NCBI GenBank assembly: GCA_037043015.1
Contig: CM073326.1
Location: 14,764,345-14,828,344 of the forward strand
Direction of reading: 5' to 3'
From: Bryum argenteum
Lineage: Eukaryota; Streptophyta; Bryopsida; Bryales; Bryaceae
Length of the DNA: 64,000 bases
Made by a program: the position numbers and the translations under genes. This document shows positions 1 to 64,000 of the stretch, one piece after another. Below the pieces are notes generated by a model. It saw only the letters and a list, made by a program, of their open reading frames with translations. It ran no database searches and was not told the origin of the DNA. How positions within the stretch are numbered: the first letter of the stretch is position 1; the number at the start of each line of letters is the position of its first letter.

Positions 1-320
1 ACGTGTTATGTACGTTGAGGAGTTGAGGAGATGTTCGAGCTTCTGCACTGCCTCTGATCAGTCTTCAGTCGAGATGAGCTTGACATCTTCAATTGGTAGG
101 ACAAACATAGTTGAATTTGATATTGGATAGTAGAACTAGTCAATTGATAGATATAGACACTCGTAGTAGAATTAGTATTTAGGTAGACAGAATGAGTTAC
201 CTCAATGTGCTCTATATTTATGAAATGAAAATTTGAATTTTTTGTACCACAAAAAAAACAAAAAAAACATGTGTTTTCTTCTCATCAAAGCTGGGTTGTT
301 TCTACACATAAAAGTGCAAA

Positions 321-630
321 ATTTTCATGTTGTGATAAAAATTCATGAGAAGAAATAAGACATTTTTCATGTGGAAACTCAATTTTCACGTCAATAAATA
401 CTCAAGTTTTAATGATAGCAAAAATTCATGAAGAGAAATTGCTCATTTTTCATGAGGAACCACTTCCCCTATTCCCATTAAAATCTTGACTTTTCATGAC
501 AAGAAACTCCAAATATATGAGATATTCATGACATGAAGAGGTCATTTTTCATGAGGAGAAAATCCCATGAAAAATGAGGATTTTCATGTCATCTCCCCAT
601 GAAAATTCCCATTTTTCATGGGTCACATTC
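321..630. repeat. Cluster of TTTTCATG / CATGAAAA motifs
   Basis: About ten copies of TTTTCATG or CATGAAAA occur in 310 bp, often extended to ATTTTTCATGAGG. The clustering is visible by eye. It may be a degraded tandem array or part of a larger repeat; I have no evidence for a regulatory role. Confidence 0.6.
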
Positions 631-770
631 TAGTTGTGAAGGTCTTCTCCTACTGATTCCTATTAAGATGTGTGGATGGAGAATGAATAGCAAAATGAGT
701 ACCTGGTGAGGCGGAAGGACTGGCTGCGGGGATAGAGAGTGAGAAATGGTGGCTTAGGCTGCCATTAGTG

Positions 771-830
771 CAGAAGCTGCCCACTCAAGAGCAGCTTAAG
801 TTTCAGAAGCTGCCCACTCAAGAGCAGCTT
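771..830 (+). repeat. 27-bp exact direct repeat
   Basis: The 27-bp segments at 771-797 and 804-830 are identical and separated by AAGTTT, so the period is 33 bp. Read in one frame they encode a repeated peptide beginning QKLPTQEQL that ends at a stop. No extended ORF precedes it. It may be a remnant of a coding tandem repeat. Confidence 0.75.
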
Positions 831-988
831 TAGGAGATCACCGCAGTCTTGATGGAGGATTGCAAGGACCTGCTGGAGGAGAAGTACTTTTAAAGTCGCA
901 CATGACGTTTAGAGTCATCGCAGAACTCAGAGTTTGAGTAGATAGCACCCTCAATCGGAAATGTCGTTGCATTTCGGTATAAATTTCT

Positions 989-1567
989 ATGTTGGAAATT
1001 ACGGTGATGGTGCAGGGGCAATTACGGCATCTGTTTCACGCATACTGCAATGCGGTTTCCGCAACCTTCAGATCTGGAGCTAGAGTTCAGTCCTCAGGAT
1101 CTAGGGCGTTGTCGATATCGTTCAGTGATGGAGAGAATGTACTGAAGCGTTGCCTGGAGAGGCTGCGAAGCTACGAGAAAGGAGTGTCGAAAGGCGCGGG
1201 CACCGAGTCTTGCATCCGGTTTCGACCTCCTGCGCATATTCTCATTCAGCACAGTGGAGATATCGATCTGGTGTCTCAGGAATTGATCGCTGCCGAGAGG
1301 ACAATGGAGGTCTCCATCAATGTTCCCGATCGCGACTTCGAGTGCCTGCTTTGAACCATGATATTGTATTCATACGTTCAGCAGATGAAGTTCATCTTCA
1401 CTGTAGACTTAAGGTCTACGCGGAGCCCAAACGGTTAATTTCATGCTGTCAATGTCGATTCCAAAGTGAAACCCACCATCCGGGTCCGAGGATTCGGTAC
1501 TCTTCACGAAGTCGAATTGTGTGAGCGTCGTAGTATGGAAATGTGGCTTGAAGCTACTCGTAAGTAA
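989..1567 (+). pseudogene. Unrecognised coding-like segment with two in-frame stops
   Basis: One reading frame runs from an ATG at 989 to a TAA at 1565-1567 and looks coding at both ends. It is interrupted by a TGA at 1352-1354 and a TAA near 1436. The first block is 121 codons. The last block includes the peptide TIRVRGFGTLHEVELCERR. I cannot assign a family. It could be a decayed gene, or two exons whose intron I cannot place. No targeting signal or membrane segment is evident. Confidence 0.3.
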
Positions 1568-2852
1568 CGTTTAACGCCCATGGTGGAGGGTCTGAAATAG
1601 CTGCTGAATAATTTTGCGAAAGAATCTGAAAGAATCCTATGTGGATAGCTTCTAGAGCATGAAACTCTACGCAATCCAGCAGGGGGGAAGTTGTAAATAG
1701 TTTTTGATGACAACCTTCAGTTTCTTCGAGTCTGAGTACTAAGACATTTCCGAACTTGCTAATCGAAATCCAATCGAAGATGTCATGAAAGAGTGTGGTG
1801 TGTAGTTTGAGTGGCAAAGTGGTCAGCATCGATAGTCGTTATCTACTTTCAATATTTTATGAAAGACAACTGAAGGCAGAAGTTTCATTTTGTTTCAATT
1901 TTGTCGGATGGCATTGAGTAAACTTCCACTTTCGTGAGTACCTTTCACGTAACTTATTCTGACCTCTTATCCGTCCATGTGTTTGGAGGGTATCACGACC
2001 CTTAGCATGCGTTTCTGTAACTGGTAATTTTCCGAGAAAGGGGAGCTTTCGTTCTGGAGACAACCTAGATAAGTTCCTGGCTCTCTTTCGAAAGATCTGG
2101 CAACAATCAGTATGTAGCAGACCCACCCGTCGAGTCACTGACTGCTTCGGGCCAACAATTTGTATCAACGCTACATTCGATCACACCGATCTGGCGATCT
2201 TTGCTGACTTCCCCTCTCCAAAACGATTACAGAGAGTTGCTACTCATGGTGAGCTGGGATTTTGTACACTTGGTGCAAAAGGAAGTTACTTTGAACATCT
2301 TATTTGATATTTTGAGGGATTTCCAACCTCCCAATTTAATGACAACTTAGCTTGAGTCAATCTAAATTGTATCTACAGATTAGGTTCTTCCCTGAAACTG
2401 AACAAAACTACCAATCGTTAGCATTTTCAAATTGTCAGAGCTTACTCAAATTTGTCCAAATCGAGCATACAAGGTGTTTTTGACATATGCAGAGAGAGTA
2501 AATGACAAATATCACCTCATATACCCTATTCAGGCAAATTTGAGTAAGTTATGACCATTTGAAAATGTCACTAATTTGTAGTTTTGTCCTGTTTCAGTGA
2601 AGTACCCAATCAGTGTGTACAATGTTGCTCGACTCCACCTAAAATATATTTTCTCTCAATCATGCAATTTTCCTATTATAATGAATATGGTGTACTGTAC
2701 AATGCCGGAGCTTATTGTAAGCTAGTAGAATCTGTAACATAAGGTGTAGGCCTGTGTCTCTGACTTTCCAAGTTCTGGATTATTGAAAAGAAGGCAATTA
2801 TCCAGTGTGTAAAGGTTTGCATTCTCACATCACATACGTCTGAGATACATCG
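1568..2852. other. Intergenic DNA containing a foldback element
   Basis: Apart from the inverted-repeat element at 2354-2635, I see no gene or RNA here. The short ORFs on the minus strand show no family resemblance. Confidence 0.5.
2354..2635. mobile_element. Foldback/MITE-like element, about 282 bp
   Basis: Two arms of about 100 bp (2354-2454 and 2535-2635) are imperfect inverted complements around an ~80-bp loop. The best-matched inner stretch includes ACTCAAATTTG with its complement at 2535-2545, and CAAAACTAC with GTAGTTTTG. The element is non-coding. I could not identify a convincing target-site duplication, so superfamily is open. Confidence 0.65.
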
Positions 2853-2859
2853 GTGATGT

Positions 2860-3240
2860 ATGATTATGCATCTGCATCTGGGCATACATGTGTAAGATCA
2901 ATGCTTGTGATTGAAGTGCGATTAGTAAGGCAAGGTCTTCATCCCCTGAATGCTCAAATTCGGAAGACTACATGCATATATAGCAACTTCAGCACATTGC
3001 ACACAAGTAGGAAATGGCCTGTTATTCGCCGGTTAACTTGCAATTCATCGACGGGTATCCGATGGGTACTTCACGCTTATTCGAAGGGAATCACGGTGGC
3101 TTTTAAAGTCGTCAATACTCCTGCATGCCGGGCACAACAACCGGAGTACTTCGAGGTACGAGTAAGTTTCCATAGTGCTGAAATGTTCCGAGCGGGTCAA
3201 TCACAAATCCAAGTACTGTAGTGGTGATGGACAAGTAAGT
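2860..3240 (+). repeat. Duplicated 5' flank block, unit A
   Basis: This block upstream of the first LecRK is clearly homologous to 11690-12040 and more weakly to about 8160-8510. Shared landmarks include TATCCGATGGGTACTTC and ACAACAACCGGAGTA. In unit C the homology continues to the LecRK start. It marks the left side of the repeated gene unit and probably holds LecRK promoter sequence. ORFs within it are not conserved in frame, so I do not call a gene. Confidence 0.7.
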
Positions 3241-3733
3241 CCCAGAAAGTATGGATAGTCGGTGCTGAGATCCACTTACTAGCTACCGATAAATCCAGCG
3301 ATCGACACTAGAGTCAGCGCTAGTATGACGACCAACGACCACTTAGACCTTGACAGTTAGCCAAACTAGAGATTCTTGTACATCAGCTTAGCGAAGTTAT
3401 TTAGAGCTGGGGGAAGTCCGCTGTTTCAGGAAGCATCTGGCCCCTCCACCAGTGCTGTAGAATGTTACTTACAAGCAGCTTCAGCCACATTATTGTTCTG
3501 TACGAAGAATCATATTTGTGCGTGATTCGTTTAGTTTGGCGGTGGGTGGTGAACCAGCGGTAGCCTATGTATCAGAGGATTTCAGAGCTACCAGCTCCAA
3601 CAAAATCTTCATTCGCCCCTTTATTAGACCTGTGTTTCTCCACCCTTTCGTGAAGCAGCTGCTGTCTAGATGAAAGGCTCGTGTGGATGATCGGAAGGTC
3701 GATAGTGCGCGAAGGATTGGCACTAGGTTATCG

Positions 3734-6700
3734 ATGGGGTTCCTTGATCACTGCAGTTGTGTGTTGTTGTTTTCTGTTAGCATACTTTTGATGCTGGAAG
3801 ACCACCACTCTGTCGACGCTGCTAAGACCTTTGATCTTCAGTGGAATCAGGCTTCTCGGACTAACTCTCAAACGGACCTCAGTTTTTCAGAATCTGTGTC
3901 TTCCTTGGGTAGATCGACGAGGCATCTGTGGCCAGAGCGTATCCGATTCAAGGACGATACAACGGCTCCTGCGTTTTCCTTCAGTACCAGATTCGAGGCC
4001 TTTCTGTCCCTTGGCGGACCCTCCACTCGTCAAGCAGGTTACGGAAGTAAGAACCATACAATCAATAAACTGGAGGGATTCACCTTCGCCATAATTCCAG
4101 AGAAGTTGAATGCTTCTTTTGGTGGCGATGGAGGCTACCTGGGCCTGCTCAACGCCACTTCCGATGGCGATCCCGAAGCTCGTATACTTGCAGTCGAGTT
4201 CGACTTCGTGAACAACCCCGAACACTCCGACCCGGATGGAGTGGATGGAGGGTACCATATTGGAATCAATTTCAACAGCATGAACTCAACCGCTTGGGCT
4301 CCAATGACGAGACCTGGACCTTCAAGATGGGGTTACACGTACCTGGACGTTTGGATAGATTATGATAGCTCAGTGGGGACGTTGAATGTGACGATCGCGG
4401 ACAGTAAGGCTGACCATGGTTGTCCTCTCAGCGGCAACAAGCCTCCATCTCCTGCACCAAGTGAGCTTGGCGTCATTACTAAGAATACCTGTAATTTTTT
4501 GAGTCACAATGTCGATCTTTCAACTGTGCTAAATGAGCATATGTACGTCGGTTTCTCAGAATCTCACCACGGCAGCGACAGCGGCATGCTCGTGCATGGG
4601 TGGAGTCTGAGGACGAGCTCCTCCGGGCCTAGTGCTCTCAGTCCGTCCTTGCCATGTTCACATCCATCAGCTGAGCGACGTGTATTGTCGCTGCAAGGGA
4701 TTCTGGTGATCACTTCGGTGGTTGTTCTCGTGGCTGCCATCGGGTGTTTGCTGCATGGATGCTGGGTATATCGTCGGCGGGTTGAGAGACGGGGATGGCG
4801 GTTCCAAATCGACCCTGACGGCTTGCCAGCTACGGAAGTCCACAAGTTCTCTTACAAGGAACTCTCGCAAGCGACTAAGAAATTCGATCCGAAGCTGTTG
4901 CTGGGGCGAGGGGGGTTCGGGAACGTGTTCGAGGGCTTCTTGCCGGGCAACAGAGAGTTCGTGGCCGTGAAGCGCGTGGCGGCTGAGTCGAATCAGGGGG
5001 AGCGCGAGTTTATGGCGGAGGTCACGACCATTGGAAAGATTCGGCACCGGAATTTGGTGCGGCTGCAGGGGTGGTGCCACGAGCGAGGAGAGCTTTTGCT
5101 GGTGTATGATCACATGCCCAACGGCAGCCTGGACAAGCTCCTGTTCGGCCCCAACAATGCCCCTTCACCAGATTCCCAACCTCAACAGGACGATGCTGAA
5201 TCGCTTGACTCCGCCGACCTGGTCAAATTCCCCTGGGAGAGAAGGTACGCTAGTGATCACATCCTCCCATACATGATGCCCTGCAAGTCGATCAATAGTG
5301 ACAATCGATTGATTGGAGGGTCATCAAACACTCACGAGTGCAAGGAATTTATGACATCGCTATGTCGTTCCTGCTTGCGACGAAGTAAAGAGACTTGGTA
5401 GAATGACCTGTTCAAATGGATGATCACTAATAGGAAAATCGTCCATAAATGACATAATAAATTTTACATAAATGATATAGTGTCTATAGGTTCTTCACAA
5501 TGACTTAAGAAATGGTTTTGAGTATAATGGAAAAACTGAGTAAAACACATCCATAATATGATTGTGTTTTCATGTATTGTCGTTTCTTCTGGGCTTCTGG
5601 CTGTGTCCTTCAACTATAAAATTACTTCCTTTGTTCTCTCTTTTATTGAGGCTTTCCTACTAGTCGGTGGATGCATGTTGTACGATTACGATCATGGTGA
5701 AATTGTGAACTTGAAGATGTGACGATTCATTCAAGTTCATGTTTGTGTGGCACTGTGGCCATGGCAGGTATAAAGCAGTTATAGATGTGGCAAGGGCGTT
5801 GGTGTATTTGCACACGGAGTGTGAGGAGCGCATTATTCATCGAGATGTGAAGGCTGCCAATGTGATGTTTGATGCCAAGTTCAATGCTCGGTTGGGCGAC
5901 TTTGGCTTGGCTCGCTCTTACAATCACAGCTTGTTGGCTCCGAAGAGCACCAATGTGGCCGGTACATTCGGTTACCTCGCCCCTGAATTGTATTATACAG
6001 GTATGGGCATCAAATTTTCTATAATAAATTGGGCATATGCCATGTGATGTTGAGTAGGAAATCAATCCACTTTAAATTTCATTTGTCTCTTTAACAAGAC
6101 TGAGAGAGATATGTGCCAACATAAAAATGTATATCTTCTGCTCCCAGTCTCACCCGTAATTGAGTAGATGTGTTTTTGAAAATTTCTTTTTTCATCCTGA
6201 GATGTTGAATCGCCAAGATTAAAATTGTTCAATGAGAAATGAGTATCGAATAAGATATGAGGTAAAATGGCAAGGGCCACATCATAATAAGAATAGCAAT
6301 GAAATAAATCATTAGATATCATATAGTTGTAGTAAAAATCAAAGAATTGTATTTGACAAGTGAATTTCAATACATTTGAGGTGAGTTATGTAGGCCAAGG
6401 TGGAAATAGCTAATGCCACATGTGATGACTTTTGAATCTAGAACACAAGACGGAGAAAAATTCTAAAGAAAAGATTTTGTAATTTTCATCCTTATAAGTT
6501 AGTACAAATGGCCTATGTAACTCACAAATTGTTCTTTACTCTCATTCACATTGATCAAAGTGTCATTGGACGATCATGCTCATACATCATACATGTGGCC
6601 AATACAAGTCTTTCTAGTGTTTGAACACAAATCCATAATTAAAATGATTGTTATTGAGTACAAGTTTATCACAAGAATGTGATCTTGGTATTTGGTTATA

Positions 6701-7204
6701 TTTTAAATAATGTCTGTGTACAAATAGTTATATGTACTTACATGTAAATATTTGAAGGTTTGAACAATACAAATTTTATCTAATTAAACTTTGTTGACTT
6801 GTACAATAGGTAAACAAACCGAGCGAACAGACGTTTTTAGCTATGGAACTTTCCTCTTGGAGGTGGCATGTGGAAAAAAACCCATTTATTATGAAAATGG
6901 CAGCGAAACAATGGTGTTGGTAGATCACGTGTGGAAGATGTGGGGGGACTCCAACATACTCAGTGTTGCAGATCCAAATCTTAGAGGAGTATACAGTATT
7001 ATTGAACTAAACATGGTCTTGTGTTTGGGGTTGCTATGTTCACATCCTAACCCCATTATGCGACCATCAATGAAGCAAGTATTGCTCATCTTCAATGGTG
7101 ATGCCCCCCTTCCACAAGTACCTTTTACAAAACCTAGTGGTGGTTATGAATTTGAAAGAAGTTTTTCACTTGGTAGCTCTTCTACTACAAATCATGTTTT
7201 GTAA
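3734..7204 (+). CDS. L-type lectin receptor-like kinase (unit A)
   Basis: A plasma-membrane receptor kinase with a legume-lectin ectodomain. Exons are 3734-5244, 5768-6000 and 6810-7204, all in phase (712 aa). Residues 1-29 look like a signal peptide. The lectin domain spans about 40-285 with the metal-site segment AVEFDFVNN and the HIGINFNS strand. A membrane segment lies at about 321-349. The kinase has LGRGGFGNVF (~389), VAVKRV, HRDVKAANV (~527), DFGLAR and the LAPE segment. I chose the start at 3734 because the same MGFLDH start is kept in unit C, where the upstream in-frame ATG is cut off by a stop. The usual sugar-contacting Asp before GF is Glu114 here. The introns are AT-rich. Ligand and pathway are unknown; the family is associated with sensing extracellular signals and immunity in angiosperms. 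Confidence 0.9.
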
Positions 7205-8150
7205 CTCATTACAAATATATATCAACTCGATCTCAATAAAAAATTGTGAGAAACAACATTTGCAACTTAGAGGTTTACTGAGCACACTTTATCCACTTTG
7301 CAAGTTCTATGTGAATGCGTTTGAAAATGTTGAAAAGTCTTATGTTTACAATTGAAAGTGTGACAAATTATGGGAGGAAAGTGTCTCTTTGTCAACAAAT
7401 CTAGCTTTTTGAATGACAAATTGTATTAGGACTTTAGAAACCGTATATATATGAATATTGGTTACATCCTAATAACTAGGTAGGAAACCAAATTTGAAAT
7501 TTTAGGTACATGCTCTTTATAGGCCCACACTTGACTTTTTCTTGTGTCATAAACATAGGATTCAACGTAATTGATAACAATATCTGTGGTGAATTTTCAA
7601 ACTAAGTATGGAATTTCATTCAATGTGATCATCTTCTACTTGTTTCCCATGAGATTTCTCTATATGGTGCGCTCATACATCTCACTTCCGTCCAAAATTC
7701 ATTGTGATGCGTTTGTTTGATGGGCCATTTGCCTAAAGTGGGGAGTTGGATGAGTTGCCCTGCAGGCCATGCATTGAGATCATTCTTTCTATTTTGAAAA
7801 AATCTCTCAACAACCTCCTCACAACAGGCCTAGTCATTGACGCGTTCCAGGTTTAAGTATTCTCAATTACACTTCTGTTCATACTTTTTCTTGGTTAGTT
7901 ACTCTTCTTCTCCGAGGACATTGGAGTCAACTAACTTAGTCTAGATGGTATGTTGGAATAGTGTACATGTAGTACCAGGCAGTACAGAGACGGAGCTCAG
8001 TGCGAGATAGAGTGTCGGTAACGTGAGGAGTAGGCCAGGGGCTACTCTGATTTTACTAATTCTGGAACGTTAGAATAAGGCAATGACAGAGGTGAGTAAA
8101 CGTTTGCACTCAGTCTGATACTCCCATACGCGTGAGTTACATTGGTGCAA
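7205..8150. repeat. 3' flank of unit A with duplicated segment
   Basis: No gene is visible. The stretch at about 7560-7760 resembles 10320-10510 and 15450-15610, the 3' flanks of units B and C. In those units the flank leads into glycosyltransferase sequence, but in unit A nothing like it follows, which suggests it was lost. Confidence 0.55.
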
Positions 8151-8159
8151 GAATTGGTA

Positions 8160-8510
8160 AATTGTCATGCATCTGGGTGTATGAAAGATCAATGCTTGTC
8201 AATGCAGTTGGATTTGTAGGGCACGGTCGTCATCCGTTGTATGCTTAGATTTGCAAGGCTGTCTTGATCGGAACTTCTGAAACAATGCAGACAAGTAGAA
8301 AGTGACCTGTTGATCCGCTTCTGCGCCCTGTTCATACAAATTTTGGATACGTATCTGATGGGTACTTCTATTCTTGCCGTTCATGTTTATTCGGAGCTAG
8401 AGAGACATGGCAGGCTTTAAAGTAGTCGCTCCCCCTTCATACCGGACCATACGACCAGGAAAATTTTGAGGTTCGATTATTATGATGCTTCCCACGAGTC
8501 AATCCCGGAG
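8160..8510 (+). repeat. Duplicated 5' flank block, unit B
   Basis: This is a decayed copy of the LecRK upstream block. Landmarks such as CTGATGGGTACTTC and TTTAAAGTAGTCGCT align with units A and C. It sits just before the truncated LecRK copy. Confidence 0.6.
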
Positions 8511-8668
8511 GTTAACGATTCGAGTGTAAGTGGTGTTTGCCAGAATGCTTTCGGACGTCCATTGTTTCAGAAATCATCTGGCTGAGCACTGTCCGATCTC
8601 ACGCTCGTGGAATTGATATGAGAGTCGATATGATTCTGGTAGTGGCGAGGGTATGCGCAAGAGAATCG

Positions 8669-8925
8669 ATGGAGTTCCTCGATCAGGTGAGTTCTGTGAT
8701 GTTTTTGGTTGCTCTAGTTTTGATGCTGGAATTCCACCACCATGTCGATGCTATGAGTCGATCGATTTCCAGTATGATCATAAATCAGCATGTGGTCTAG
8801 ATCCAGCAGATCATAGGTCATTAGGCTTGGTTTGATTAGAGAGCCCGGTACTATGGCCACTTGAGTCTTATCCAATGCAAGGAAAATGCAACGGCTCCCG
8901 TGATTCCCTTCAGATTTTCTTCATT
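8669..8925 (+). pseudogene. Truncated L-type LecRK pseudogene (unit B)
   Basis: Starting at an ATG at 8669, the peptide MEFLDQVSSVMFLVAL and the HHHVDA segment correspond to the signal peptide of the two intact LecRKs. Similarity continues through degraded lectin N-terminal sequence, with in-frame stops after 8800, to about 8925 (the AATGCAACGGCT segment). It then stops abruptly. The rest of the lectin domain, the membrane segment and the kinase are absent, so the copy cannot make a receptor. Confidence 0.85.
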
Positions 8926-9173
8926 TAGCTTGCATGAATTGAAACCTTTTGCAGGTTGTAGAGTTTTTCTAATTATTTTTGAAAGATTAGATCACGCCTC
9001 AAATTCCTCATTCATAAGGAGATTTCATGGTTAAAGTTTGAAAATACTATTTGAAATCTGTATAAAATTGCCCAAACTATGGTATATACTCATTCGTTCT
9101 CAAAATTTTTCCCAAGAGCAATTAGATTGGAGGAACTTTATAAATTCACCAAGTAGTGAGAATTTACTTAACT

Positions 9174-9221
<48 letters not shown>

Positions 9222-9768
9222 TTTTAACTTTTTTTTTTTAAACTTTTTTTTTAAAACTTTTTTTGCACATGTAAATGAGGTTGTAAGGCATGATCCCACC
9301 TTTCGGATTTCGGATCCAATTATTTTTTACATCCCACTTTATTGTCAAAGACCAATCTTTATATTTGAACTTTGGCATAATTACCTCTATGTGAATAATC
9401 AAACATTTCTTTAGATTTTAAATATAAGGACTTTGACGTATGAGGATAAAAATTGTAAACATGATGTTAGATATATGACTCTAATACACCTAGGAACAAG
9501 AATTTGAAGAGCGTCATCTCAAATTTTCTACCAAACATGGTTTTTAGGACCTTAGAAACTAGTTACCCTTTCTGCAACAAGGGAAAAAACACAATATCAT
9601 AAACACATTCTATCTTTTATTTGTATCGAAAAGCTTGAGCATGGCCACTTGTTAACTCAAAACAACATGCCATGCAATGCAATCATTGAGGATTTGCCTT
9701 TGACAGTATGAATGGCCATTGTTCAAGCACGGAATGCTATTCACACACGGAATGCTATTCACCTTAAG
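8926..9768. other. AT-rich DNA replacing the LecRK body in unit B
   Basis: Where units A and C carry lectin and kinase exons, this stretch holds unrelated AT-rich sequence including a long T tract. I see no gene. Confidence 0.5.
9178..9218. repeat. Poly(T) tract, 41 T
   Basis: There are 41 consecutive T residues, followed by further T-rich runs to about 9264. On the minus strand this is a long A tract, possibly the tail of a retroposed sequence; I could not identify a body for it. Confidence 0.85.
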
Positions 9769-10250
9769 GGCACCCTCAAAATGACAAAATCCACTATACA
9801 CTTGCTCTCTTACCGTGCACGGTAACCTCCCTGTAATCTTTTTCAACGTGACGATAGAGAAGTTGTTGCTGGAAACAAGAAGAGAAAACAAGCAGCTCAA
9901 AACGCATGCAATGGGGAGCGGATGGAAATAGTGGGGAACTTGTGATGGAACACATACAACCCCATATTCGTTAAATTGGCCCAATCCCCTTTATATTTGG
10001 CCGCACACTATTCAAATAAATAGAGTAAAGTGAAACAAAAAAGTTTTAAAATGGGAAAATATATTAATAATTTATTTTAGTCCTCTCAACGCATGTTGAT
10101 TTAAATGTAATTATCTACATGGCATTGTTTTCATTTGTGCTATATACACTATTTCAAGCGGCCAAAATAATAGGGATTGGCCAATTTAACGAATATGGCG
10201 TTATACATTATGATGTATGGATGGGGTTGTAAAAATATTGAGGGCACTCG
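9769..10250. mobile_element. Foldback element, about 480 bp
   Basis: The ends are related inverted sequences: GGGCACCCTCAA at 9769-9780 and TTGAGGGCACTC near 10239-10250. A stronger inner inverted pair lies at about 9940-10015 and 10140-10215, sharing CCAATTTAACGAATATGG and its complement. Parts of the left half are unpaired. No coding capacity is seen. It is probably a non-autonomous element inserted in the decayed unit B. Confidence 0.5.
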
Positions 10251-10319
10251 GCAATTCCGAAAAGCTCATGGAAGAAACTGTTTTCAGTGTCGATAGATAT
10301 TGAGAGCAAGAGTGGCCAT

Positions 10320-10510
10320 GACCGTAGGATTCGATGCAATTAATAAAACCTGTAATGAATTTCCAAAGCATGGGATTTCATCCAAAGTGAACATCTTCTA
10401 CTTTTTTGCCATGATGTTTCTGTAAAGGGAGTGAGCTTGCACACGCTCATTCATCACACTTCTGTGCAAAAATCACTGTGATACTGTTACATGGCCTTTG
10501 TCTAGCAAAC
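10320..10510. repeat. Duplicated 3' flank block, unit B
   Basis: Resembles the LecRK 3' flanks at about 7560-7760 and 15450-15610, including the CATCACACTTCTGTGCAA region. It joins the truncated LecRK copy to the glycosyltransferase fragment downstream, supporting a LecRK plus glycosyltransferase duplication unit. Confidence 0.5.
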
Positions 10511-10707
10511 TTGGAAATCAAATTCAATAAAAGAAGCGTTTGATCACTTGTGGGGATCACACACTACGACGCACCCTGAACATACCATGCAATTCTAGTT
10601 GCAACTTCGAGTGCACTGTGCATCTAGCTAGATCAAACATCAACTCTTGCGCCACCAAGTCACGCTAATGCTACCAACACTGTACTAAAAGGAGTGAGAA
10701 TACGGTA

Positions 10708-11680
10708 CTATTGAGTGGGTACTGAAGGGAGGCCCAGAGCCAAACTGTGGATATCCCCGCTAGTAAGGGAGCTGCCATGGCGCATCTCTCCAAGCGTAAG
10801 GCAGAAGAGGCGTTCGAGCACACAGCGGGGATTGGTTCTTACACCCCAGCTTCCCACCGAAAATCGCCACGCGTGACCCCAGCCCGACTGTTTCATCAAC
10901 CCTTGCGCTATCAAGTCATGCTCAAAATTGCTGTACAAGACACACGGAGTTGGGTCATCAAGAGTAGAAGCTGCAGCTAGAGAACCGACCAGCTGTGCGT
11001 ACGTCTTGCAGATCCTCTCACTGGCTGCCGAGATGACCTCCAGCGCCCGTGACGCTACGAAGAAATTCACCAGTGACACCCAGCGTGGCATCTCCCCCCA
11101 ATCCCGCATCTTGCTCCCACGAGACTGACCGTAATGTAAGCCCATCACCACACTCAAGTTCTTAAACGTGTTTGAGTATTCTTTACAATCGAATCGAATT
11201 AACTCTGCTTTATCCTGTAACATTCGATTGTATACTTTTGGCGTGTCTGAAATCACCACCATCCGAGACCTCTTCCTAACAGACAGTTTTCACTGACATG
11301 AGAAGGAATGTCTTAGTCTTGTGGGCAACTAACGAACACTTGATTTTCATAGAATAGCGGCGAAGAACTATATTCGCGCATTAAGCTTACTTGTTAGCAA
11401 AAGCTGATATAAGTCGATGATGGTGAGGATACGTTTATCGTACACAAGGTAAGTAAAATAGTAAACTAGAGAAAATTCCTTCTTTCAGGATCAAGAGACA
11501 GAATTCTAGCAACTTTGTACTACATCAAGCACTTGATAATATTACCAAAGGTGCCCACTTGTTGCTTTCATTTCAGGATGTGACTAAGATAAGCTGAAGC
11601 ATCCGTCGGTGCCTCCTAGCTATGGTGTAAACGAAGCGTTAGGCGAGGTCTGGCTCTCTGCCCTCCATTCATCTGCATTT
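10708..11680 (-). pseudogene. Glycosyltransferase pseudogene fragment (unit B)
   Basis: The minus strand from 11262 down to about 10860 closely matches the C-terminal half of the glycosyltransferase at 16142-18424, including NTFKNLSVVMGLHYGQ, MRDWGEMPRWVSLV and LMKQSGWGHAWR. After AWR the frame shifts and the authentic C-terminus is lost. Homology resumes at about 11595-11680, matching 16918-17010, after a non-matching stretch. The N-terminal exon is missing. The copy cannot encode the enzyme. Confidence 0.85.
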
Positions 11681-11689
11681 GGGCAAGTG

Positions 11690-12040
11690 TAACATAATTG
11701 CTTGTCGATGTGGTTAGATAAGCAAGGCAAGGTCTTCATCCGCTGTATGTTACAATTCCAAGACTGCCTACATCACAACTTCGAAAAATTTGCACACATG
11801 TAGAAAGTGGCCATTCCGGGTACTTTCCGTCTATCATACACGTTTTCGACGAGTATCCGATGGGTACTTCATGGATATCTGAAGGGACTTACGACAGCCT
11901 TTAAAGTCGTCGCTACCCCTGCATGCTGGCCACAACAACCGGAGTATTTCGAGGTGCGAGTAAGTAAGTTTCCTGAGATGCGTCGCCCTGGTCAACCGGA
12001 AGTCCAAATTCTGGGTATGAGTGCTGGTGATCGATAAGAG
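11690..12040 (+). repeat. Duplicated 5' flank block, unit C
   Basis: Homologous to 2860-3240, including TATCCGATGGGTACTTC and ACAACAACCGGAGTA; similarity continues to the LecRK start codon. It probably contains promoter and leader sequence for the downstream LecRK. Confidence 0.7.
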
Positions 12041-12532
12041 CATGCCAGGAAGTGAGGACAGTCGGTATTAAGATCCACGTACTCCGGTCATTCCAGCGAT
12101 CGTCACTGGACTCAGCACTGTGTATGACGGACTACGACCACTTAAGCCTTGACACTTAGCCAAACTAGAGATTCGTACACATCAGCATATCGAAATTAGT
12201 TTGAAGCTGGGGGACGTCCGCTGTTTCAGAAAGCATCTGGGCATCTGGCCCCTCCACCATAGATGTAGAATGTTACTTACGAGTAGCTTCATCCGTGCAT
12301 TTTTAATTGTTCTGTACGAAGATTCATAGTTGTGCCACTTGTGCGTGATTCTTTTAGTTTGCCGATGGGTGGTGAATCAGCCGTAGTCTACATGGTCGAG
12401 CTACCAGCTCCAAAAGACTCTGTATTCGCCTGCGTTTCTCATCCCTTTGTGAAGCAGCTGCTGTGTCGATGACAGGCTCGTGTTGATGATTGGAAGGTCG
12501 ATAGAGCGAGAAGGATAGGCACTAGGTAATCG

Positions 12533-15133
12533 ATGGGGTTCCTCGATCACGTCAGTTCTGTGTTGTTGTTTATAGTTAGCATAATATTAATGCTGGAAGT
12601 CCACCACTCTGTCGATGCTCTACAAATTATTCATGACGATTACCATCGAACGCGATTCTATGCCAGATCAGTCTCTAGGTCTTCCTGGGGTATATCGACG
12701 AGGCTACTGTGGCCAGATCGTATCCAATTCAAGGCGAATGCAACGGCTAGGACTGCGTTTTCCTTCAACACCAGATTCAGGGTCTCTCTGTCCCTTAACG
12801 GACCCTCCACTCGTCGAGTAGGTTACGGAAGTAAGAACGATGTAACTAATAAACTGGAAGGATTCACCTTCGCCATAATTCCAGAGAAGTTGAATGCTTC
12901 TTTTGGTGGCGATGGAGGCTACCTAGGCCTGCTCAACGCCACTTCCGAAGGCGATCCCGAAGCTCGTATACTTGCAGTCGAGTTCGACTTCGTGAACAAC
13001 CCTGAATTCTCCGACCCGGATGGAGTGGATGGAGGGTACCATATTGGGATCAATTTCAACAGCATGAACTCAACCGCTTGGGCTCCAATGACGAGACCTG
13101 TGCCTTCATCAAGATCGGGTGAAACGTACCTGGACGTTTGGATAGATTATAATAGCTCAGTGGGGACGCTGAATGTGACGATCGAGGACAGTGAATCTCA
13201 CCATGGTTGTCCTCTCAGCAGCAACAAGCCTCCATCTCCTGCACCATGTGGTACTGACGTCAGTACGAATATTACCTGTAATAGTTTGAGTTATAAGGTC
13301 GATCTTTCAACTGTGCTGAATGAGCATATGTACGTCGGTTTCACTTCTTCAGAATCTCCCCACAGCAGCTACAGCAGCATCATCGTGAATGCGTGGAGTC
13401 TGAGGACGACCTCCTCCGGGCCAAGTGCTCTCAGTGCATCATTGCCATGTTCTGAACGAGACCCCCTGAGGATACTTTATGTCACTCTAATGATTCTAGT
13501 GTTTTTCGTCGTCCCACCCTTGGCTATCATATGGAATTCTCTGTACGGATGTTATGCACTTCGTCGGTGGGTTGAGAGACGGGGGTGGCGGTTCAAAATC
13601 GACCCTGGCGACCTGGCAGCTACGGAGGTCCACGAGTTCACTTACAAGGAACTCAAGCAAGCGACAAAGAAATTCGATAAGCAGCAAGCGCTGGGGCACG
13701 GTGGGTTCGGGAGCGTGTACTTGGCCTTCCTGCCGGGCAACAGAGAGTTCGTGGCCGTGAAGAAAGTGGTGGCAAAGCCGGGACAGGGGGAGCGTGAGTT
13801 CATGGCGGAGGTGATGACCCTCGGCAAGATTCGGCACCGCAATCTGGTGAGGCTGCAAGGGTGGTGCCACGAACGGGGAGAGCTGCTGCTGGTGTATGAT
13901 CTCATGCCCAACGGCAGCCTGGACAAGCTTCTGTTCGGCTCCCACAACGACCCTGCACCAAATTCTCAGCCTCAACAAGACGACGTACAATCGCTGGAAA
14001 CCGTGGAAGTCAAATTCCCCTGGGAAAGAAGGTGAGCAAGTGATCATTTCCTTACATCCATGATGTGCTGCAAGTCATTATTAGTGACAACAGCTTGATT
14101 AGATGCTCTTGGAACACTGTTGCAAGGAGTTTGATGACATCGGTATGTAGTTCCTGCTTGTGAGGTAAAGAGACAGTTTGTTAGAATGATGATGGGTTCA
14201 GCGAGGTGACGATTCAAGACCATCATGTTTGTGTGGGCGTGCTAGGTTCAAAGCGATTGTGGATGTGGCAAGGGCGTTGGTGTATCTGCATACGGAGTGC
14301 GAGGAGCGCATCATCCATCGAGATGTGAAGGCTGCCAACGTGATGTTCGATGGCAAGTTCAATGCTCGTTTGGGTGACTTTGGCTTGGCACGCTCTTACA
14401 ACCATAGCTTGTTGGCTCCTGTGAGTACGGGCGTTGCGGGCACCATTGGCTACCTTGCCCCTGAACTGTATTATACAGGTACAAAAATCATACATCTGGC
14501 TGTTACAAGCATAGATTGTTGATATCTCATATGATGTTGAGTGATATACCAAACTTAATTCAATTAGCTGTAAGTTGTGCACTGGTTTAGCTAGGAAAGA
14601 GAATAGTGTTCAAGGATTCAAGGTTCAATATATATTAATTCTTTGTAAGTGGGTGGGTGGCTTGTACAACAGGCAAACAAACGGAGCAGACAGATATATA
14701 TAGCTATGGAGCTTTCCTTCTGGAGGTGGCATGTGGAAAGAGACCCATTCATTTTGAAAATCCCGAAACTGTACTCGTGTTGGTGGATGAAGTGTGGAAG
14801 ATGTGGGGGGACTCTAATATACTCAATGCTGCAGATCCTAATCTTGGAGGAGTGTACAGTGTTATTGAGTTGAACATGGTCTTGTGTTTGGGGTTGTTGT
14901 GTTCACATCCTAACCCTGCAATGCGGCCATCCATGAAGGAAGTCCTTCTCATTCTCACTAGTGGTGCTTCCCTTCCACACGTTCCTCTCACAAAACCTGG
15001 CTGCGGTTATGAATTTGGAAACAACTTTTCACTCGATAGCTCTTATAATACAGATCCAAGTTTGCATCATCACACAACATTCATCAACGAGATCTCAGTG
15101 GAGAAATGTGATTCAGTAGCTTCAAGAGAGTAG
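12533..15133 (+). CDS. L-type lectin receptor-like kinase (unit C)
   Basis: Paralogue of the gene at 3734. Exons are 12533-14031, 14246-14478 and 14673-15133, in phase (730 aa). The signal peptide begins MGFLDHVSSVLLF. The lectin domain has AVEFDFVNN and HIGINFNS, with Glu109 where the sugar-contacting Asp usually lies. A hydrophobic segment precedes the YALRRWVERRGW juxtamembrane region. The kinase carries LGHGGFGSVY (~387), VAVKKV, HRDVKAANV, DFGLAR and LAPE. Intron positions match unit A, but the introns are much shorter (214 and 194 bp against 523 and 809), and the C-terminus is longer with a His/Asn-rich tail. All catalytic motifs are present, so I expect an active receptor kinase at the plasma membrane. 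Confidence 0.92.
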
Positions 15134-16141
15134 CACATATCCACTCGCAAGCTCCAAGTAGGTGGACCGTAGGTGGACGAGAGGGTTTTAATTTCTTGCA
15201 AAACCAATTCTGTAATTTGCACACAGATCATGTGAAAAGGTATTCTTCTGTTGTGATTTTCCTACTTTTTGCTTCGTTGATTGCATCTTTTGTACTCATG
15301 ATCCAGGGCTTCAAAGATCAAGTATTATGGGTACACCGCATCAGCTAAATCTCAGTTCATGGATACATGCTGATTGAAGGCAAAAGTAATTCATTGATAC
15401 ACTTGGGTTTCCCTTGTATCACAAGCTTGGAATCAGATGCAGTTGATATAATCCACGAAGTAAACACTATTTCGAAGATAAGATTTCAGTCGAAGTACGC
15501 ATCTTTGGCTGAATGTGATGTGAACAAGCTCTCACGCTCCTGCATCTCACTTCTCTGCAACAATCTTTGACTGAGTTCGTGTGATGTTGATGCTTGCCCT
15601 TTGTCTATACAAAAGTTCGAAATCAAATAGGGAGAAGAGACCACTTATGGAGAGCAGACACTGCAACTCATCCTGAACCAGTTAATCCCAAAACCCTCGA
15701 ATACTATACCATGCACTTCTGTATAGCTGCGTAGTACAATGAACTGGTGAAGAGTACCTCAGCTGAAAATGCTCTTAAAACATCATGCCACTCCAAAAGT
15801 TTGAATCATAACCAGCAGAAACAGAGAAAGTTACTTGAGCAAGTCTTTAGACAGGTACCAGAATAAATAGCTTGATGTGTGCGACCCCCTTTAAAAGGTG
15901 TACAATCTCTTACAAGGGCCAATCATGGCATCTCTGCCTCACACAACCCTCTCCCTGAATTATGTATACATCAACTCGCCCGCTCTTCCGGCATAGCCTC
16001 ACTATGTTTGAATCCGGAATCCAGATACACAGAGCGTGTTCTCCCCATTCAGAAGGTGGCAGTTAAGCACCTGCTCCGTGCGAGCACAACAATCGAAAAC
16101 GAGCCGAGTGTTGGAAAAATGACGGAAATGGCGACGGTAAT
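15134..16141. repeat. 3' flank of unit C
   Basis: No gene is visible. About 15450-15610 is the third copy of the 3' flank block also found near 7560 and 10320. It separates the convergent LecRK and glycosyltransferase genes. Confidence 0.5.
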
Positions 16142-18424
16142 TCAAGCAGCAGGGAGCTTAGAATTATATACAGTTGGCTTGATTTTCTGATGCCACTCAC
16201 AAAAACCATCCAAAGTTCTCTCATCGATGTTTCCCACGTCGTCAATGTCGATGCCCATGTTGCGAAGGATGCGGATATCCCGGCTGGTAGGGGACTGCCA
16301 TGGCGCGTCCCACCAAGCGTAAGGCAACAGAGGCGTTCGAGCACACTGCGGGGATTGGTTCTTACACCCCAGCTTCCCACCGAATGTTCGCCACGCGTGA
16401 CCCCAGCCCGACTGTTTCATCAGCCCTTGCGCCACTAAGCCACGCTGAAAACTGCTGTACAAGGAACAGGGGACTGGTTCGTCAAGAGTAGAAGCTGCAG
16501 CTAGAGAACCGACCAGCTGTGCATACGTCGTGCAGATCCTCTCACTGGCTGCCGAGATGACCCCCACTCGTGCCCGTGACGCTAAGAAGAAATCCACCAG
16601 TGACACCCAGCGTGGCATCTCCCCCCAATCCCGCATCTTGCTCCGAGGAGGCTGACCATAATGCAAGCCCATCACCACACTCAAGTTCTTGAACGTGTTC
16701 AAATACTCTTTGTAATCGAAACGAATCAATTCTGCGTTGTCCTGTAACAGTCGATTGAGGTCGTTGTATACTTCTGGCGTGTCTGAAATCAACACCACTA
16801 GTTGCTTCTTCCTGCACAGTATGTCTATTAGCAATTAACGGACACCTTCATTCAATTGATCAATAGTAACGTGTGAGGATATGTACCCAGGCATTTGTTG
16901 GATTCCCTGCAGACAAGCTGCCGCAGCCGTCGGTGCCTCCAAACTACGGTTGTGGCGTAAACGTAGATGGATGGCGAAGTCTGGCTCTGGGCGTCCCTTC
17001 AATGCCCACTCCACAGCTGCTTGGATATCGGGGCTGGGAGTCACGAATGCTCGAAGGAGTTCACCGAAAGTGTTCGGGCGTGAATTTGGAAGCGCGGGGT
17101 TGCCTAAGACTGTCTCAGCTGCGGAACGCATTGCTGCGTTCTGGTTCTTGAGCAAGAATTGTAGGCCGACTGTGTCCATCGTGCCCTTGAACCACAGCAC
17201 CGTGTCCGGAATGCTTGTCCAGTCATCGCACAGAGACTTCGATCGCCCTGGTCCATGTTCAATGTCATCAACGCGCATCGTCATAGGGCGATCATGCTCT
17301 CCAGCGCAGTCATGCATAGCCCACAGACGCTTCACTTCGTACATACTGAATGTCTGGTTGGAGTATATTAAATATTCTCCAAACGGGAGGACAAGCTTGT
17401 CGGGATCGCCAACGTAGGATGGAGTATTCGCTCCACGCTCACCTGCAGCAATAACACATCTTGGTTCAACAAAGCTTGAAATGAACTAAAAACCTCAAGA
17501 CGTTGAAACTTTCAGCGAACGTGGTTACAAAGTTTTTGAAAACGAAGACATGTATTTCTTTCAGAGAGCAAGGACGAGAGTGAGGATTTGAAATTGACGA
17601 CAAGCATTCTGGTTCTTAGTCTACAGAATGAAGAAGGTTGCTATTTGATGTGAAAGGAAACGAGATTTACCTATAATAAGAGAGCGATTAAGCATGAGCG
17701 CAAGTCCCGCAGCACCAAGCAACTTGTACATGTTATTGCCAAATCCATCCTCAGCACCAAGTCCCATTACAAACTTACGCTCACAAAATTCCTTCCCTTT
17801 TAGTTCACGCACCACTTGCGCTCCGTGATCAACCATCCATGTCTTTATCATCCCACGTACTTGGAGACTTGCATCTCTCGTGTCGCCAGCTGCCACAGCA
17901 CCCATCTCCTCAACTGTAGCACATTGCTTCGGAGGTTTCCAGCACTTTGGTAGCACTCTAGGAAGTTCGAGGTCTGAGCCTTCAACGCTATCACAACCAG
18001 GTTCCACTTCGTCGGTATCTGGCAATTGCTGAGGCTTAATCTCCGAGGACGAAACCCATGGTGAAAAGAATTTTAGCAACCTTTGACCAAAAGTAAGGGG
18101 TTCGGAGACGCGTGCCTCTCCTACTTCCGATCCTTCTGTAACTTCACCTTCTTCTTGGTTGCTCTCCTCGAGACCTTGAACTCGAAGGTGATTCCTATGC
18201 AAGGTAGACAATTGCATACCCCTTGCTATCCTCAGGTCAACCATCTGGCGGGATCCATTCCCAACACCCAAATTTCTCTCGCTTGATAGCTCGAAAATTG
18301 TTAAAAGTACACTGATACATATTATAGAAAGGCCGAGCAGCTGAAGACCTAAGGTGTACTTGTAGATTCGACGATGCTCCCTAATCCGGAGTGAATTGTG
18401 TCTTCTTAGACCAGGTAACTGCAT
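16142..18424 (-). CDS. Type II membrane glycosyltransferase-like gene with an in-frame stop
   Basis: Exon 1 is 18424-17671 and exon 2 starts at 17442; the join gives LNRSLIIG followed by ERGANT. A single hydrophobic segment at about residues 27-46 suggests a Golgi type II protein. Motifs are GAEDGFGNNMYKLLG, FAIHLRLRHN and LVVLISDTPEVYND, and a conserved C-terminal stretch VISAASERICTTYAQLVG. These resemble O-fucosyltransferase/GT-B enzymes, but I cannot name the family. A TAA at 16837-16835 interrupts the frame after 453 codons; the same frame continues for 230 codons to YNSKLPAA. Either this is a nonsense mutation, a tiny intron (21 nt) is removed, or a 63-nt intron ending before ACACGCC is used, which would delete a core strand. 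A frameshifted copy lies at 10708-11680. Confidence 0.5.
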
Positions 18425-18704
18425 GTTGAAATTGTTCTACCGACTACACAGTCCGACTGATTCTCCCGTCATAGTGCACTCAACATTTGCAACAATGACA
18501 TCAACGTGCCTCTGGATCCTGCTCTCTGAGAGGTGGTCCTGACAGTAGCACTTCCGCTACAGCTTGGTGATCGCTTGCGCCTGCACACAACGACGTTAGA
18601 AGCGTTCAACGTTGTCGGTACCACTTCAATCTTACAGGGGTACAATTGCATACCCCTTTCTATCCTCTTATAATCTTATCAACTGCATACCCCTTGCTAT
18701 CCTC
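18209..18704. repeat. Three dispersed copies of a 25-bp motif
   Basis: Near-identical 25-mers lie at 18209-18233, 18643-18667 and 18680-18704; the shared core is GCATACCCCT plus CTATCCTC. The first is inside the glycosyltransferase coding exon (residues ARGMQL), the others upstream of its start codon. Confidence 0.75.
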
Positions 18705-21700
18705 TTGTCGATGCAGAGTTCAACCAATGAGAGCAAACCGTTTACAGAAAACTGGAGTGCAGAGTCTTAGCAAGTTTTCAATAAAAGCAACTGCAGCTTG
18801 ACAATAATAAGAGAAGGCTCTTATCAGAATTACATCATATCATCTGATGAACGGAAAAATTCTCCAGAACATGCTGAACTTAGAATGCAGATCGGTACAA
18901 AAGAAACCTGAGGGAGCAGTAACGAATTCGAAAAATAACGAAAACTAAGTTGCTAAGTTCTTTTCCGCAATTCGACTACTGCCACAACGACCTTGCGTAA
19001 TTTCTTACTTAGATCACGATCTCGAAATGTACACTTTCTTGCCGGTTGAGAACAGTATTAGATGCTGGCCACAAAGAACTGCGTAAGGAAGTCCTCTAAC
19101 AGGCAAGTCACAACAGCAGATCTTGAAAACGCTCATCGTTACGTACAAGAAAATCCTCATCGAACTCGAATACTGATAAAAAAACCTCAATTATACTAAA
19201 ACCAAAGTTCGATCGAGCTGCAAAAATTAGACTACGGCGAATGCGTCAGATCAGAATTTCAGGATCCAGCTGATTAAAACATCAGTATCTTACAGCTGAT
19301 AAACAATGCCTAGAACTCAATCAACAGAGACTACACTCTTGCTAATCGAAACAGCAATGCTAGCACGAAGAACTTAGATAACAAGCTGCATTGAGGATCC
19401 CCGTAACAGACAAATGAAAGTCATTACAGATCTTGAAAACACTAATAGTTGCATGAAAATTCAAAAAAAGTATCATCGAATTTGAATAATAACAAAAAAA
19501 AACTCAAAAATAAAAACTCGTTACTAGTAGCGTAATCAATCGAGCTACGATACATCTTCTCCCGGAAAAGTGCGTCAAAAAGAAAATCAAGATCCAGCTA
19601 CACTGTCAGACAATCTCTTGATGCGGATACAGAAAGCCTAGAAGCCCAATACGCACCTCGACAAGCTCCAGTGGCAAACTTCGGAAGCTCAATCTGATGA
19701 CCTAAAATGTGTGTGAGCTGCGAGTGCGGGGTCTGAGGCTTACAGAGATGGGAAGTAGCAAAAGGACGTCGGCAATGGCGGTGCTCCGAAATGGCAAAAT
19801 GGTAACTCTCCGCCATAGCAGTGGTCCAATTGAGGACTTGACGACGAGCTCCATTGTGGTGATTGAAGCAGGTATTAACTAAATTTGGAGAGTGTCAATA
19901 ATGCGACGATGAAGATTGAGGACACGGTCAGCGACGGCCCCGGCGCGTCGCTCGTCGCGATGGAGATGGTGACGGTGCTGTTGTTTCTGCGAAGACGCCG
20001 GCGGAAGCCCCTGTTTCGTAAGTCAAAACATTCGTTCATGTAATCTGGGAGTAAGAAATTAGAAATGCTTCATTTAATCTATACAATAAATGGTTTCTTT
20101 GTTTTTTTAATAATGAATTCGAGATGTCACGAGGAATTGGTTTGAAAAATGCCATATCTTAGAATTCTCAGGTTGGTTCCTTGGGTCTTCTCGGCTTATT
20201 TTTGGGCACGAGCTGGAGGGCAAAATAGAAGCAACAGAATTTGAAGAAAGTAAAGTACGAGGCTCAAGTACTATTTGGTCAATTTTCAGCACGGAAAAGC
20301 TACAGGGATGTTACCAGCGTAAGCACTTTTTGTGCATGGGGAATAGAGCTTGAGCAAGTGGAATCATCATCATTTTGGACTTTTCTATAGTGTTATGAAT
20401 TTTTGAAGTCGGAAATATGCATGTCTTTAAAATGGTGTCTTAAAGTGGCCCTATAATGTTTGCAGCGAGTACATGGTACTATTATTGTACTCCCTCTGTC
20501 CCATTTATATTGTCCAATAGGTTCTCTCAAATCTACTTTGGGAGGTAGATTTTAGAGAACCTACTCGACAATATAAATGGGACAGAGGGAGTATGGAGAA
20601 GCTATTATGTGCATGTAAGTGAAGATTACTGTAGCTTCATTTTTTGTACTTCGCTATTAACGATCGTTTTACTACATAGCACCGGAAATCTGCTAAGTAG
20701 GTGCATCAAAACAGGAGGTACTATAGCTTTCGGTTTTGAATTTCAATGCGCCTGTGGGTGTACAGTTCGGAGTGATTGATTTAAGGTGCACCTATGGCTT
20801 TCATAACTAATTGAAGATAAAGTTTAAATTTTGTAATTCTAATTGGTTCAATCTCCTACTTACTTTGAACATTTTCTGAAATTGATTCCATGGCCACTCT
20901 CTCAATGAGTTTGCAGATTTAAGATTGTTTGCCGTTGTTAAACTTTCTATTCAGAGAGGTGTTGAACATAATTGTTCTTTTGCAAAACTTGGATGAATCA
21001 TTAAAAGTGAAGAGTCACTTTAGGTCATTCAGTGCATAACACTCACCGATTTGTGTAAGTAGGCTTGATATTGATTCATCAACAAGTAAAATTGTTTTCA
21101 TGGTTGAAAAAGTGAAGATAGAAACTGTACTTAGCTTATTCCATTTCAGCCTTCACAAAACGGGACCAAGTCATTATACTCAGGATTAGTGTTTTCCTAT
21201 CAACTCTTCAAACATAGAAAAAGTAAATCCCCTCTACCCATCCTCTGAACTCTCCGTACACCAAAGTCTCCGTACACCAAATACAACAATACAATTTTGC
21301 ACAAGCAAGCATTTAGAACCCATCAATAAAAGTGACCAATTAATTAATCAGACTCTTTGAAGTCATCAACACTTCAGGATTCTATGGAAAGCCTACAAAC
21401 AGTTGATTTACTTCAAAGATGAAGTGCATCTGTAATGTAAGTATACATCTGTATCGAAGGCATACAACTGCAATGAAAGCATAGAATACATCTGCGGTGA
21501 AATGAGAACTTTTGCAATAAAAGAGAACAGAATATCAGCTGAATAATGGGTAAAATATCGTAACAACAAGAGGAACAAGATTCTATCTACTTTTTGGCTC
21601 ATGCTGTACTGTACATCATAAGAATCAATATTAGCGACTGCAGATATACAATGAAACATAGACGAAACGCCATCGGTAAAGAGCTCACTAGATGTTCCGC

Positions 21701-22054
21701 AACAAGATAGAAGCTCACTAGAAACAAGGCTACTCTCATCCTATCTTGACATCAATGGCATCATATGTTTCGCTATTTTCATCAGATAGACAATGCTGTT
21801 GGCATGATACGTTAGAACAGAGCTCCGACCGTGCAGTCATCAAAGACGGCAAATATTCGAGTGCAGACGACTCTACCTCGCAATGAGGATTCTTCAAGCT
21901 TCGGAGCTACTCCTGAAGCGAGATTGGGAATCACTGTGAATCTGCTATATGAGCTCTTTTAAGTAGAATGAAGAGCTGTGCTGATTGATCATGTTGTTGT
22001 ATGCACTTGTTTGACGTTGCCAGGTACGTACTCCTGTGAGGGGAATGCTCCGAG
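18705..22054. other. Intergenic region with one MITE
   Basis: No gene found. The minus-strand 72-codon ORF at 19598-19816 and the 61-codon ORF at 20107-20292 resemble nothing I know. 5' leader exons of the glycosyltransferase could lie in 18.7-20 kb. A Stowaway-type MITE sits at 20490-20591; the 3' flank of the NAD(P)H dehydrogenase gene ends the region. Confidence 0.5.
20490..20591. mobile_element. Stowaway-type MITE (Tc1/mariner)
   Basis: A 102-bp element starts CTCCCTCTGTCCC and ends GGGACAGAGGGAG. It is flanked on both sides by TA (20488-20489 and 20592-20593). The outer 25 bp of the two ends are perfect inverted complements, and pairing continues inward to about 47 bp with few mismatches, leaving a loop of ~8 bases. 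TA target duplication and the CTCCCTC end are diagnostic of Stowaway elements. No coding capacity. The near-perfect arms imply a recent insertion. Confidence 0.92.
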
Positions 22055-23644
22055 CTAGAAGCGAGAGATGTCACGGCCGAAGAGGAAAGTGGTGGCCCAG
22101 TTGAAGGCGACATAGAGACGAGCACGCCAACTGATAACACGAGTCAAGTACGCGGACCGCCAGATGAGCCAGCTCTTGAATCCGGTCAAAGAGAGGCCGG
22201 CTTTATCAGGGCTCTCTCGCAAGTCCACCAGAGCTTTGTACCTGCCCACAGTAGCCATGCTTCCCAGATGCTTGTACACAAACGGTGCACTCACAGGAGG
22301 AGTGCCACTTCCAGCGCGCGCGTGACCAGACTCAGCAAGCTTGTTCAGGGACTTGGCCAGGTACTTGCCTTCCCTCTCGGCCACTTGCGCCAACGCAGGC
22401 AACGGTGTCTTCCCCGTCCCTTCCAAGTAGCCTGCACAATCACCAATGGCATAGATGTCCTCGTACGCCGGCACTCGCAGATTATCATCCACTCCCACTC
22501 TTCCCCCATGCGACTTCTCGAACGGAAGCTCCTTCACAAACTGGGAGGGACCCACGCCAGTCGACCACACTAACAGCCCGTAAGGCACTTCGCTACCATC
22601 TGACAGAACCAGCTTCGTCGGAAACACCTGCTTCACCATTCCTCGCTTCAGCTTCACTCCACTCTTCGTAAGATTACTCGTAGCGTATTGACGGAGGCGA
22701 ACGTCGAAAGTGGACAGAATCTCGTTCGCTTCGATGAGCGTCACGCCAATTGCGTCTTTGACGTGGGCGAATTTGCGTTGGACGTCACGTTGGATGAAAT
22801 CACTAAGCTCCCCGCTAAACTCCACGCCAGTGGGGCCGCCTCCTACTACTACACAATGCAGCAGCCGCTTCCGCTCCTCTGGGTCAGTCCCCGGAATCTC
22901 ACACCGCATGAGGTTGAGCATCAGCTTCGACCGAATGTCCATGGCGTTTTTCACGTCACGGAGAAAGATGGCGTTCTCGTGGACGCCCTGGATGCCGAAC
23001 GTGGTGGCCTCGGAGCCTGTGGCGATCACGAGCTTGTCGTAGGCGACTTTGAACTTCGCCCCACCTGCTGCTTGATTTTGGTCGTCGTACACGGACTCGC
23101 AGTGCACTTCGTGTGCACTGGGGTCGATGTCTGTGCACTTCGCCAGGAAGTAGTACGAGTCGGGATCCCTGGCCAGTGCAGGCTGGATGATCCTCACTGG
23201 CTCGGCTACGGACCGAAACTCCAAGGTCCCCACGCACGTTGAAGCCAGCAAGGGTGTGAACACCATGTGATTCCGCGGCGAGATGCAGATGATGTCGTAG
23301 TGTCGCGTGTCGAGTTCCTTGAGTAGCCTGCACGCTCCCCATCCTGTTCCCAGTACCACCACTCGTGGCTTTTGGTTTGGCTTTGTCGCTGGCATGCTCG
23401 CAATTGATTCAGTTGCTTGCTCCCCCTCCGGTTCTTTGTCTTCTATCCTCTCTGCTGCTGTGCTCAATCCTGCATGGCGGTTGTAGAAGTGCGAATACGG
23501 AGAATTGAATCTTGTAAGGGAGAAATCGTTGGACCTGGCTATCGACACACCCAGAACTTGATTGCATTGTCGAAATGGCTTTGGACCGCTGAATGCTCGT
23601 GATGCTACTGCTTGTAGAACTGCGAATATCCCCTTCCCCTTCAT
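22055..23644 (-). CDS. Alternative (type II) NAD(P)H dehydrogenase, NDA-like
   Basis: A rotenone-insensitive NAD(P)H:quinone oxidoreductase that bypasses complex I at the inner mitochondrial membrane without proton pumping. It is a single uninterrupted ORF of 529 codons. Residues 1-60 are Ser/Arg-rich and fit a mitochondrial presequence. The first dinucleotide motif [14 protein letters not shown] is at about 95-108; the second, [16 protein letters not shown], is near 270; the FAD-contacting segment YAIGDCAG is near 395. No EF-hand insertion is present, which argues for the internal NDA class over NDB. The protein ends DISRF; a terminal SRx tripeptide could act as a weak peroxisomal signal, and plant NDA enzymes are reported as dual targeted. 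The lack of introns is unusual, since angiosperm relatives have several. Confidence 0.93.
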
Positions 23645-24930
23645 CTTGAATCCGACGTTCCCTTAAAAGGGGATCTCACAGACGACAATCTTCAACCACA
23701 ACATTAGCTGTTAGTATGATCAAGAAAAGTTGCACAACAAGGCAATGCCTAAGAATCCTACATCTTCATTGAACACGCAAAACCTTTCACATGCCTTCTC
23801 TCTTTGAAGCCCTCTGAGGTGACGTACCAATTTCACGCACAAGTGTAACACTAAACAATTGTACAAAAACAAGGTTCGAGTTTAATTCGGAACATTAAGA
23901 GAGCAATATCCCCGGACACGATGACTAAATAGCATCCACGACAAGAGACACTTCCAAATCCATAGCCAAACATGAAAAGGGCAACAGCGACAGTTGAAGA
24001 ATGTCTTCACACCTGAAAAGTCTCGAAAAGCATCGATATGGCCCTCCTCAAGCCTGTACACAAGTGCAAGCATATTCTACCACTTCATATCGACATTTCG
24101 GAGATTAACACACACACAAATAGAAATTCCACTAACACACAACGCAAGCGGTGACCAATTAGTGTCTAAAACAGCAATTACTGCAAATGAAGACACTCGC
24201 AAGAAGACCAAACCTGAAAAAAAATCGATAAGTATCGATGAAGGCCTCCCCAAACCTGTACACAAGCAGCAATCCTCTAAAAAAACTATCTCTGTCGGTA
24301 TATGCATGCTACCAACCCGAACCAGAAAAATGAAACAGAACTTTGCTCTCACGATCGATTCGGTGCAAAGAAAGGAAAAATCTCCACAACATAATCAAGT
24401 GTCGAAGCCCAGAAAGCTTCACCGCGACAAGCAAACGAAAAGATGCAAGTGGTCAACTCCACCACCCGTTTCGGATCGATCAATTAATGAAAAGCAACCA
24501 AGTATCGCCATACCTGAAAAATCAACGGCGAGTCAACCACAGAGCAATCGCGCAGCCACCCATGGAGCGATCGATGGTGAGAGTGTTGTAAGTAAAGCAA
24601 GTGAAGAAGGCATGAATGCCGGCGCGGGAACGGAAGGTCAGCGGGTCAAAAAAGAGCAGTGGGTGGTGGCTTGCACATGCACTACAATTGGGGCACAATT
24701 GGGTTCACAGTTTCGTCGCACGTTGCGCATAGAATCATTGCATCATCTTCGAAACTCTGCATCTGGCACGCAGCAGGCTCTGTTTCCGCTGCCATTTGTG
24801 GTACCAGAATTTTCGGGAAGAGCTGCTTTCTCGTCCCCGTTCCTGTAATATCACATCTATAATACTGAGTATTCTTTATTATCACCTCTTTGCTCGCTTT
24901 TCGAGCCATCGCATACATGCGCATGAGCTT
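23645..24930. other. Upstream region of the NDA gene with an uncertain ORF
   Basis: A 284-codon ORF (23994-24848, + strand) is Lys/Ser/Gln-rich with no recognisable domain and overlaps a local duplication. I do not call it a gene. The region may be promoter and leader of the dehydrogenase on the minus strand. Confidence 0.4.
24011..24267. repeat. Diverged ~57-bp duplication
   Basis: The stretches 24011-24066 and 24211-24267 align: both begin ACCTGAAAA, contain ATCGAT and GGCC, and end CCTGTACACAAG. The spacing is ~200 bp. On the minus strand each begins near a polypyrimidine-AG, so duplicated leader or intron sequence of the NDA gene is possible. Confidence 0.6.
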
Positions 24931-25010
24931 GTGCAAGGCGCCACGGGTTAGAGCTCATGAGGTGGTTGTGGGTTCTATTCCCAATGCTGGCACGGTGCCA
25001 TTCAAACTGG
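24930..25010 (+). mobile_element. SINE head fragment
   Basis: Contains GGTTCTATTCC at 24971-24981, a Pol III B-box match. The surrounding ~70 bp (GGGTTCTATTCC through TGCTGGCACGGTGC) aligns with the head of the SINE at 50483-50840. The A box is eroded and the body does not continue, because a different inverted-repeat sequence follows. Confidence 0.6.
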
Positions 25011-25023
25011 ATCACCGTAAATT

Positions 25024-25257
25024 AGTGCTACGAGCGTTTCTGGGTGGCAAGGGAGGGGTAAAGAGCCCCCTAAATTTTTGAGTTTAGGCATAAAATGCCA
25101 AGGAGTAATCTTCTATAATAATTTGGGCCGCAGACCTCATTTATGAATTCAAAATTATCAAAAACGGTAGTAGGGAAGTCCAAAATAAAAAATTCTAGGG
25201 CTTTTGAAGAAAAAATCCCATTGGCTGATGGGGGCTCCGAGAAACGCTCGTAGCACT
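25024..25257. mobile_element. Inverted-repeat element, 234 bp
   Basis: The 18-bp ends AGTGCTACGAGCGTTTCT (25024-25041) and its exact complement (25240-25257) bound a non-coding AT-rich interior. A near direct repeat, GGTG(T)CCATTCAAACT, lies just outside at 24994-25008 and 25266-25281. The superfamily is not identified. Confidence 0.65.
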
Positions 25258-25979
25258 CTGTTACAGGTGTCCATTCAAACTCTTGTAAATTACAATGATC
25301 TTGTTGTAGGAGTCTTTTTGAAGTTCTTGTAAGTTTGTTGGAGGTTTTGAAGCATTAGGAAGAAAGAGTTCACTCTACAATATGGAAGAAGCATTGTATA
25401 TGTGTCAACAATGTTTGGAAAGATCTTTTAGTATTATATTACTATTACTAATAAATCTCAACTAATCAGCATCGTGAAGAGAAAAATGCCCAATGTATCA
25501 ACGTCGAGAAAAAAATTATAAATTTTTTAAGGTCATAATAATTTTTTAGGCACTTCTCTTTTAACCTCTAAAGAGCCGAGAGGTTTGAAAAATTACTTAG
25601 ATGTGTTATAGAATATGGATTTCATAACCCTTATGATGTAGTACTTCAAAGATAGCATAAAGACCTTAAACCCTGAATTAGATCTATATGGTGAAATTTC
25701 CTAAAATAGGTAATATTTGTTTTGTAATTATTTTAAAAGAGTAAATCTTTGAAAATCAATATAAATTGTACTTTCTATTTATTATTGGTATTTGAAAATT
25801 GATATAATTGGCTAAAATCACATATTATATGATACTAGTATGGTCCCCACCGTCCCAACGGGGATAATATTTAAATGGACTTTCAAAGAAGTATCCTGTG
25901 CTCGATCCCGTGTCTACCATTTCTCAAATTGTATTATTAATTTTATTATTTTTTGAACATAATTCAAAAAACATATAAG

Positions 25980-26052
25980 AAGGTAGGTAGGTTGGTACGT
26001 TCGTAGGTTGGTAGGTTTGTATGTTGGTGCGTTGGTACGCTGGTGGGTAGGA
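25980..26052 (+). repeat. Degenerate GTTGGTA minisatellite
   Basis: A run of degenerate 4-8 bp units built on GTTGGTA and GTAGGTTG (for example GGTAGGTAGGTTGGTACG) fills ~70 bp. Confidence 0.75.
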
Positions 26053-26296
26053 AGGATCGCCGAACAGTATTATGTTATAGAAGTAGATATGGAGAGAGAC
26101 CATGAGTAACCAATAAGGAACCTTTCTAGTTTCCCAATATAGTAAGTTTTCTTACACTAAGAAAACCTTGCCCTCTTTGTGTTTGAAGGCTTATTGTGAA
26201 TAACCTATGAATCCAAACAAGGTTTTGTAAATTAGATGTGGTTCCTTAACTCACCAAACTTCTGGAATGTAAGAAAAAAAAATTAAAAAAAAAAAA

Positions 26297-26319
26297 TTAT
26301 ATATATATATATATATATC
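26297..26319. repeat. (TA)n microsatellite
   Basis: About eleven TA units follow an A-rich run. Confidence 0.9.
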
Positions 26320-27291
26320 TCCGGGTACAACTCCTCAAAATTTGGGATCGACCATAAAATGGTTGATTGGGCTCTTAGGGGTTAAATTTATAATTTTGTG
26401 AACTCCAATCTACAAAATTTGGTACAAGGGTTGAAATTCTGAATTTGTCAATGACAGAACTGCAATAGAAAAGATTCGGTAATTCCTTGGTATTAGAATT
26501 CTACATTTTTGGGATTGATTTAAGGTCCTTAAATGTACTTGCCATTTTCCTTCAAGACTCTCTCTTGTAACCTAGTTGTACACAATTCGAGAGATTGGTG
26601 AGGAAAAATTTGGAAAGATTGGTGAAAAACAAATTGGAAAAAACTGCTCAGGAAACCGAAGAGATCAAACTTCCAACCATAAGATCTCAAAGTTAACTCT
26701 TCTAATCATATATTTGAGTTGTTGAACTTAAAAAATTGTTTGCAATTTGCAAAATTATAAGTTTGACCAAACATGATTAGTTGTTAACTACAACGGGCAA
26801 TGAGGGTTTAGAATTCTAGAGGCACATAATATGGTAAAAGTGTCTTAAATCCAATAAATAAACAATAGATATTGATGTAAGGTGCACGGTAATTGCTTTT
26901 TTCCATATTTTAATTGTCATCATTCAATTGTTGATGAATTTGTGAACCAAGACTATATGCAATTGTCTTTTTTCTTTTTCTTTTTTGATGAAAAGTTGTA
27001 CAATTGGACGTCTAAGTGCTACAAGAAAGAGACTTGTTTTCAAAAGTCTAAAACCTCGTACTAAACTTATGTAAAAATCATTCAATAAAAAACACATGAG
27101 CACCCATATTAATTTAAATCAAAACCACTCCACTAATTCTAGTTCATTCAAAGAATATAGCAAAAGAGTTATCATCAAGAATTCACATGGAGTTTACACA
27201 CTTCAACAATTCTACATCAAAAAGTATTACGAATGTTAGTAAAGCCATTCAATATACTCTTTGTAAATATCCACGACTTCAAGGCCTTTCC

Positions 27292-30200
27292 TTAAATCTC
27301 TTGATAGTATGAGAAAGCCTTCAAAACAAATTCAGAGTACAGTTCTCTTATAGCTATCAATACAGTAAGTATCAAAGGACCTATAATAATACCCTGCAAA
27401 AGAATACAAAAATAAATAAAAAACTAGAAGTAAGTAGCTAAATCAACACACTCATATTGGATGAATCTCATTATAAATCACAAGTAAAATAAAAAATTAA
27501 CTTACAGAAATTGCAGGTTGAAATAGAGCCATTCCTCCAGCAATGCTAAGACCGGTGAGATATTGGTTATAGTTTGAAACAACTCCTTGGATCTTTAGAT
27601 TCCCATAGTTCATTACCGATCTATAAAATAATGTTATACACACTCCATGAATATACTTATTTTGTGCTATGAATTGCAGCATGGTTGGAAGAGATGCTAT
27701 CCAATTGGGAAACACGGGCATTACTGCTTGCACTAGAGCAATACATGTTGACAAGTAAAGAAAATGTATCTCTAGCAATCTACAAAATAGATATGTAAAT
27801 GAGGCCTGTGAAAAAGAAAAATAATTGTTCACAAAGTTGTTCAACATAAAAAAAATGATTTTATTTATGAGCATAAGTAAGTCAATAAATCGTGAAAGTA
27901 AGAATCAATGTTACCTGAAAGAACATTAACTTTCCAGTAGTCAAGAGGACAACACTTATAGTCCTGTCCAAAACAGTTGCACACCTCACTCGAGTTGCTC
28001 TTGAGAGAGGTATCACTTGTAAAGCTTGCTCCATTACCCCGCCCCTCTCTGATGTGATGAGGTAATATAAAACAAATACAAATACTATCAACTGTTTGAT
28101 GAAGTTTGCTACAATAGTTCCATATGCTATTAGTACGTAGAAGCTTCCCATGATAAAACCCTCTCCACTTTTCATGAGATTTCTCAAGGCTTGACTGAGT
28201 TCACGCTTCTTGAACTTCTCCTATCAATATCCAATCGAATTTAACATTCAAATATATTAGCTATTGTATAAAATAATTGAAGTTTTAAAAGGAAAGCAAA
28301 AAGGTGCTTTAAAATAAGCAAGTAGTGCATAGAGTATAAGTATATGCACTAGAAAATTTTATGATAGAATGGAAATACAAATAATATAGACATATCAATA
28401 AAACTGCAAATTAATGTTATACACCAAAAACATTGGTTAATTATATCAAAGAAGTCTAAAATACCAACCATTTAGATTAAGAAGGCAACAACCTACTTTC
28501 AATACTAGATAGATAATCATCAATCTATTCCAAATGCTCAAGGTTTCCGGCTTTGCTCCTGTGATAATAGTTGTATCATTGGATGTGATGGAATTAAATA
28601 ACTCCTTTGCACTATTGATTACAATTGTCATGTTTTTTTGCTTTGCATATTCATCCACCTGTTTCAATGATCTAATTACAAATGTTAATGAAGCAACTTA
28701 ACTTAAACTCTAATAACTCAATATAACCACTATAGATGAATCATTGTACCTTTTGTACTACAATGGCGTAGGCTGCCATTATATTTGATTCAATAGACTT
28801 GGGTTCAATCCAATTTGATAAGCCAAGAGGAGCTTCAAGTTTGTTACTTTCTATCTTAAGTTTAAAAGCAAGGGCGGCATCCTTTGCCTCAACCCCTACT
28901 TCAAATGAAAACAAGATTATGCCTCCTATGACGACCAAAATCATCAACACAATGAGTCCAAGAGCCACCAAAGGTGGTAAGTATATTGTCAATGTTTGTG
29001 CCAATCTTTGGTAACCCCACCTGTATACATCTGATCTTTCAAGCTTCAGTATCATGCATTGCATCAAATATACACTTTGTAAAAATAAAAAAACATTTAT
29101 AATAAGGAAGATCAAACTTTTTGTTACTATCAATTTTAATTATTTTTTATATATAAAGCAAGTGGCCTATGAAAGAGATTCAAGCATGTTTTCATTGAAT
29201 TTTTGTAAAGACTTATTTTACGACTTGGAAACAACTGCTTTAATATATTATTAGTGTACACAACATCAACCATCATTCACAATATACAAGTATACTTGAA
29301 AGAGATTTTGTAATAATGCCAATATCTTAGAATCTAATTCTCTAACTTCAAAAAATTCCAAAGCACAAATAAGATTTCCTTTCTCATGACCAACTGTCTA
29401 ACTAAGGCATACAAAATTATAATTATGAAAAATTATTCTTCATACCTTGTAAAATTTAGTAGTCTTGTAGTATTGTGATGTCTTTGGTCAAATGATGTAA
29501 ATAAAACAAGGAAAACCTCATTAAATGACTTGTATATTGCATAAGAAATGCAAATGATGATAATAGTATATAAGATGCCTAAACTCTCGTACAACAACGT
29601 AAATGTTCCAAGAGTAAAAAGCCAATCACAAAGTTTTGAGAATGTAACATCTGCTTCATCTGTTGATATCTCTCTATTAAAAATTGATTTATACAGATCT
29701 TTTGTTGTTTCTAACACCGCACAAAACAAAGTAATAGGGATGGCAAAGATAGTTTCAAATATTCCTCTGTCCAACTTTTGTCTCCAGAAATCCACAACTA
29801 CCCCTTGAACTCGGTGTAGTGGCATGGAGATTAAAACTGCCCATTGAATAGGAGTCCAATATTCTCTTAGTAATAAACCCATGCCATAACATATGGACAT
29901 TGCTAGTATCAATCCCGCATGTGCCATTGCGATATAGATTGCCAATTGGAAGTTGACTGCATCTTGATTATGTTTCACATGTGCTTCTTCATCTACAACA
30001 AGAGGTTTTCCATTTGTAATTTTTTTTGGATTAGGGTTTTCAACATGAGACTCTTCATTTGATATTGGATCATGGTTGATTGAAATCTTATCAATACTTG
30101 TTGATATAAGTTGCTTAGAATTGGGGTCCTTGCGTAAAGTTGCATTTGTAGAACTTGTAGCAAGACTGTCAACATGCTTTGAATTTGTATTTTTGAATGA

Positions 30201-30305
30201 AACATGTTTGATTTTTGAAATAAGTCTTGTGTCAATTTTTGGTTTTCCCATATATGACGTCCATGAGTTTTTGAGATGCAATAACCAACAAATGTCGTAG
30301 CTCAA
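27292..30305 (-). CDS. TMEM245 / AI-2E transporter-family membrane protein
   Basis: Polytopic membrane protein of the AI-2E transporter superfamily, closest in my memory to plant and animal TMEM245 proteins of unclear function. Six exons join in phase: 30305-29446, 29074-28750, 28658-28497, 28220-27915, 27805-27506 and 27393-27292 (684 aa). The N-terminal ~120 residues are hydrophilic. Hydrophobic helices follow in each exon. The C-terminal signature includes YLTGLSIAGGMALFQPAIS, then GIIIGPLILTVLIAIREL, typical of the family end. An alternative start is the Met 18 residues further in (MGKPKID). The exons are markedly more AT-rich than neighbouring genes. The gene lies between copies of a dispersed repeat (about 26640 and 30890). 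Confidence 0.82.
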
Positions 30306-31902
30306 AAATCATACATGAAGTTGAAGAACTTGAATTTAGTTGAATACATCATTGCGTTTGAGCTTTAATGGAAGCGAGTGGATAAATGAGAAATTTTTGC
30401 AATACTAGTTATCAAACAATACATAAGCTATGGATTGAACTAAGCTAGATCTTGTTATTGGCAAGTGACAACTTCACAAACTGAGTTGTTGAGCACGTGA
30501 ACCTTTTTGCATTTTCTGACAAATTCATAAGACTAACAATGTAATGATATTCAGAAGAAACTATGATAAAAATTCTAAAATTCCACAAAAAGTGAGAAAA
30601 TATTGTATTATTGTCAAGAACAGAGAAGTCTAAATCAATTGTTAATGTGGAAGCTTGTATATTACCAAACATTGTACAAAATGAATATACTCAGAAAAAA
30701 CTTCAATAATAGAAAGTGTGTAGGCAACTTCTTCAAAGTTGTGAATTGAAACTTCAATATTGTGGGCTGTGCATGTGACATGTATTCTAGATTTTCATTA
30801 GCCCCTAACAATCCTTGATGCAAAATTGCATAAATTACAGAGAATGACCTTTGTTTACTTCAGGTCAAAAAAGTTTCAATATAAGTATTAATTAGAAGAT
30901 CCAACCGTAGGATCTCAAATTTAACTTGCCTTTTCACTCGTACATAAGATTTGAACCATTGATTCATTTTCATTCATGAGATTATAATGGTCAAAGTTAG
31001 TTGATTATCTCTCTGCAAGAACCCCAAAAAGCCATTACGGTTTTCTTGTATCTTTAGGGGTCAATAATTCAAAATCACCAAGTTTACAAAGTTTGGAGGA
31101 TGCTGATGGTTATAACACCTAAAGAACTCCGTAGTGAAAAAAACCTTGGTAGGCATAATAGAAGGCTTTCAAGAATTCCTTTTCACTTTTAACTATCTAA
31201 TTTGCAGTTTGATTCTTGAATGTTACAGTTAATATCTAAGTATCTTACCGTTTTCACCTATGACACTTTTTTTGAGAGCGTGCTTTTTGGCTACCATAGG
31301 CTCAGACATTTGGAGGTTAATTGATATTTTATATTGATTAAATAAAATGGCGTTATGGTGTTTCTCATCAAATTTATTAGTAGATCTTTATGTAATTTAG
31401 AATGTATGGTCATTTAAATTGTGCACCACCAATTCATCGGTCACATGAGGGTACAAAATGCACAGGCATGTTCCTAACTTACTAGGAAACAAAAATCTAA
31501 AGAGTCTCATACCAAATTTTCTACCAAAAATGGTCTTTTTAGCCCCCAATAAACTAGTTCCACTATCTTCAACAAGGGAGAAAAACTTCTCTGTAACTTA
31601 GAACATAACGATCTCACATTTGGTAAGGAACAAGAATGTGGGTTTTGCTTTACACATACACATACAAATACAAGTGAAGTACTAGATCCCACGGTTACAT
31701 ACCTAAAAATACTTCAAAATTCGAAAACTTTTGCCTCACATAAGAAGTTGGTAGTTTTTGTCTTTTGAGACTATCGGATAATTTTGAGGCAAGTGGACTT
31801 TAGGGGGTCAAATACGTGGGAACATGCGGGTTGACCTTATTAGTACTCCATAAAATCACAACTTCAGGTCCAAAATGACCTTGAACTAGCAAAGGATGTT
31901 GC

Positions 31903-31946
<44 letters not shown>

Positions 31947-32271
31947 CTTCAATTTTAACAAAATTAACACATTTACTACAAGATGAATTGTGCAACAATC
32001 AAATCCATTGGCTCACACCTCAAACCTCTATCCCTTGAGACGGAAGTGACGAACGGCATTTGCTTTCGTTACAAATTAGGGTTTGGAGTTCCACTCCCAC
32101 TAGAGCTCATATTGTTGGATTTGGCAGCATCAGCTTCTGCGTCAATGTTCGCGTCAATGTTCGCAAGAGGATGAATCCATGGAAGCGGCAGGATATCTGA
32201 ATTACGAACGGGATAATTTTTATGAGCTGTAAGAGTCCGAGTTTTAAATTGTGAGCGCACCATTTGCAGCA
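30306..32271. other. AT-rich intergenic DNA
   Basis: No gene seen. It holds a repeat copy near 30890-31070, an A40 tract at 31905-31944, and the putative leader of the thioredoxin-like gene at the right end. Confidence 0.5.
31905..31944. repeat. Poly(A) tract, 40 A
   Basis: There are 40 consecutive A residues. They may mark the 3' end of a retroposed element on the plus strand, but I see no clear body or target duplication. Confidence 0.85.
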
Positions 32272-33509
32272 ATGCGGCACGAGAATGGGCCACCGTGGGC
32301 AGGGCTATTACAGCAATGGTGTCAAGGCGCATGCGACGACGTGAAGCTCCAATTGCCGTGGCCCTTCAAGCCCCTGCACTCGTTAGGCCAGCAAGCTTTC
32401 ACTCAATCGACTACTCTTAGGGCTAGGATTATGCCACAGCAACGGAAGAAGCTGTCCGCTGAAGAGCAGGGAGACGCGGAGGAGCGCGCCTTGGCGATTG
32501 CCTTGTCGGGACGACAGAAAGCCACTTTGCTTGAATTCTACTCTCCCCGGTGTACTCTTTGCCAGTCGTTGTTGAAAGTTGTTCATGATGTGGAGCGGCG
32601 AGAGGGCGATTGGTTGAACATTGTTATGGCCGATGTCGAAAATAAGAAGTGGCTCCCTGAGGTGCACAATTCGAGTAGCCATTCCGTTATATCTGCTCAT
32701 TGACCTGGAATTCGGATGTATTACACTCGTATTCTTGCCTATGAGAGCTCCCATGTCGTATTTTCACATAGTCTTCTTGCTGAATTCATGAAACGTACCG
32801 ATCTGATAGGAGTTCTTACAATCGAAGTTTAAACTTCGTAATTTCCCCTAAAAATTAAGCTCACATTAGTATACACAGACGTGCTTAGAATGATTAGCTT
32901 TTGAAAGTGAATGGAACCTTCGAAGAAGGACCTTGATTTTTACATTCAAAGAGCACCAATGTCTTATGTTCAATAACTCTTATTGGTAGATTCATGAAAC
33001 AAACTGATGTGAAAGGAGTTCTTTCAATCAAAGGTTGAGCTTCTTTGAGCATGAAATGAAGCTTTCATCAGCATACACAGACGTGCTTAGATTGATCGGC
33101 TATTGGAACTCCTTTACTCTTGAAAGCTTATCTCCGTATATACGCATTTAGTGTTCGGGAAACTCTTGAAGATGAATAGTATCGGTAGTGCTCTTCGCAT
33201 TGTACAGTTTTCAGTATGTGTGAGCCTCAAAAGGTTAAAATTTTATGGAATTACCATCAAGGATTCTTTAGGAACTGACATTTTTTATGGGAAATGTTGG
33301 AACAGGCTTCACTGTACGAGATAAACTATGTTCCCTGCTTTGTGCTGTTGGACTCGCAAGGAACAGCGTTGGCCAAGACTGGAGTTCCCTACAGTCGTGT
33401 GCATGTGTTGAAAGGGTTATCTTATTTGTTAGAAAGCATGAGACCCATTCGGGGAGGACTCAAACGAGTGCCCGTTTCTGAGGTTCCATCTGTTCCCGCA
33501 GATTCATGA
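32272..33509 (+). CDS. Thioredoxin-fold protein, probably organellar
   Basis: Two exons, 32272-32661 and 33306-33509, join in phase (197 aa). The N-terminal ~60 residues are basic and Ser/Gln-rich and could be a transit peptide. The domain begins with [15 protein letters not shown], where CTLC at 94-97 takes the place of the thioredoxin CGPC site. It continues with [15 protein letters not shown], then [12 protein letters not shown] with the Val-Pro that thioredoxins need in cis. The layout resembles HCF164/TxlA-like plastid thioredoxins more than classical Trx. I start at 32272 because no ATG lies upstream in frame. The 644-bp intron contains an internal duplication. Confidence 0.78.
32780..33115 (+). 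repeat. Tandem duplication inside a thioredoxin-like gene intron
   Basis: Segments of ~125 bp at about 32780-32905 and 32988-33115 align, sharing ATTCATGAAAC, AGGAGTTCTT and ATACACAGACGTGCTTAGA. The copies are diverged and non-coding. Confidence 0.7.
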
Positions 33510-35853
33510 CCTAACTAGAGATTGATTGGATTTGCTAGGAACAGCTTGTAAATTGGCCTTGATGCAATGTTTATGAATTCAAAGCAACTAAAACTTCGCA
33601 ATTTGAAGACATGTTGCGTTTCTTTCAACCGTACTTTTATCTCTTGGGTTTACATCCATCCTCAGGTTTTTTGAAAGCTCTTTTCATATGTTACTAGTAT
33701 TGTACCAGAAGAATTTGTCGACTCCAGGACTCAATTTTGTGGTTGATTGGACTCAATCATGGCCCACTTCCGTCAGGTTTCGATGTAATAAGAAACTAAG
33801 CGACGTAAGTTTCATATGCGGTTGACAGTACCACTATGGTCAAATTTCTTCCTGTTATGGTTGGTGGTGGTGCGTAGAGGTGCGTTGGTGGGGATGATAA
33901 GCCCTCTACGCAATTTAAAAGCGGTTTCCACTTGCTTGTAATGATTCCCTGTCTTGCTAACGAGCAGTTGTATATCTGTTTGAAACTGTGTTTTTACATG
34001 TTCTCAACACTTACTTGTCAATGATATGAATACTTGTTCATTTGCTAAGTAGACAACAAGAGACAAGTACGACATGAATAACTTAATGCCCCTTTCCACC
34101 TGGCCTTGTTAAGAACATGTATTAAAACTTAACACCTCCACAAAATTGGGGAAATCCATTCTTTTTAGGAAGATGTCATCAATGAGACTCAGAAAAGTGG
34201 CATGAATAGTAGCCTCAATAACATAATGGCTTCTTAAAAGCCTTTTCAACTAAGGCCACTCTTAAGTGCTCAAAAGTTGAGAATTTTTCTAATTATGGTG
34301 CTTCCTTAACAATTGCCTACTTTTACCCAATTATTTTTGTCTTTCCAAGTATTAGCTTATATTTTTTTGTCCTCCTTTCTTTGAAGTTTACCATGTCGGC
34401 ATCCATGTAGGATTTGCAACTCTTTAAGAGGGGGCACACACTCTTTTGAAAGAGATAAAGGCGCGTTCGCACTTGGCCTTCGCTTAGAGCGTGACTTAAA
34501 ATTTTACACCCCCACAATTTGGGGAGGAATACCTTCTTTTGAGGAAAGGTGTAATCAATAGTGAGGGGATTACGTAATGGCCCCTCAAGTGGGACAATAC
34601 AGAAGACCACTCTTAAGTGAGGAAAATTTGAGAATCTTCCCAATATTGGTGCTCCCTTAACCCTTAAGCGGGCCGAATGTCGAAAATCGACATTTTGGAT
34701 GACAGAAACTTTGGAGAGCCATAACTTCTTCATCCGGACTCCGTTTTGGACGAAATCACTTGGGTTGGGTCCCAAATCAAGTCTAGTTCATGTCATAAAA
34801 ATCTCAGACCAATACAATGAAGTATGAATTAATGGCATGCATTTCAGTGATAGCAGCCTAGTTTTAGACATTTTTTCCTTTGTAAAATTTAGGGCAGTTT
34901 TCACCATTGCAGGGCCATAATTTGCACAAAGAAATTTTTCTCATGGTTTTTTTTTGTTCAAGGATGCTACTGAGATGAAGGTGAACAACATTCTAATTGG
35001 TGACTTTTTCATTGCAATAAGTCTAATGGTAGCATTTTCACTTTAAAGTGAAAATGATGAAATTATGTGATCATTTTTGAGTATTAATACATTATGATCT
35101 CGCAATCTATGAAGCCTCATGACTCAAAATTTGACCCACATGATGTTCAATATGTGTACGACAAGATTGTACGGTTGAGATTTGGATAACACACTTTTAC
35201 CTCCACCTATGACAATGCTTTTGAGGATGTGTTCATTTTACTACAAATGAGTCAAACCATTTAGGGGTTAAGTATTGCCTACTATTGCTCAAAGCTCTTT
35301 TGTTCTCCTAAATTTTTGCTAATAAACTACTCTTTAAAGTGTGCCATGTGGACATCCATGTAGGATTGGTAATTACTAATTAATGCAGGTAAAGAAAAAA
35401 AAAAACTAATGAATGTGTAATGTAGGTGCGAACACACACTTTTTAATAGAGTTAAGACCCCCTCCTAAGACCTCCTCTAAGGCCAAGTGCGAACAGACCT
35501 TAAGACCATCTTCTAAGACTAAGCGGTAACAGATCTTTATATACATTTGCTTTTTGGAGATCGAATGTAACAAAGCACTGATCTCGACAAAGTGATGAAC
35601 AATGAAATCGATTAGAAATATAGCCAGATCTGATACACAGGGCGAAACAAACGCCCGAATGAGTGAAATACTCAGAAACTGCAATTTTCAGTTTCACAAT
35701 TTAACCATCTTAAGAATATTCTATAATACAAATCAATCTAGCTGCGTAATTGGCTCCTGCATTCTGCATGTTTGAAGGGTGAGTTTAGGGTTCAAGGTTA
35801 AGAAGTGCTGCTGTATTGTGTTGCTTCAATTTTTTTTTGGAGCATCCGCAAAG
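33510..35853. repeat. Repeat-rich intergenic region
   Basis: Two tandem, diverged copies of an AT-rich repeat occupy about 34075-34440 and 34440-35500. The second is interrupted by a TTAA-flanked element at 34661-35267. Shared landmarks are CACTCTTAAGTG, TGGTGCT(T/C)CCTTAA, ATTGCCTACT and CATCCATGTAGGATT. The segment GGCCAAGTGCGAACAGACC and its near-complement also recur. No gene is seen. Confidence 0.65.
34661..35267. mobile_element. TTAA-flanked piggyBac-like non-autonomous element (607 bp)
   Basis: The element starts CCCTTAAGCGGGCCG and ends ACCATTTAGGGG (complement CCCCTAAATGGT). TTAA flanks both sides (34657-34660 and 35268-35271). The neighbouring tandem copy of the host repeat has the corresponding site unoccupied, with one TTAA at 34306-34309. 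The left ~200 bp and a central patch (TTATGATCTCGCAAT) match the element at 48553-50179. It has no ORF. TTAA duplication and CCC ends are hallmarks of the piggyBac superfamily. Confidence 0.75.
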
Positions 35854-38800
35854 TTACTTGGCGGCTCTGGCCGTGAGCCTCTGCATCTCGTTTTCTAAAG
35901 ACTCCCATTCTTGTTCCAGAGCAGCTTTCCGCTTCTCTATGGCTTCCTTCCTCTTGAAGACATCCATCGCCTTCGAAGCATCAGGCCCTGCCTCCAGCAT
36001 CTCCCTGTCCAGCATGCCCAGCACAATCTCCGCTTTCTCTATCATCTGCATGCTCTTCTTGATTTGCGTCTGAATCTGCACATCCACATTCCAAAATATA
36101 TCATGCTGATGCACTGAAGAATGCGATACCTTTAAGTATAAATATGAGCTCCTTTCAGCGATTTAACCACTTCAGGAGCAAGCACTCTGATTGATCAATA
36201 CGTATCGAGAGCACTTGAAGTTGAATCACATCGTATGTTTTACTAAAAGGGAGAGCTCTCAAACGATGTACTAAACAGGACTAACGTTACACGTAACCAG
36301 AGTACGAAGTACAGTTCTTTATGCTTAGAAGCTCATGGGATTGAGTAGGGTTTTGTGGGCTTCAACCCCTTCGACTATACCTAAAAGAATGGAAGACAAA
36401 CATGTGCATGGACGAATCAGAGCATGAGAACTTAAAATGGGAAGAGGTTAGTTTACCTCATGTATTCTCTTTGGATTCGGAGGAGCAGCGACAACAGGCT
36501 TCACATGAGCAGCTCCGCCATAGCTTTTAGCTACTGGAGGTGGAGCTGCTGCTGCTTTCTTCGTCCCCTTCGTAGCTGCCGCTGGTTTCCCCTTCGCCTT
36601 CGGAGGGCTCAAGTCACCATTTATACAAAGGCTCACTTCAACGGATCCGTTCGGATCGACTCTAGCAATGTGAGTCGGGTTAATTGCTTCACAGAACTCG
36701 ATGTCGTGAGAAATGGCCACCATCGCACCTGCACAGAATCAACAGCATCAATACTTGCCAATGGCAAGATAATACAACTCGATCGACAGCTCCTTGACAA
36801 CAAGTACCTGTAAATTGACTTAAGCACTTAGCCAAGGCCATGGCCGAAGGGCGATCAAGATGATTGCTAGCCTCATCGAGCATGAGGACGTTGTATGGAC
36901 GAAGCATGAACACACCCAACGCTGCTCTCGCCTTTTCACCACCTGGATTAATCCAATTGAAGTGTTACAAAACCATCAACAGTGGAATAAAGCAAGCAAA
37001 ATTGATAAAGAGAATCAAACTAGTACCAGAGAGCGCCTTGATGGGTCGCAGGGCAGCTTCTCCAGTGAGACCAAGGGCACCGAGTGCAGACCGAGCCATT
37101 TCATCTGTGATGCTGATATCCTTCTCTCTAGCTTCCTGAACAACATAAGTAATCAATTACAGATCAGGTAACCCTTTTTCATGATGACTTTCAATAGGAG
37201 ATGGTGCAAATAGGTTCATATTGGAAGATGATGCAAAAATGATGTACATGTTGGAAGATGTTGCAGAGCAGGTTTATAATGGAAGATGATGCAGGATTGA
37301 GAGACGACTGGGGAAGACGTACTTGGAGGACGAAGTCCATGGCGGAGAGGTGTCCAGGAAGATCTTGAGCAAGGTCTTGTGTGAAGACTCCAATCTCGAC
37401 GCCATCGCCGAGTTCACGAGATCCAGAGAGCACGCCGCCTCTGCCTGCCATGGCTCGCATAAGTGTACTCTTACCAGCTCCATTGGGCCCCAGGATCACT
37501 AGCCGCATGCCAATCTCCAGCTTGATATCCACATTGTGCAGCATTGAAACTCCTTCCCAGCCTATCTCCACCTTCTTCATCTTCAACGCTTCTCGTTGGC
37601 ATGGCGGCGCCTTCGGGAAGTACATCTTCACTGTCCGTCTCACCTCTGTTCCTGGACCTGCATCTGCACAAAGTACCAGCACAAAGTGGTCAATTCCTGC
37701 ACAATTAATCCTCTCAAACCGCACTGCCTCTTAGCCAGTGTCCATATGAACATACCGAAAGTAACTATTTCGAGAGAGTTTAGTATGTTAGAAATTTAGA
37801 CATCACGTAGAAGCTGACTTCAACCTCTCAACAGATACCGAAAAATTGTGACACTCGGACTGTTTGTGCACTTCGTGTGCATATTACTAACACGGGTACC
37901 AACACAAAATGGTCACTTGACTTCCTTAGCAGCACAATTGAACAATCTTTAACAGCACTGTCTATGAGCGAGTGTCGATGTAACTAGGCATCCAAACTGG
38001 AAAAAAAACTGTTGCCGAGGGAGTAAATCTAGAGAATTTATGATGCGATTTTAAACATCATGTAATAACAGACTTCGTTTGATTTGAACATTACAATCAA
38101 CCGTCTGTAACTGTCTTCAGAGAGTTGAGTGTTGATAACTCAGAGTCTAGATGTCAAAAGTTCGCAGATAGTGTGATGATTAAGTGTAGAGCTCGGGAGG
38201 GTGGACTGTAAAAGATATTATAGGGAATGTGCGCATGATTTTGAAGTTTAGGAAGATGGGGTACCTTCGGGAGGGGCCTCGTCGGGCATTTGCTGTTTGA
38301 TTTTCTCGATCATCTTCTTCCTGGAGTTGGCAGCAGAGGCCTTGGTTGCCTTAGCACCGAAGCGATCCACAAACACCTGAAGCCTCTCGATCTCCGCTTG
38401 CTTTGCTTTGTAGGCTTGAGAGGCTTGAAGCTGTCGGGCAGCGCGTGCTCGCAGGAAACTTGAGTAGTTTCCAACATAGTGATGCAATTGAGCGTTCGTA
38501 ATCTGCAGAAAACAAGATCGACTACTCAGAAACAGTTCCATAACTTCTCGAATGTACCACGAGAGCGCACGAAACTCACCTCAGCGATGTGATTGCACGA
38601 CTTCTCGATGAAGTCCTGCTCGTGACTCACTAAAATCACCGCGGCCGTCACTCCCGTCAAGTATCTGCCCAGCCATTCCTGCACAACAATCACCCCAAAC
38701 CCGATCAACAAAATGATTTTTTCTGTGATATCATGCATAACCAGAGTAGTATCAGATTCTTATAGTATCTTCAGATCACCACCAATCAAGCAATTGATTC

Positions 38801-40536
38801 GAGGTTAGTGGTGATCATTTGTTGAGAGTGCAAAATGGTGGAGGCTGACCTTGGCTTTTGTGTCGAGATGATTGGTAGGCTCGTCAAGCAGAAGCAAAGA
38901 CTTGCCCATGTGCGACCGCTGCTCCAACAGCAGCCTGGCTAACGCAATGCGCATCTGCCAGCCTCCGGAGAATTCTGAGCAAGACCTCGTCCAATCTTCC
39001 TGCTGAAACCCAAGCCCATTCAACACTCTGCAAGCCAATGTAGCACGTTAGCCTCATATCAACACCAACTGATATCTTTCAGAAAAACACTTGGTTGCAC
39101 TTCATGACTCCGCTACCAGTCCTGTCAGAAAAGAAGGTTTCTCTACTGAGCAAGAGAAATCATCTCCAATCATGAAGATTTGAACCCTGTGTGCAATCAA
39201 ATGGCGTTGATTCTATCGATAATCCATTTGAGGAAGCATAAGTGTCGGTGAAAAGGTGAAAAGGAGGATACCCGGCGATCATCTCATCAACACGGTATCC
39301 GTCAGTAGCCTCGACTTGCTCCTGAGCACTGGCAAGGCGAGCAATGGCGCCCTCCTCACCTCGCTCAACAGCTTTCTCAGCTGCCTCCATCTCTTCGAGC
39401 GCTGCATTAATTGCAACCATTCGGGAACGAGCCTCATCCCACACTGATAACGTGGAACCCGACACCGCCCTGCACAAACACAACAGGACCTCCATAAGCC
39501 TTTCCATAACTGTAATCCTGGTGAACAAACCAGTAAAGTTACTGCTTATAGTCACACTGACAAAGCTCAGACCTATCAACTTTCATAATTATTTAAGTAT
39601 CAATCAGACGATTGATTAGAAAGTGGTCATCACAGCAGGCCAGATTAAAGGTGACCAGTAATCAGAAGCAGGCCACATCGGTAGTAGAGGAGGCGAGAGA
39701 GCAGAATCTCCACCACGCACTTCTGGCATTTCTACTCGTTCTAATTCTTGCAATTGTTTGTGATTGGTATTGGCAGAAAGAGAGATCAGATATGCGCACG
39801 TTTGTTCCAAGTAGGCAACCTCGGTGTCCAAAGACATGGCAACGTAACCGGATTGAATGTCGCCGTTGCCCACGAGCGCCCGTAGAAGTGTGGACTTCCC
39901 ACATCCATTGACGCCCACCAGGCCGCATCGCTGCGACGGCAGTAGACGCCATGACGCACCGGTGAGCAAATCTCGTCCTCCCGCACTCACTGTCACATCG
40001 TCCAACACCAGCACCTGCACACCAGGAGCACCATCACCACAAATTCCAGACTCAAACTCACCACCACCTGCAAGACAGTCCGTTTCCTTGATACCAACAT
40101 TCAACTAGTTTCAGAATTCACAACTACAGCTCGATGATTGAATTGCGCATCGTTCTTCTCCTTCCACATACAATTCCACAACCTCGGGACAATTTCACAT
40201 GCAATGGATGAAGGAGCGTACTGCGCCTGCGGTGTCGGCCGAGCGGATGATGGTGGTCTTGGGCGGAGTGGTAGAAGGAGCCTCAACGGTAGCCCTAGCC
40301 GAAATTGGACGCACTTTCGATTTTTTCTCCTCAGGCGATAAAGAAGAGGAATAGGCCGCGACCGGAGAGCCCCACACGGCCGAACGGAGCTTGGTTATCT
40401 TCAGTCGGGGAGAAGCGGCAATTCTGTAAACTACTTTGCAGCTGCTGCGACCATTTGCTTTGGGCAGCTTAGCCGCTACCCCTGCACCTAATCCTGTGCA
40501 GCTCACATCCTGCGCCAGCATCGCCATCTCCGTCAC
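35854..40536 (-). CDS. ABC-F family ATPase, probably plastid
   Basis: Soluble ABC protein with two nucleotide-binding domains and no membrane domain, a class linked to ribosome-associated functions. Eleven exons join in phase (773 aa): 40536-40222, 40014-39800, 39469-39272, 39027-38850, 38678-38580, 38502-38265, 37663-37323, 37135-37027, 36942-36808, 36728-36457, 36075-35854. The first ~90 residues are Ser/Lys/Ala-rich like a transit peptide. Domain 1 has GVNGCGKST (~139), SGGWQMR (~262) and LLLLDEPTNHLD (~291). Domain 2 has GPNGAGKST (~473), LSGGEKARAA and a variant Walker B, VLMLDEASNHLD. A Lys/Ala/Pro-rich stretch and a C-terminal coiled coil ending LTARAAK finish the protein. It does not look like a close copy of the plant ABCF1-5 proteins I remember. 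Confidence 0.9.
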
Positions 40537-41317
40537 TCTGCCAAGCTGCTGCTACCGCAAACGATAGAGCCCTCTCTTCACCTGGAGCTCATCGGCTCTA
40601 AGAGTATTACAACGAAACGGAGCCAATGAAGCTAATGGAACGGATTGCTGCCAATGGCAGAAAAAGTGCAGTTTCTGGTTGCAGTGTGTGGCGGTACCCG
40701 GTGGACCACGTGGAGAGATGCCTCATCCGCTCATCTGCACCGCGAAGCTCGTCGCTGAAGGGGAGCCACCCACAGACCTTTTGGAGCGTGCTCGATGGAG
40801 AACCAACTGAAACCGCAAAATCTAGCCTCCAGTGAAGATCTGTCACTAGTGCGGCTTGAGATATCCGCCGCCCTTGGAGGGTATGCATCTCGTGGTGAGG
40901 GTATTGAGGATTCCCCCCTGCTTTCCGGTTCACAGAGGGCCACGTAAATGCAACAAACCGACTGAATGGAGTTTGTCGTGAATCGAATTGCGGTGATTAC
41001 CTGAACACATTTCTGTTGACCGGTACTACAATCACTGTATCGGATAGTATGACCATGTAACAATTCTTTCAAACAATTCAAAGGAGTTATCGTTTCCGGT
41101 GAGTACTTCCTTTGAGCTTTGTCGGGGTTTCAAGGTCAGCGGGAATTGCATTGCTGCTCAAGGCAATTTTGGTGAGGCGCAATTGATCACACGAATTGAA
41201 GTGCGCTTTACTGTGCATTTTTAGGTCTTCGATTTTGCCTTGGAGATTTTGCATTGAGCCGATTGTGCTGGGGTTTAAACTGAGGTTTAATATTGTAATT
41301 GTGGCAGGGCTTTCGCG
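40537..41317. promoter_or_regulatory. Shared intergenic region of a divergent gene pair
   Basis: This 781-bp stretch separates the start codons of the minus-strand ABC-F gene and the plus-strand ABC1K gene. It must hold both promoters and leaders. I see no long ORF of known type. Specific binding sites cannot be assigned. Confidence 0.6.
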
Positions 41318-44300
41318 ATGGCTACCACAGTGATGACACTGCGCCTGCCATCTTCTTTAATTTTTCGGGTACGTTACAGTCACTCGCTCAAGCTCCTCAG
41401 TCACGTTCGGATTCTGAATTACTCGATGATACGGCAAACAGGAAAAGCAAGGCGGCAATTGGAGTCAAGCTACTCCTCAAGTGAAACTCGTCACAGTGCG
41501 AGCTCGTTCTGCGTCCACAATTCCCTCTCAAGGAACCGATTCCGCCAGATCAGGTACTGTCAATCACGGTCTGACTGTGTATCGCTTGCATTGTACTCAC
41601 ACATATAGCTCACCTCGTGTTTTCTTGCAGCGGAGAGGCTGAATGAGCTTAATAAGTTGATTGAAGATGTAACGAGGATTGCAATCAGTACTGGACCTCG
41701 AGGTGCAGTTCGTTTCGCACAGGGCATCGAAGCTTTTGTCACCGTTGGCAGCGAATACTTCTTCCAACTCCTCACTGTAGGCACTCGCTTGAATCTTTGC
41801 AATCGTGTTGCTCATTTCGAAAATATGAATTTTTTCTGAGCCTGAATAATACAAAGCTACAATTTGAGCAGTGCCTGTACTGATTTGGAGCTGTAGTGCA
41901 GAATCCGGCAGCTGCAGCGTCTCCGAGTGTAGTACCAGGTCTTCCTTTGAGTCCACCTGGGCCTGCACAACTTCGGCGGTTGTTTGAGAAGCTCGGAGCG
42001 ACCTACATCAAGCTTGGCCAAGTCCGAGACTACCCTTTCTGCTCATATTTCAATAGCAAGTGACAATTTTCTAAGAAGGATGTTTGTTGATGCAGTTGAT
42101 TGCTTCAGCGCCGACATTGTTTCCAGCTGAATATGTGAAGGAGTTTCAAAGCTGCCTCGACAAGACGCCACCCGTGCCATTCGAAGACATCAAAGCGATC
42201 ATGCGGAAGGAGTTGGGGCGTCCTTTAGAAGAAGTCTACGACTTTGTTGATCCACAGCCTCTTGCTTCTGCCTCCATAGCTCAGGTTGACCTCCTGACAT
42301 GAATTTCAAGCGTTGGATACTAAAACTGGAGTATAAACAATTTGTAATTACGGCTGATTTGATTCTTTGCAAGCCAGGTGCATGCAGCTAGACTGCGAGG
42401 AAGTCAAAAGGAGGTGGTGATTAAAGTGTTGAAACCTGGAGTTGAAGACGTACTCACTGCCGATTTGAATTTCCTCTACGTCACTGCTCGCGTTTTGGAG
42501 TTTCTGAATCCACAGCTTGCTCGAACATCCCTGGTAATCGTCCGCTGCTTTTGCTGACAAAGAGAGTCTCAATTGGAGTGCATTGTCTTCAATCTTTGCT
42601 GTTGTGTTTGAGGCATCTCAAGGCAGTTAGCATGGGAAGATTTACGGGCAATTTTTTCAGGTGGCGATTCTGGGGGACATAAGAGCATCGATGCTGGAAG
42701 AGGTAGACTTTAGGAAGGAAGCGTTGAACATTGAAGCATTCAGAAACTACGTGGATTCGCTCGGCCTTTCCAATCAAGCTACCGCTCCGGCGGTGTACCG
42801 CCATTGCAGCACGGAGCGCGTGCTCACCATGGAGCGTCTCTTTGGCGTTCCTCTCACCGACCTTGACTCCATCCGCTCTATTGTTCCCAATCCTGAGACC
42901 ACGTTGATCACTGCCCTCAATGTCTGGTCAGTAGCTCCTCTCATCCCAGCCTTATGGTGATTCTCATTGTTTTCGACTGGTCCATCTGCTTCTTAAGAAT
43001 GCATATTTTTCTCTTGCTCTTAAACATATACATCAATCTCTTCAACCTGAAGAGCATCATGATTCCTTCTCTCTGTTGAAGCTCCCTACTCTCTTTGGCC
43101 ATTTTGAGGTGACACTCATTGTAAATATTCCTAAAGCTGTTAGATGGTTTTCAGTAGCTAATTATGCAGAGCTTTGTGTAGGTTTGGGAGCTTGCTCGCT
43201 TGTGAGACGTTCCATGCAGATGTTCATGCTGGAAATTTGCTCGTGCTCAAAGACGGGCGTGTTGGCTTCATTGACTTTGGTTAGTATCTAAATATCACTG
43301 AAGGAGTTTCAACTCATTCAAAGTGGCTATTGCCTGCATTTGATCTTGAATCAAGGCATGTATGTTATTGGGATATTTCTCGATGATTTTCCCTAGTATC
43401 GTCAGTAAGTCCTAGTCCATTGTGACAAGCAACTATTGCTGATGAGGGTTATGGAGATGACGACGGAGAGTTGGCTGATGTCAGGCATAGTAGGAAGGAT
43501 ATCACCATCGACCTGGGTAGCAGTGGAGACATTCCTAACATCAATCGGTAGCGGTCAATACAATGCAATGGCAGCTGCTTTAGTGCAGATGGGTGCAGCT
43601 GACTCGGCTGTCGATACCGCTAGCTTCGCCAGAGACTTGGAAAAGATTTTCACCGCTGTTCAGGTACCAAGAATATTCATAATCAGGATTTGATCACCTT
43701 AAACCCTAAACCCTAAACTTTTTTCTCTGACCTTGTGGTGTTGATTCAGGACCTTGATACAAACGTGGTGATTTCAACTGCGGGAGGACCCCAGAGCGCC
43801 ACCATTGCCGCATCGTTAGCTGTAGATGAGCAGCAAGTAAACAATCTGCTTCTAGATGTGGTATGTCTCTGAACACTTTGAAATCGTATCACTTTATCAC
43901 ATACAAAAACTGCAAACCATTTCCTCTTTTTTTTCGGGCATCAAAATACGAAACAAAAGGATGGAAAACAACGACAGACTTCTAAAATGTGAAACTTCGT
44001 ATCCATTTCAAACTTGAGGATGTGGTTTACGAGCTGCTGTTTCCTGTTTTTCGAAGCGGAGGGTCAACGTTTTAGGATGCAACATTTTTGAACATCGAGG
44101 GGACATCATTTGAAAGAAAGTCTTCAGAGTGATCGTTTGTTGATGTTACTGGTATTGTTGGCTGGGGTGGGGGTGCAGGTTCGAGTGAGTGAGAATTACG
44201 GGCTGAAGTTTCCAAGAGAATTTGGGTTGCTTCTGAAGCAGCTCCTCTACTTCGACCGCTACACGAAGCTACTGGCACCCACCTTGAATGTGCTAGAAGA

Positions 44301-44376
44301 TGATCGGATCAGGCTTGGTAATCGAACATCCTTCGGAGGAGATTCTCCTTTCTCGTCTCGAATGTCTGGTTACTGA
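41318..44376 (+). CDS. ABC1K (UbiB/ADCK-type) atypical kinase, plastid-type
   Basis: Atypical kinase of the ABC1/UbiB family, which in plastids acts on prenylquinone and lipid metabolism. Exons: 41318-~41553/41576, ~41631-41776, 41902-42021, 42096-42284, 42378-42533, 42661-42926, 43182-43279, 43485-43663, 43750-43860, 44179-44376. Exon 2 onward joins in phase. The first 80 codons are Ser/Arg-rich, a likely transit peptide. Family motifs: LGATYIKLGQ, ASASIAQVHAARLRG, the VVIKV lysine, EEVDFRKEA, FHADVHAGNLLV and VGFIDFG. The end LKFPREFGLLLKQLLYFDRY resembles what I remember of ABC1K9. The exon 1-2 join is unresolved: the obvious AG/GTACTG donor leads to a stop, while a donor at 41577 gives a good frame (about 573 aa) but a 54-bp intron. 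An intron carries a short telomere-like repeat. Confidence 0.85.
43702..43720 (+). repeat. Interstitial telomere-like motif
   Basis: AAACCCTAAACCCTAAAC, about two and a half units of the plant telomere repeat, lies in the intron between ABC1K exons 8 and 9. Confidence 0.8.
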
Positions 44377-46257
44377 GACACTTGGTACTGCAATTGTTTA
44401 GACTCACTTAGATTTGTATTATATTTGTTAGCTTTTCCACACTCCTGAGAGAGATTTACTCGTTAGACGAGTATGTGAAGCTAACCTTTAGCCAAGTAAT
44501 GAAAGATTTTAGATTGAAAGACTTCCTCACCGGCATCGTCACCTCTCTGTCTTGATATGGGATTGTGCTGCTTTACTTATGTATGTAATTGTTCCTAGCT
44601 GTTGTTGCTTCGCACTGTTTTTGTTACGACCAATCAATGAACCTTTGGTACCAATTGTTATCATGTTATGTATATTCCTTGTTACATATCTAGCATTTCC
44701 ACTAAAAGATCAATTCTGTTGTTGATAGTCGAGTGGCATTGATGCGTATACGAAGCTAAATTGTATCCAGATTATGTAACCACTTAAAGTGACTTCCGCG
44801 TTTTGTTACTATTTTCAGCATATTTCACATAATTCGAAGGTACTGTAGACAACGGAGCACGGTAATAAGACTCCATCAGGACGTTTGGTAACCAGACCAC
44901 TTTCGAGGAAACCACTGGTGTCAAATAACCGCGTTGTGCTTGGCGATTCGCACCGTCTCCGCTGAGTCCGCTCCGAACGCGGATCCGCCAAATCAGGCTG
45001 CAGACCAGGAGCATAGATTCATCCTATCATTAGGCTTGCTGTTACCATACCGACAGAAACTGATGATAGCCGTGCAGACATTTCCAGAGAATCTTTCTGG
45101 ACGCTCCTTCCGAGTCCTTGAACAGTTGAACTCAATAATTCGTGCAAGATTACGGGAATGGAGGGGGTTCTAGCTTTCTAAGATAGGCCAAGTCAATCCA
45201 TTGGGCTTGGTTGTCAACTTGTCAAGAACCTCGAATAGAACTCCTCCTGGAGTCCTGGGCGCCACCACTACAGTACTTGGTTAATATGGTACCATATTCT
45301 TCATCGTCTTCCCTTTTATTGCGTGTTCTCTGGTGCGTGCGGCAGAGCTTGAAAGTTACATCAAGTTTGCTCTTCGCGAAGAATCTTCAGTGCCTCTGTC
45401 GACGTTGTTGGAGTCAGCCGCTAGAAGTGACAACCAAACCGTCCTCCTACGATTTGGCCCTCCGCATGGTCATCTCCCTGTTGGTGAACATTGCACAAGC
45501 CTATTGAGGTCGAGGGAGCGATAACACAGTACGTGAGTTACATTGAGACTTTGTTTGTAGAGTTGCAGAAAGAGGTGATACTTGCACAGACTTGTAGAAT
45601 GTCTGCCTTCCACTTAGAATGCTGTGGTGTTGATTTTCTTCCAAGAAGTAACGACGTAGTAGGGTTTGCTAGAAATGAGTTGTCGGCTGTGTTTAATTCT
45701 TACGAGCGCTTCAATGAAAACTCGTTATCACATATCTGGGACGATACTTTGCAAAGCCGTGTGATGTTCTGTTTCCTGATTTTTACAGGGAAACTTGTGA
45801 AGGCAGTAATCTAGTGTTATAGTTTGGGTCGATTGGAGTTTTCATCTAAGTTGCAAGAAGCGGAAGAGTACCACTGTATTTTGCGGTCGTGAAAATTCTT
45901 ACATTTGCAGACCAGGATCTGCATTTTTTTCCAGCGTCTATGTACCACTGCTGTGAAGCATGTACTCACAAGTAACTTGCTCAGGGCAGGATTTCGCTCT
46001 TGCGAGTTTTCGGAAGATCAACGGGAGTGCGAAGTGGACCATATCACGAGGTAAGCTTTACAGCTGACGATTTCAAATCTCCTTTGATCAAACTTTCAGC
46101 TCTCTCAAACTTGGAATGATGTCGTGAGAAGTGAATATGATTCATCCGCTCTTTTGAGCTCAATACGATATGATTGCTGGCTGCTAACAGGGTTGCTGGT
46201 GAGCATATTTTCTCTAAAAGCACTTCAAGTATCCGAGGTTCGTGCAAGGCTGGAATT
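44377..46257. other. Region between ABC1K and the kinase; possible coding remnants
   Basis: Short open stretches read like coding sequence but match no family I know. Examples are 44934-45173, with the phrase RSFRVLEQLNSIIRARLREW, and 45333-45524, with AAELESYIKFALREESS. They are in different frames and cannot be joined with confidence. They may be leader exons of the downstream kinase or remnants of another gene. Confidence 0.3.
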
Positions 46258-48000
46258 ATGTCGAACAGCAAGAGAGCAAATGCAAGCTCGTCGTCAAGTG
46301 CAGTAATTTATGTGGGTCTGTGTGAAGATATCATACAGAAGATGGAAGAAGTTTTAAGTCGTGAATGGATATTGAATCAGAGACAATGCAGAATGCTGGC
46401 AACAAGGCTCTCAATCAAGATTGCATGCATCCGTGAGGTACTGAAACCTTACGAGGTCTACATATTCGCCTTCGAACCGCTTTTGCAAACGTTGTATCGA
46501 TATTATGCGAAGGCAGAAGTACTTGTCAGTCAATGTGGAGAGGAAGATTGGTGCAGAGCAGCAATCTTTCAAGGATTGAATGAGATTGCATTTGAAAGTA
46601 TCATGGTTCACGTAAATTTTGTGGGGCTTGAAATTCTTGAGTGTGCCGATAAGTATTCGGAGGTTATTATGGATATCACTGCAAGAAGGACTGAGGATAA
46701 ACTGCAAAGAGAAATCTTCTCAGACAACCTATATGGTTTGAAGTATGGCGCTGCTGCCGGTGATAACGAAGAGCTGCAGACGAGACTTGAAGACCTTGAA
46801 AGAGGATCAGTCATCTTACGAGAGCAAGCACTTCCGCATCTAGCTCGATACTTATTGAGGAAGCAGAGTCAAATTCGACACTATCGGAAGCTCAACCTGC
46901 AAAGATTATCCTTTATTTCTTTCCATAGTGACCCACAATATGTATCTTGGAAAAAAGAGGAGGAACCAATTGGGACATGGGGCGATTTCAAGTTTCTTGG
47001 AGCTGGATCAGGTGCAAGTGGTGTGTGCAAAACAAGTTGGTTAGGTGTACCTTGTGCAAGGAAGGAGTTTCATGGAGAGGCATATGAAGGTACATTTAAA
47101 AAGGAAGCAAAGATGATGGCACTGGCAAAACACCCTTGTATTATAGATTTTGTATGTTGTGGCAATGGCAAAGTAAAAGGAGATCGATTTATCGCCATGG
47201 AGCTTATGGAGAAGAGTCTGTATGACCTTATTGAGGAACGAAAAGGTGTGCATTTTTCACTTGATGTAGCCCTTGACATCATATGGCAAATAGCAAAGGG
47301 GGTTGAGTATCTACACCAGAAGCATGTTGCACATCGTGATCTCAAACCACAAAATGTGGTCGTGAACACGGTGACATCTTTGTATCATGAGGATTACTAT
47401 TGTGTGAAGTTGGTGGATTTCGGAACATCCAAGAGTGGAGTAGAGGCTTCAAAGTCCAACACTGCGTCATTTCAAGGTATAGGTACTACAAGGTACAGAG
47501 CTCCAGAAGTTCATCCCGATGCAATTGAACGCCTCAAAACAACAACGAGAATCGATTGGTTCAAAGTGGATGCGTATAGTTTTGCCATGACTTGTGCACA
47601 TATATTGACTCTCAAACAACCATTTGATATGGAGACCTTCAGCAATTTGTACAACAAGTTAATTAGAGGACATAGACCAAAACTTTCATATGTGTATCCA
47701 AAGGAGTTGGTTGATCTTTTGGAGGATTGTTGGAAAACTGCTCGGAGCAAAAGACCAAGTTTTACAGATATTTGCTCAAGATTGAAGGTTATTATCTTCA
47801 ATATTCTTAAGAGTTCAATGGTTCTTTTAGAGAATAAGGTGGGAGTGTGTGACACTAAGGAGCATTGTGAAAGCAAAAAAGAGCAAGGCAACACTAGTTA
47901 CTATACAGCGCAAGATATTTCTATTTGCGATGAAGTAGTTTCAGAAGAGAGGGATTTCAAATTTGATGTGAGTAAGCGATGCAAAGTAGAGTTAGAATGA
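46258..48000 (+). CDS. Kinase with N-terminal helical domain, MLKL-like architecture
   Basis: Single-exon gene of 580 codons; the start at 46258 (MSNSKRANASS) is the first ATG of the frame. Residues ~15-210 are helical and include WILNQRQCRMLATRLS, resembling the helical N-termini of plant MLKL-like proteins and of kinases I associate with mosses. The kinase domain (~240-535) has a loop LGAGSGASGV, Lys269 in ARKEF, AHRDLKPQNVVVN (359-371), VDFGTSKS (387-389 DFG) and YRAPE. All catalytic residues are present, unlike angiosperm MLKLs, which are pseudokinases. A hydrophilic tail follows. No signal peptide or membrane segment is seen, so it is probably cytosolic. Immune function is an inference from architecture only. 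Confidence 0.8.
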   Translation: MSNSKRANASSSSSAVIYVGLCEDIIQKMEEVLSREWILNQRQCRMLATRLSIKIACIREVLKPYEVYIFAFEPLLQTLYRYYAKAEVLVSQCGEEDWCRAAIFQGLNEIAFESIMVHVNFVGLEILECADKYSEVIMDITARRTEDKLQREIFSDNLYGLKYGAAAGDNEELQTRLEDLERGSVILREQALPHLARYLLRKQSQIRHYRKLNLQRLSFISFHSDPQYVSWKKEEEPIGTWGDFKFLGAGSGASGVCKTSWLGVPCARKEFHGEAYEGTFKKEAKMMALAKHPCIIDFVCCGNGKVKGDRFIAMELMEKSLYDLIEERKGVHFSLDVALDIIWQIAKGVEYLHQKHVAHRDLKPQNVVVNTVTSLYHEDYYCVKLVDFGTSKSGVEASKSNTASFQGIGTTRYRAPEVHPDAIERLKTTTRIDWFKVDAYSFAMTCAHILTLKQPFDMETFSNLYNKLIRGHRPKLSYVYPKELVDLLEDCWKTARSKRPSFTDICSRLKVIIFNILKSSMVLLENKVGVCDTKEHCESKKEQGNTSYYTAQDISICDEVVSEERDFKFDVSKRCKVELE

Positions 48001-48552
48001 CTAGCAATTCTCTTCATCATATTCTACAAAGACACTTTTGGCGGTATACTTTGTTCTTGAAGAGGGACTTCAAAGATTAAATTGTAGTTAGAGAAAATAG
48101 AAACTTTATCATCTATATCCTACATAAACATTTTTAGTAGCAAGATTTGTTCTTTACAACAAAAGTTCTTAATTTATGTTTAGTTTTTGCATTCAATCAT
48201 CTAATTTAAAGATATTGAATCTTGAATGTTGCTTGGACTATAACTTGCATTGGCATTTATATTTGTAATTATATTCACATTATCAAAGGACATGAGGAAT
48301 GAAAAGATCAAATAAAATGTCATGATAGTGATGTAGTCTACCCTCCCTTACAAATTGGTAGTGGCCACAATGGACCTTCATTATGTTCTTAAATTTGTAA
48401 TGTTCACTTCTAGAGGGCCTTTTCAAAAGCTGAAGCAACTGCTTTGCTTTCTAATTCTACTTTCTATAGTAAAGGTTTTCCTTTATTTGTTTGTTCATTT
48501 CTGTTAGAATTTATATAGATTTTTTTGTAACTTTTTAAAGATATTAGCTTAA
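48001..48552. other. 3' flank of kinase gene
   Basis: AT-rich sequence with no visible gene, ending at the TTAA-flanked element. Confidence 0.5.
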
Positions 48553-50179
48553 CCCTCAACCAGGTTGAATGTCAAAATCAACATTTTGGATGACTACATC
48601 AACTTTAAACTTTGACGACCCATAACATTCTCCATCTACAATCTCTTTTGGATGAAATCACTTGCATTGCGTCCCTAATCAAGTCTAGTTTGTGTAGTTA
48701 AAATTGCAAACCCCTACAATGAAGTATGATTTCATGGCATGCATTTTAGTGAAGGTAGCTCCTTGTGTCAAGTTTTCAAACATGGAGCTCGTTTTGCCGT
48801 TGGTAGGCAATTATGGAAAATAAAAGAGATGTCTCCTTGAATTTTTTTACATAATCACAATCTTAAGAAGAAGAGTTATTTACTTTCTAGTAGGAAGATT
48901 CTTGTTCTGAATAGTTTAGGTATTGGATATGCAACAATGTTTCCATCTTGAAAGAAAGTGAAGAAATGGATGATTTTTGAGAAGCTATGTCTGCGTCACC
49001 CACTGTTGGATTTTGACTTTATTTTTGGGATCGATTCCAACTAGAGTCTAGTTTTAGTGGTAGAAACCTTGACAAAATCAAACAGTAAGAGCTTCCTTAA
49101 ACCCTATTGAACGTAGTCTAACATACCAATAAAAATCCTTTATCATGTTGTAATTTTAGCTTTCCTTGTGTAGGAACCTACTTTTGAGTGTTTAGCCTTT
49201 GTCTTTAAGTATAAGTTGTCTTTGTAGATTATCATAGTAAGGGAGATAGAAAATTTAAATGACTTAAGTCTATTGTCTCACATTAACTCCTAGACGTCCT
49301 GACCTATTTTTAGCCAAGATCATATTTTCAAAAAAAATGTCATAGGAGAAAATAAGAATATGGAGCTATTTAGATCTCAATCGTACAAAACTTGTAATGT
49401 TGTTGGTCAAAAGGCAAGAGACCTCACACATTGCGAGATCATAACATATTAGAACCCAAAACACATTGCAAAATATGATCATTTTCACTTTAGACTGGAA
49501 ATTCTACTAACAAAGCTACCCCAATGAAAAACTTCCAACTAGAAATTTATTCATCTCTATCTCAATAACATCCTTTCTCAAAAAATATCTTTATCTAAAA
49601 TAATAGCCTTGAAGTGGTGAAAACAACCCCAAAATACAAAAAGAAAAAAAGTCCAAAACTAGACCCCTTGCACTTAAATGCATGCTATGTCTTTCTCACA
49701 TGTTGAATAAATTCAGGGTTTCTATTACTAAAACTAAATTTAGAGTTCAACACAACATACAAAATTGAAATCCAATGGTGGATGAAATAGATTCTCAAAA
49801 ACCATGTATCTATTTATTTTTCAGTGTTGAAACATCATTGGAAATCAAATATCTAAAATACTCACATCAAAATTCTTTCAACTACAAACTTGTTGGACTT
49901 CATCTGAAGATTATACTTATGCAAAAAAAATTCCTAAGAAACAAAGTTGAATTTCACCTGATTAACTTGCAATAGTAAAACATGCTCCATGTTTGAAAAC
50001 CCAAAAACATGAGTTGCCTTCACTAAAATGCTTGCCATAGATTCATACTTTGTTCCGTGGGTGTGAAATTTTTATTCTAGAAATTAAAACTTAATTTGAG
50101 ACCAAATCCAAGTAATTTCATCCAAGATTGATGTCTTCCATCCAAAATGTTGTTTTTTGACATTCGGCGTGTTTAGGGG
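48553..50179. mobile_element. TTAA-flanked element with long inverted arms (1627 bp)
   Basis: It begins CCCTCAACCAGGTTGAATG and ends with the complement of CCCCTAAACACGCCGAATG, with TTAA on both sides (48549-48552 and 50180-50183). The outer ~280 bp at each end are diverged inverted copies, sharing AACATTTTGGATG, GCATTTTAGTGAAGG and TTTTCAAACATGGAGC. There is no transposase ORF. The left arm and a central patch are also found in the 34661-35267 element. It is the largest family member in the window. Confidence 0.72.
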
Positions 50180-50183
50180 TTAA

Positions 50184-50386
50184 TGCCTCATACATTGAGA
50201 CTGATATATTGTTCACTTTAATAGAAGTTAGTAGTTGTACCATTCATGTTAAAATCAGCAAAGTATACTATTAATACGTACAATAAGTAGTCAATGTATG
50301 CCAACCTCAAGCAAGTTGGCATTACAAATTGAGATCAATTACATTGTCTTCTCTACAATCAACCCCTAAAAGCCTAAGATGTTTGA
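50184..50386. other. Spacer between TTAA elements
   Basis: AT-rich, non-coding. Just before the 72-bp element a second motif ATCAACCCCTAAAAGCC appears, suggesting an older related end. Confidence 0.4.
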
Positions 50387-50390
50387 TTAA

Positions 50391-50462
50391 CCCCCTAAAA
50401 GCCCAAGAGGACGAAATTGGTATCATTTTCACTCTAATTTGACAACCTTGGGCCTTTAGGAG
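50391..50462. mobile_element. Miniature TTAA-flanked element (72 bp)
   Basis: Starts CCCCCTAAAAGCCCAAGAGG and ends CCTTGGGCCTTTAGGAG, imperfect inverted complements of ~17 bp. TTAA precedes at 50387-50390 and follows at 50463-50466. The CCC(N)TAA ends link it to the two larger TTAA elements. Confidence 0.6.
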
Positions 50463-50482
50463 TTAAACACTAAGGGCATTCA

Positions 50483-50840
50483 TATAGATAGAAACTCCTG
50501 TCCCTTTCTAAGGGGCCGGCGTGAATGAAGTATCTGTTTGTAATGCTAATATCCCGATGTCCACCGGACAAGGGGAAATTGGAACAATACTACTTCCCCC
50601 TCTCGAGGGTGGACACTATAACTACGCTAGTTTTTAGCCTAGTTACTAATGCCTTGAAGATACTTGACATAGTATCCCCCCAAAGGGCTTTGAGGTACCC
50701 ATACAACAAGGTCCAAAGACCCCCCACAATAGTTGGGTAGACTATAGTGGTGAGCACCACGCCAGCATATGGAATAGAACCCACGACCTCCTCATTGGGG
50801 GCTTAAGCCCTAACCACCAAGCCAAGGCTTGTGGTGCCTT
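50483..50840 (-). mobile_element. tRNA-derived SINE (358 bp) with target duplication
   Basis: The minus-strand head carries an A-box-like TGGCTTGGTGG (50814-50824) and a B-box GGTTCTATTCC (50771-50781), the layout of a Pol III tRNA-type promoter. The element is flanked by the perfect 12-bp direct repeat TAAGGGCATTCA at 50471-50482 and 50841-50852. Its head aligns with 24930-25010. The body after the head is not tRNA-like and has no long A tail. Confidence 0.85.
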
Positions 50841-50852
50841 TAAGGGCATTCA

Positions 50853-51265
50853 CAACAAACTAGCTAAAGGCTAAAGGAGTAAGGAAGCTATGTTTAACCA
50901 TGCAAAGGTCATTTTTTTTTCTCAATAGATTGACTATTGGAGTACTACCTCTGGTAGTCCACTAGAGAAATGCTCCACACCCGCTAAACGTAGCCGCTCG
51001 TTACACCCCTTGCCACCCTTCTAACTCCGACTCATACGCGTCCTTGATTTCAAGTTAACTTGACTTTCAATTGGGAGATTTCGTGCCACCTATTAGAAAA
51101 CTTCAAAACCTTTGGATTTTCAAACTTTGATTATTGTTAATTCTTTTTAATGGTATAGTAGCTCTGGATTGGGAAGGTTGCAATTCACAAGGGGTGCTAC
51201 ACTTAGCAACCCCTCCTCCTTGGTTACATATAGCCACTTCTTTAGTCAGTTTGTTGGAAATGTCC
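50853..51265. other. AT-rich spacer
   Basis: Intergenic sequence between the SINE and repeat arms. I see nothing in it. Confidence 0.4.
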
Positions 51266-52045
51266 TAAGGTTGGTCAAGTTTATACCGCTAAAACTAGAC
51301 TCTATTTGGAATCTGTTCGAGAAAATAAATTTGAAATCCAACAGTGGATAAAGGGGATATAACTTCTCAAAAATCATCCTTTTTCACTTTTTCATCATGG
51401 AAACATCATTGCAAATTCAATACCAAAGGTATCCAAATCAAAATCTTCCAACAGTTTTGGATTTTATCTTAAGATCATGAATATATAAAAACTCTCATAG
51501 AAAACTAAATTGAATTACGGATAATTGGCTTGCAATGGCAAAACATTCCTAATGCTCAAAAACCCAAAAGCACAAGTTGCCTTCACTAAAATGCATGTCA
51601 TTTATTGTGACTCTCTTTTTGGGTCTACAATTTTCACCACACAAACTAGACATAATTTGGAATCCAACTCAAGTAATGTCCACGAAAATGAACTCTAGAT
51701 GAAGAAGTTATAGCTCGTCAAATTTTCTGCCCTTCATCCAGAATGTCGTTTTTCAACATCTTGTGCCTTAAAGGGTAAATGTTTGACAACCCAATAACAA
51801 ATGTTTCCCTCACTAAAATTCATGCCATTAATTAAAATTTTATTCTATGAGCTTGCATTTTCTAACACACAAACTAGACTTGGTTTGAAACTCAACCCAT
51901 TCCAAGAGATAGTATAGAAGCATCTATATCCAGATGCCACCCTTTAATTGTGCAACCTATTTTCTAGATTTTATCACTTATCTCGTAGATTAGCCAACCC
52001 TTGAATGTACCCCATTCGACATTTAGCACATGAAGGGTTCAAAGC
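51266..52045. repeat. Partial copies of the TTAA-element family
   Basis: About 51266-51780 aligns with the right half of the 1.6-kb element (49740-50180), sharing GTTGCCTTCACTAAAATGC, and ends AATGTCGTTTTTCAACAT then GGGTAAAT. About 51790-52045 is a second, more decayed arm ending ATTCGACATTT then GAAGGGTT. The TTAA borders are degraded, so these are old copies. Confidence 0.6.
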
Positions 52046-53300
52046 CAGTATAATTTGGTTACTGAAATACCAATTTATTTTAAAACATTCAATAAGTCTT
52101 CAGAGGTTCTATATTATAGGTTCCTTCAGCCGCTAATTGTCTTGAAACCCAAAATGGGTTTATGCAATATTTCGACAATTTAGATGAAGGGGTTATAAGT
52201 AATATTTTAGCCTAAATTTTTTACTAGGTGCTCCTTAAATCACAAAAGGTATGTGGTATAATTTGCAAAGCCAAAGTCCAATTTTAAAACCTTCATACGG
52301 AAATTTTAGGTTTCAGGTTCAAAAAGTGCAATTGGAGCACGTTTAAATTAGTCTTTGTTTAAAGTTTGTCTTTGGATATATGTTTATAGCCAAATCACTA
52401 CTTAACTACTTGAGATCCTTGTGAGTTTATGAGAGCTTGAAACCTCAAAATTGCGATTCTTTACCTCTTTACACACTTGGGAGTGTGAGGCAATTTTTTT
52501 TCTTTCTTTCTTTTTAGCTTCCAACCGTGAGATCTTCTCCCCAAAACTATTTTTGGTTACTTCTCCAAATATTGACCATTGGATGTTTATCAACTGCAAG
52601 GTCATAACATCCAAAGTTTGTCTTCCAAGTTTTATTGGGCATTGTCAAGATTGTTTTTGACACTTTTGGAGGTTGCCCTTGTAAAATTGGTACTCTTATG
52701 ACTTGGGGCCTTCTGAAACTTAAGTAGTAATTTGGTAATGGATATATTTCTAAAAATAAAAATTTAAAAAATTAAAAAAATAAAATTGCCCCAATTCGGC
52801 TCTTTAAACCAAGAATTGTCATAGAAGACTTAAAAATTGGAATTTGGCTTTGCAAATTTTACCACATACATTGTACGGTATATGGAGCACTCAATATATT
52901 CATTTAGTCAAAAATACTAATTTATCCCATTCATCTAGGTTGCCCAAAATAGCAGAAGCCCCATCTGGTCCTCTTGGATCTTTAGGGATTATGTATTAAA
53001 GCAACTCTTGTCAAAAAGCTTACCAATTTGACAAAGGTCAGCGACCAAAAATTCAAAAACATTCTTCATTATTCATGAAAACTTTGGATATACAAAATTT
53101 GGATGTCAAATAGTAAACCTGATCCAATAGTAAACCATCCAACGGTCAATTTTTGAATCAGTAACTAAAAATAGTCTTTGGTACAATATCTTACGATTGG
53201 AAGTTTATAAAAAGGAGAAAAAGATTTGCTTCACACCCCGTAAGTGCATAGAGGTAGAAAAGTGCAGTCTTGAGGATTCAGGCTCCCAAAAACACACAAG
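52046..53300. repeat. Inverted dispersed-repeat copies
   Basis: The segment 52430-52620 is the inverted complement of about 53110-53290; shared landmarks are TTCCAACCGTGAGAT and ATTGACCATTGGATG. Likewise 52235-52300 is inverted relative to about 52830-52900 (GGTATGTGGTATAATTTGCAAAGCC region). The block order is permuted, so this is not a simple hairpin. No gene is seen. Confidence 0.6.
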
Positions 53301-53746
53301 GACAACTAGGCGCTAAACAAAATTTGGGCCTCACAAAACTTATACAAATCCCCATTCACCAAATAATATTCAAATTTTTATGTCAAGATTTGAGATGTTG
53401 AAAAATTATTCCCAAAACTCCCCATTTTGCCCCCATAGAGACAAAAGTCCTTAAATGACCACCTCCTATCATAGCGAATTTAGAAGAAGAAATCTACAAA
53501 GGGTAAATTTCCAATACAATAACAATAAGGTAACTATCAAAACATTCGGCTTCATCAAAATACGTTACAATTGTGTTGAAAACCAAAAACCAAAACAAAA
53601 ATGTGACTGCATGGGCACGATGAGCTCCAAACCCTAACCTCCTCCGTCAAGCTTCAGGGGAGAAGGCTTTCCGCTCCTTCCACCTCCATCGCCATCGTCG
53701 AGCTTGAGGTCGCACACAGACAGTCTCATCGTCAAGCGAAGAAGAA
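53301..53746 (+). promoter_or_regulatory. Upstream region of TXNDC9-like gene with telo-box
   Basis: AT-rich sequence ends in a compact promoter and leader. A plant telo-box-type motif AAACCCTAA lies at about 53628-53636, ~110 bp before the start codon. Such motifs are frequent in promoters of translation-related and dividing-cell genes. Confidence 0.5.
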
Positions 53747-55002
53747 ATGGCCGCTCCCGTCGCTGCCATCCAGAAGGTACGTGAACACCTGCGCGCCATT
53801 GCTTTTTCCTGCTTTCTCACGAGGTCTGCATACCTATCGATCGAGGCACGCACAGCCATTATAGATCGGCCACTCAAACTGCAGATCGAAGAAATCAAAC
53901 AGTATTTCATCACATTTAGTGCATCGCATTTACAAAAGCTCTGATTATTCACCTCATCAGTCAATGTACTATGAATTACGAGTATCAATCAGTGGCTTTG
54001 TTTGTTTGCGAAAGATCGGCTACAAGTGAAGAATGCTTTTGATGGACAGACGCTATTGTTTGTTTTTTGGCTCCGAGAGTGTGATTTGTAAAGCGCATTG
54101 TATTGCGATGACTGATAATTTTGGACATTTAGGTTTTGGAGGATAGCTTGGCAACCGTCGCGAAAGCAGTAGAAGATCAGCTAGATGACGAATTAGCAAA
54201 GTTGGACAACTTAGAGGATGACGACCTTGAGAGGTTGCGTGAGAAGCGTATCCAACAGCTGAAGAAGCAAGCTACCATGCGGCAGCAATGGCTGGGACAA
54301 GGACATGGTGACTACACGGAGATTTTCAGTGAGAAGGACTTCTTTGCGAAAGTGAAGATCAGTGATCGCGTTGTCTGCCACTTTTATCGCGAAAACTGGC
54401 CCTGCAAGGTGCACAATCTCGTCATCGCTATACTTCTTTGAATACTGCATGTGCTTACAAAAGGAAAGGAACTTCAATTTTCAATTATCAAATGTTGATA
54501 CAAGATCACGGAAGCTAGTATGCTGTGTGTTTCTGCAGGTGATGGACAAGCACTTGTTGGAGCTTTGCAAGCAACATCTGGAAACGAAGTTTCTAAAAAT
54601 AAATGCAGAGAAGAGCCCGTTTCTTACAGAGAGATTGAAGATCTTCATGTTACCTACTCTTGCATTGGTGAAGAAAGGCAAAGTGGAGGATTATGTGGTA
54701 TAATGTCTTGAACCTTCAGCTATAGATTCGATTCTTCTGTTTTATGTCTCTACATTCAGAAACAATGCAACACAATAGAAGATGACTGAAGCTAATGTTT
54801 CGATTTATTGCAGGTGGGGTTTGATGAGCTTGGAGGAAGGGACGATTTCAGTGTAGAGGAACTGGAGGACAGGCTAGCCAAATCGGGTGTTATTAACGGG
54901 GCTGATGGCCGACTTACGCGACCTGCAGCTCCACAGGCTAAGCGTAGTGTTAGACAAGGGAGCAGTTCTTACGGTGGAGACAACTCAGATGATGAGGATT
55001 AG
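53747..55002 (+). CDS. TXNDC9 / phosducin-like thioredoxin-fold protein
   Basis: Cytosolic co-chaperone family associated with CCT/TRiC folding of tubulin and actin. Four exons join in phase: 53747-53776, 54133-54408, 54539-54697, 54814-55002 (217 aa; relatives are ~210-225). The N-terminal part (residues 11-75) is an acidic and basic coiled coil with LEDDDLERLREKRIQQLKKQ. The thioredoxin fold has FYRENWPCKVMDKHL, a single Cys where Trx has CxxC, so it is not a redox enzyme. KINAEKSPFLTERLK and the cis-Pro segment FMLPTLAL follow, then DELGGRDDFSVEELEDRL, which is diagnostic of the family. It ends in an acidic SDDED tail. Confidence 0.95.
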
Positions 55003-55761
55003 CTTACAAGCTTTCGGCAGCAGCTCTGCCATGTACATTACTATATTCTGAGTGTCATTTTGCATTCAATCTTGTTGGTAAGTGCTCGTTTCTAGGTTTG
55101 TAGTGCGTTGGACTCACAAGGCCAAGACCACCACTACCAGCTGTTAAGCTCCATAATTTCATACTTCCAGTTATAGTGAAGATTTTGATAACTTTATCGT
55201 CAAAGAGGCATCTTTGGAACACAAAACATCTAGTTGCAAGTAGGAGGGGTTATTTGTACTAAATTACAATGACTTGCATGTATGGAAAGAGGAATTATCC
55301 TTGTAATTTAAAACCTGCCACATCTTATTCTTCATATGGATTAACTTGTGTTTTGGCTTGACAAGAATTTCAATTTCTTCACCTCACTTCAGCATGAATG
55401 AAGTAAGCAACATCCAATGCCAGAGACACAACATTCGAAGCTTTAGTACATACCACGATGATTTTGTTTTCTTACTCCCTTTGTGTGATCAACGCCTTTT
55501 CTGCTTCTATCAAAAATGAAAACCGTCTCAGAGATGACGGAATTAACGACTCTATCAGATGAGTAGAAAGTGCGAACACCCAGTTCGTTTGTATGAGAAA
55601 ATTAACATGTAAAACCAGATGAGTCGCAATTGTAAATTTAAATCAAGACTATTATACGGAAGAGAAGAGCAGAGCAGTCGGTTTTTCAAGGAATAAATCT
55701 TAATGAGGAATGAGGCTAAAATACAGGGACAGGAAAATGCCTAAGTTAACACCGTTGATAT
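55003..55761. other. 3' flank and intergenic DNA
   Basis: I see no gene between the TXNDC9-like stop codon and the U1 promoter. Confidence 0.5.
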
Positions 55762-55806
55762 ATCCCATATCGTTGGCTAATGATCACGAGGGCTACATGG
55801 TATAAG
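55762..55806 (+). promoter_or_regulatory. Plant snRNA promoter: USE and TATA box
   Basis: ATCCCATATCG at 55762-55772 matches the plant upstream sequence element (RTCCCACATCG) at ten of eleven positions. TATAAG lies at 55801-55806, ~30 bp before the U1 5' end. The wide USE-TATA spacing is the arrangement expected for RNA polymerase II transcribed snRNA genes. Confidence 0.85.
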
Positions 55807-55830
55807 ATCCTGGCCGGACGCCTTATTGTT

Positions 55831-55986
55831 CACTTACCTGGGCGGGGTCTATCCATGATCAATAAGGTGGATGGCCTAGGGCAACTGTCTCCATTGCACT
55901 ACGGACATGGGAGCCCTAGTATCTTCCTACGGGAGGCATACACGTCATAATTTGTGGCAGTGGGGGCTCGCGTTCGCGCGGCCCCT
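55831..55986 (+). ncRNA. U1: U1 spliceosomal snRNA
   Basis: U1 snRNA pairs with 5' splice sites in the nucleus. The 5' end has CACTTACCTG, keeping the ACUUACCUG splice-site recognition sequence; the first two bases differ from the usual AU. Stem-loop I contains GATCAATAAGG (usual loop GAUCANGAAG), so one base of the U1-70K loop differs. Stem-loop II keeps ATTGCAC, the U1A site, between GGGC and GCCC arms. The Sm site AATTTGTGG is at about 55949-55957, followed by the GC-rich terminal stem ending GCGCGGCCCC. With USE and TATA in place it looks transcribable. Confidence 0.93.
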
Positions 55987-57189
55987 TCCAATCTGAATCC
56001 CAAATCGGAACTCTCTTAACTGTAGAATTGAAAATCGAGAAATGTGACCCTCTTGCGATGCACGTTGTTGAATCCGTTGATTCAATTTTGAAGATTGACC
56101 GAGTCTTTTACCTGGGCAATCAAGAATGGTCAATTCACTCTCTCGGACTTGTGTTTGAAGGTTGCTTTCTTTTGCGAAGGTGCATTGTCGTTAGGGTTCG
56201 ATGGCCTGAACCCGAAAATATGTCAAGATGACAGAAAGAATGTCGAGAGAATTGATAGTTCCGATAGCGTTCTTCCGGATCCGTGGGTTACTTCTTTGCC
56301 ACTTGCGAGTAGGATTCAAATCTTTGTCGATCGATTTCGCCGTGATGCGTCGGGTTCCTATATTCAAGTCTTTGTCCACGGAAAGGAATCCGACCATGAG
56401 TTGGAACTTAGACAAAATCGATAATTCATCAACCCTGTAAGTCGATGGTTAACTGAACGATACCTCGGGTTTCTTCTCGATATCTTTATTCTCTGAACAT
56501 GGACAGAAATTCTATGTTGATTGATTGTCGATTACGATGGAACTTCGCCAGGATGGTTGAAACTCGCTTTAAGGAAGAATAGGTTTCTGGATAGCTTACG
56601 AGTTTCTCAGTCTGCCACAGGGAGAATATCAGGTTCTTTTTATTGACACACCTGATTTGCGGAAACTCGTGACATGATTGAGCAACGAGGTAAACTCATG
56701 ACATGGAAAGTAAACATTCACGATCCTGAACACAAGAAGTGGTGATAACATTCGAATATGCACAATCGATGGTTGGCCGACTGATGAAGCAGTCGACTAA
56801 ATAAAACTCGCTGATTGAGTTATCTGTAAAATCGATATGCTTTCGTACAGCTTGCGAGTTTCGTGGTCCACCACAAGGAAACTTCCTGATCCAACACCTG
56901 AACTGATAAGAGGAAACTCGACAGGATTGGGCAACGAGGTAAACTCATGACATGGAGAGTAAGCAAAGAAAGGTCTTCATTTCGTTCGTCAACAAAAAAA
57001 TGCACACACACAAGTAGATCAATGGTTAGCCGACTGATACAGCTGATTTTATTCCTCACAAGAGGCAATACTGAAGCAGAAGTTGACCAGCGATTCAAAG
57101 AATCGGTAACCTCTTTTACTGGTTTTAATCGGGGAAACATAAGCTTCTCATAATCGAAGCTCAAAAGAAAAGCAGGGAGGAACGTGGAC
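55987..57189. repeat. Intergenic region with a ~260-bp tandem duplication
   Basis: Segments at about 56580-56790 and 56835-57050 are diverged direct copies, sharing GCAACGAGGTAAACTCATGACATGG and GGTT(G/A)GCCGACTGAT. ORFs here (for example 56095-56424) show no family. No recognised gene. Confidence 0.55.
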
Positions 57190-57764
57190 CTAATCCTCCA
57201 CCTCTACAACCTTGGTTCCCAAATTCCTAAACCCTTCAGCAGGCACCTCAGCAGCGGATACATACGAGTAGAACTCGTTCGTCGCATCCTCATCATCGTT
57301 ACGCTTCCTGGCGATGCGTACTCGGATTCTCGTAGGAACGTTCCGGACTCCTCTGCTCCACACTGCCTTGTTCAGCTTCACATCAAGCCGCACGTCGCTC
57401 GTTCCCATCGTCTTTTGCGCAAACTTCCTGATCTCCTTCACTGCCTTCGGCGCCATCTTCTTGAAGGTGCTAAAAAAAAAAATACAATCTCACTCCATGA
57501 GACTCCAAACCCTAAAACCGCTAAAAACCTAATCACATCCGCCCCTATTCAGAAAAGAAAAATTATAGTGAGCCATCGCCGTTCGCAAGGGATGCGAGAG
57601 TTGGGAGATATGCGGAGCAGGAGAAGAGCAGGAGGTGCGGAATTGAAAGGGAGAAAGAGATGGGAGGGTGAGTGGTTTTACCAGCCATGGAGTCTCTTGT
57701 GGAGATTGATGGTGTACTCGCGAGTGACAACCTCGTCCTTGCGGATTTTCGTCTTTTCCACCAT
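57190..57764 (-). CDS. RPL31: 60S ribosomal protein L31 (eL31)
   Basis: Component of the cytosolic large ribosomal subunit near the peptide exit tunnel. Two exons, 57764-57682 and 57469-57190, join in phase to 120 aa, the normal family length. Exon 1 encodes [18 protein letters not shown] and ends within the codon for the Cys of HGC; exon 2 starts [17 protein letters not shown] and includes [13 protein letters not shown] and the acidic end VVEVED. The acceptor follows a long T run. A telo-box lies upstream, as is usual for plant ribosomal protein genes. Confidence 0.96.
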
Positions 57765-57854
57765 GGTTGCTGGCTTGCGGATCCGAGACGATGGCGATGG
57801 AGGACGCGAAAGGGAGTCTCCTTGCAACGCCTTCGCCCCTTCTGCTCCACCGTT

Positions 57855-57868
57855 CCCCTAACCCTAAT
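57855..57868 (-). promoter_or_regulatory. Telo-box-like motif upstream of RPL31
   Basis: CCCTAACCCTAA lies ~95 bp upstream of the RPL31 start codon. This matches the telo-box common in plant ribosomal protein promoters. A second AAACCCTAAAA occurs in the RPL31 intron near 57506. Confidence 0.65.
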
Positions 57869-59282
57869 TCTATGATTCACTGGATGAATGACTTCGAGCG
57901 TACCTCATCCATCTTTCTGATGACAGAAATCATCTGGGGCGGTAATTTAAAAGTTGTTTTCTTTTAGGAACAAGTTGGCAAAATTGAGATTAATTACAGG
58001 ATTTTTATATGCTAAAGTACCCTAGAGTTGATTAGGTCACAAGTGATAAATCTTTAAAATTTTATTGAGAATAATGATGATAACAAAGTGATTAGAAGAA
58101 GGTTAAATTGAAAGTTGAATCACAAGACAATGATTTCTTCTTTGAAATTTAAGTTGATCATAATTGTAATAAAATTATAAGACCTATCATTTTAATAATA
58201 AGAATAAGAACTTATTAGAAGAAGAAAACCAGGAGAAAGATTTTTTCATTTTAAGAATAACATGTTGTATAAAATAAGGAACAACATTCAATATATTTAC
58301 ATATGTTTTATCGTACTTCATACTTATAGAAGAATAATTGTTACCTTTGACAACGTGAATTGTGATTTGAGTACAATAAATGTACACTACGAGAAAGTGT
58401 ACTTGAAATGTTGAACATTTTGATATGTAGACATTTCGAGCTTGCATGGATTTAAAACTTCTAAATTTCCTTTGACGTAATATTTTTTTACTTGTAGAAG
58501 TTTCTACAATCACAATTTTAATAACTATTCTAATTGATTTGAACTATTTTAGACTTATAACTATTGCACCAAGGATATCACTTGGATTCTTATGTTATTT
58601 TACGCCAATCTTGTAGACACTTATTCTTATGAATTATCAAGTTTTATAACATTATTCTTGTACCAAGTTGTTTTGATTGTAGGTTGACACTTGTCATAGA
58701 AGGAGATGTGTTTGAGAAGTATTCACATGTAATAAGAATATCTTAATATCACCAAAAAAATAATTTTTAACAAAGGAGGTCATGCATAAATAGCATGTGC
58801 GATATCTATTATTCTATGCTCACATAAATATGAGTTTAGCAAACGGCAAGAAGTTTTAGAAGGCAACTAATCCTAGTTAATTTAGAAATACTTCAAAATA
58901 TCTCTTTCTATTTTCTTTGATTGTCTTATTCCCCCATGAATGTAGTGTCGTTCGGAAATGAATAGTCTCCCTTGAAGACATTATTACTTTCATATCCTAG
59001 CTTACCAAGGCATTTCTTAAAATATTTCCTCTCTGACATTTCCCTTTAACACTTGAGATGTTGCTGCATAGTGACCTTCACTATGCAGCAACATTAATTA
59101 ATTAGTCGAAAGCATCTTTTTTGCCACACGGAGCCCCTTGAGGAGATACCACATGAACCCATGGGTGATATAACGTAATATTTTCATTTTGATCCATGGG
59201 TGAGCCTCCAGCCCCATCCTTCTTGTACGTTCTCATGAATGCAAGCAGTTACAAACAATATGGGATAAATTACAGAGCCCTG

Positions 59283-59435
59283 AGACCCATGTTCCCAAGA
59301 CCCGCCCAAGACCCCTGCCCTGAAGACCCCTGTTCCCAAGACCCCGCACAAGACCCCCGCCCAAGACCCCCGCAGGCCCGCACCAAGACCTTGCCCCCAA
59401 GACCCCACCCCAAAAGACCCCGCCCCTAGACCCTC
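59283..59435 (+). repeat. C-rich minisatellite (CCCAAGACCCCNGC)n
   Basis: About ten degenerate units of 11-15 bp built on CCCAAGACCCC and CCCGCCC, strongly C-rich on the plus strand and out of character with the AT-rich surroundings. Open frames through it are repetitive artefacts. Confidence 0.85.
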
Positions 59436-59455
59436 TTCGCCGCATTTTTCGGCGT

Positions 59456-59474
59456 GAAATGCGGTCCGCATTTC
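59456..59474. repeat. 19-bp perfect palindrome
   Basis: GAAATGCGG, one base, then CCGCATTTC. It lies 20 bp after the minisatellite. Confidence 0.85.
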
Positions 59475-60293
59475 AGGAGCATAAGTGAGATTTTGGGAGA
59501 TAGTTTTCCTTCAGGGATTTTAGTCTTTTGCAATGACTCTGTCCATGACCTTCTCTTTGGAGGCATGAGGGAATTAGTTGTATACATGGTTTCATGTGGT
59601 TTCGTATACAATATGATGTATATATTTTTCATATGGATTAAGTATATGATTTATAGTGCATGTTGTAATTATGATTTTATAAGGACTTAAATGAACATAT
59701 AATATGGTTTTGATATACATTGTACTGTATATGATGCCTACACAATTTTTGTATTCATAGGGTTTTAATGTACAAACTACCATATATTATCAGTTGGTTA
59801 CATGTAATCTACAAAGTAAGTTCTACTTTCCATCATTTGTATTTTATGGTCTTCAGTATAGTGTATTTAGTATATTACTGCACAAAAGACAAGAAATTGC
59901 AACCAACTTATGTAGTTGGCGTCCTCCTTGTTTTTTCGTACAACTTTACAATTATTTTAATAGCATACAAAATGTATATAACATACGAGAGATGAGATCT
60001 TCGAGCATTCATCCACAGAGATGGACAGAAACCATCCACACAGGCATGCGCAAGTGTAAACAGAGGTTCGAAAGGAAAATCCAGCTTATCTGGATTCCAC
60101 TCCTGCAGCCAATCAAATCACTCAAATGAGTACCCCATTCACACTTGCACTCGCATTCACCCTTCAGGAAACCATCCCTTCCATTCCATAGCAACAAGCT
60201 TCGGGGACAATCCCTCCGGCAACCGAAGAAATTGCCGCTGCAATTACTTCCATTTTCCATTCCGTTTTGTGGCTTTGGAAAATTTGAGAAAGG

Positions 60294-63200
60294 ATGGAGA
60301 GAGTTGCGGCGATGGCGTCGACGAGCTCGTCGTTGCTGGCGACCACGGTGGTCGGAGGGAAGCAGCGGTCAAATGTGCAGAGCCTTGCTTCTTGCAAAGC
60401 ATTCTCCAGCGGGCTGAAGCTTCAGGGAGGATTTTCCCAAGCAGTAGTGCGCAGCAATGTTGTGGTGAGAGTCGTAAGCAAGCAAGCTGCGGTTTCTACT
60501 CCTACGAAAGAAAATGCGGTTCAGAAAGAGGTTTGCGATTGCGTCGTTGTTGGAGCTGGAATCTCTGGTTTGTGTACTGCGCAAGCCCTCGCTACCAGGT
60601 ATGCGCCGATTGCCTTTTATCTTCATCAATTGTAGGTTTCAAATATTTTCTGTACCTCCGCAAACCGGTGAGATGGCATAATTCGGATTCCTGAAAAGAA
60701 GAAGAAAGTGCATGTCCGATTTTGCTGAAATTGGATCATGAATTTGTTTTTTGCGGCTAATTATGCAACTTCTCTGTAGTCTGGATACCTTATCATGCAA
60801 AGGTTTATGAATGGAATCGATTTTCTTCATCGTTATATTGAATCGAGTCGAAATTTTATTTCGCCAGCACTAGTTGAGAATGTTTGCTCAGACTTGGACT
60901 GAGAAACTTCTTTTGTGCCCGTCAGAATGCAGCATGGGGTTTAGTCTGACATTGGTTATCCCTTGTCGTATGCGAGACATTAGGACATTATTTTGGATTT
61001 TTGTACAGAGCGTTTGTTTTTGCATTTTACTACGTAGTTCTTACAAGGTTTTTAGTGTAGTTCAATTTTACGTGAGCGTAGCTGGTTACTGAGCTAGCTC
61101 ATGCGAGGGGTTTTTGTAGGCATGGATCTGTTGTGAGCAATGTCTTAGTCACGGAAGCAAGAGATCGAGTGGGAGGGAACATCACGACAGTAGAAGGCGA
61201 TGGATTTCTGTGGGAGGAAGGTCCCAACAGCTTTCAACCCAACGATTCCATGTTGGCTGCTGCGGTACATTACCTTCCCCGGCTCTGGCTTAATGTTGCA
61301 TTTTCTGCAGGATCTTCAATAGTGTTTCTGCTGCATTGAACCATTTGATATCTTTGTTCCGCTATGATTGACGTTTGACTCATGCATACGACTGATTGTA
61401 TTGAAATTGGAATTGTTGCAGATAGACAGTGGGTTGAAGGACGAATTGGTCTTGGGAGATCCACAGTCTCCTCGCTATGTATTGTGGGGAGGCCGATTGC
61501 GACCTGTTCCTGCAGGTATTATTTTCCATTTTCCACAATCTCATTCGTTATGATTTTGAAGCATGGCCGAATTCGCGTTATCACTCCTTGGGTGAGCCTA
61601 AACACAAGTGTAGTCTTGTTAATGCTATTTTTTTCACTTTTGCAGGACCGGCCGATCTACCATTCTTTGATCTTCTCAGCATTTTTGGGAAGCTACGGGC
61701 TGGATTTGGAGCCATGGGATTGAGGCCAGCTGCTCCAGTAAGTCGATATCTATGCTTTATTTTGAAGTTGCGATTTTTCCAAATGAAGAAGTACTCATTG
61801 AGCTTATGGTGTAATCTAGGGCCGGGAGGAATCAGTGAAGGAATTTGTGACTCGTAACCTGGGTCAAGAGGTTTTTGAGCGTTTGATCGAGCCATTCTGT
61901 TCGGGTAAGGAAGCAGTCCTTTTGTGTTCATATTTCCCGTGTGACAAGCGCTTACTCGCTCTTTGGTAGAAAGGCTCCCTAAGTGGAGTAAATATTCGTT
62001 TTCGGCAGGGGACAACCCATTGACTTAGATATACTGCAGGTGTGTATGCTGGAGATCCTTCAAAGCTGAGCATGAAAGCTGCATTCGGCAAGGTGTGGAA
62101 GCTGGAGGAAATCGGTGGAAGTATTATTGGCGGCACGTTTAAGATGATTCAAGACAAGAAAAAGAACCCGCCACCCCCTCGCGATGAGTAAGTGCCGTCC
62201 CTTCTCCATTATGGTTCAATCACAACGCTGCTCTTCGAGATAAATGCTGATCAACCTCTCTCAATTGTAGTTTTGTCATACTTTACGAGCACTAATCTCT
62301 CCCATGTGCCTTTACGATAGGAAGCTGTGATGGAGTGGTTTTTGAGTTAGAGCATCATATACGTTTCTTGTGCTTTGCAGGCGACTACCAAAACCGAAGG
62401 GACAGACTGTGGGGTCATTCAAAAAGGGATTGATTACCCTCCCTAATGCAATCGCCGCACAGTAAGGCTCTATGTCAACTTCTATGCACCTTAAGGAAGA
62501 CTTTCCAATTCTCATTTTGGAAGTACTTGGCTATTTCCAGCTTTATGTTCACGTTTGTGACCTTCCTGAATTGGACTCATGTTCATTCTTGATCTGATTT
62601 TTTGTAGACTAGGTGACAAAGTGAAGTTGAATTGGAAGCTTACTGCGATCAAGAAAACAGATGCGGGCTACACCTTGACGTACGAGACACCTGATGGAAC
62701 AGAAACTGTACAAGCACGATCTCTGGTGCTTACTGTTCCTGCATACGTCGCAAAGGAGATTCTGCGCCCCATCTCCGTGAGTCCCTATCCTTTTCTAAAA
62801 TAGTCGAAAGTAGATAATTATTCATCACTAGCTAAAAGAAAATTTTCATGTAGTTGGCAAATCATTTCTAGCATGTGATAGTGCTACACTGCATGGAACA
62901 TGAACCCATGTATGATGTTGGCTCTTTGGACATAAACTGAAAATTTGGAAATATTTACTCTCGATACCCTATTCTCTTTTTGATACATTTGGGTTGATTG
63001 ATCAGGAAGGGGCAGCTGAGGCGCTCTCGCAGTTTTATTACCCTCCAGTGTGTGCCTGTACCATCTCATACCCATTGTCGGCCTTACGTGAAGACCGCTT
63101 AACGGACGGAAAGCTATTTGGGTTTGGGCAGCTGCATCCCCGTAGCCAAGGTGTACAGACACTAGGTATGCTCCCACTAACTAAAGCAACTCCTGACAAT

Positions 63201-63844
63201 TCGTTCATTTTAGAACTGTGTGGTCATCATCAGATCGAGAGCTTTCATCCGTTATTTCACTGACCATCTGTTCTCCTTTTCTACCAGGTACCATCTACAG
63301 CTCCTCATTGTTCCCAAACAGAGCGCCCGAGGAACGTGTGCTACTCTTGAACTACATTGGTGGTGCTCAATTCCCACAAATCACTGAGAAGGTAAAATAT
63401 GCTCACAATTGTGCTGTTAGTACAGCTTGCCCTTACTTCAAAAGATTTTCATCAATACTGATTGAAGAATGTGTTGCACATTTCGATGTTGTTGCGTTTG
63501 GGTAGCTACTCACAATGTAAACAATCGTGATTCTGCAGAGTGAGGAGGAGATTGTGAAGACAGTGGACAAGGACCTACGAACGATGCTGTTGAAGCCCAA
63601 TGCACCTGCTCCTCAAACTCACGGAGTACGAACATGGCCCAAAGCTATCCCGCAATTCACCATCGGCCATCTTGATCACTTGGAGAATGCCAAGGAAGCT
63701 CTCAGGAGTGCGAATTACGACGGGCTGTTTCTGGGCGGCAACTACGTTGTCGGCGTTGCCCTTGGCCGATGCGTTGAAGGTGCGTATGAAAGCGCACAGG
63801 CTATCTCACAATATGTGAGCCAGTTGCCTGCTAAGACTGGTTAG
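60294..63844 (+). CDS. PPOX1: Protoporphyrinogen IX oxidase, plastid type
   Basis: FAD enzyme that oxidises protoporphyrinogen IX to protoporphyrin IX, the last step shared by heme and chlorophyll synthesis, on plastid membranes. Eleven exons join in phase (562 aa): 60294-60598, 61120-61264, 61422-61515, 61646-61737, 61820-61904, 62040-62187, 62381-62461, 62608-62776, 63006-63165, 63288-63391, 63539-63844. The first ~75 residues are a Ser/Ala/Val-rich transit peptide. The FAD motif [11 protein letters not shown] is at about 83-93; [30 protein letters not shown]-type [17 protein letters not shown] and the C-terminal [20 protein letters not shown] are typical. Length and exon structure look complete. 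The family is the target of diphenyl-ether herbicides. Confidence 0.96.
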
Positions 63845-64000
63845 ATTACAACTCTAGCATCTAGGAACAATTTTTGAAATGTTCTGGCGAGCATCTTGTA
63901 TGTAAGTTTTTCAACTTTCTGAGGCACTTCTTTTTTAACATCTTTTTCAGCAACCATGCCACTGATACGACGTTCTTTGCTTGTAGTAAATCATGTCTTA
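63845..64000 (+). other. 3' flank of PPOX1
   Basis: Presumed 3' untranslated sequence. I see nothing else before the window ends. Confidence 0.6.

Follow-up and report, generated by a model that had tools for sequence, protein, structure and literature searches.

A 607-bp piggyBac-type MITE family and its candidate transposase-bearing partners in the genome of the moss Bryum argenteum

The 64-kb stretch of DNA analysed here (hereafter the window; C6:14764345-14828344) lies on a 20-Mb contig of a genome of 258.8 Mb in 25 contigs, and it carries plant-type genes (legume-lectin receptor kinase). It also contains a 607-bp insert that starts with CCC, ends with GGG and is flanked on both sides by TTAA, just as a first-pass annotation made from the sequence alone had described it (Table 1). 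The two tips of the insert, CCCTTAA at the 5' end and CCCCTAA at the 3' end (reverse complement), are alike at six of seven positions, so that the element has the short inverted ends starting with CCC that are a hallmark of the piggyBac superfamily. Elsewhere in the window, positions 48549-51899 hold a nest of older relatives of this MITE, in pieces that are ~69-84% identical and lie on both strands. One left end is located at 48549, a reversed one finishes at 50183, and 50387 marks a TTAACCCCC end. Additionally, a lone CTTAGGGGTTAA at 26379-26385 resembles a piggyBac-type right end.

Table 1. Features of the insert and of its host repeat, in window coordinates
Feature	Position	Strand	Basis
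Adjacent insert-free copy related to the host repeat; one TTAA, at 34306-34309	~34130..34430	+	Alignment
Left part of the host repeat, starting with the inverted repeat at 34458-34480	34458..34656	+	Alignments, genome rows
Left TTAA target-site copy	34657..34660		TTAA on both sides in 32/32 distinct full-length copies aligned
607-bp piggyBac-type MITE (CCCTTAA...TTAGGGG)	34661..35267	+	Read from the window sequence; genome copies
Left-end palindrome, element bp 17-33, centre bp 25; proposed CRD-binding site	34677..34693		Position compared with PMC7351741
Central 24-bp perfect palindrome holding TTAA at 35043-35046	35033..35056		This TTAA is the target of the nested element in L026
Right TTAA target-site copy	35268..35271		As for the left TTAA
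Right part of the host repeat, closing with the inverted repeat at 35479-35501	35272..35501	+	Alignments, genome rows

The insert sits within a dispersed repeat bounded by a 23-base inverted repeat, and the alignment of this host repeat with a second copy on C7 (L002) stops at those same inverted repeats. Next to it lies a related sequence with a single TTAA; when the two flanks of the insert are joined, this neighbour aligns with them on either side of the junction. The first-pass annotation had taken this arrangement for a tandem duplicate that preserved the empty site. Its alignment across the junction holds; however, the two segments are neighbouring copies of the dispersed repeat, and the neighbour is not a pre-insertion allele. 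When the 433-bp host sequence minus the insert was used as a query, 43 genome rows were listed (426 first-look candidates, best 40 scored), with identities of 66-87%. Of these listed rows, 40 of 43 cross the junction with lengths that leave no space for the insert, and 30 cover exactly positions 1-433, a judgement based on match span and length rather than on the TTAA itself. Such insert-free copies of the host are paralogues (related copies), not pre-insertion alleles. No target duplication belonging to the host repeat itself was readable from L001 and L002.

L002 has the same insert at the same host position, the insert being 98.4% and the two host parts 91.5% and 94.3% identical to those of the window. 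A composite of host repeat and MITE is therefore found at two places (34458-35501 in the window, and L002), with the host inverted repeats as its limits. Joint transposition, conversion or two insertions at one site may each account for this shared composite.

Copies of the MITE are numerous in the genome. Its 5' 26-mer including TTAA has 351 exact occurrences (175 + 176 by strand; reversed-pattern control, 0), and a 5' 33-mer without TTAA has 380 occurrences at up to two mismatches (control, 0). Among these 33-mer ends, which were picked without TTAA, TTAA directly precedes 40 of 41 exact ones, and is absent at one, in the comparable subset of the genome (C1, C2 and C3 to 22.9 Mb). A genome search with the MITE gave 6205 first-look candidates, of which the best 40 were scored. 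Among the 43 rows listed, all 40 scored ones cover at least the entire insert plus both complete TTAA copies, and the remaining three are short partial matches. Thirty loci were then cut out of the 351: 25 hold a full-length MITE, L026 holds one that is interrupted by a nested element, and in the remaining four (L012, L013, L025 and L027) the same 5' end leads into a different inside. Pooling the 25 with L001-L008 gave 32 distinct full-length copies, every one of which is flanked by TTAA on both sides. Thus, the TTAA flanks and common CCC ends on which the first-pass annotation had built its case recur in the genome copies, and the borders of the element are fixed. The 32 copies depart from the majority base by a mean of 0.82% and from one another by a mean of 1.29% (minimum 0), figures that lie below the true divergence since the copies were sampled by exact end or top score. 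Near-identity of this order marks a recent burst.

One copy of the MITE has itself been a target. The copy in L026 is interrupted at its central TTAA, which is duplicated, by an element whose ends are TTAACCCC and GGGGTTAA. Compared with the window element, the two pieces of the split copy show identities of 97.9% and 98.8%. Because intact MITE copies serve as the comparison for this site, the duplication is visible at base resolution.

Elements with related left ends also encode transposases. L012 and L013 extend into elements of ~6.0 kb. The element at L039:1029-7064 (6036 bp counting both TTAA), which has a 98% copy 36 kb away (L040), carries the MITE's first 46 bp at 97.8% identity together with the MITE's last 12 bp. 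Its match to the transposase profile PF13843 is in two pieces (E 1.2e-63 and 6.4e-7) with a stop between them, and the transposase frame of L040 is likewise broken. Upstream of the transposase, L039:1856-2305 contains a 150-aa open frame with no Pfam match, which may either belong to the transposase gene as a 5' segment or be a separate gene. By intersecting the places of the MITE 26-mer with those of transposase matches of the L067 clade, we reached a further element, L076:66-5952 (5887 bp counting both TTAA), with the borders TTAACCC...GGGTTAA. Its ends comprise the exact 26-mer, 87% identity over the MITE's first 46 bp and the MITE's last 14 bp, and between them lies one unbroken 1226-aa frame that matches PF13843 over profile positions 4-349 (E 3.1e-76) and has a complete cysteine-rich tail. 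Of the 97 rows for the clade of L067, L039 and L076, the first 22 share 83-100% identity with L067, and in 17 of these 22 the match is stop-free. Within an 8.5-kb stretch, no left end was found for the element at L067 itself. Compact elements of 2.2-2.6 kb with both ends are also present (L041, L042 and L045). L025 and L027, MITE-sized at ~0.9 kb, share the left end of the 607-bp MITE but differ from it inside, and their right end, GATCGAAACGTTTAGGGGTTAA, recurs at the transposase locus L067; they represent a second MITE family of the same clade.

A TTAA target is not unique to piggyBac, Kolobok and Sola3 being TTAA-target superfamilies as well, and a MITE from either of these might be piggyBac-like only at its tips. 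Such an origin would also suit the interior of the MITE, for which the sensitivity used revealed no relationship to L039 or L076; among the fetched elements, none was a parent with both MITE ends beyond the tips, the most being the first 46 bp plus the last 12-14 bp. However, a TTAA-bounded element encoding PF13843 has a near-identical 46-bp left end, palindrome included (see below), and PF13843 is the transposase found in elements with these ends. Moreover, the CCCT/CCCC tips of the MITE match CCCT, the most prevalent piggyBac end motif in beetles (PMC12732532). We therefore regard derivation from another TTAA-using superfamily as very unlikely. On the evidence of its sequence, the insert is very probably a non-coding piggyBac element of miniature size, and the same genome holds its likely autonomous partners. 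Indeed, the TTAA flanks, the CCC ends and the finding of a piggyBac-type DDE transposase inside TTAACCC...GGGTTAA elements with related left ends together support the original suggestion of a non-autonomous piggyBac family in a plant.

The transposase family extends well beyond these partners. A PF13843 profile search of the genome gave 775 candidates, and all 116 that were scored have E <= 1.4e-69, that is, at least 116 strong matches; the same profile had no match in any of 14 control genomes. No stop interrupts the matched domain in 93 of the 116. The 30 transposases that were fetched fall into six clusters at a 50% identity cut, with a lowest pairwise identity of 35%. The three catalytic Asp residues are retained in 30/30, 29/30 and 30/30 of them, and for L042 the triad aligns with that of the moth enzyme (6x67). 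A cysteine-rich tail pattern is found in 22 of the 30 and is absent in eight, several of which are truncated early by a stop. Judged by this pattern, the proteins appear to possess the C-terminal cysteine-rich domain (CRD) of the superfamily, which is predicted to bind zinc.

Scored transposases are present on each of C1 to C11. This spread, the plant-type genes beside the MITE on a 20-Mb contig and the inclusion of a plastid contig (C12, with psaA) in the assembly rule out the idea that the piggyBac sequences are animal or fungal contamination of a plant assembly, to which we assign a negligible probability. In the PDB, the psaA of C12 is matched best by 6l35, from the moss Physcomitrium, along with 7ksq, 7kux and 7xqp, and 8htu comes close behind.

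The distribution over contigs is uneven with respect to C1 (44.1 Mb, 17% of the assembly), which has 5 of the 116 scored piggyBac transposases and none of the 132 listed Pkinase rows. Among the first 100 MITE 5' ends listed, three are on C1 compared with 57 on the 34.6-Mb C2. C1 looks like a gene-poor chromosome that is avoided by these elements. In the moss Niphotrichum, the largest chromosome, gene-poor and repeat-rich, is the putative sex chromosome (PMC10619864).

The left end of the MITE offers a further point of comparison. Counting from the first transposon base, bp 17-33 form a palindrome in which eight of nine pairs match about bp 25, bp 23-26 reading AAAA. Pairing as good as this about that centre occurs in 10 of 20000 random 60-mers taken from the window. 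Moth piggyBac has a palindrome within bp 17-33 to which a CRD dimer binds; the minor groove there is centred at ~bp 25, and bp 22-25 form an A-tract (PMC7351741). L039, L025 and L027 likewise have eight of nine pairs at bp 25, the nested insert of L026 has six and the older window copy at 50183 has five. The window copy at 48549 has six pairs, about bp 24.5. A palindrome at bp 25 was not seen in the window element at 50387 (0 pairs) or in L042 (3), and L041, L042 and L045 show only 5/8 pairs near bp 25. At right ends, palindromes are weak and scattered, mostly with 5-6 of 8 pairs at best and at varying positions. By analogy with the moth element, we infer that the palindrome may reflect a CRD-site layout common to the MITE's clade.

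To account for the TTAA ends, fixed borders, recent burst, insert-free host copies, nested insertion and transposase elements with related left ends that are seen directly in the sequence, we propose that a piggyBac-type DDE transposase, encoded by larger elements in this genome and acting in trans, inserted the MITE copies at TTAA sites. Its best candidate source is the clade of 5.9-6.0 kb elements exemplified by L039 and L076; the transposase of this clade would recognise the MITE, presumably by binding the bp 17-33 palindrome through its CRD. Excision would be precise, and the system may still be active. An alternative to the last point is that this is a piggyBac MITE as proposed but of an extinct system, in which the burst is over and the copies are merely inherited. 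The mean pairwise difference among the 32 copies indicates that those sampled are not brand new, and the transposases of L039 and L040 are broken, both of which agree with extinction. Against it stand the large share of scored transposase matches with a stop-free domain and the very small differences between L002 and L001 and between other pairs, some copies being identical. We consequently lean against extinction while treating it as a serious possibility. The full reading, that of a native, living, multi-lineage piggyBac system of a land plant that drives a MITE burst in trans and has its left-end palindrome placed as in the moth element, is close to evenly poised, falling just short of that, and we put it forward tentatively.

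Reports of piggyBac in plants are sparse. The elements are stated to occur in fungi, plants and metazoans (PMC8086355), PiggyBac is listed among superfamilies present in all groups studied (PMC4438587), and its occurrence in plants is called occasional, with red algae as an example (PMC12732532). Repeat annotations carry a PiggyBac label for C-fern (1230 copies, 122,417 bp; PMC6890710) and for Stipa (1 copy, 75 bp; PMC8319324), but in the available text of these sources the entries are rows of repeat tables, without element structure, transposase or TTAA evidence. The literature searched yielded no account of piggyBac elements from a bryophyte, a weak negative given that this literature was mostly open-access. 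In the available portions, a Physcomitrium transposon study (PMC7466625) has no occurrence of piggyBac, and the Niphotrichum genome paper (PMC10619864) has 'expression piggybacking' and no piggyBac report. Since plant mentions are sparse and no bryophyte element was described in this literature, we regard the present system as one of a known kind in a host, and on a scale, that are little reported there.

PiggyBac is familiar chiefly from animals, a picture that is altered by a land plant whose genome contains copies by the hundred and many apparently intact transposases. Such a genome raises the question of horizontal entry versus long residence in the plant, and would provide plant-resident forms of a transposon that already serves to excise markers in plants. 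The common position of the palindrome would also allow a direct test of the generality of the moth synaptic architecture.

Among structures in the PDB, L042 and L067 match moth piggyBac (6x67) and piggyBat (9c0f), a bat element. PiggyBat belongs to the same transposase family, but its match is the weaker one (E 7.4e-24 with L042 and 4.9e-21 with L067). The match to piggyBac (IFP2) of Trichoplusia ni (6x67/6x68) is itself limited (E 2e-29 to 2e-24), and the systems differ in other respects: the host here belongs to the plants, the element in the window is non-coding and a MITE of 607 bp, and the partner elements measure 5.9-6.0 kb, with frames of up to 1226 aa, compared with 2472 bp for piggyBac (PMC10813416). 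Nevertheless, both have the TTAA target, CCC ends and a PF13843-type transposase with three aligned Asp residues (D268, D346 and D447 in the moth enzyme; PMC7351741), and the likeness extends to a C-terminal cysteine-rich domain and, for the MITE and some of the related left ends, to the position of a palindrome at bp 17-33 (moth positions from PMC7351741).
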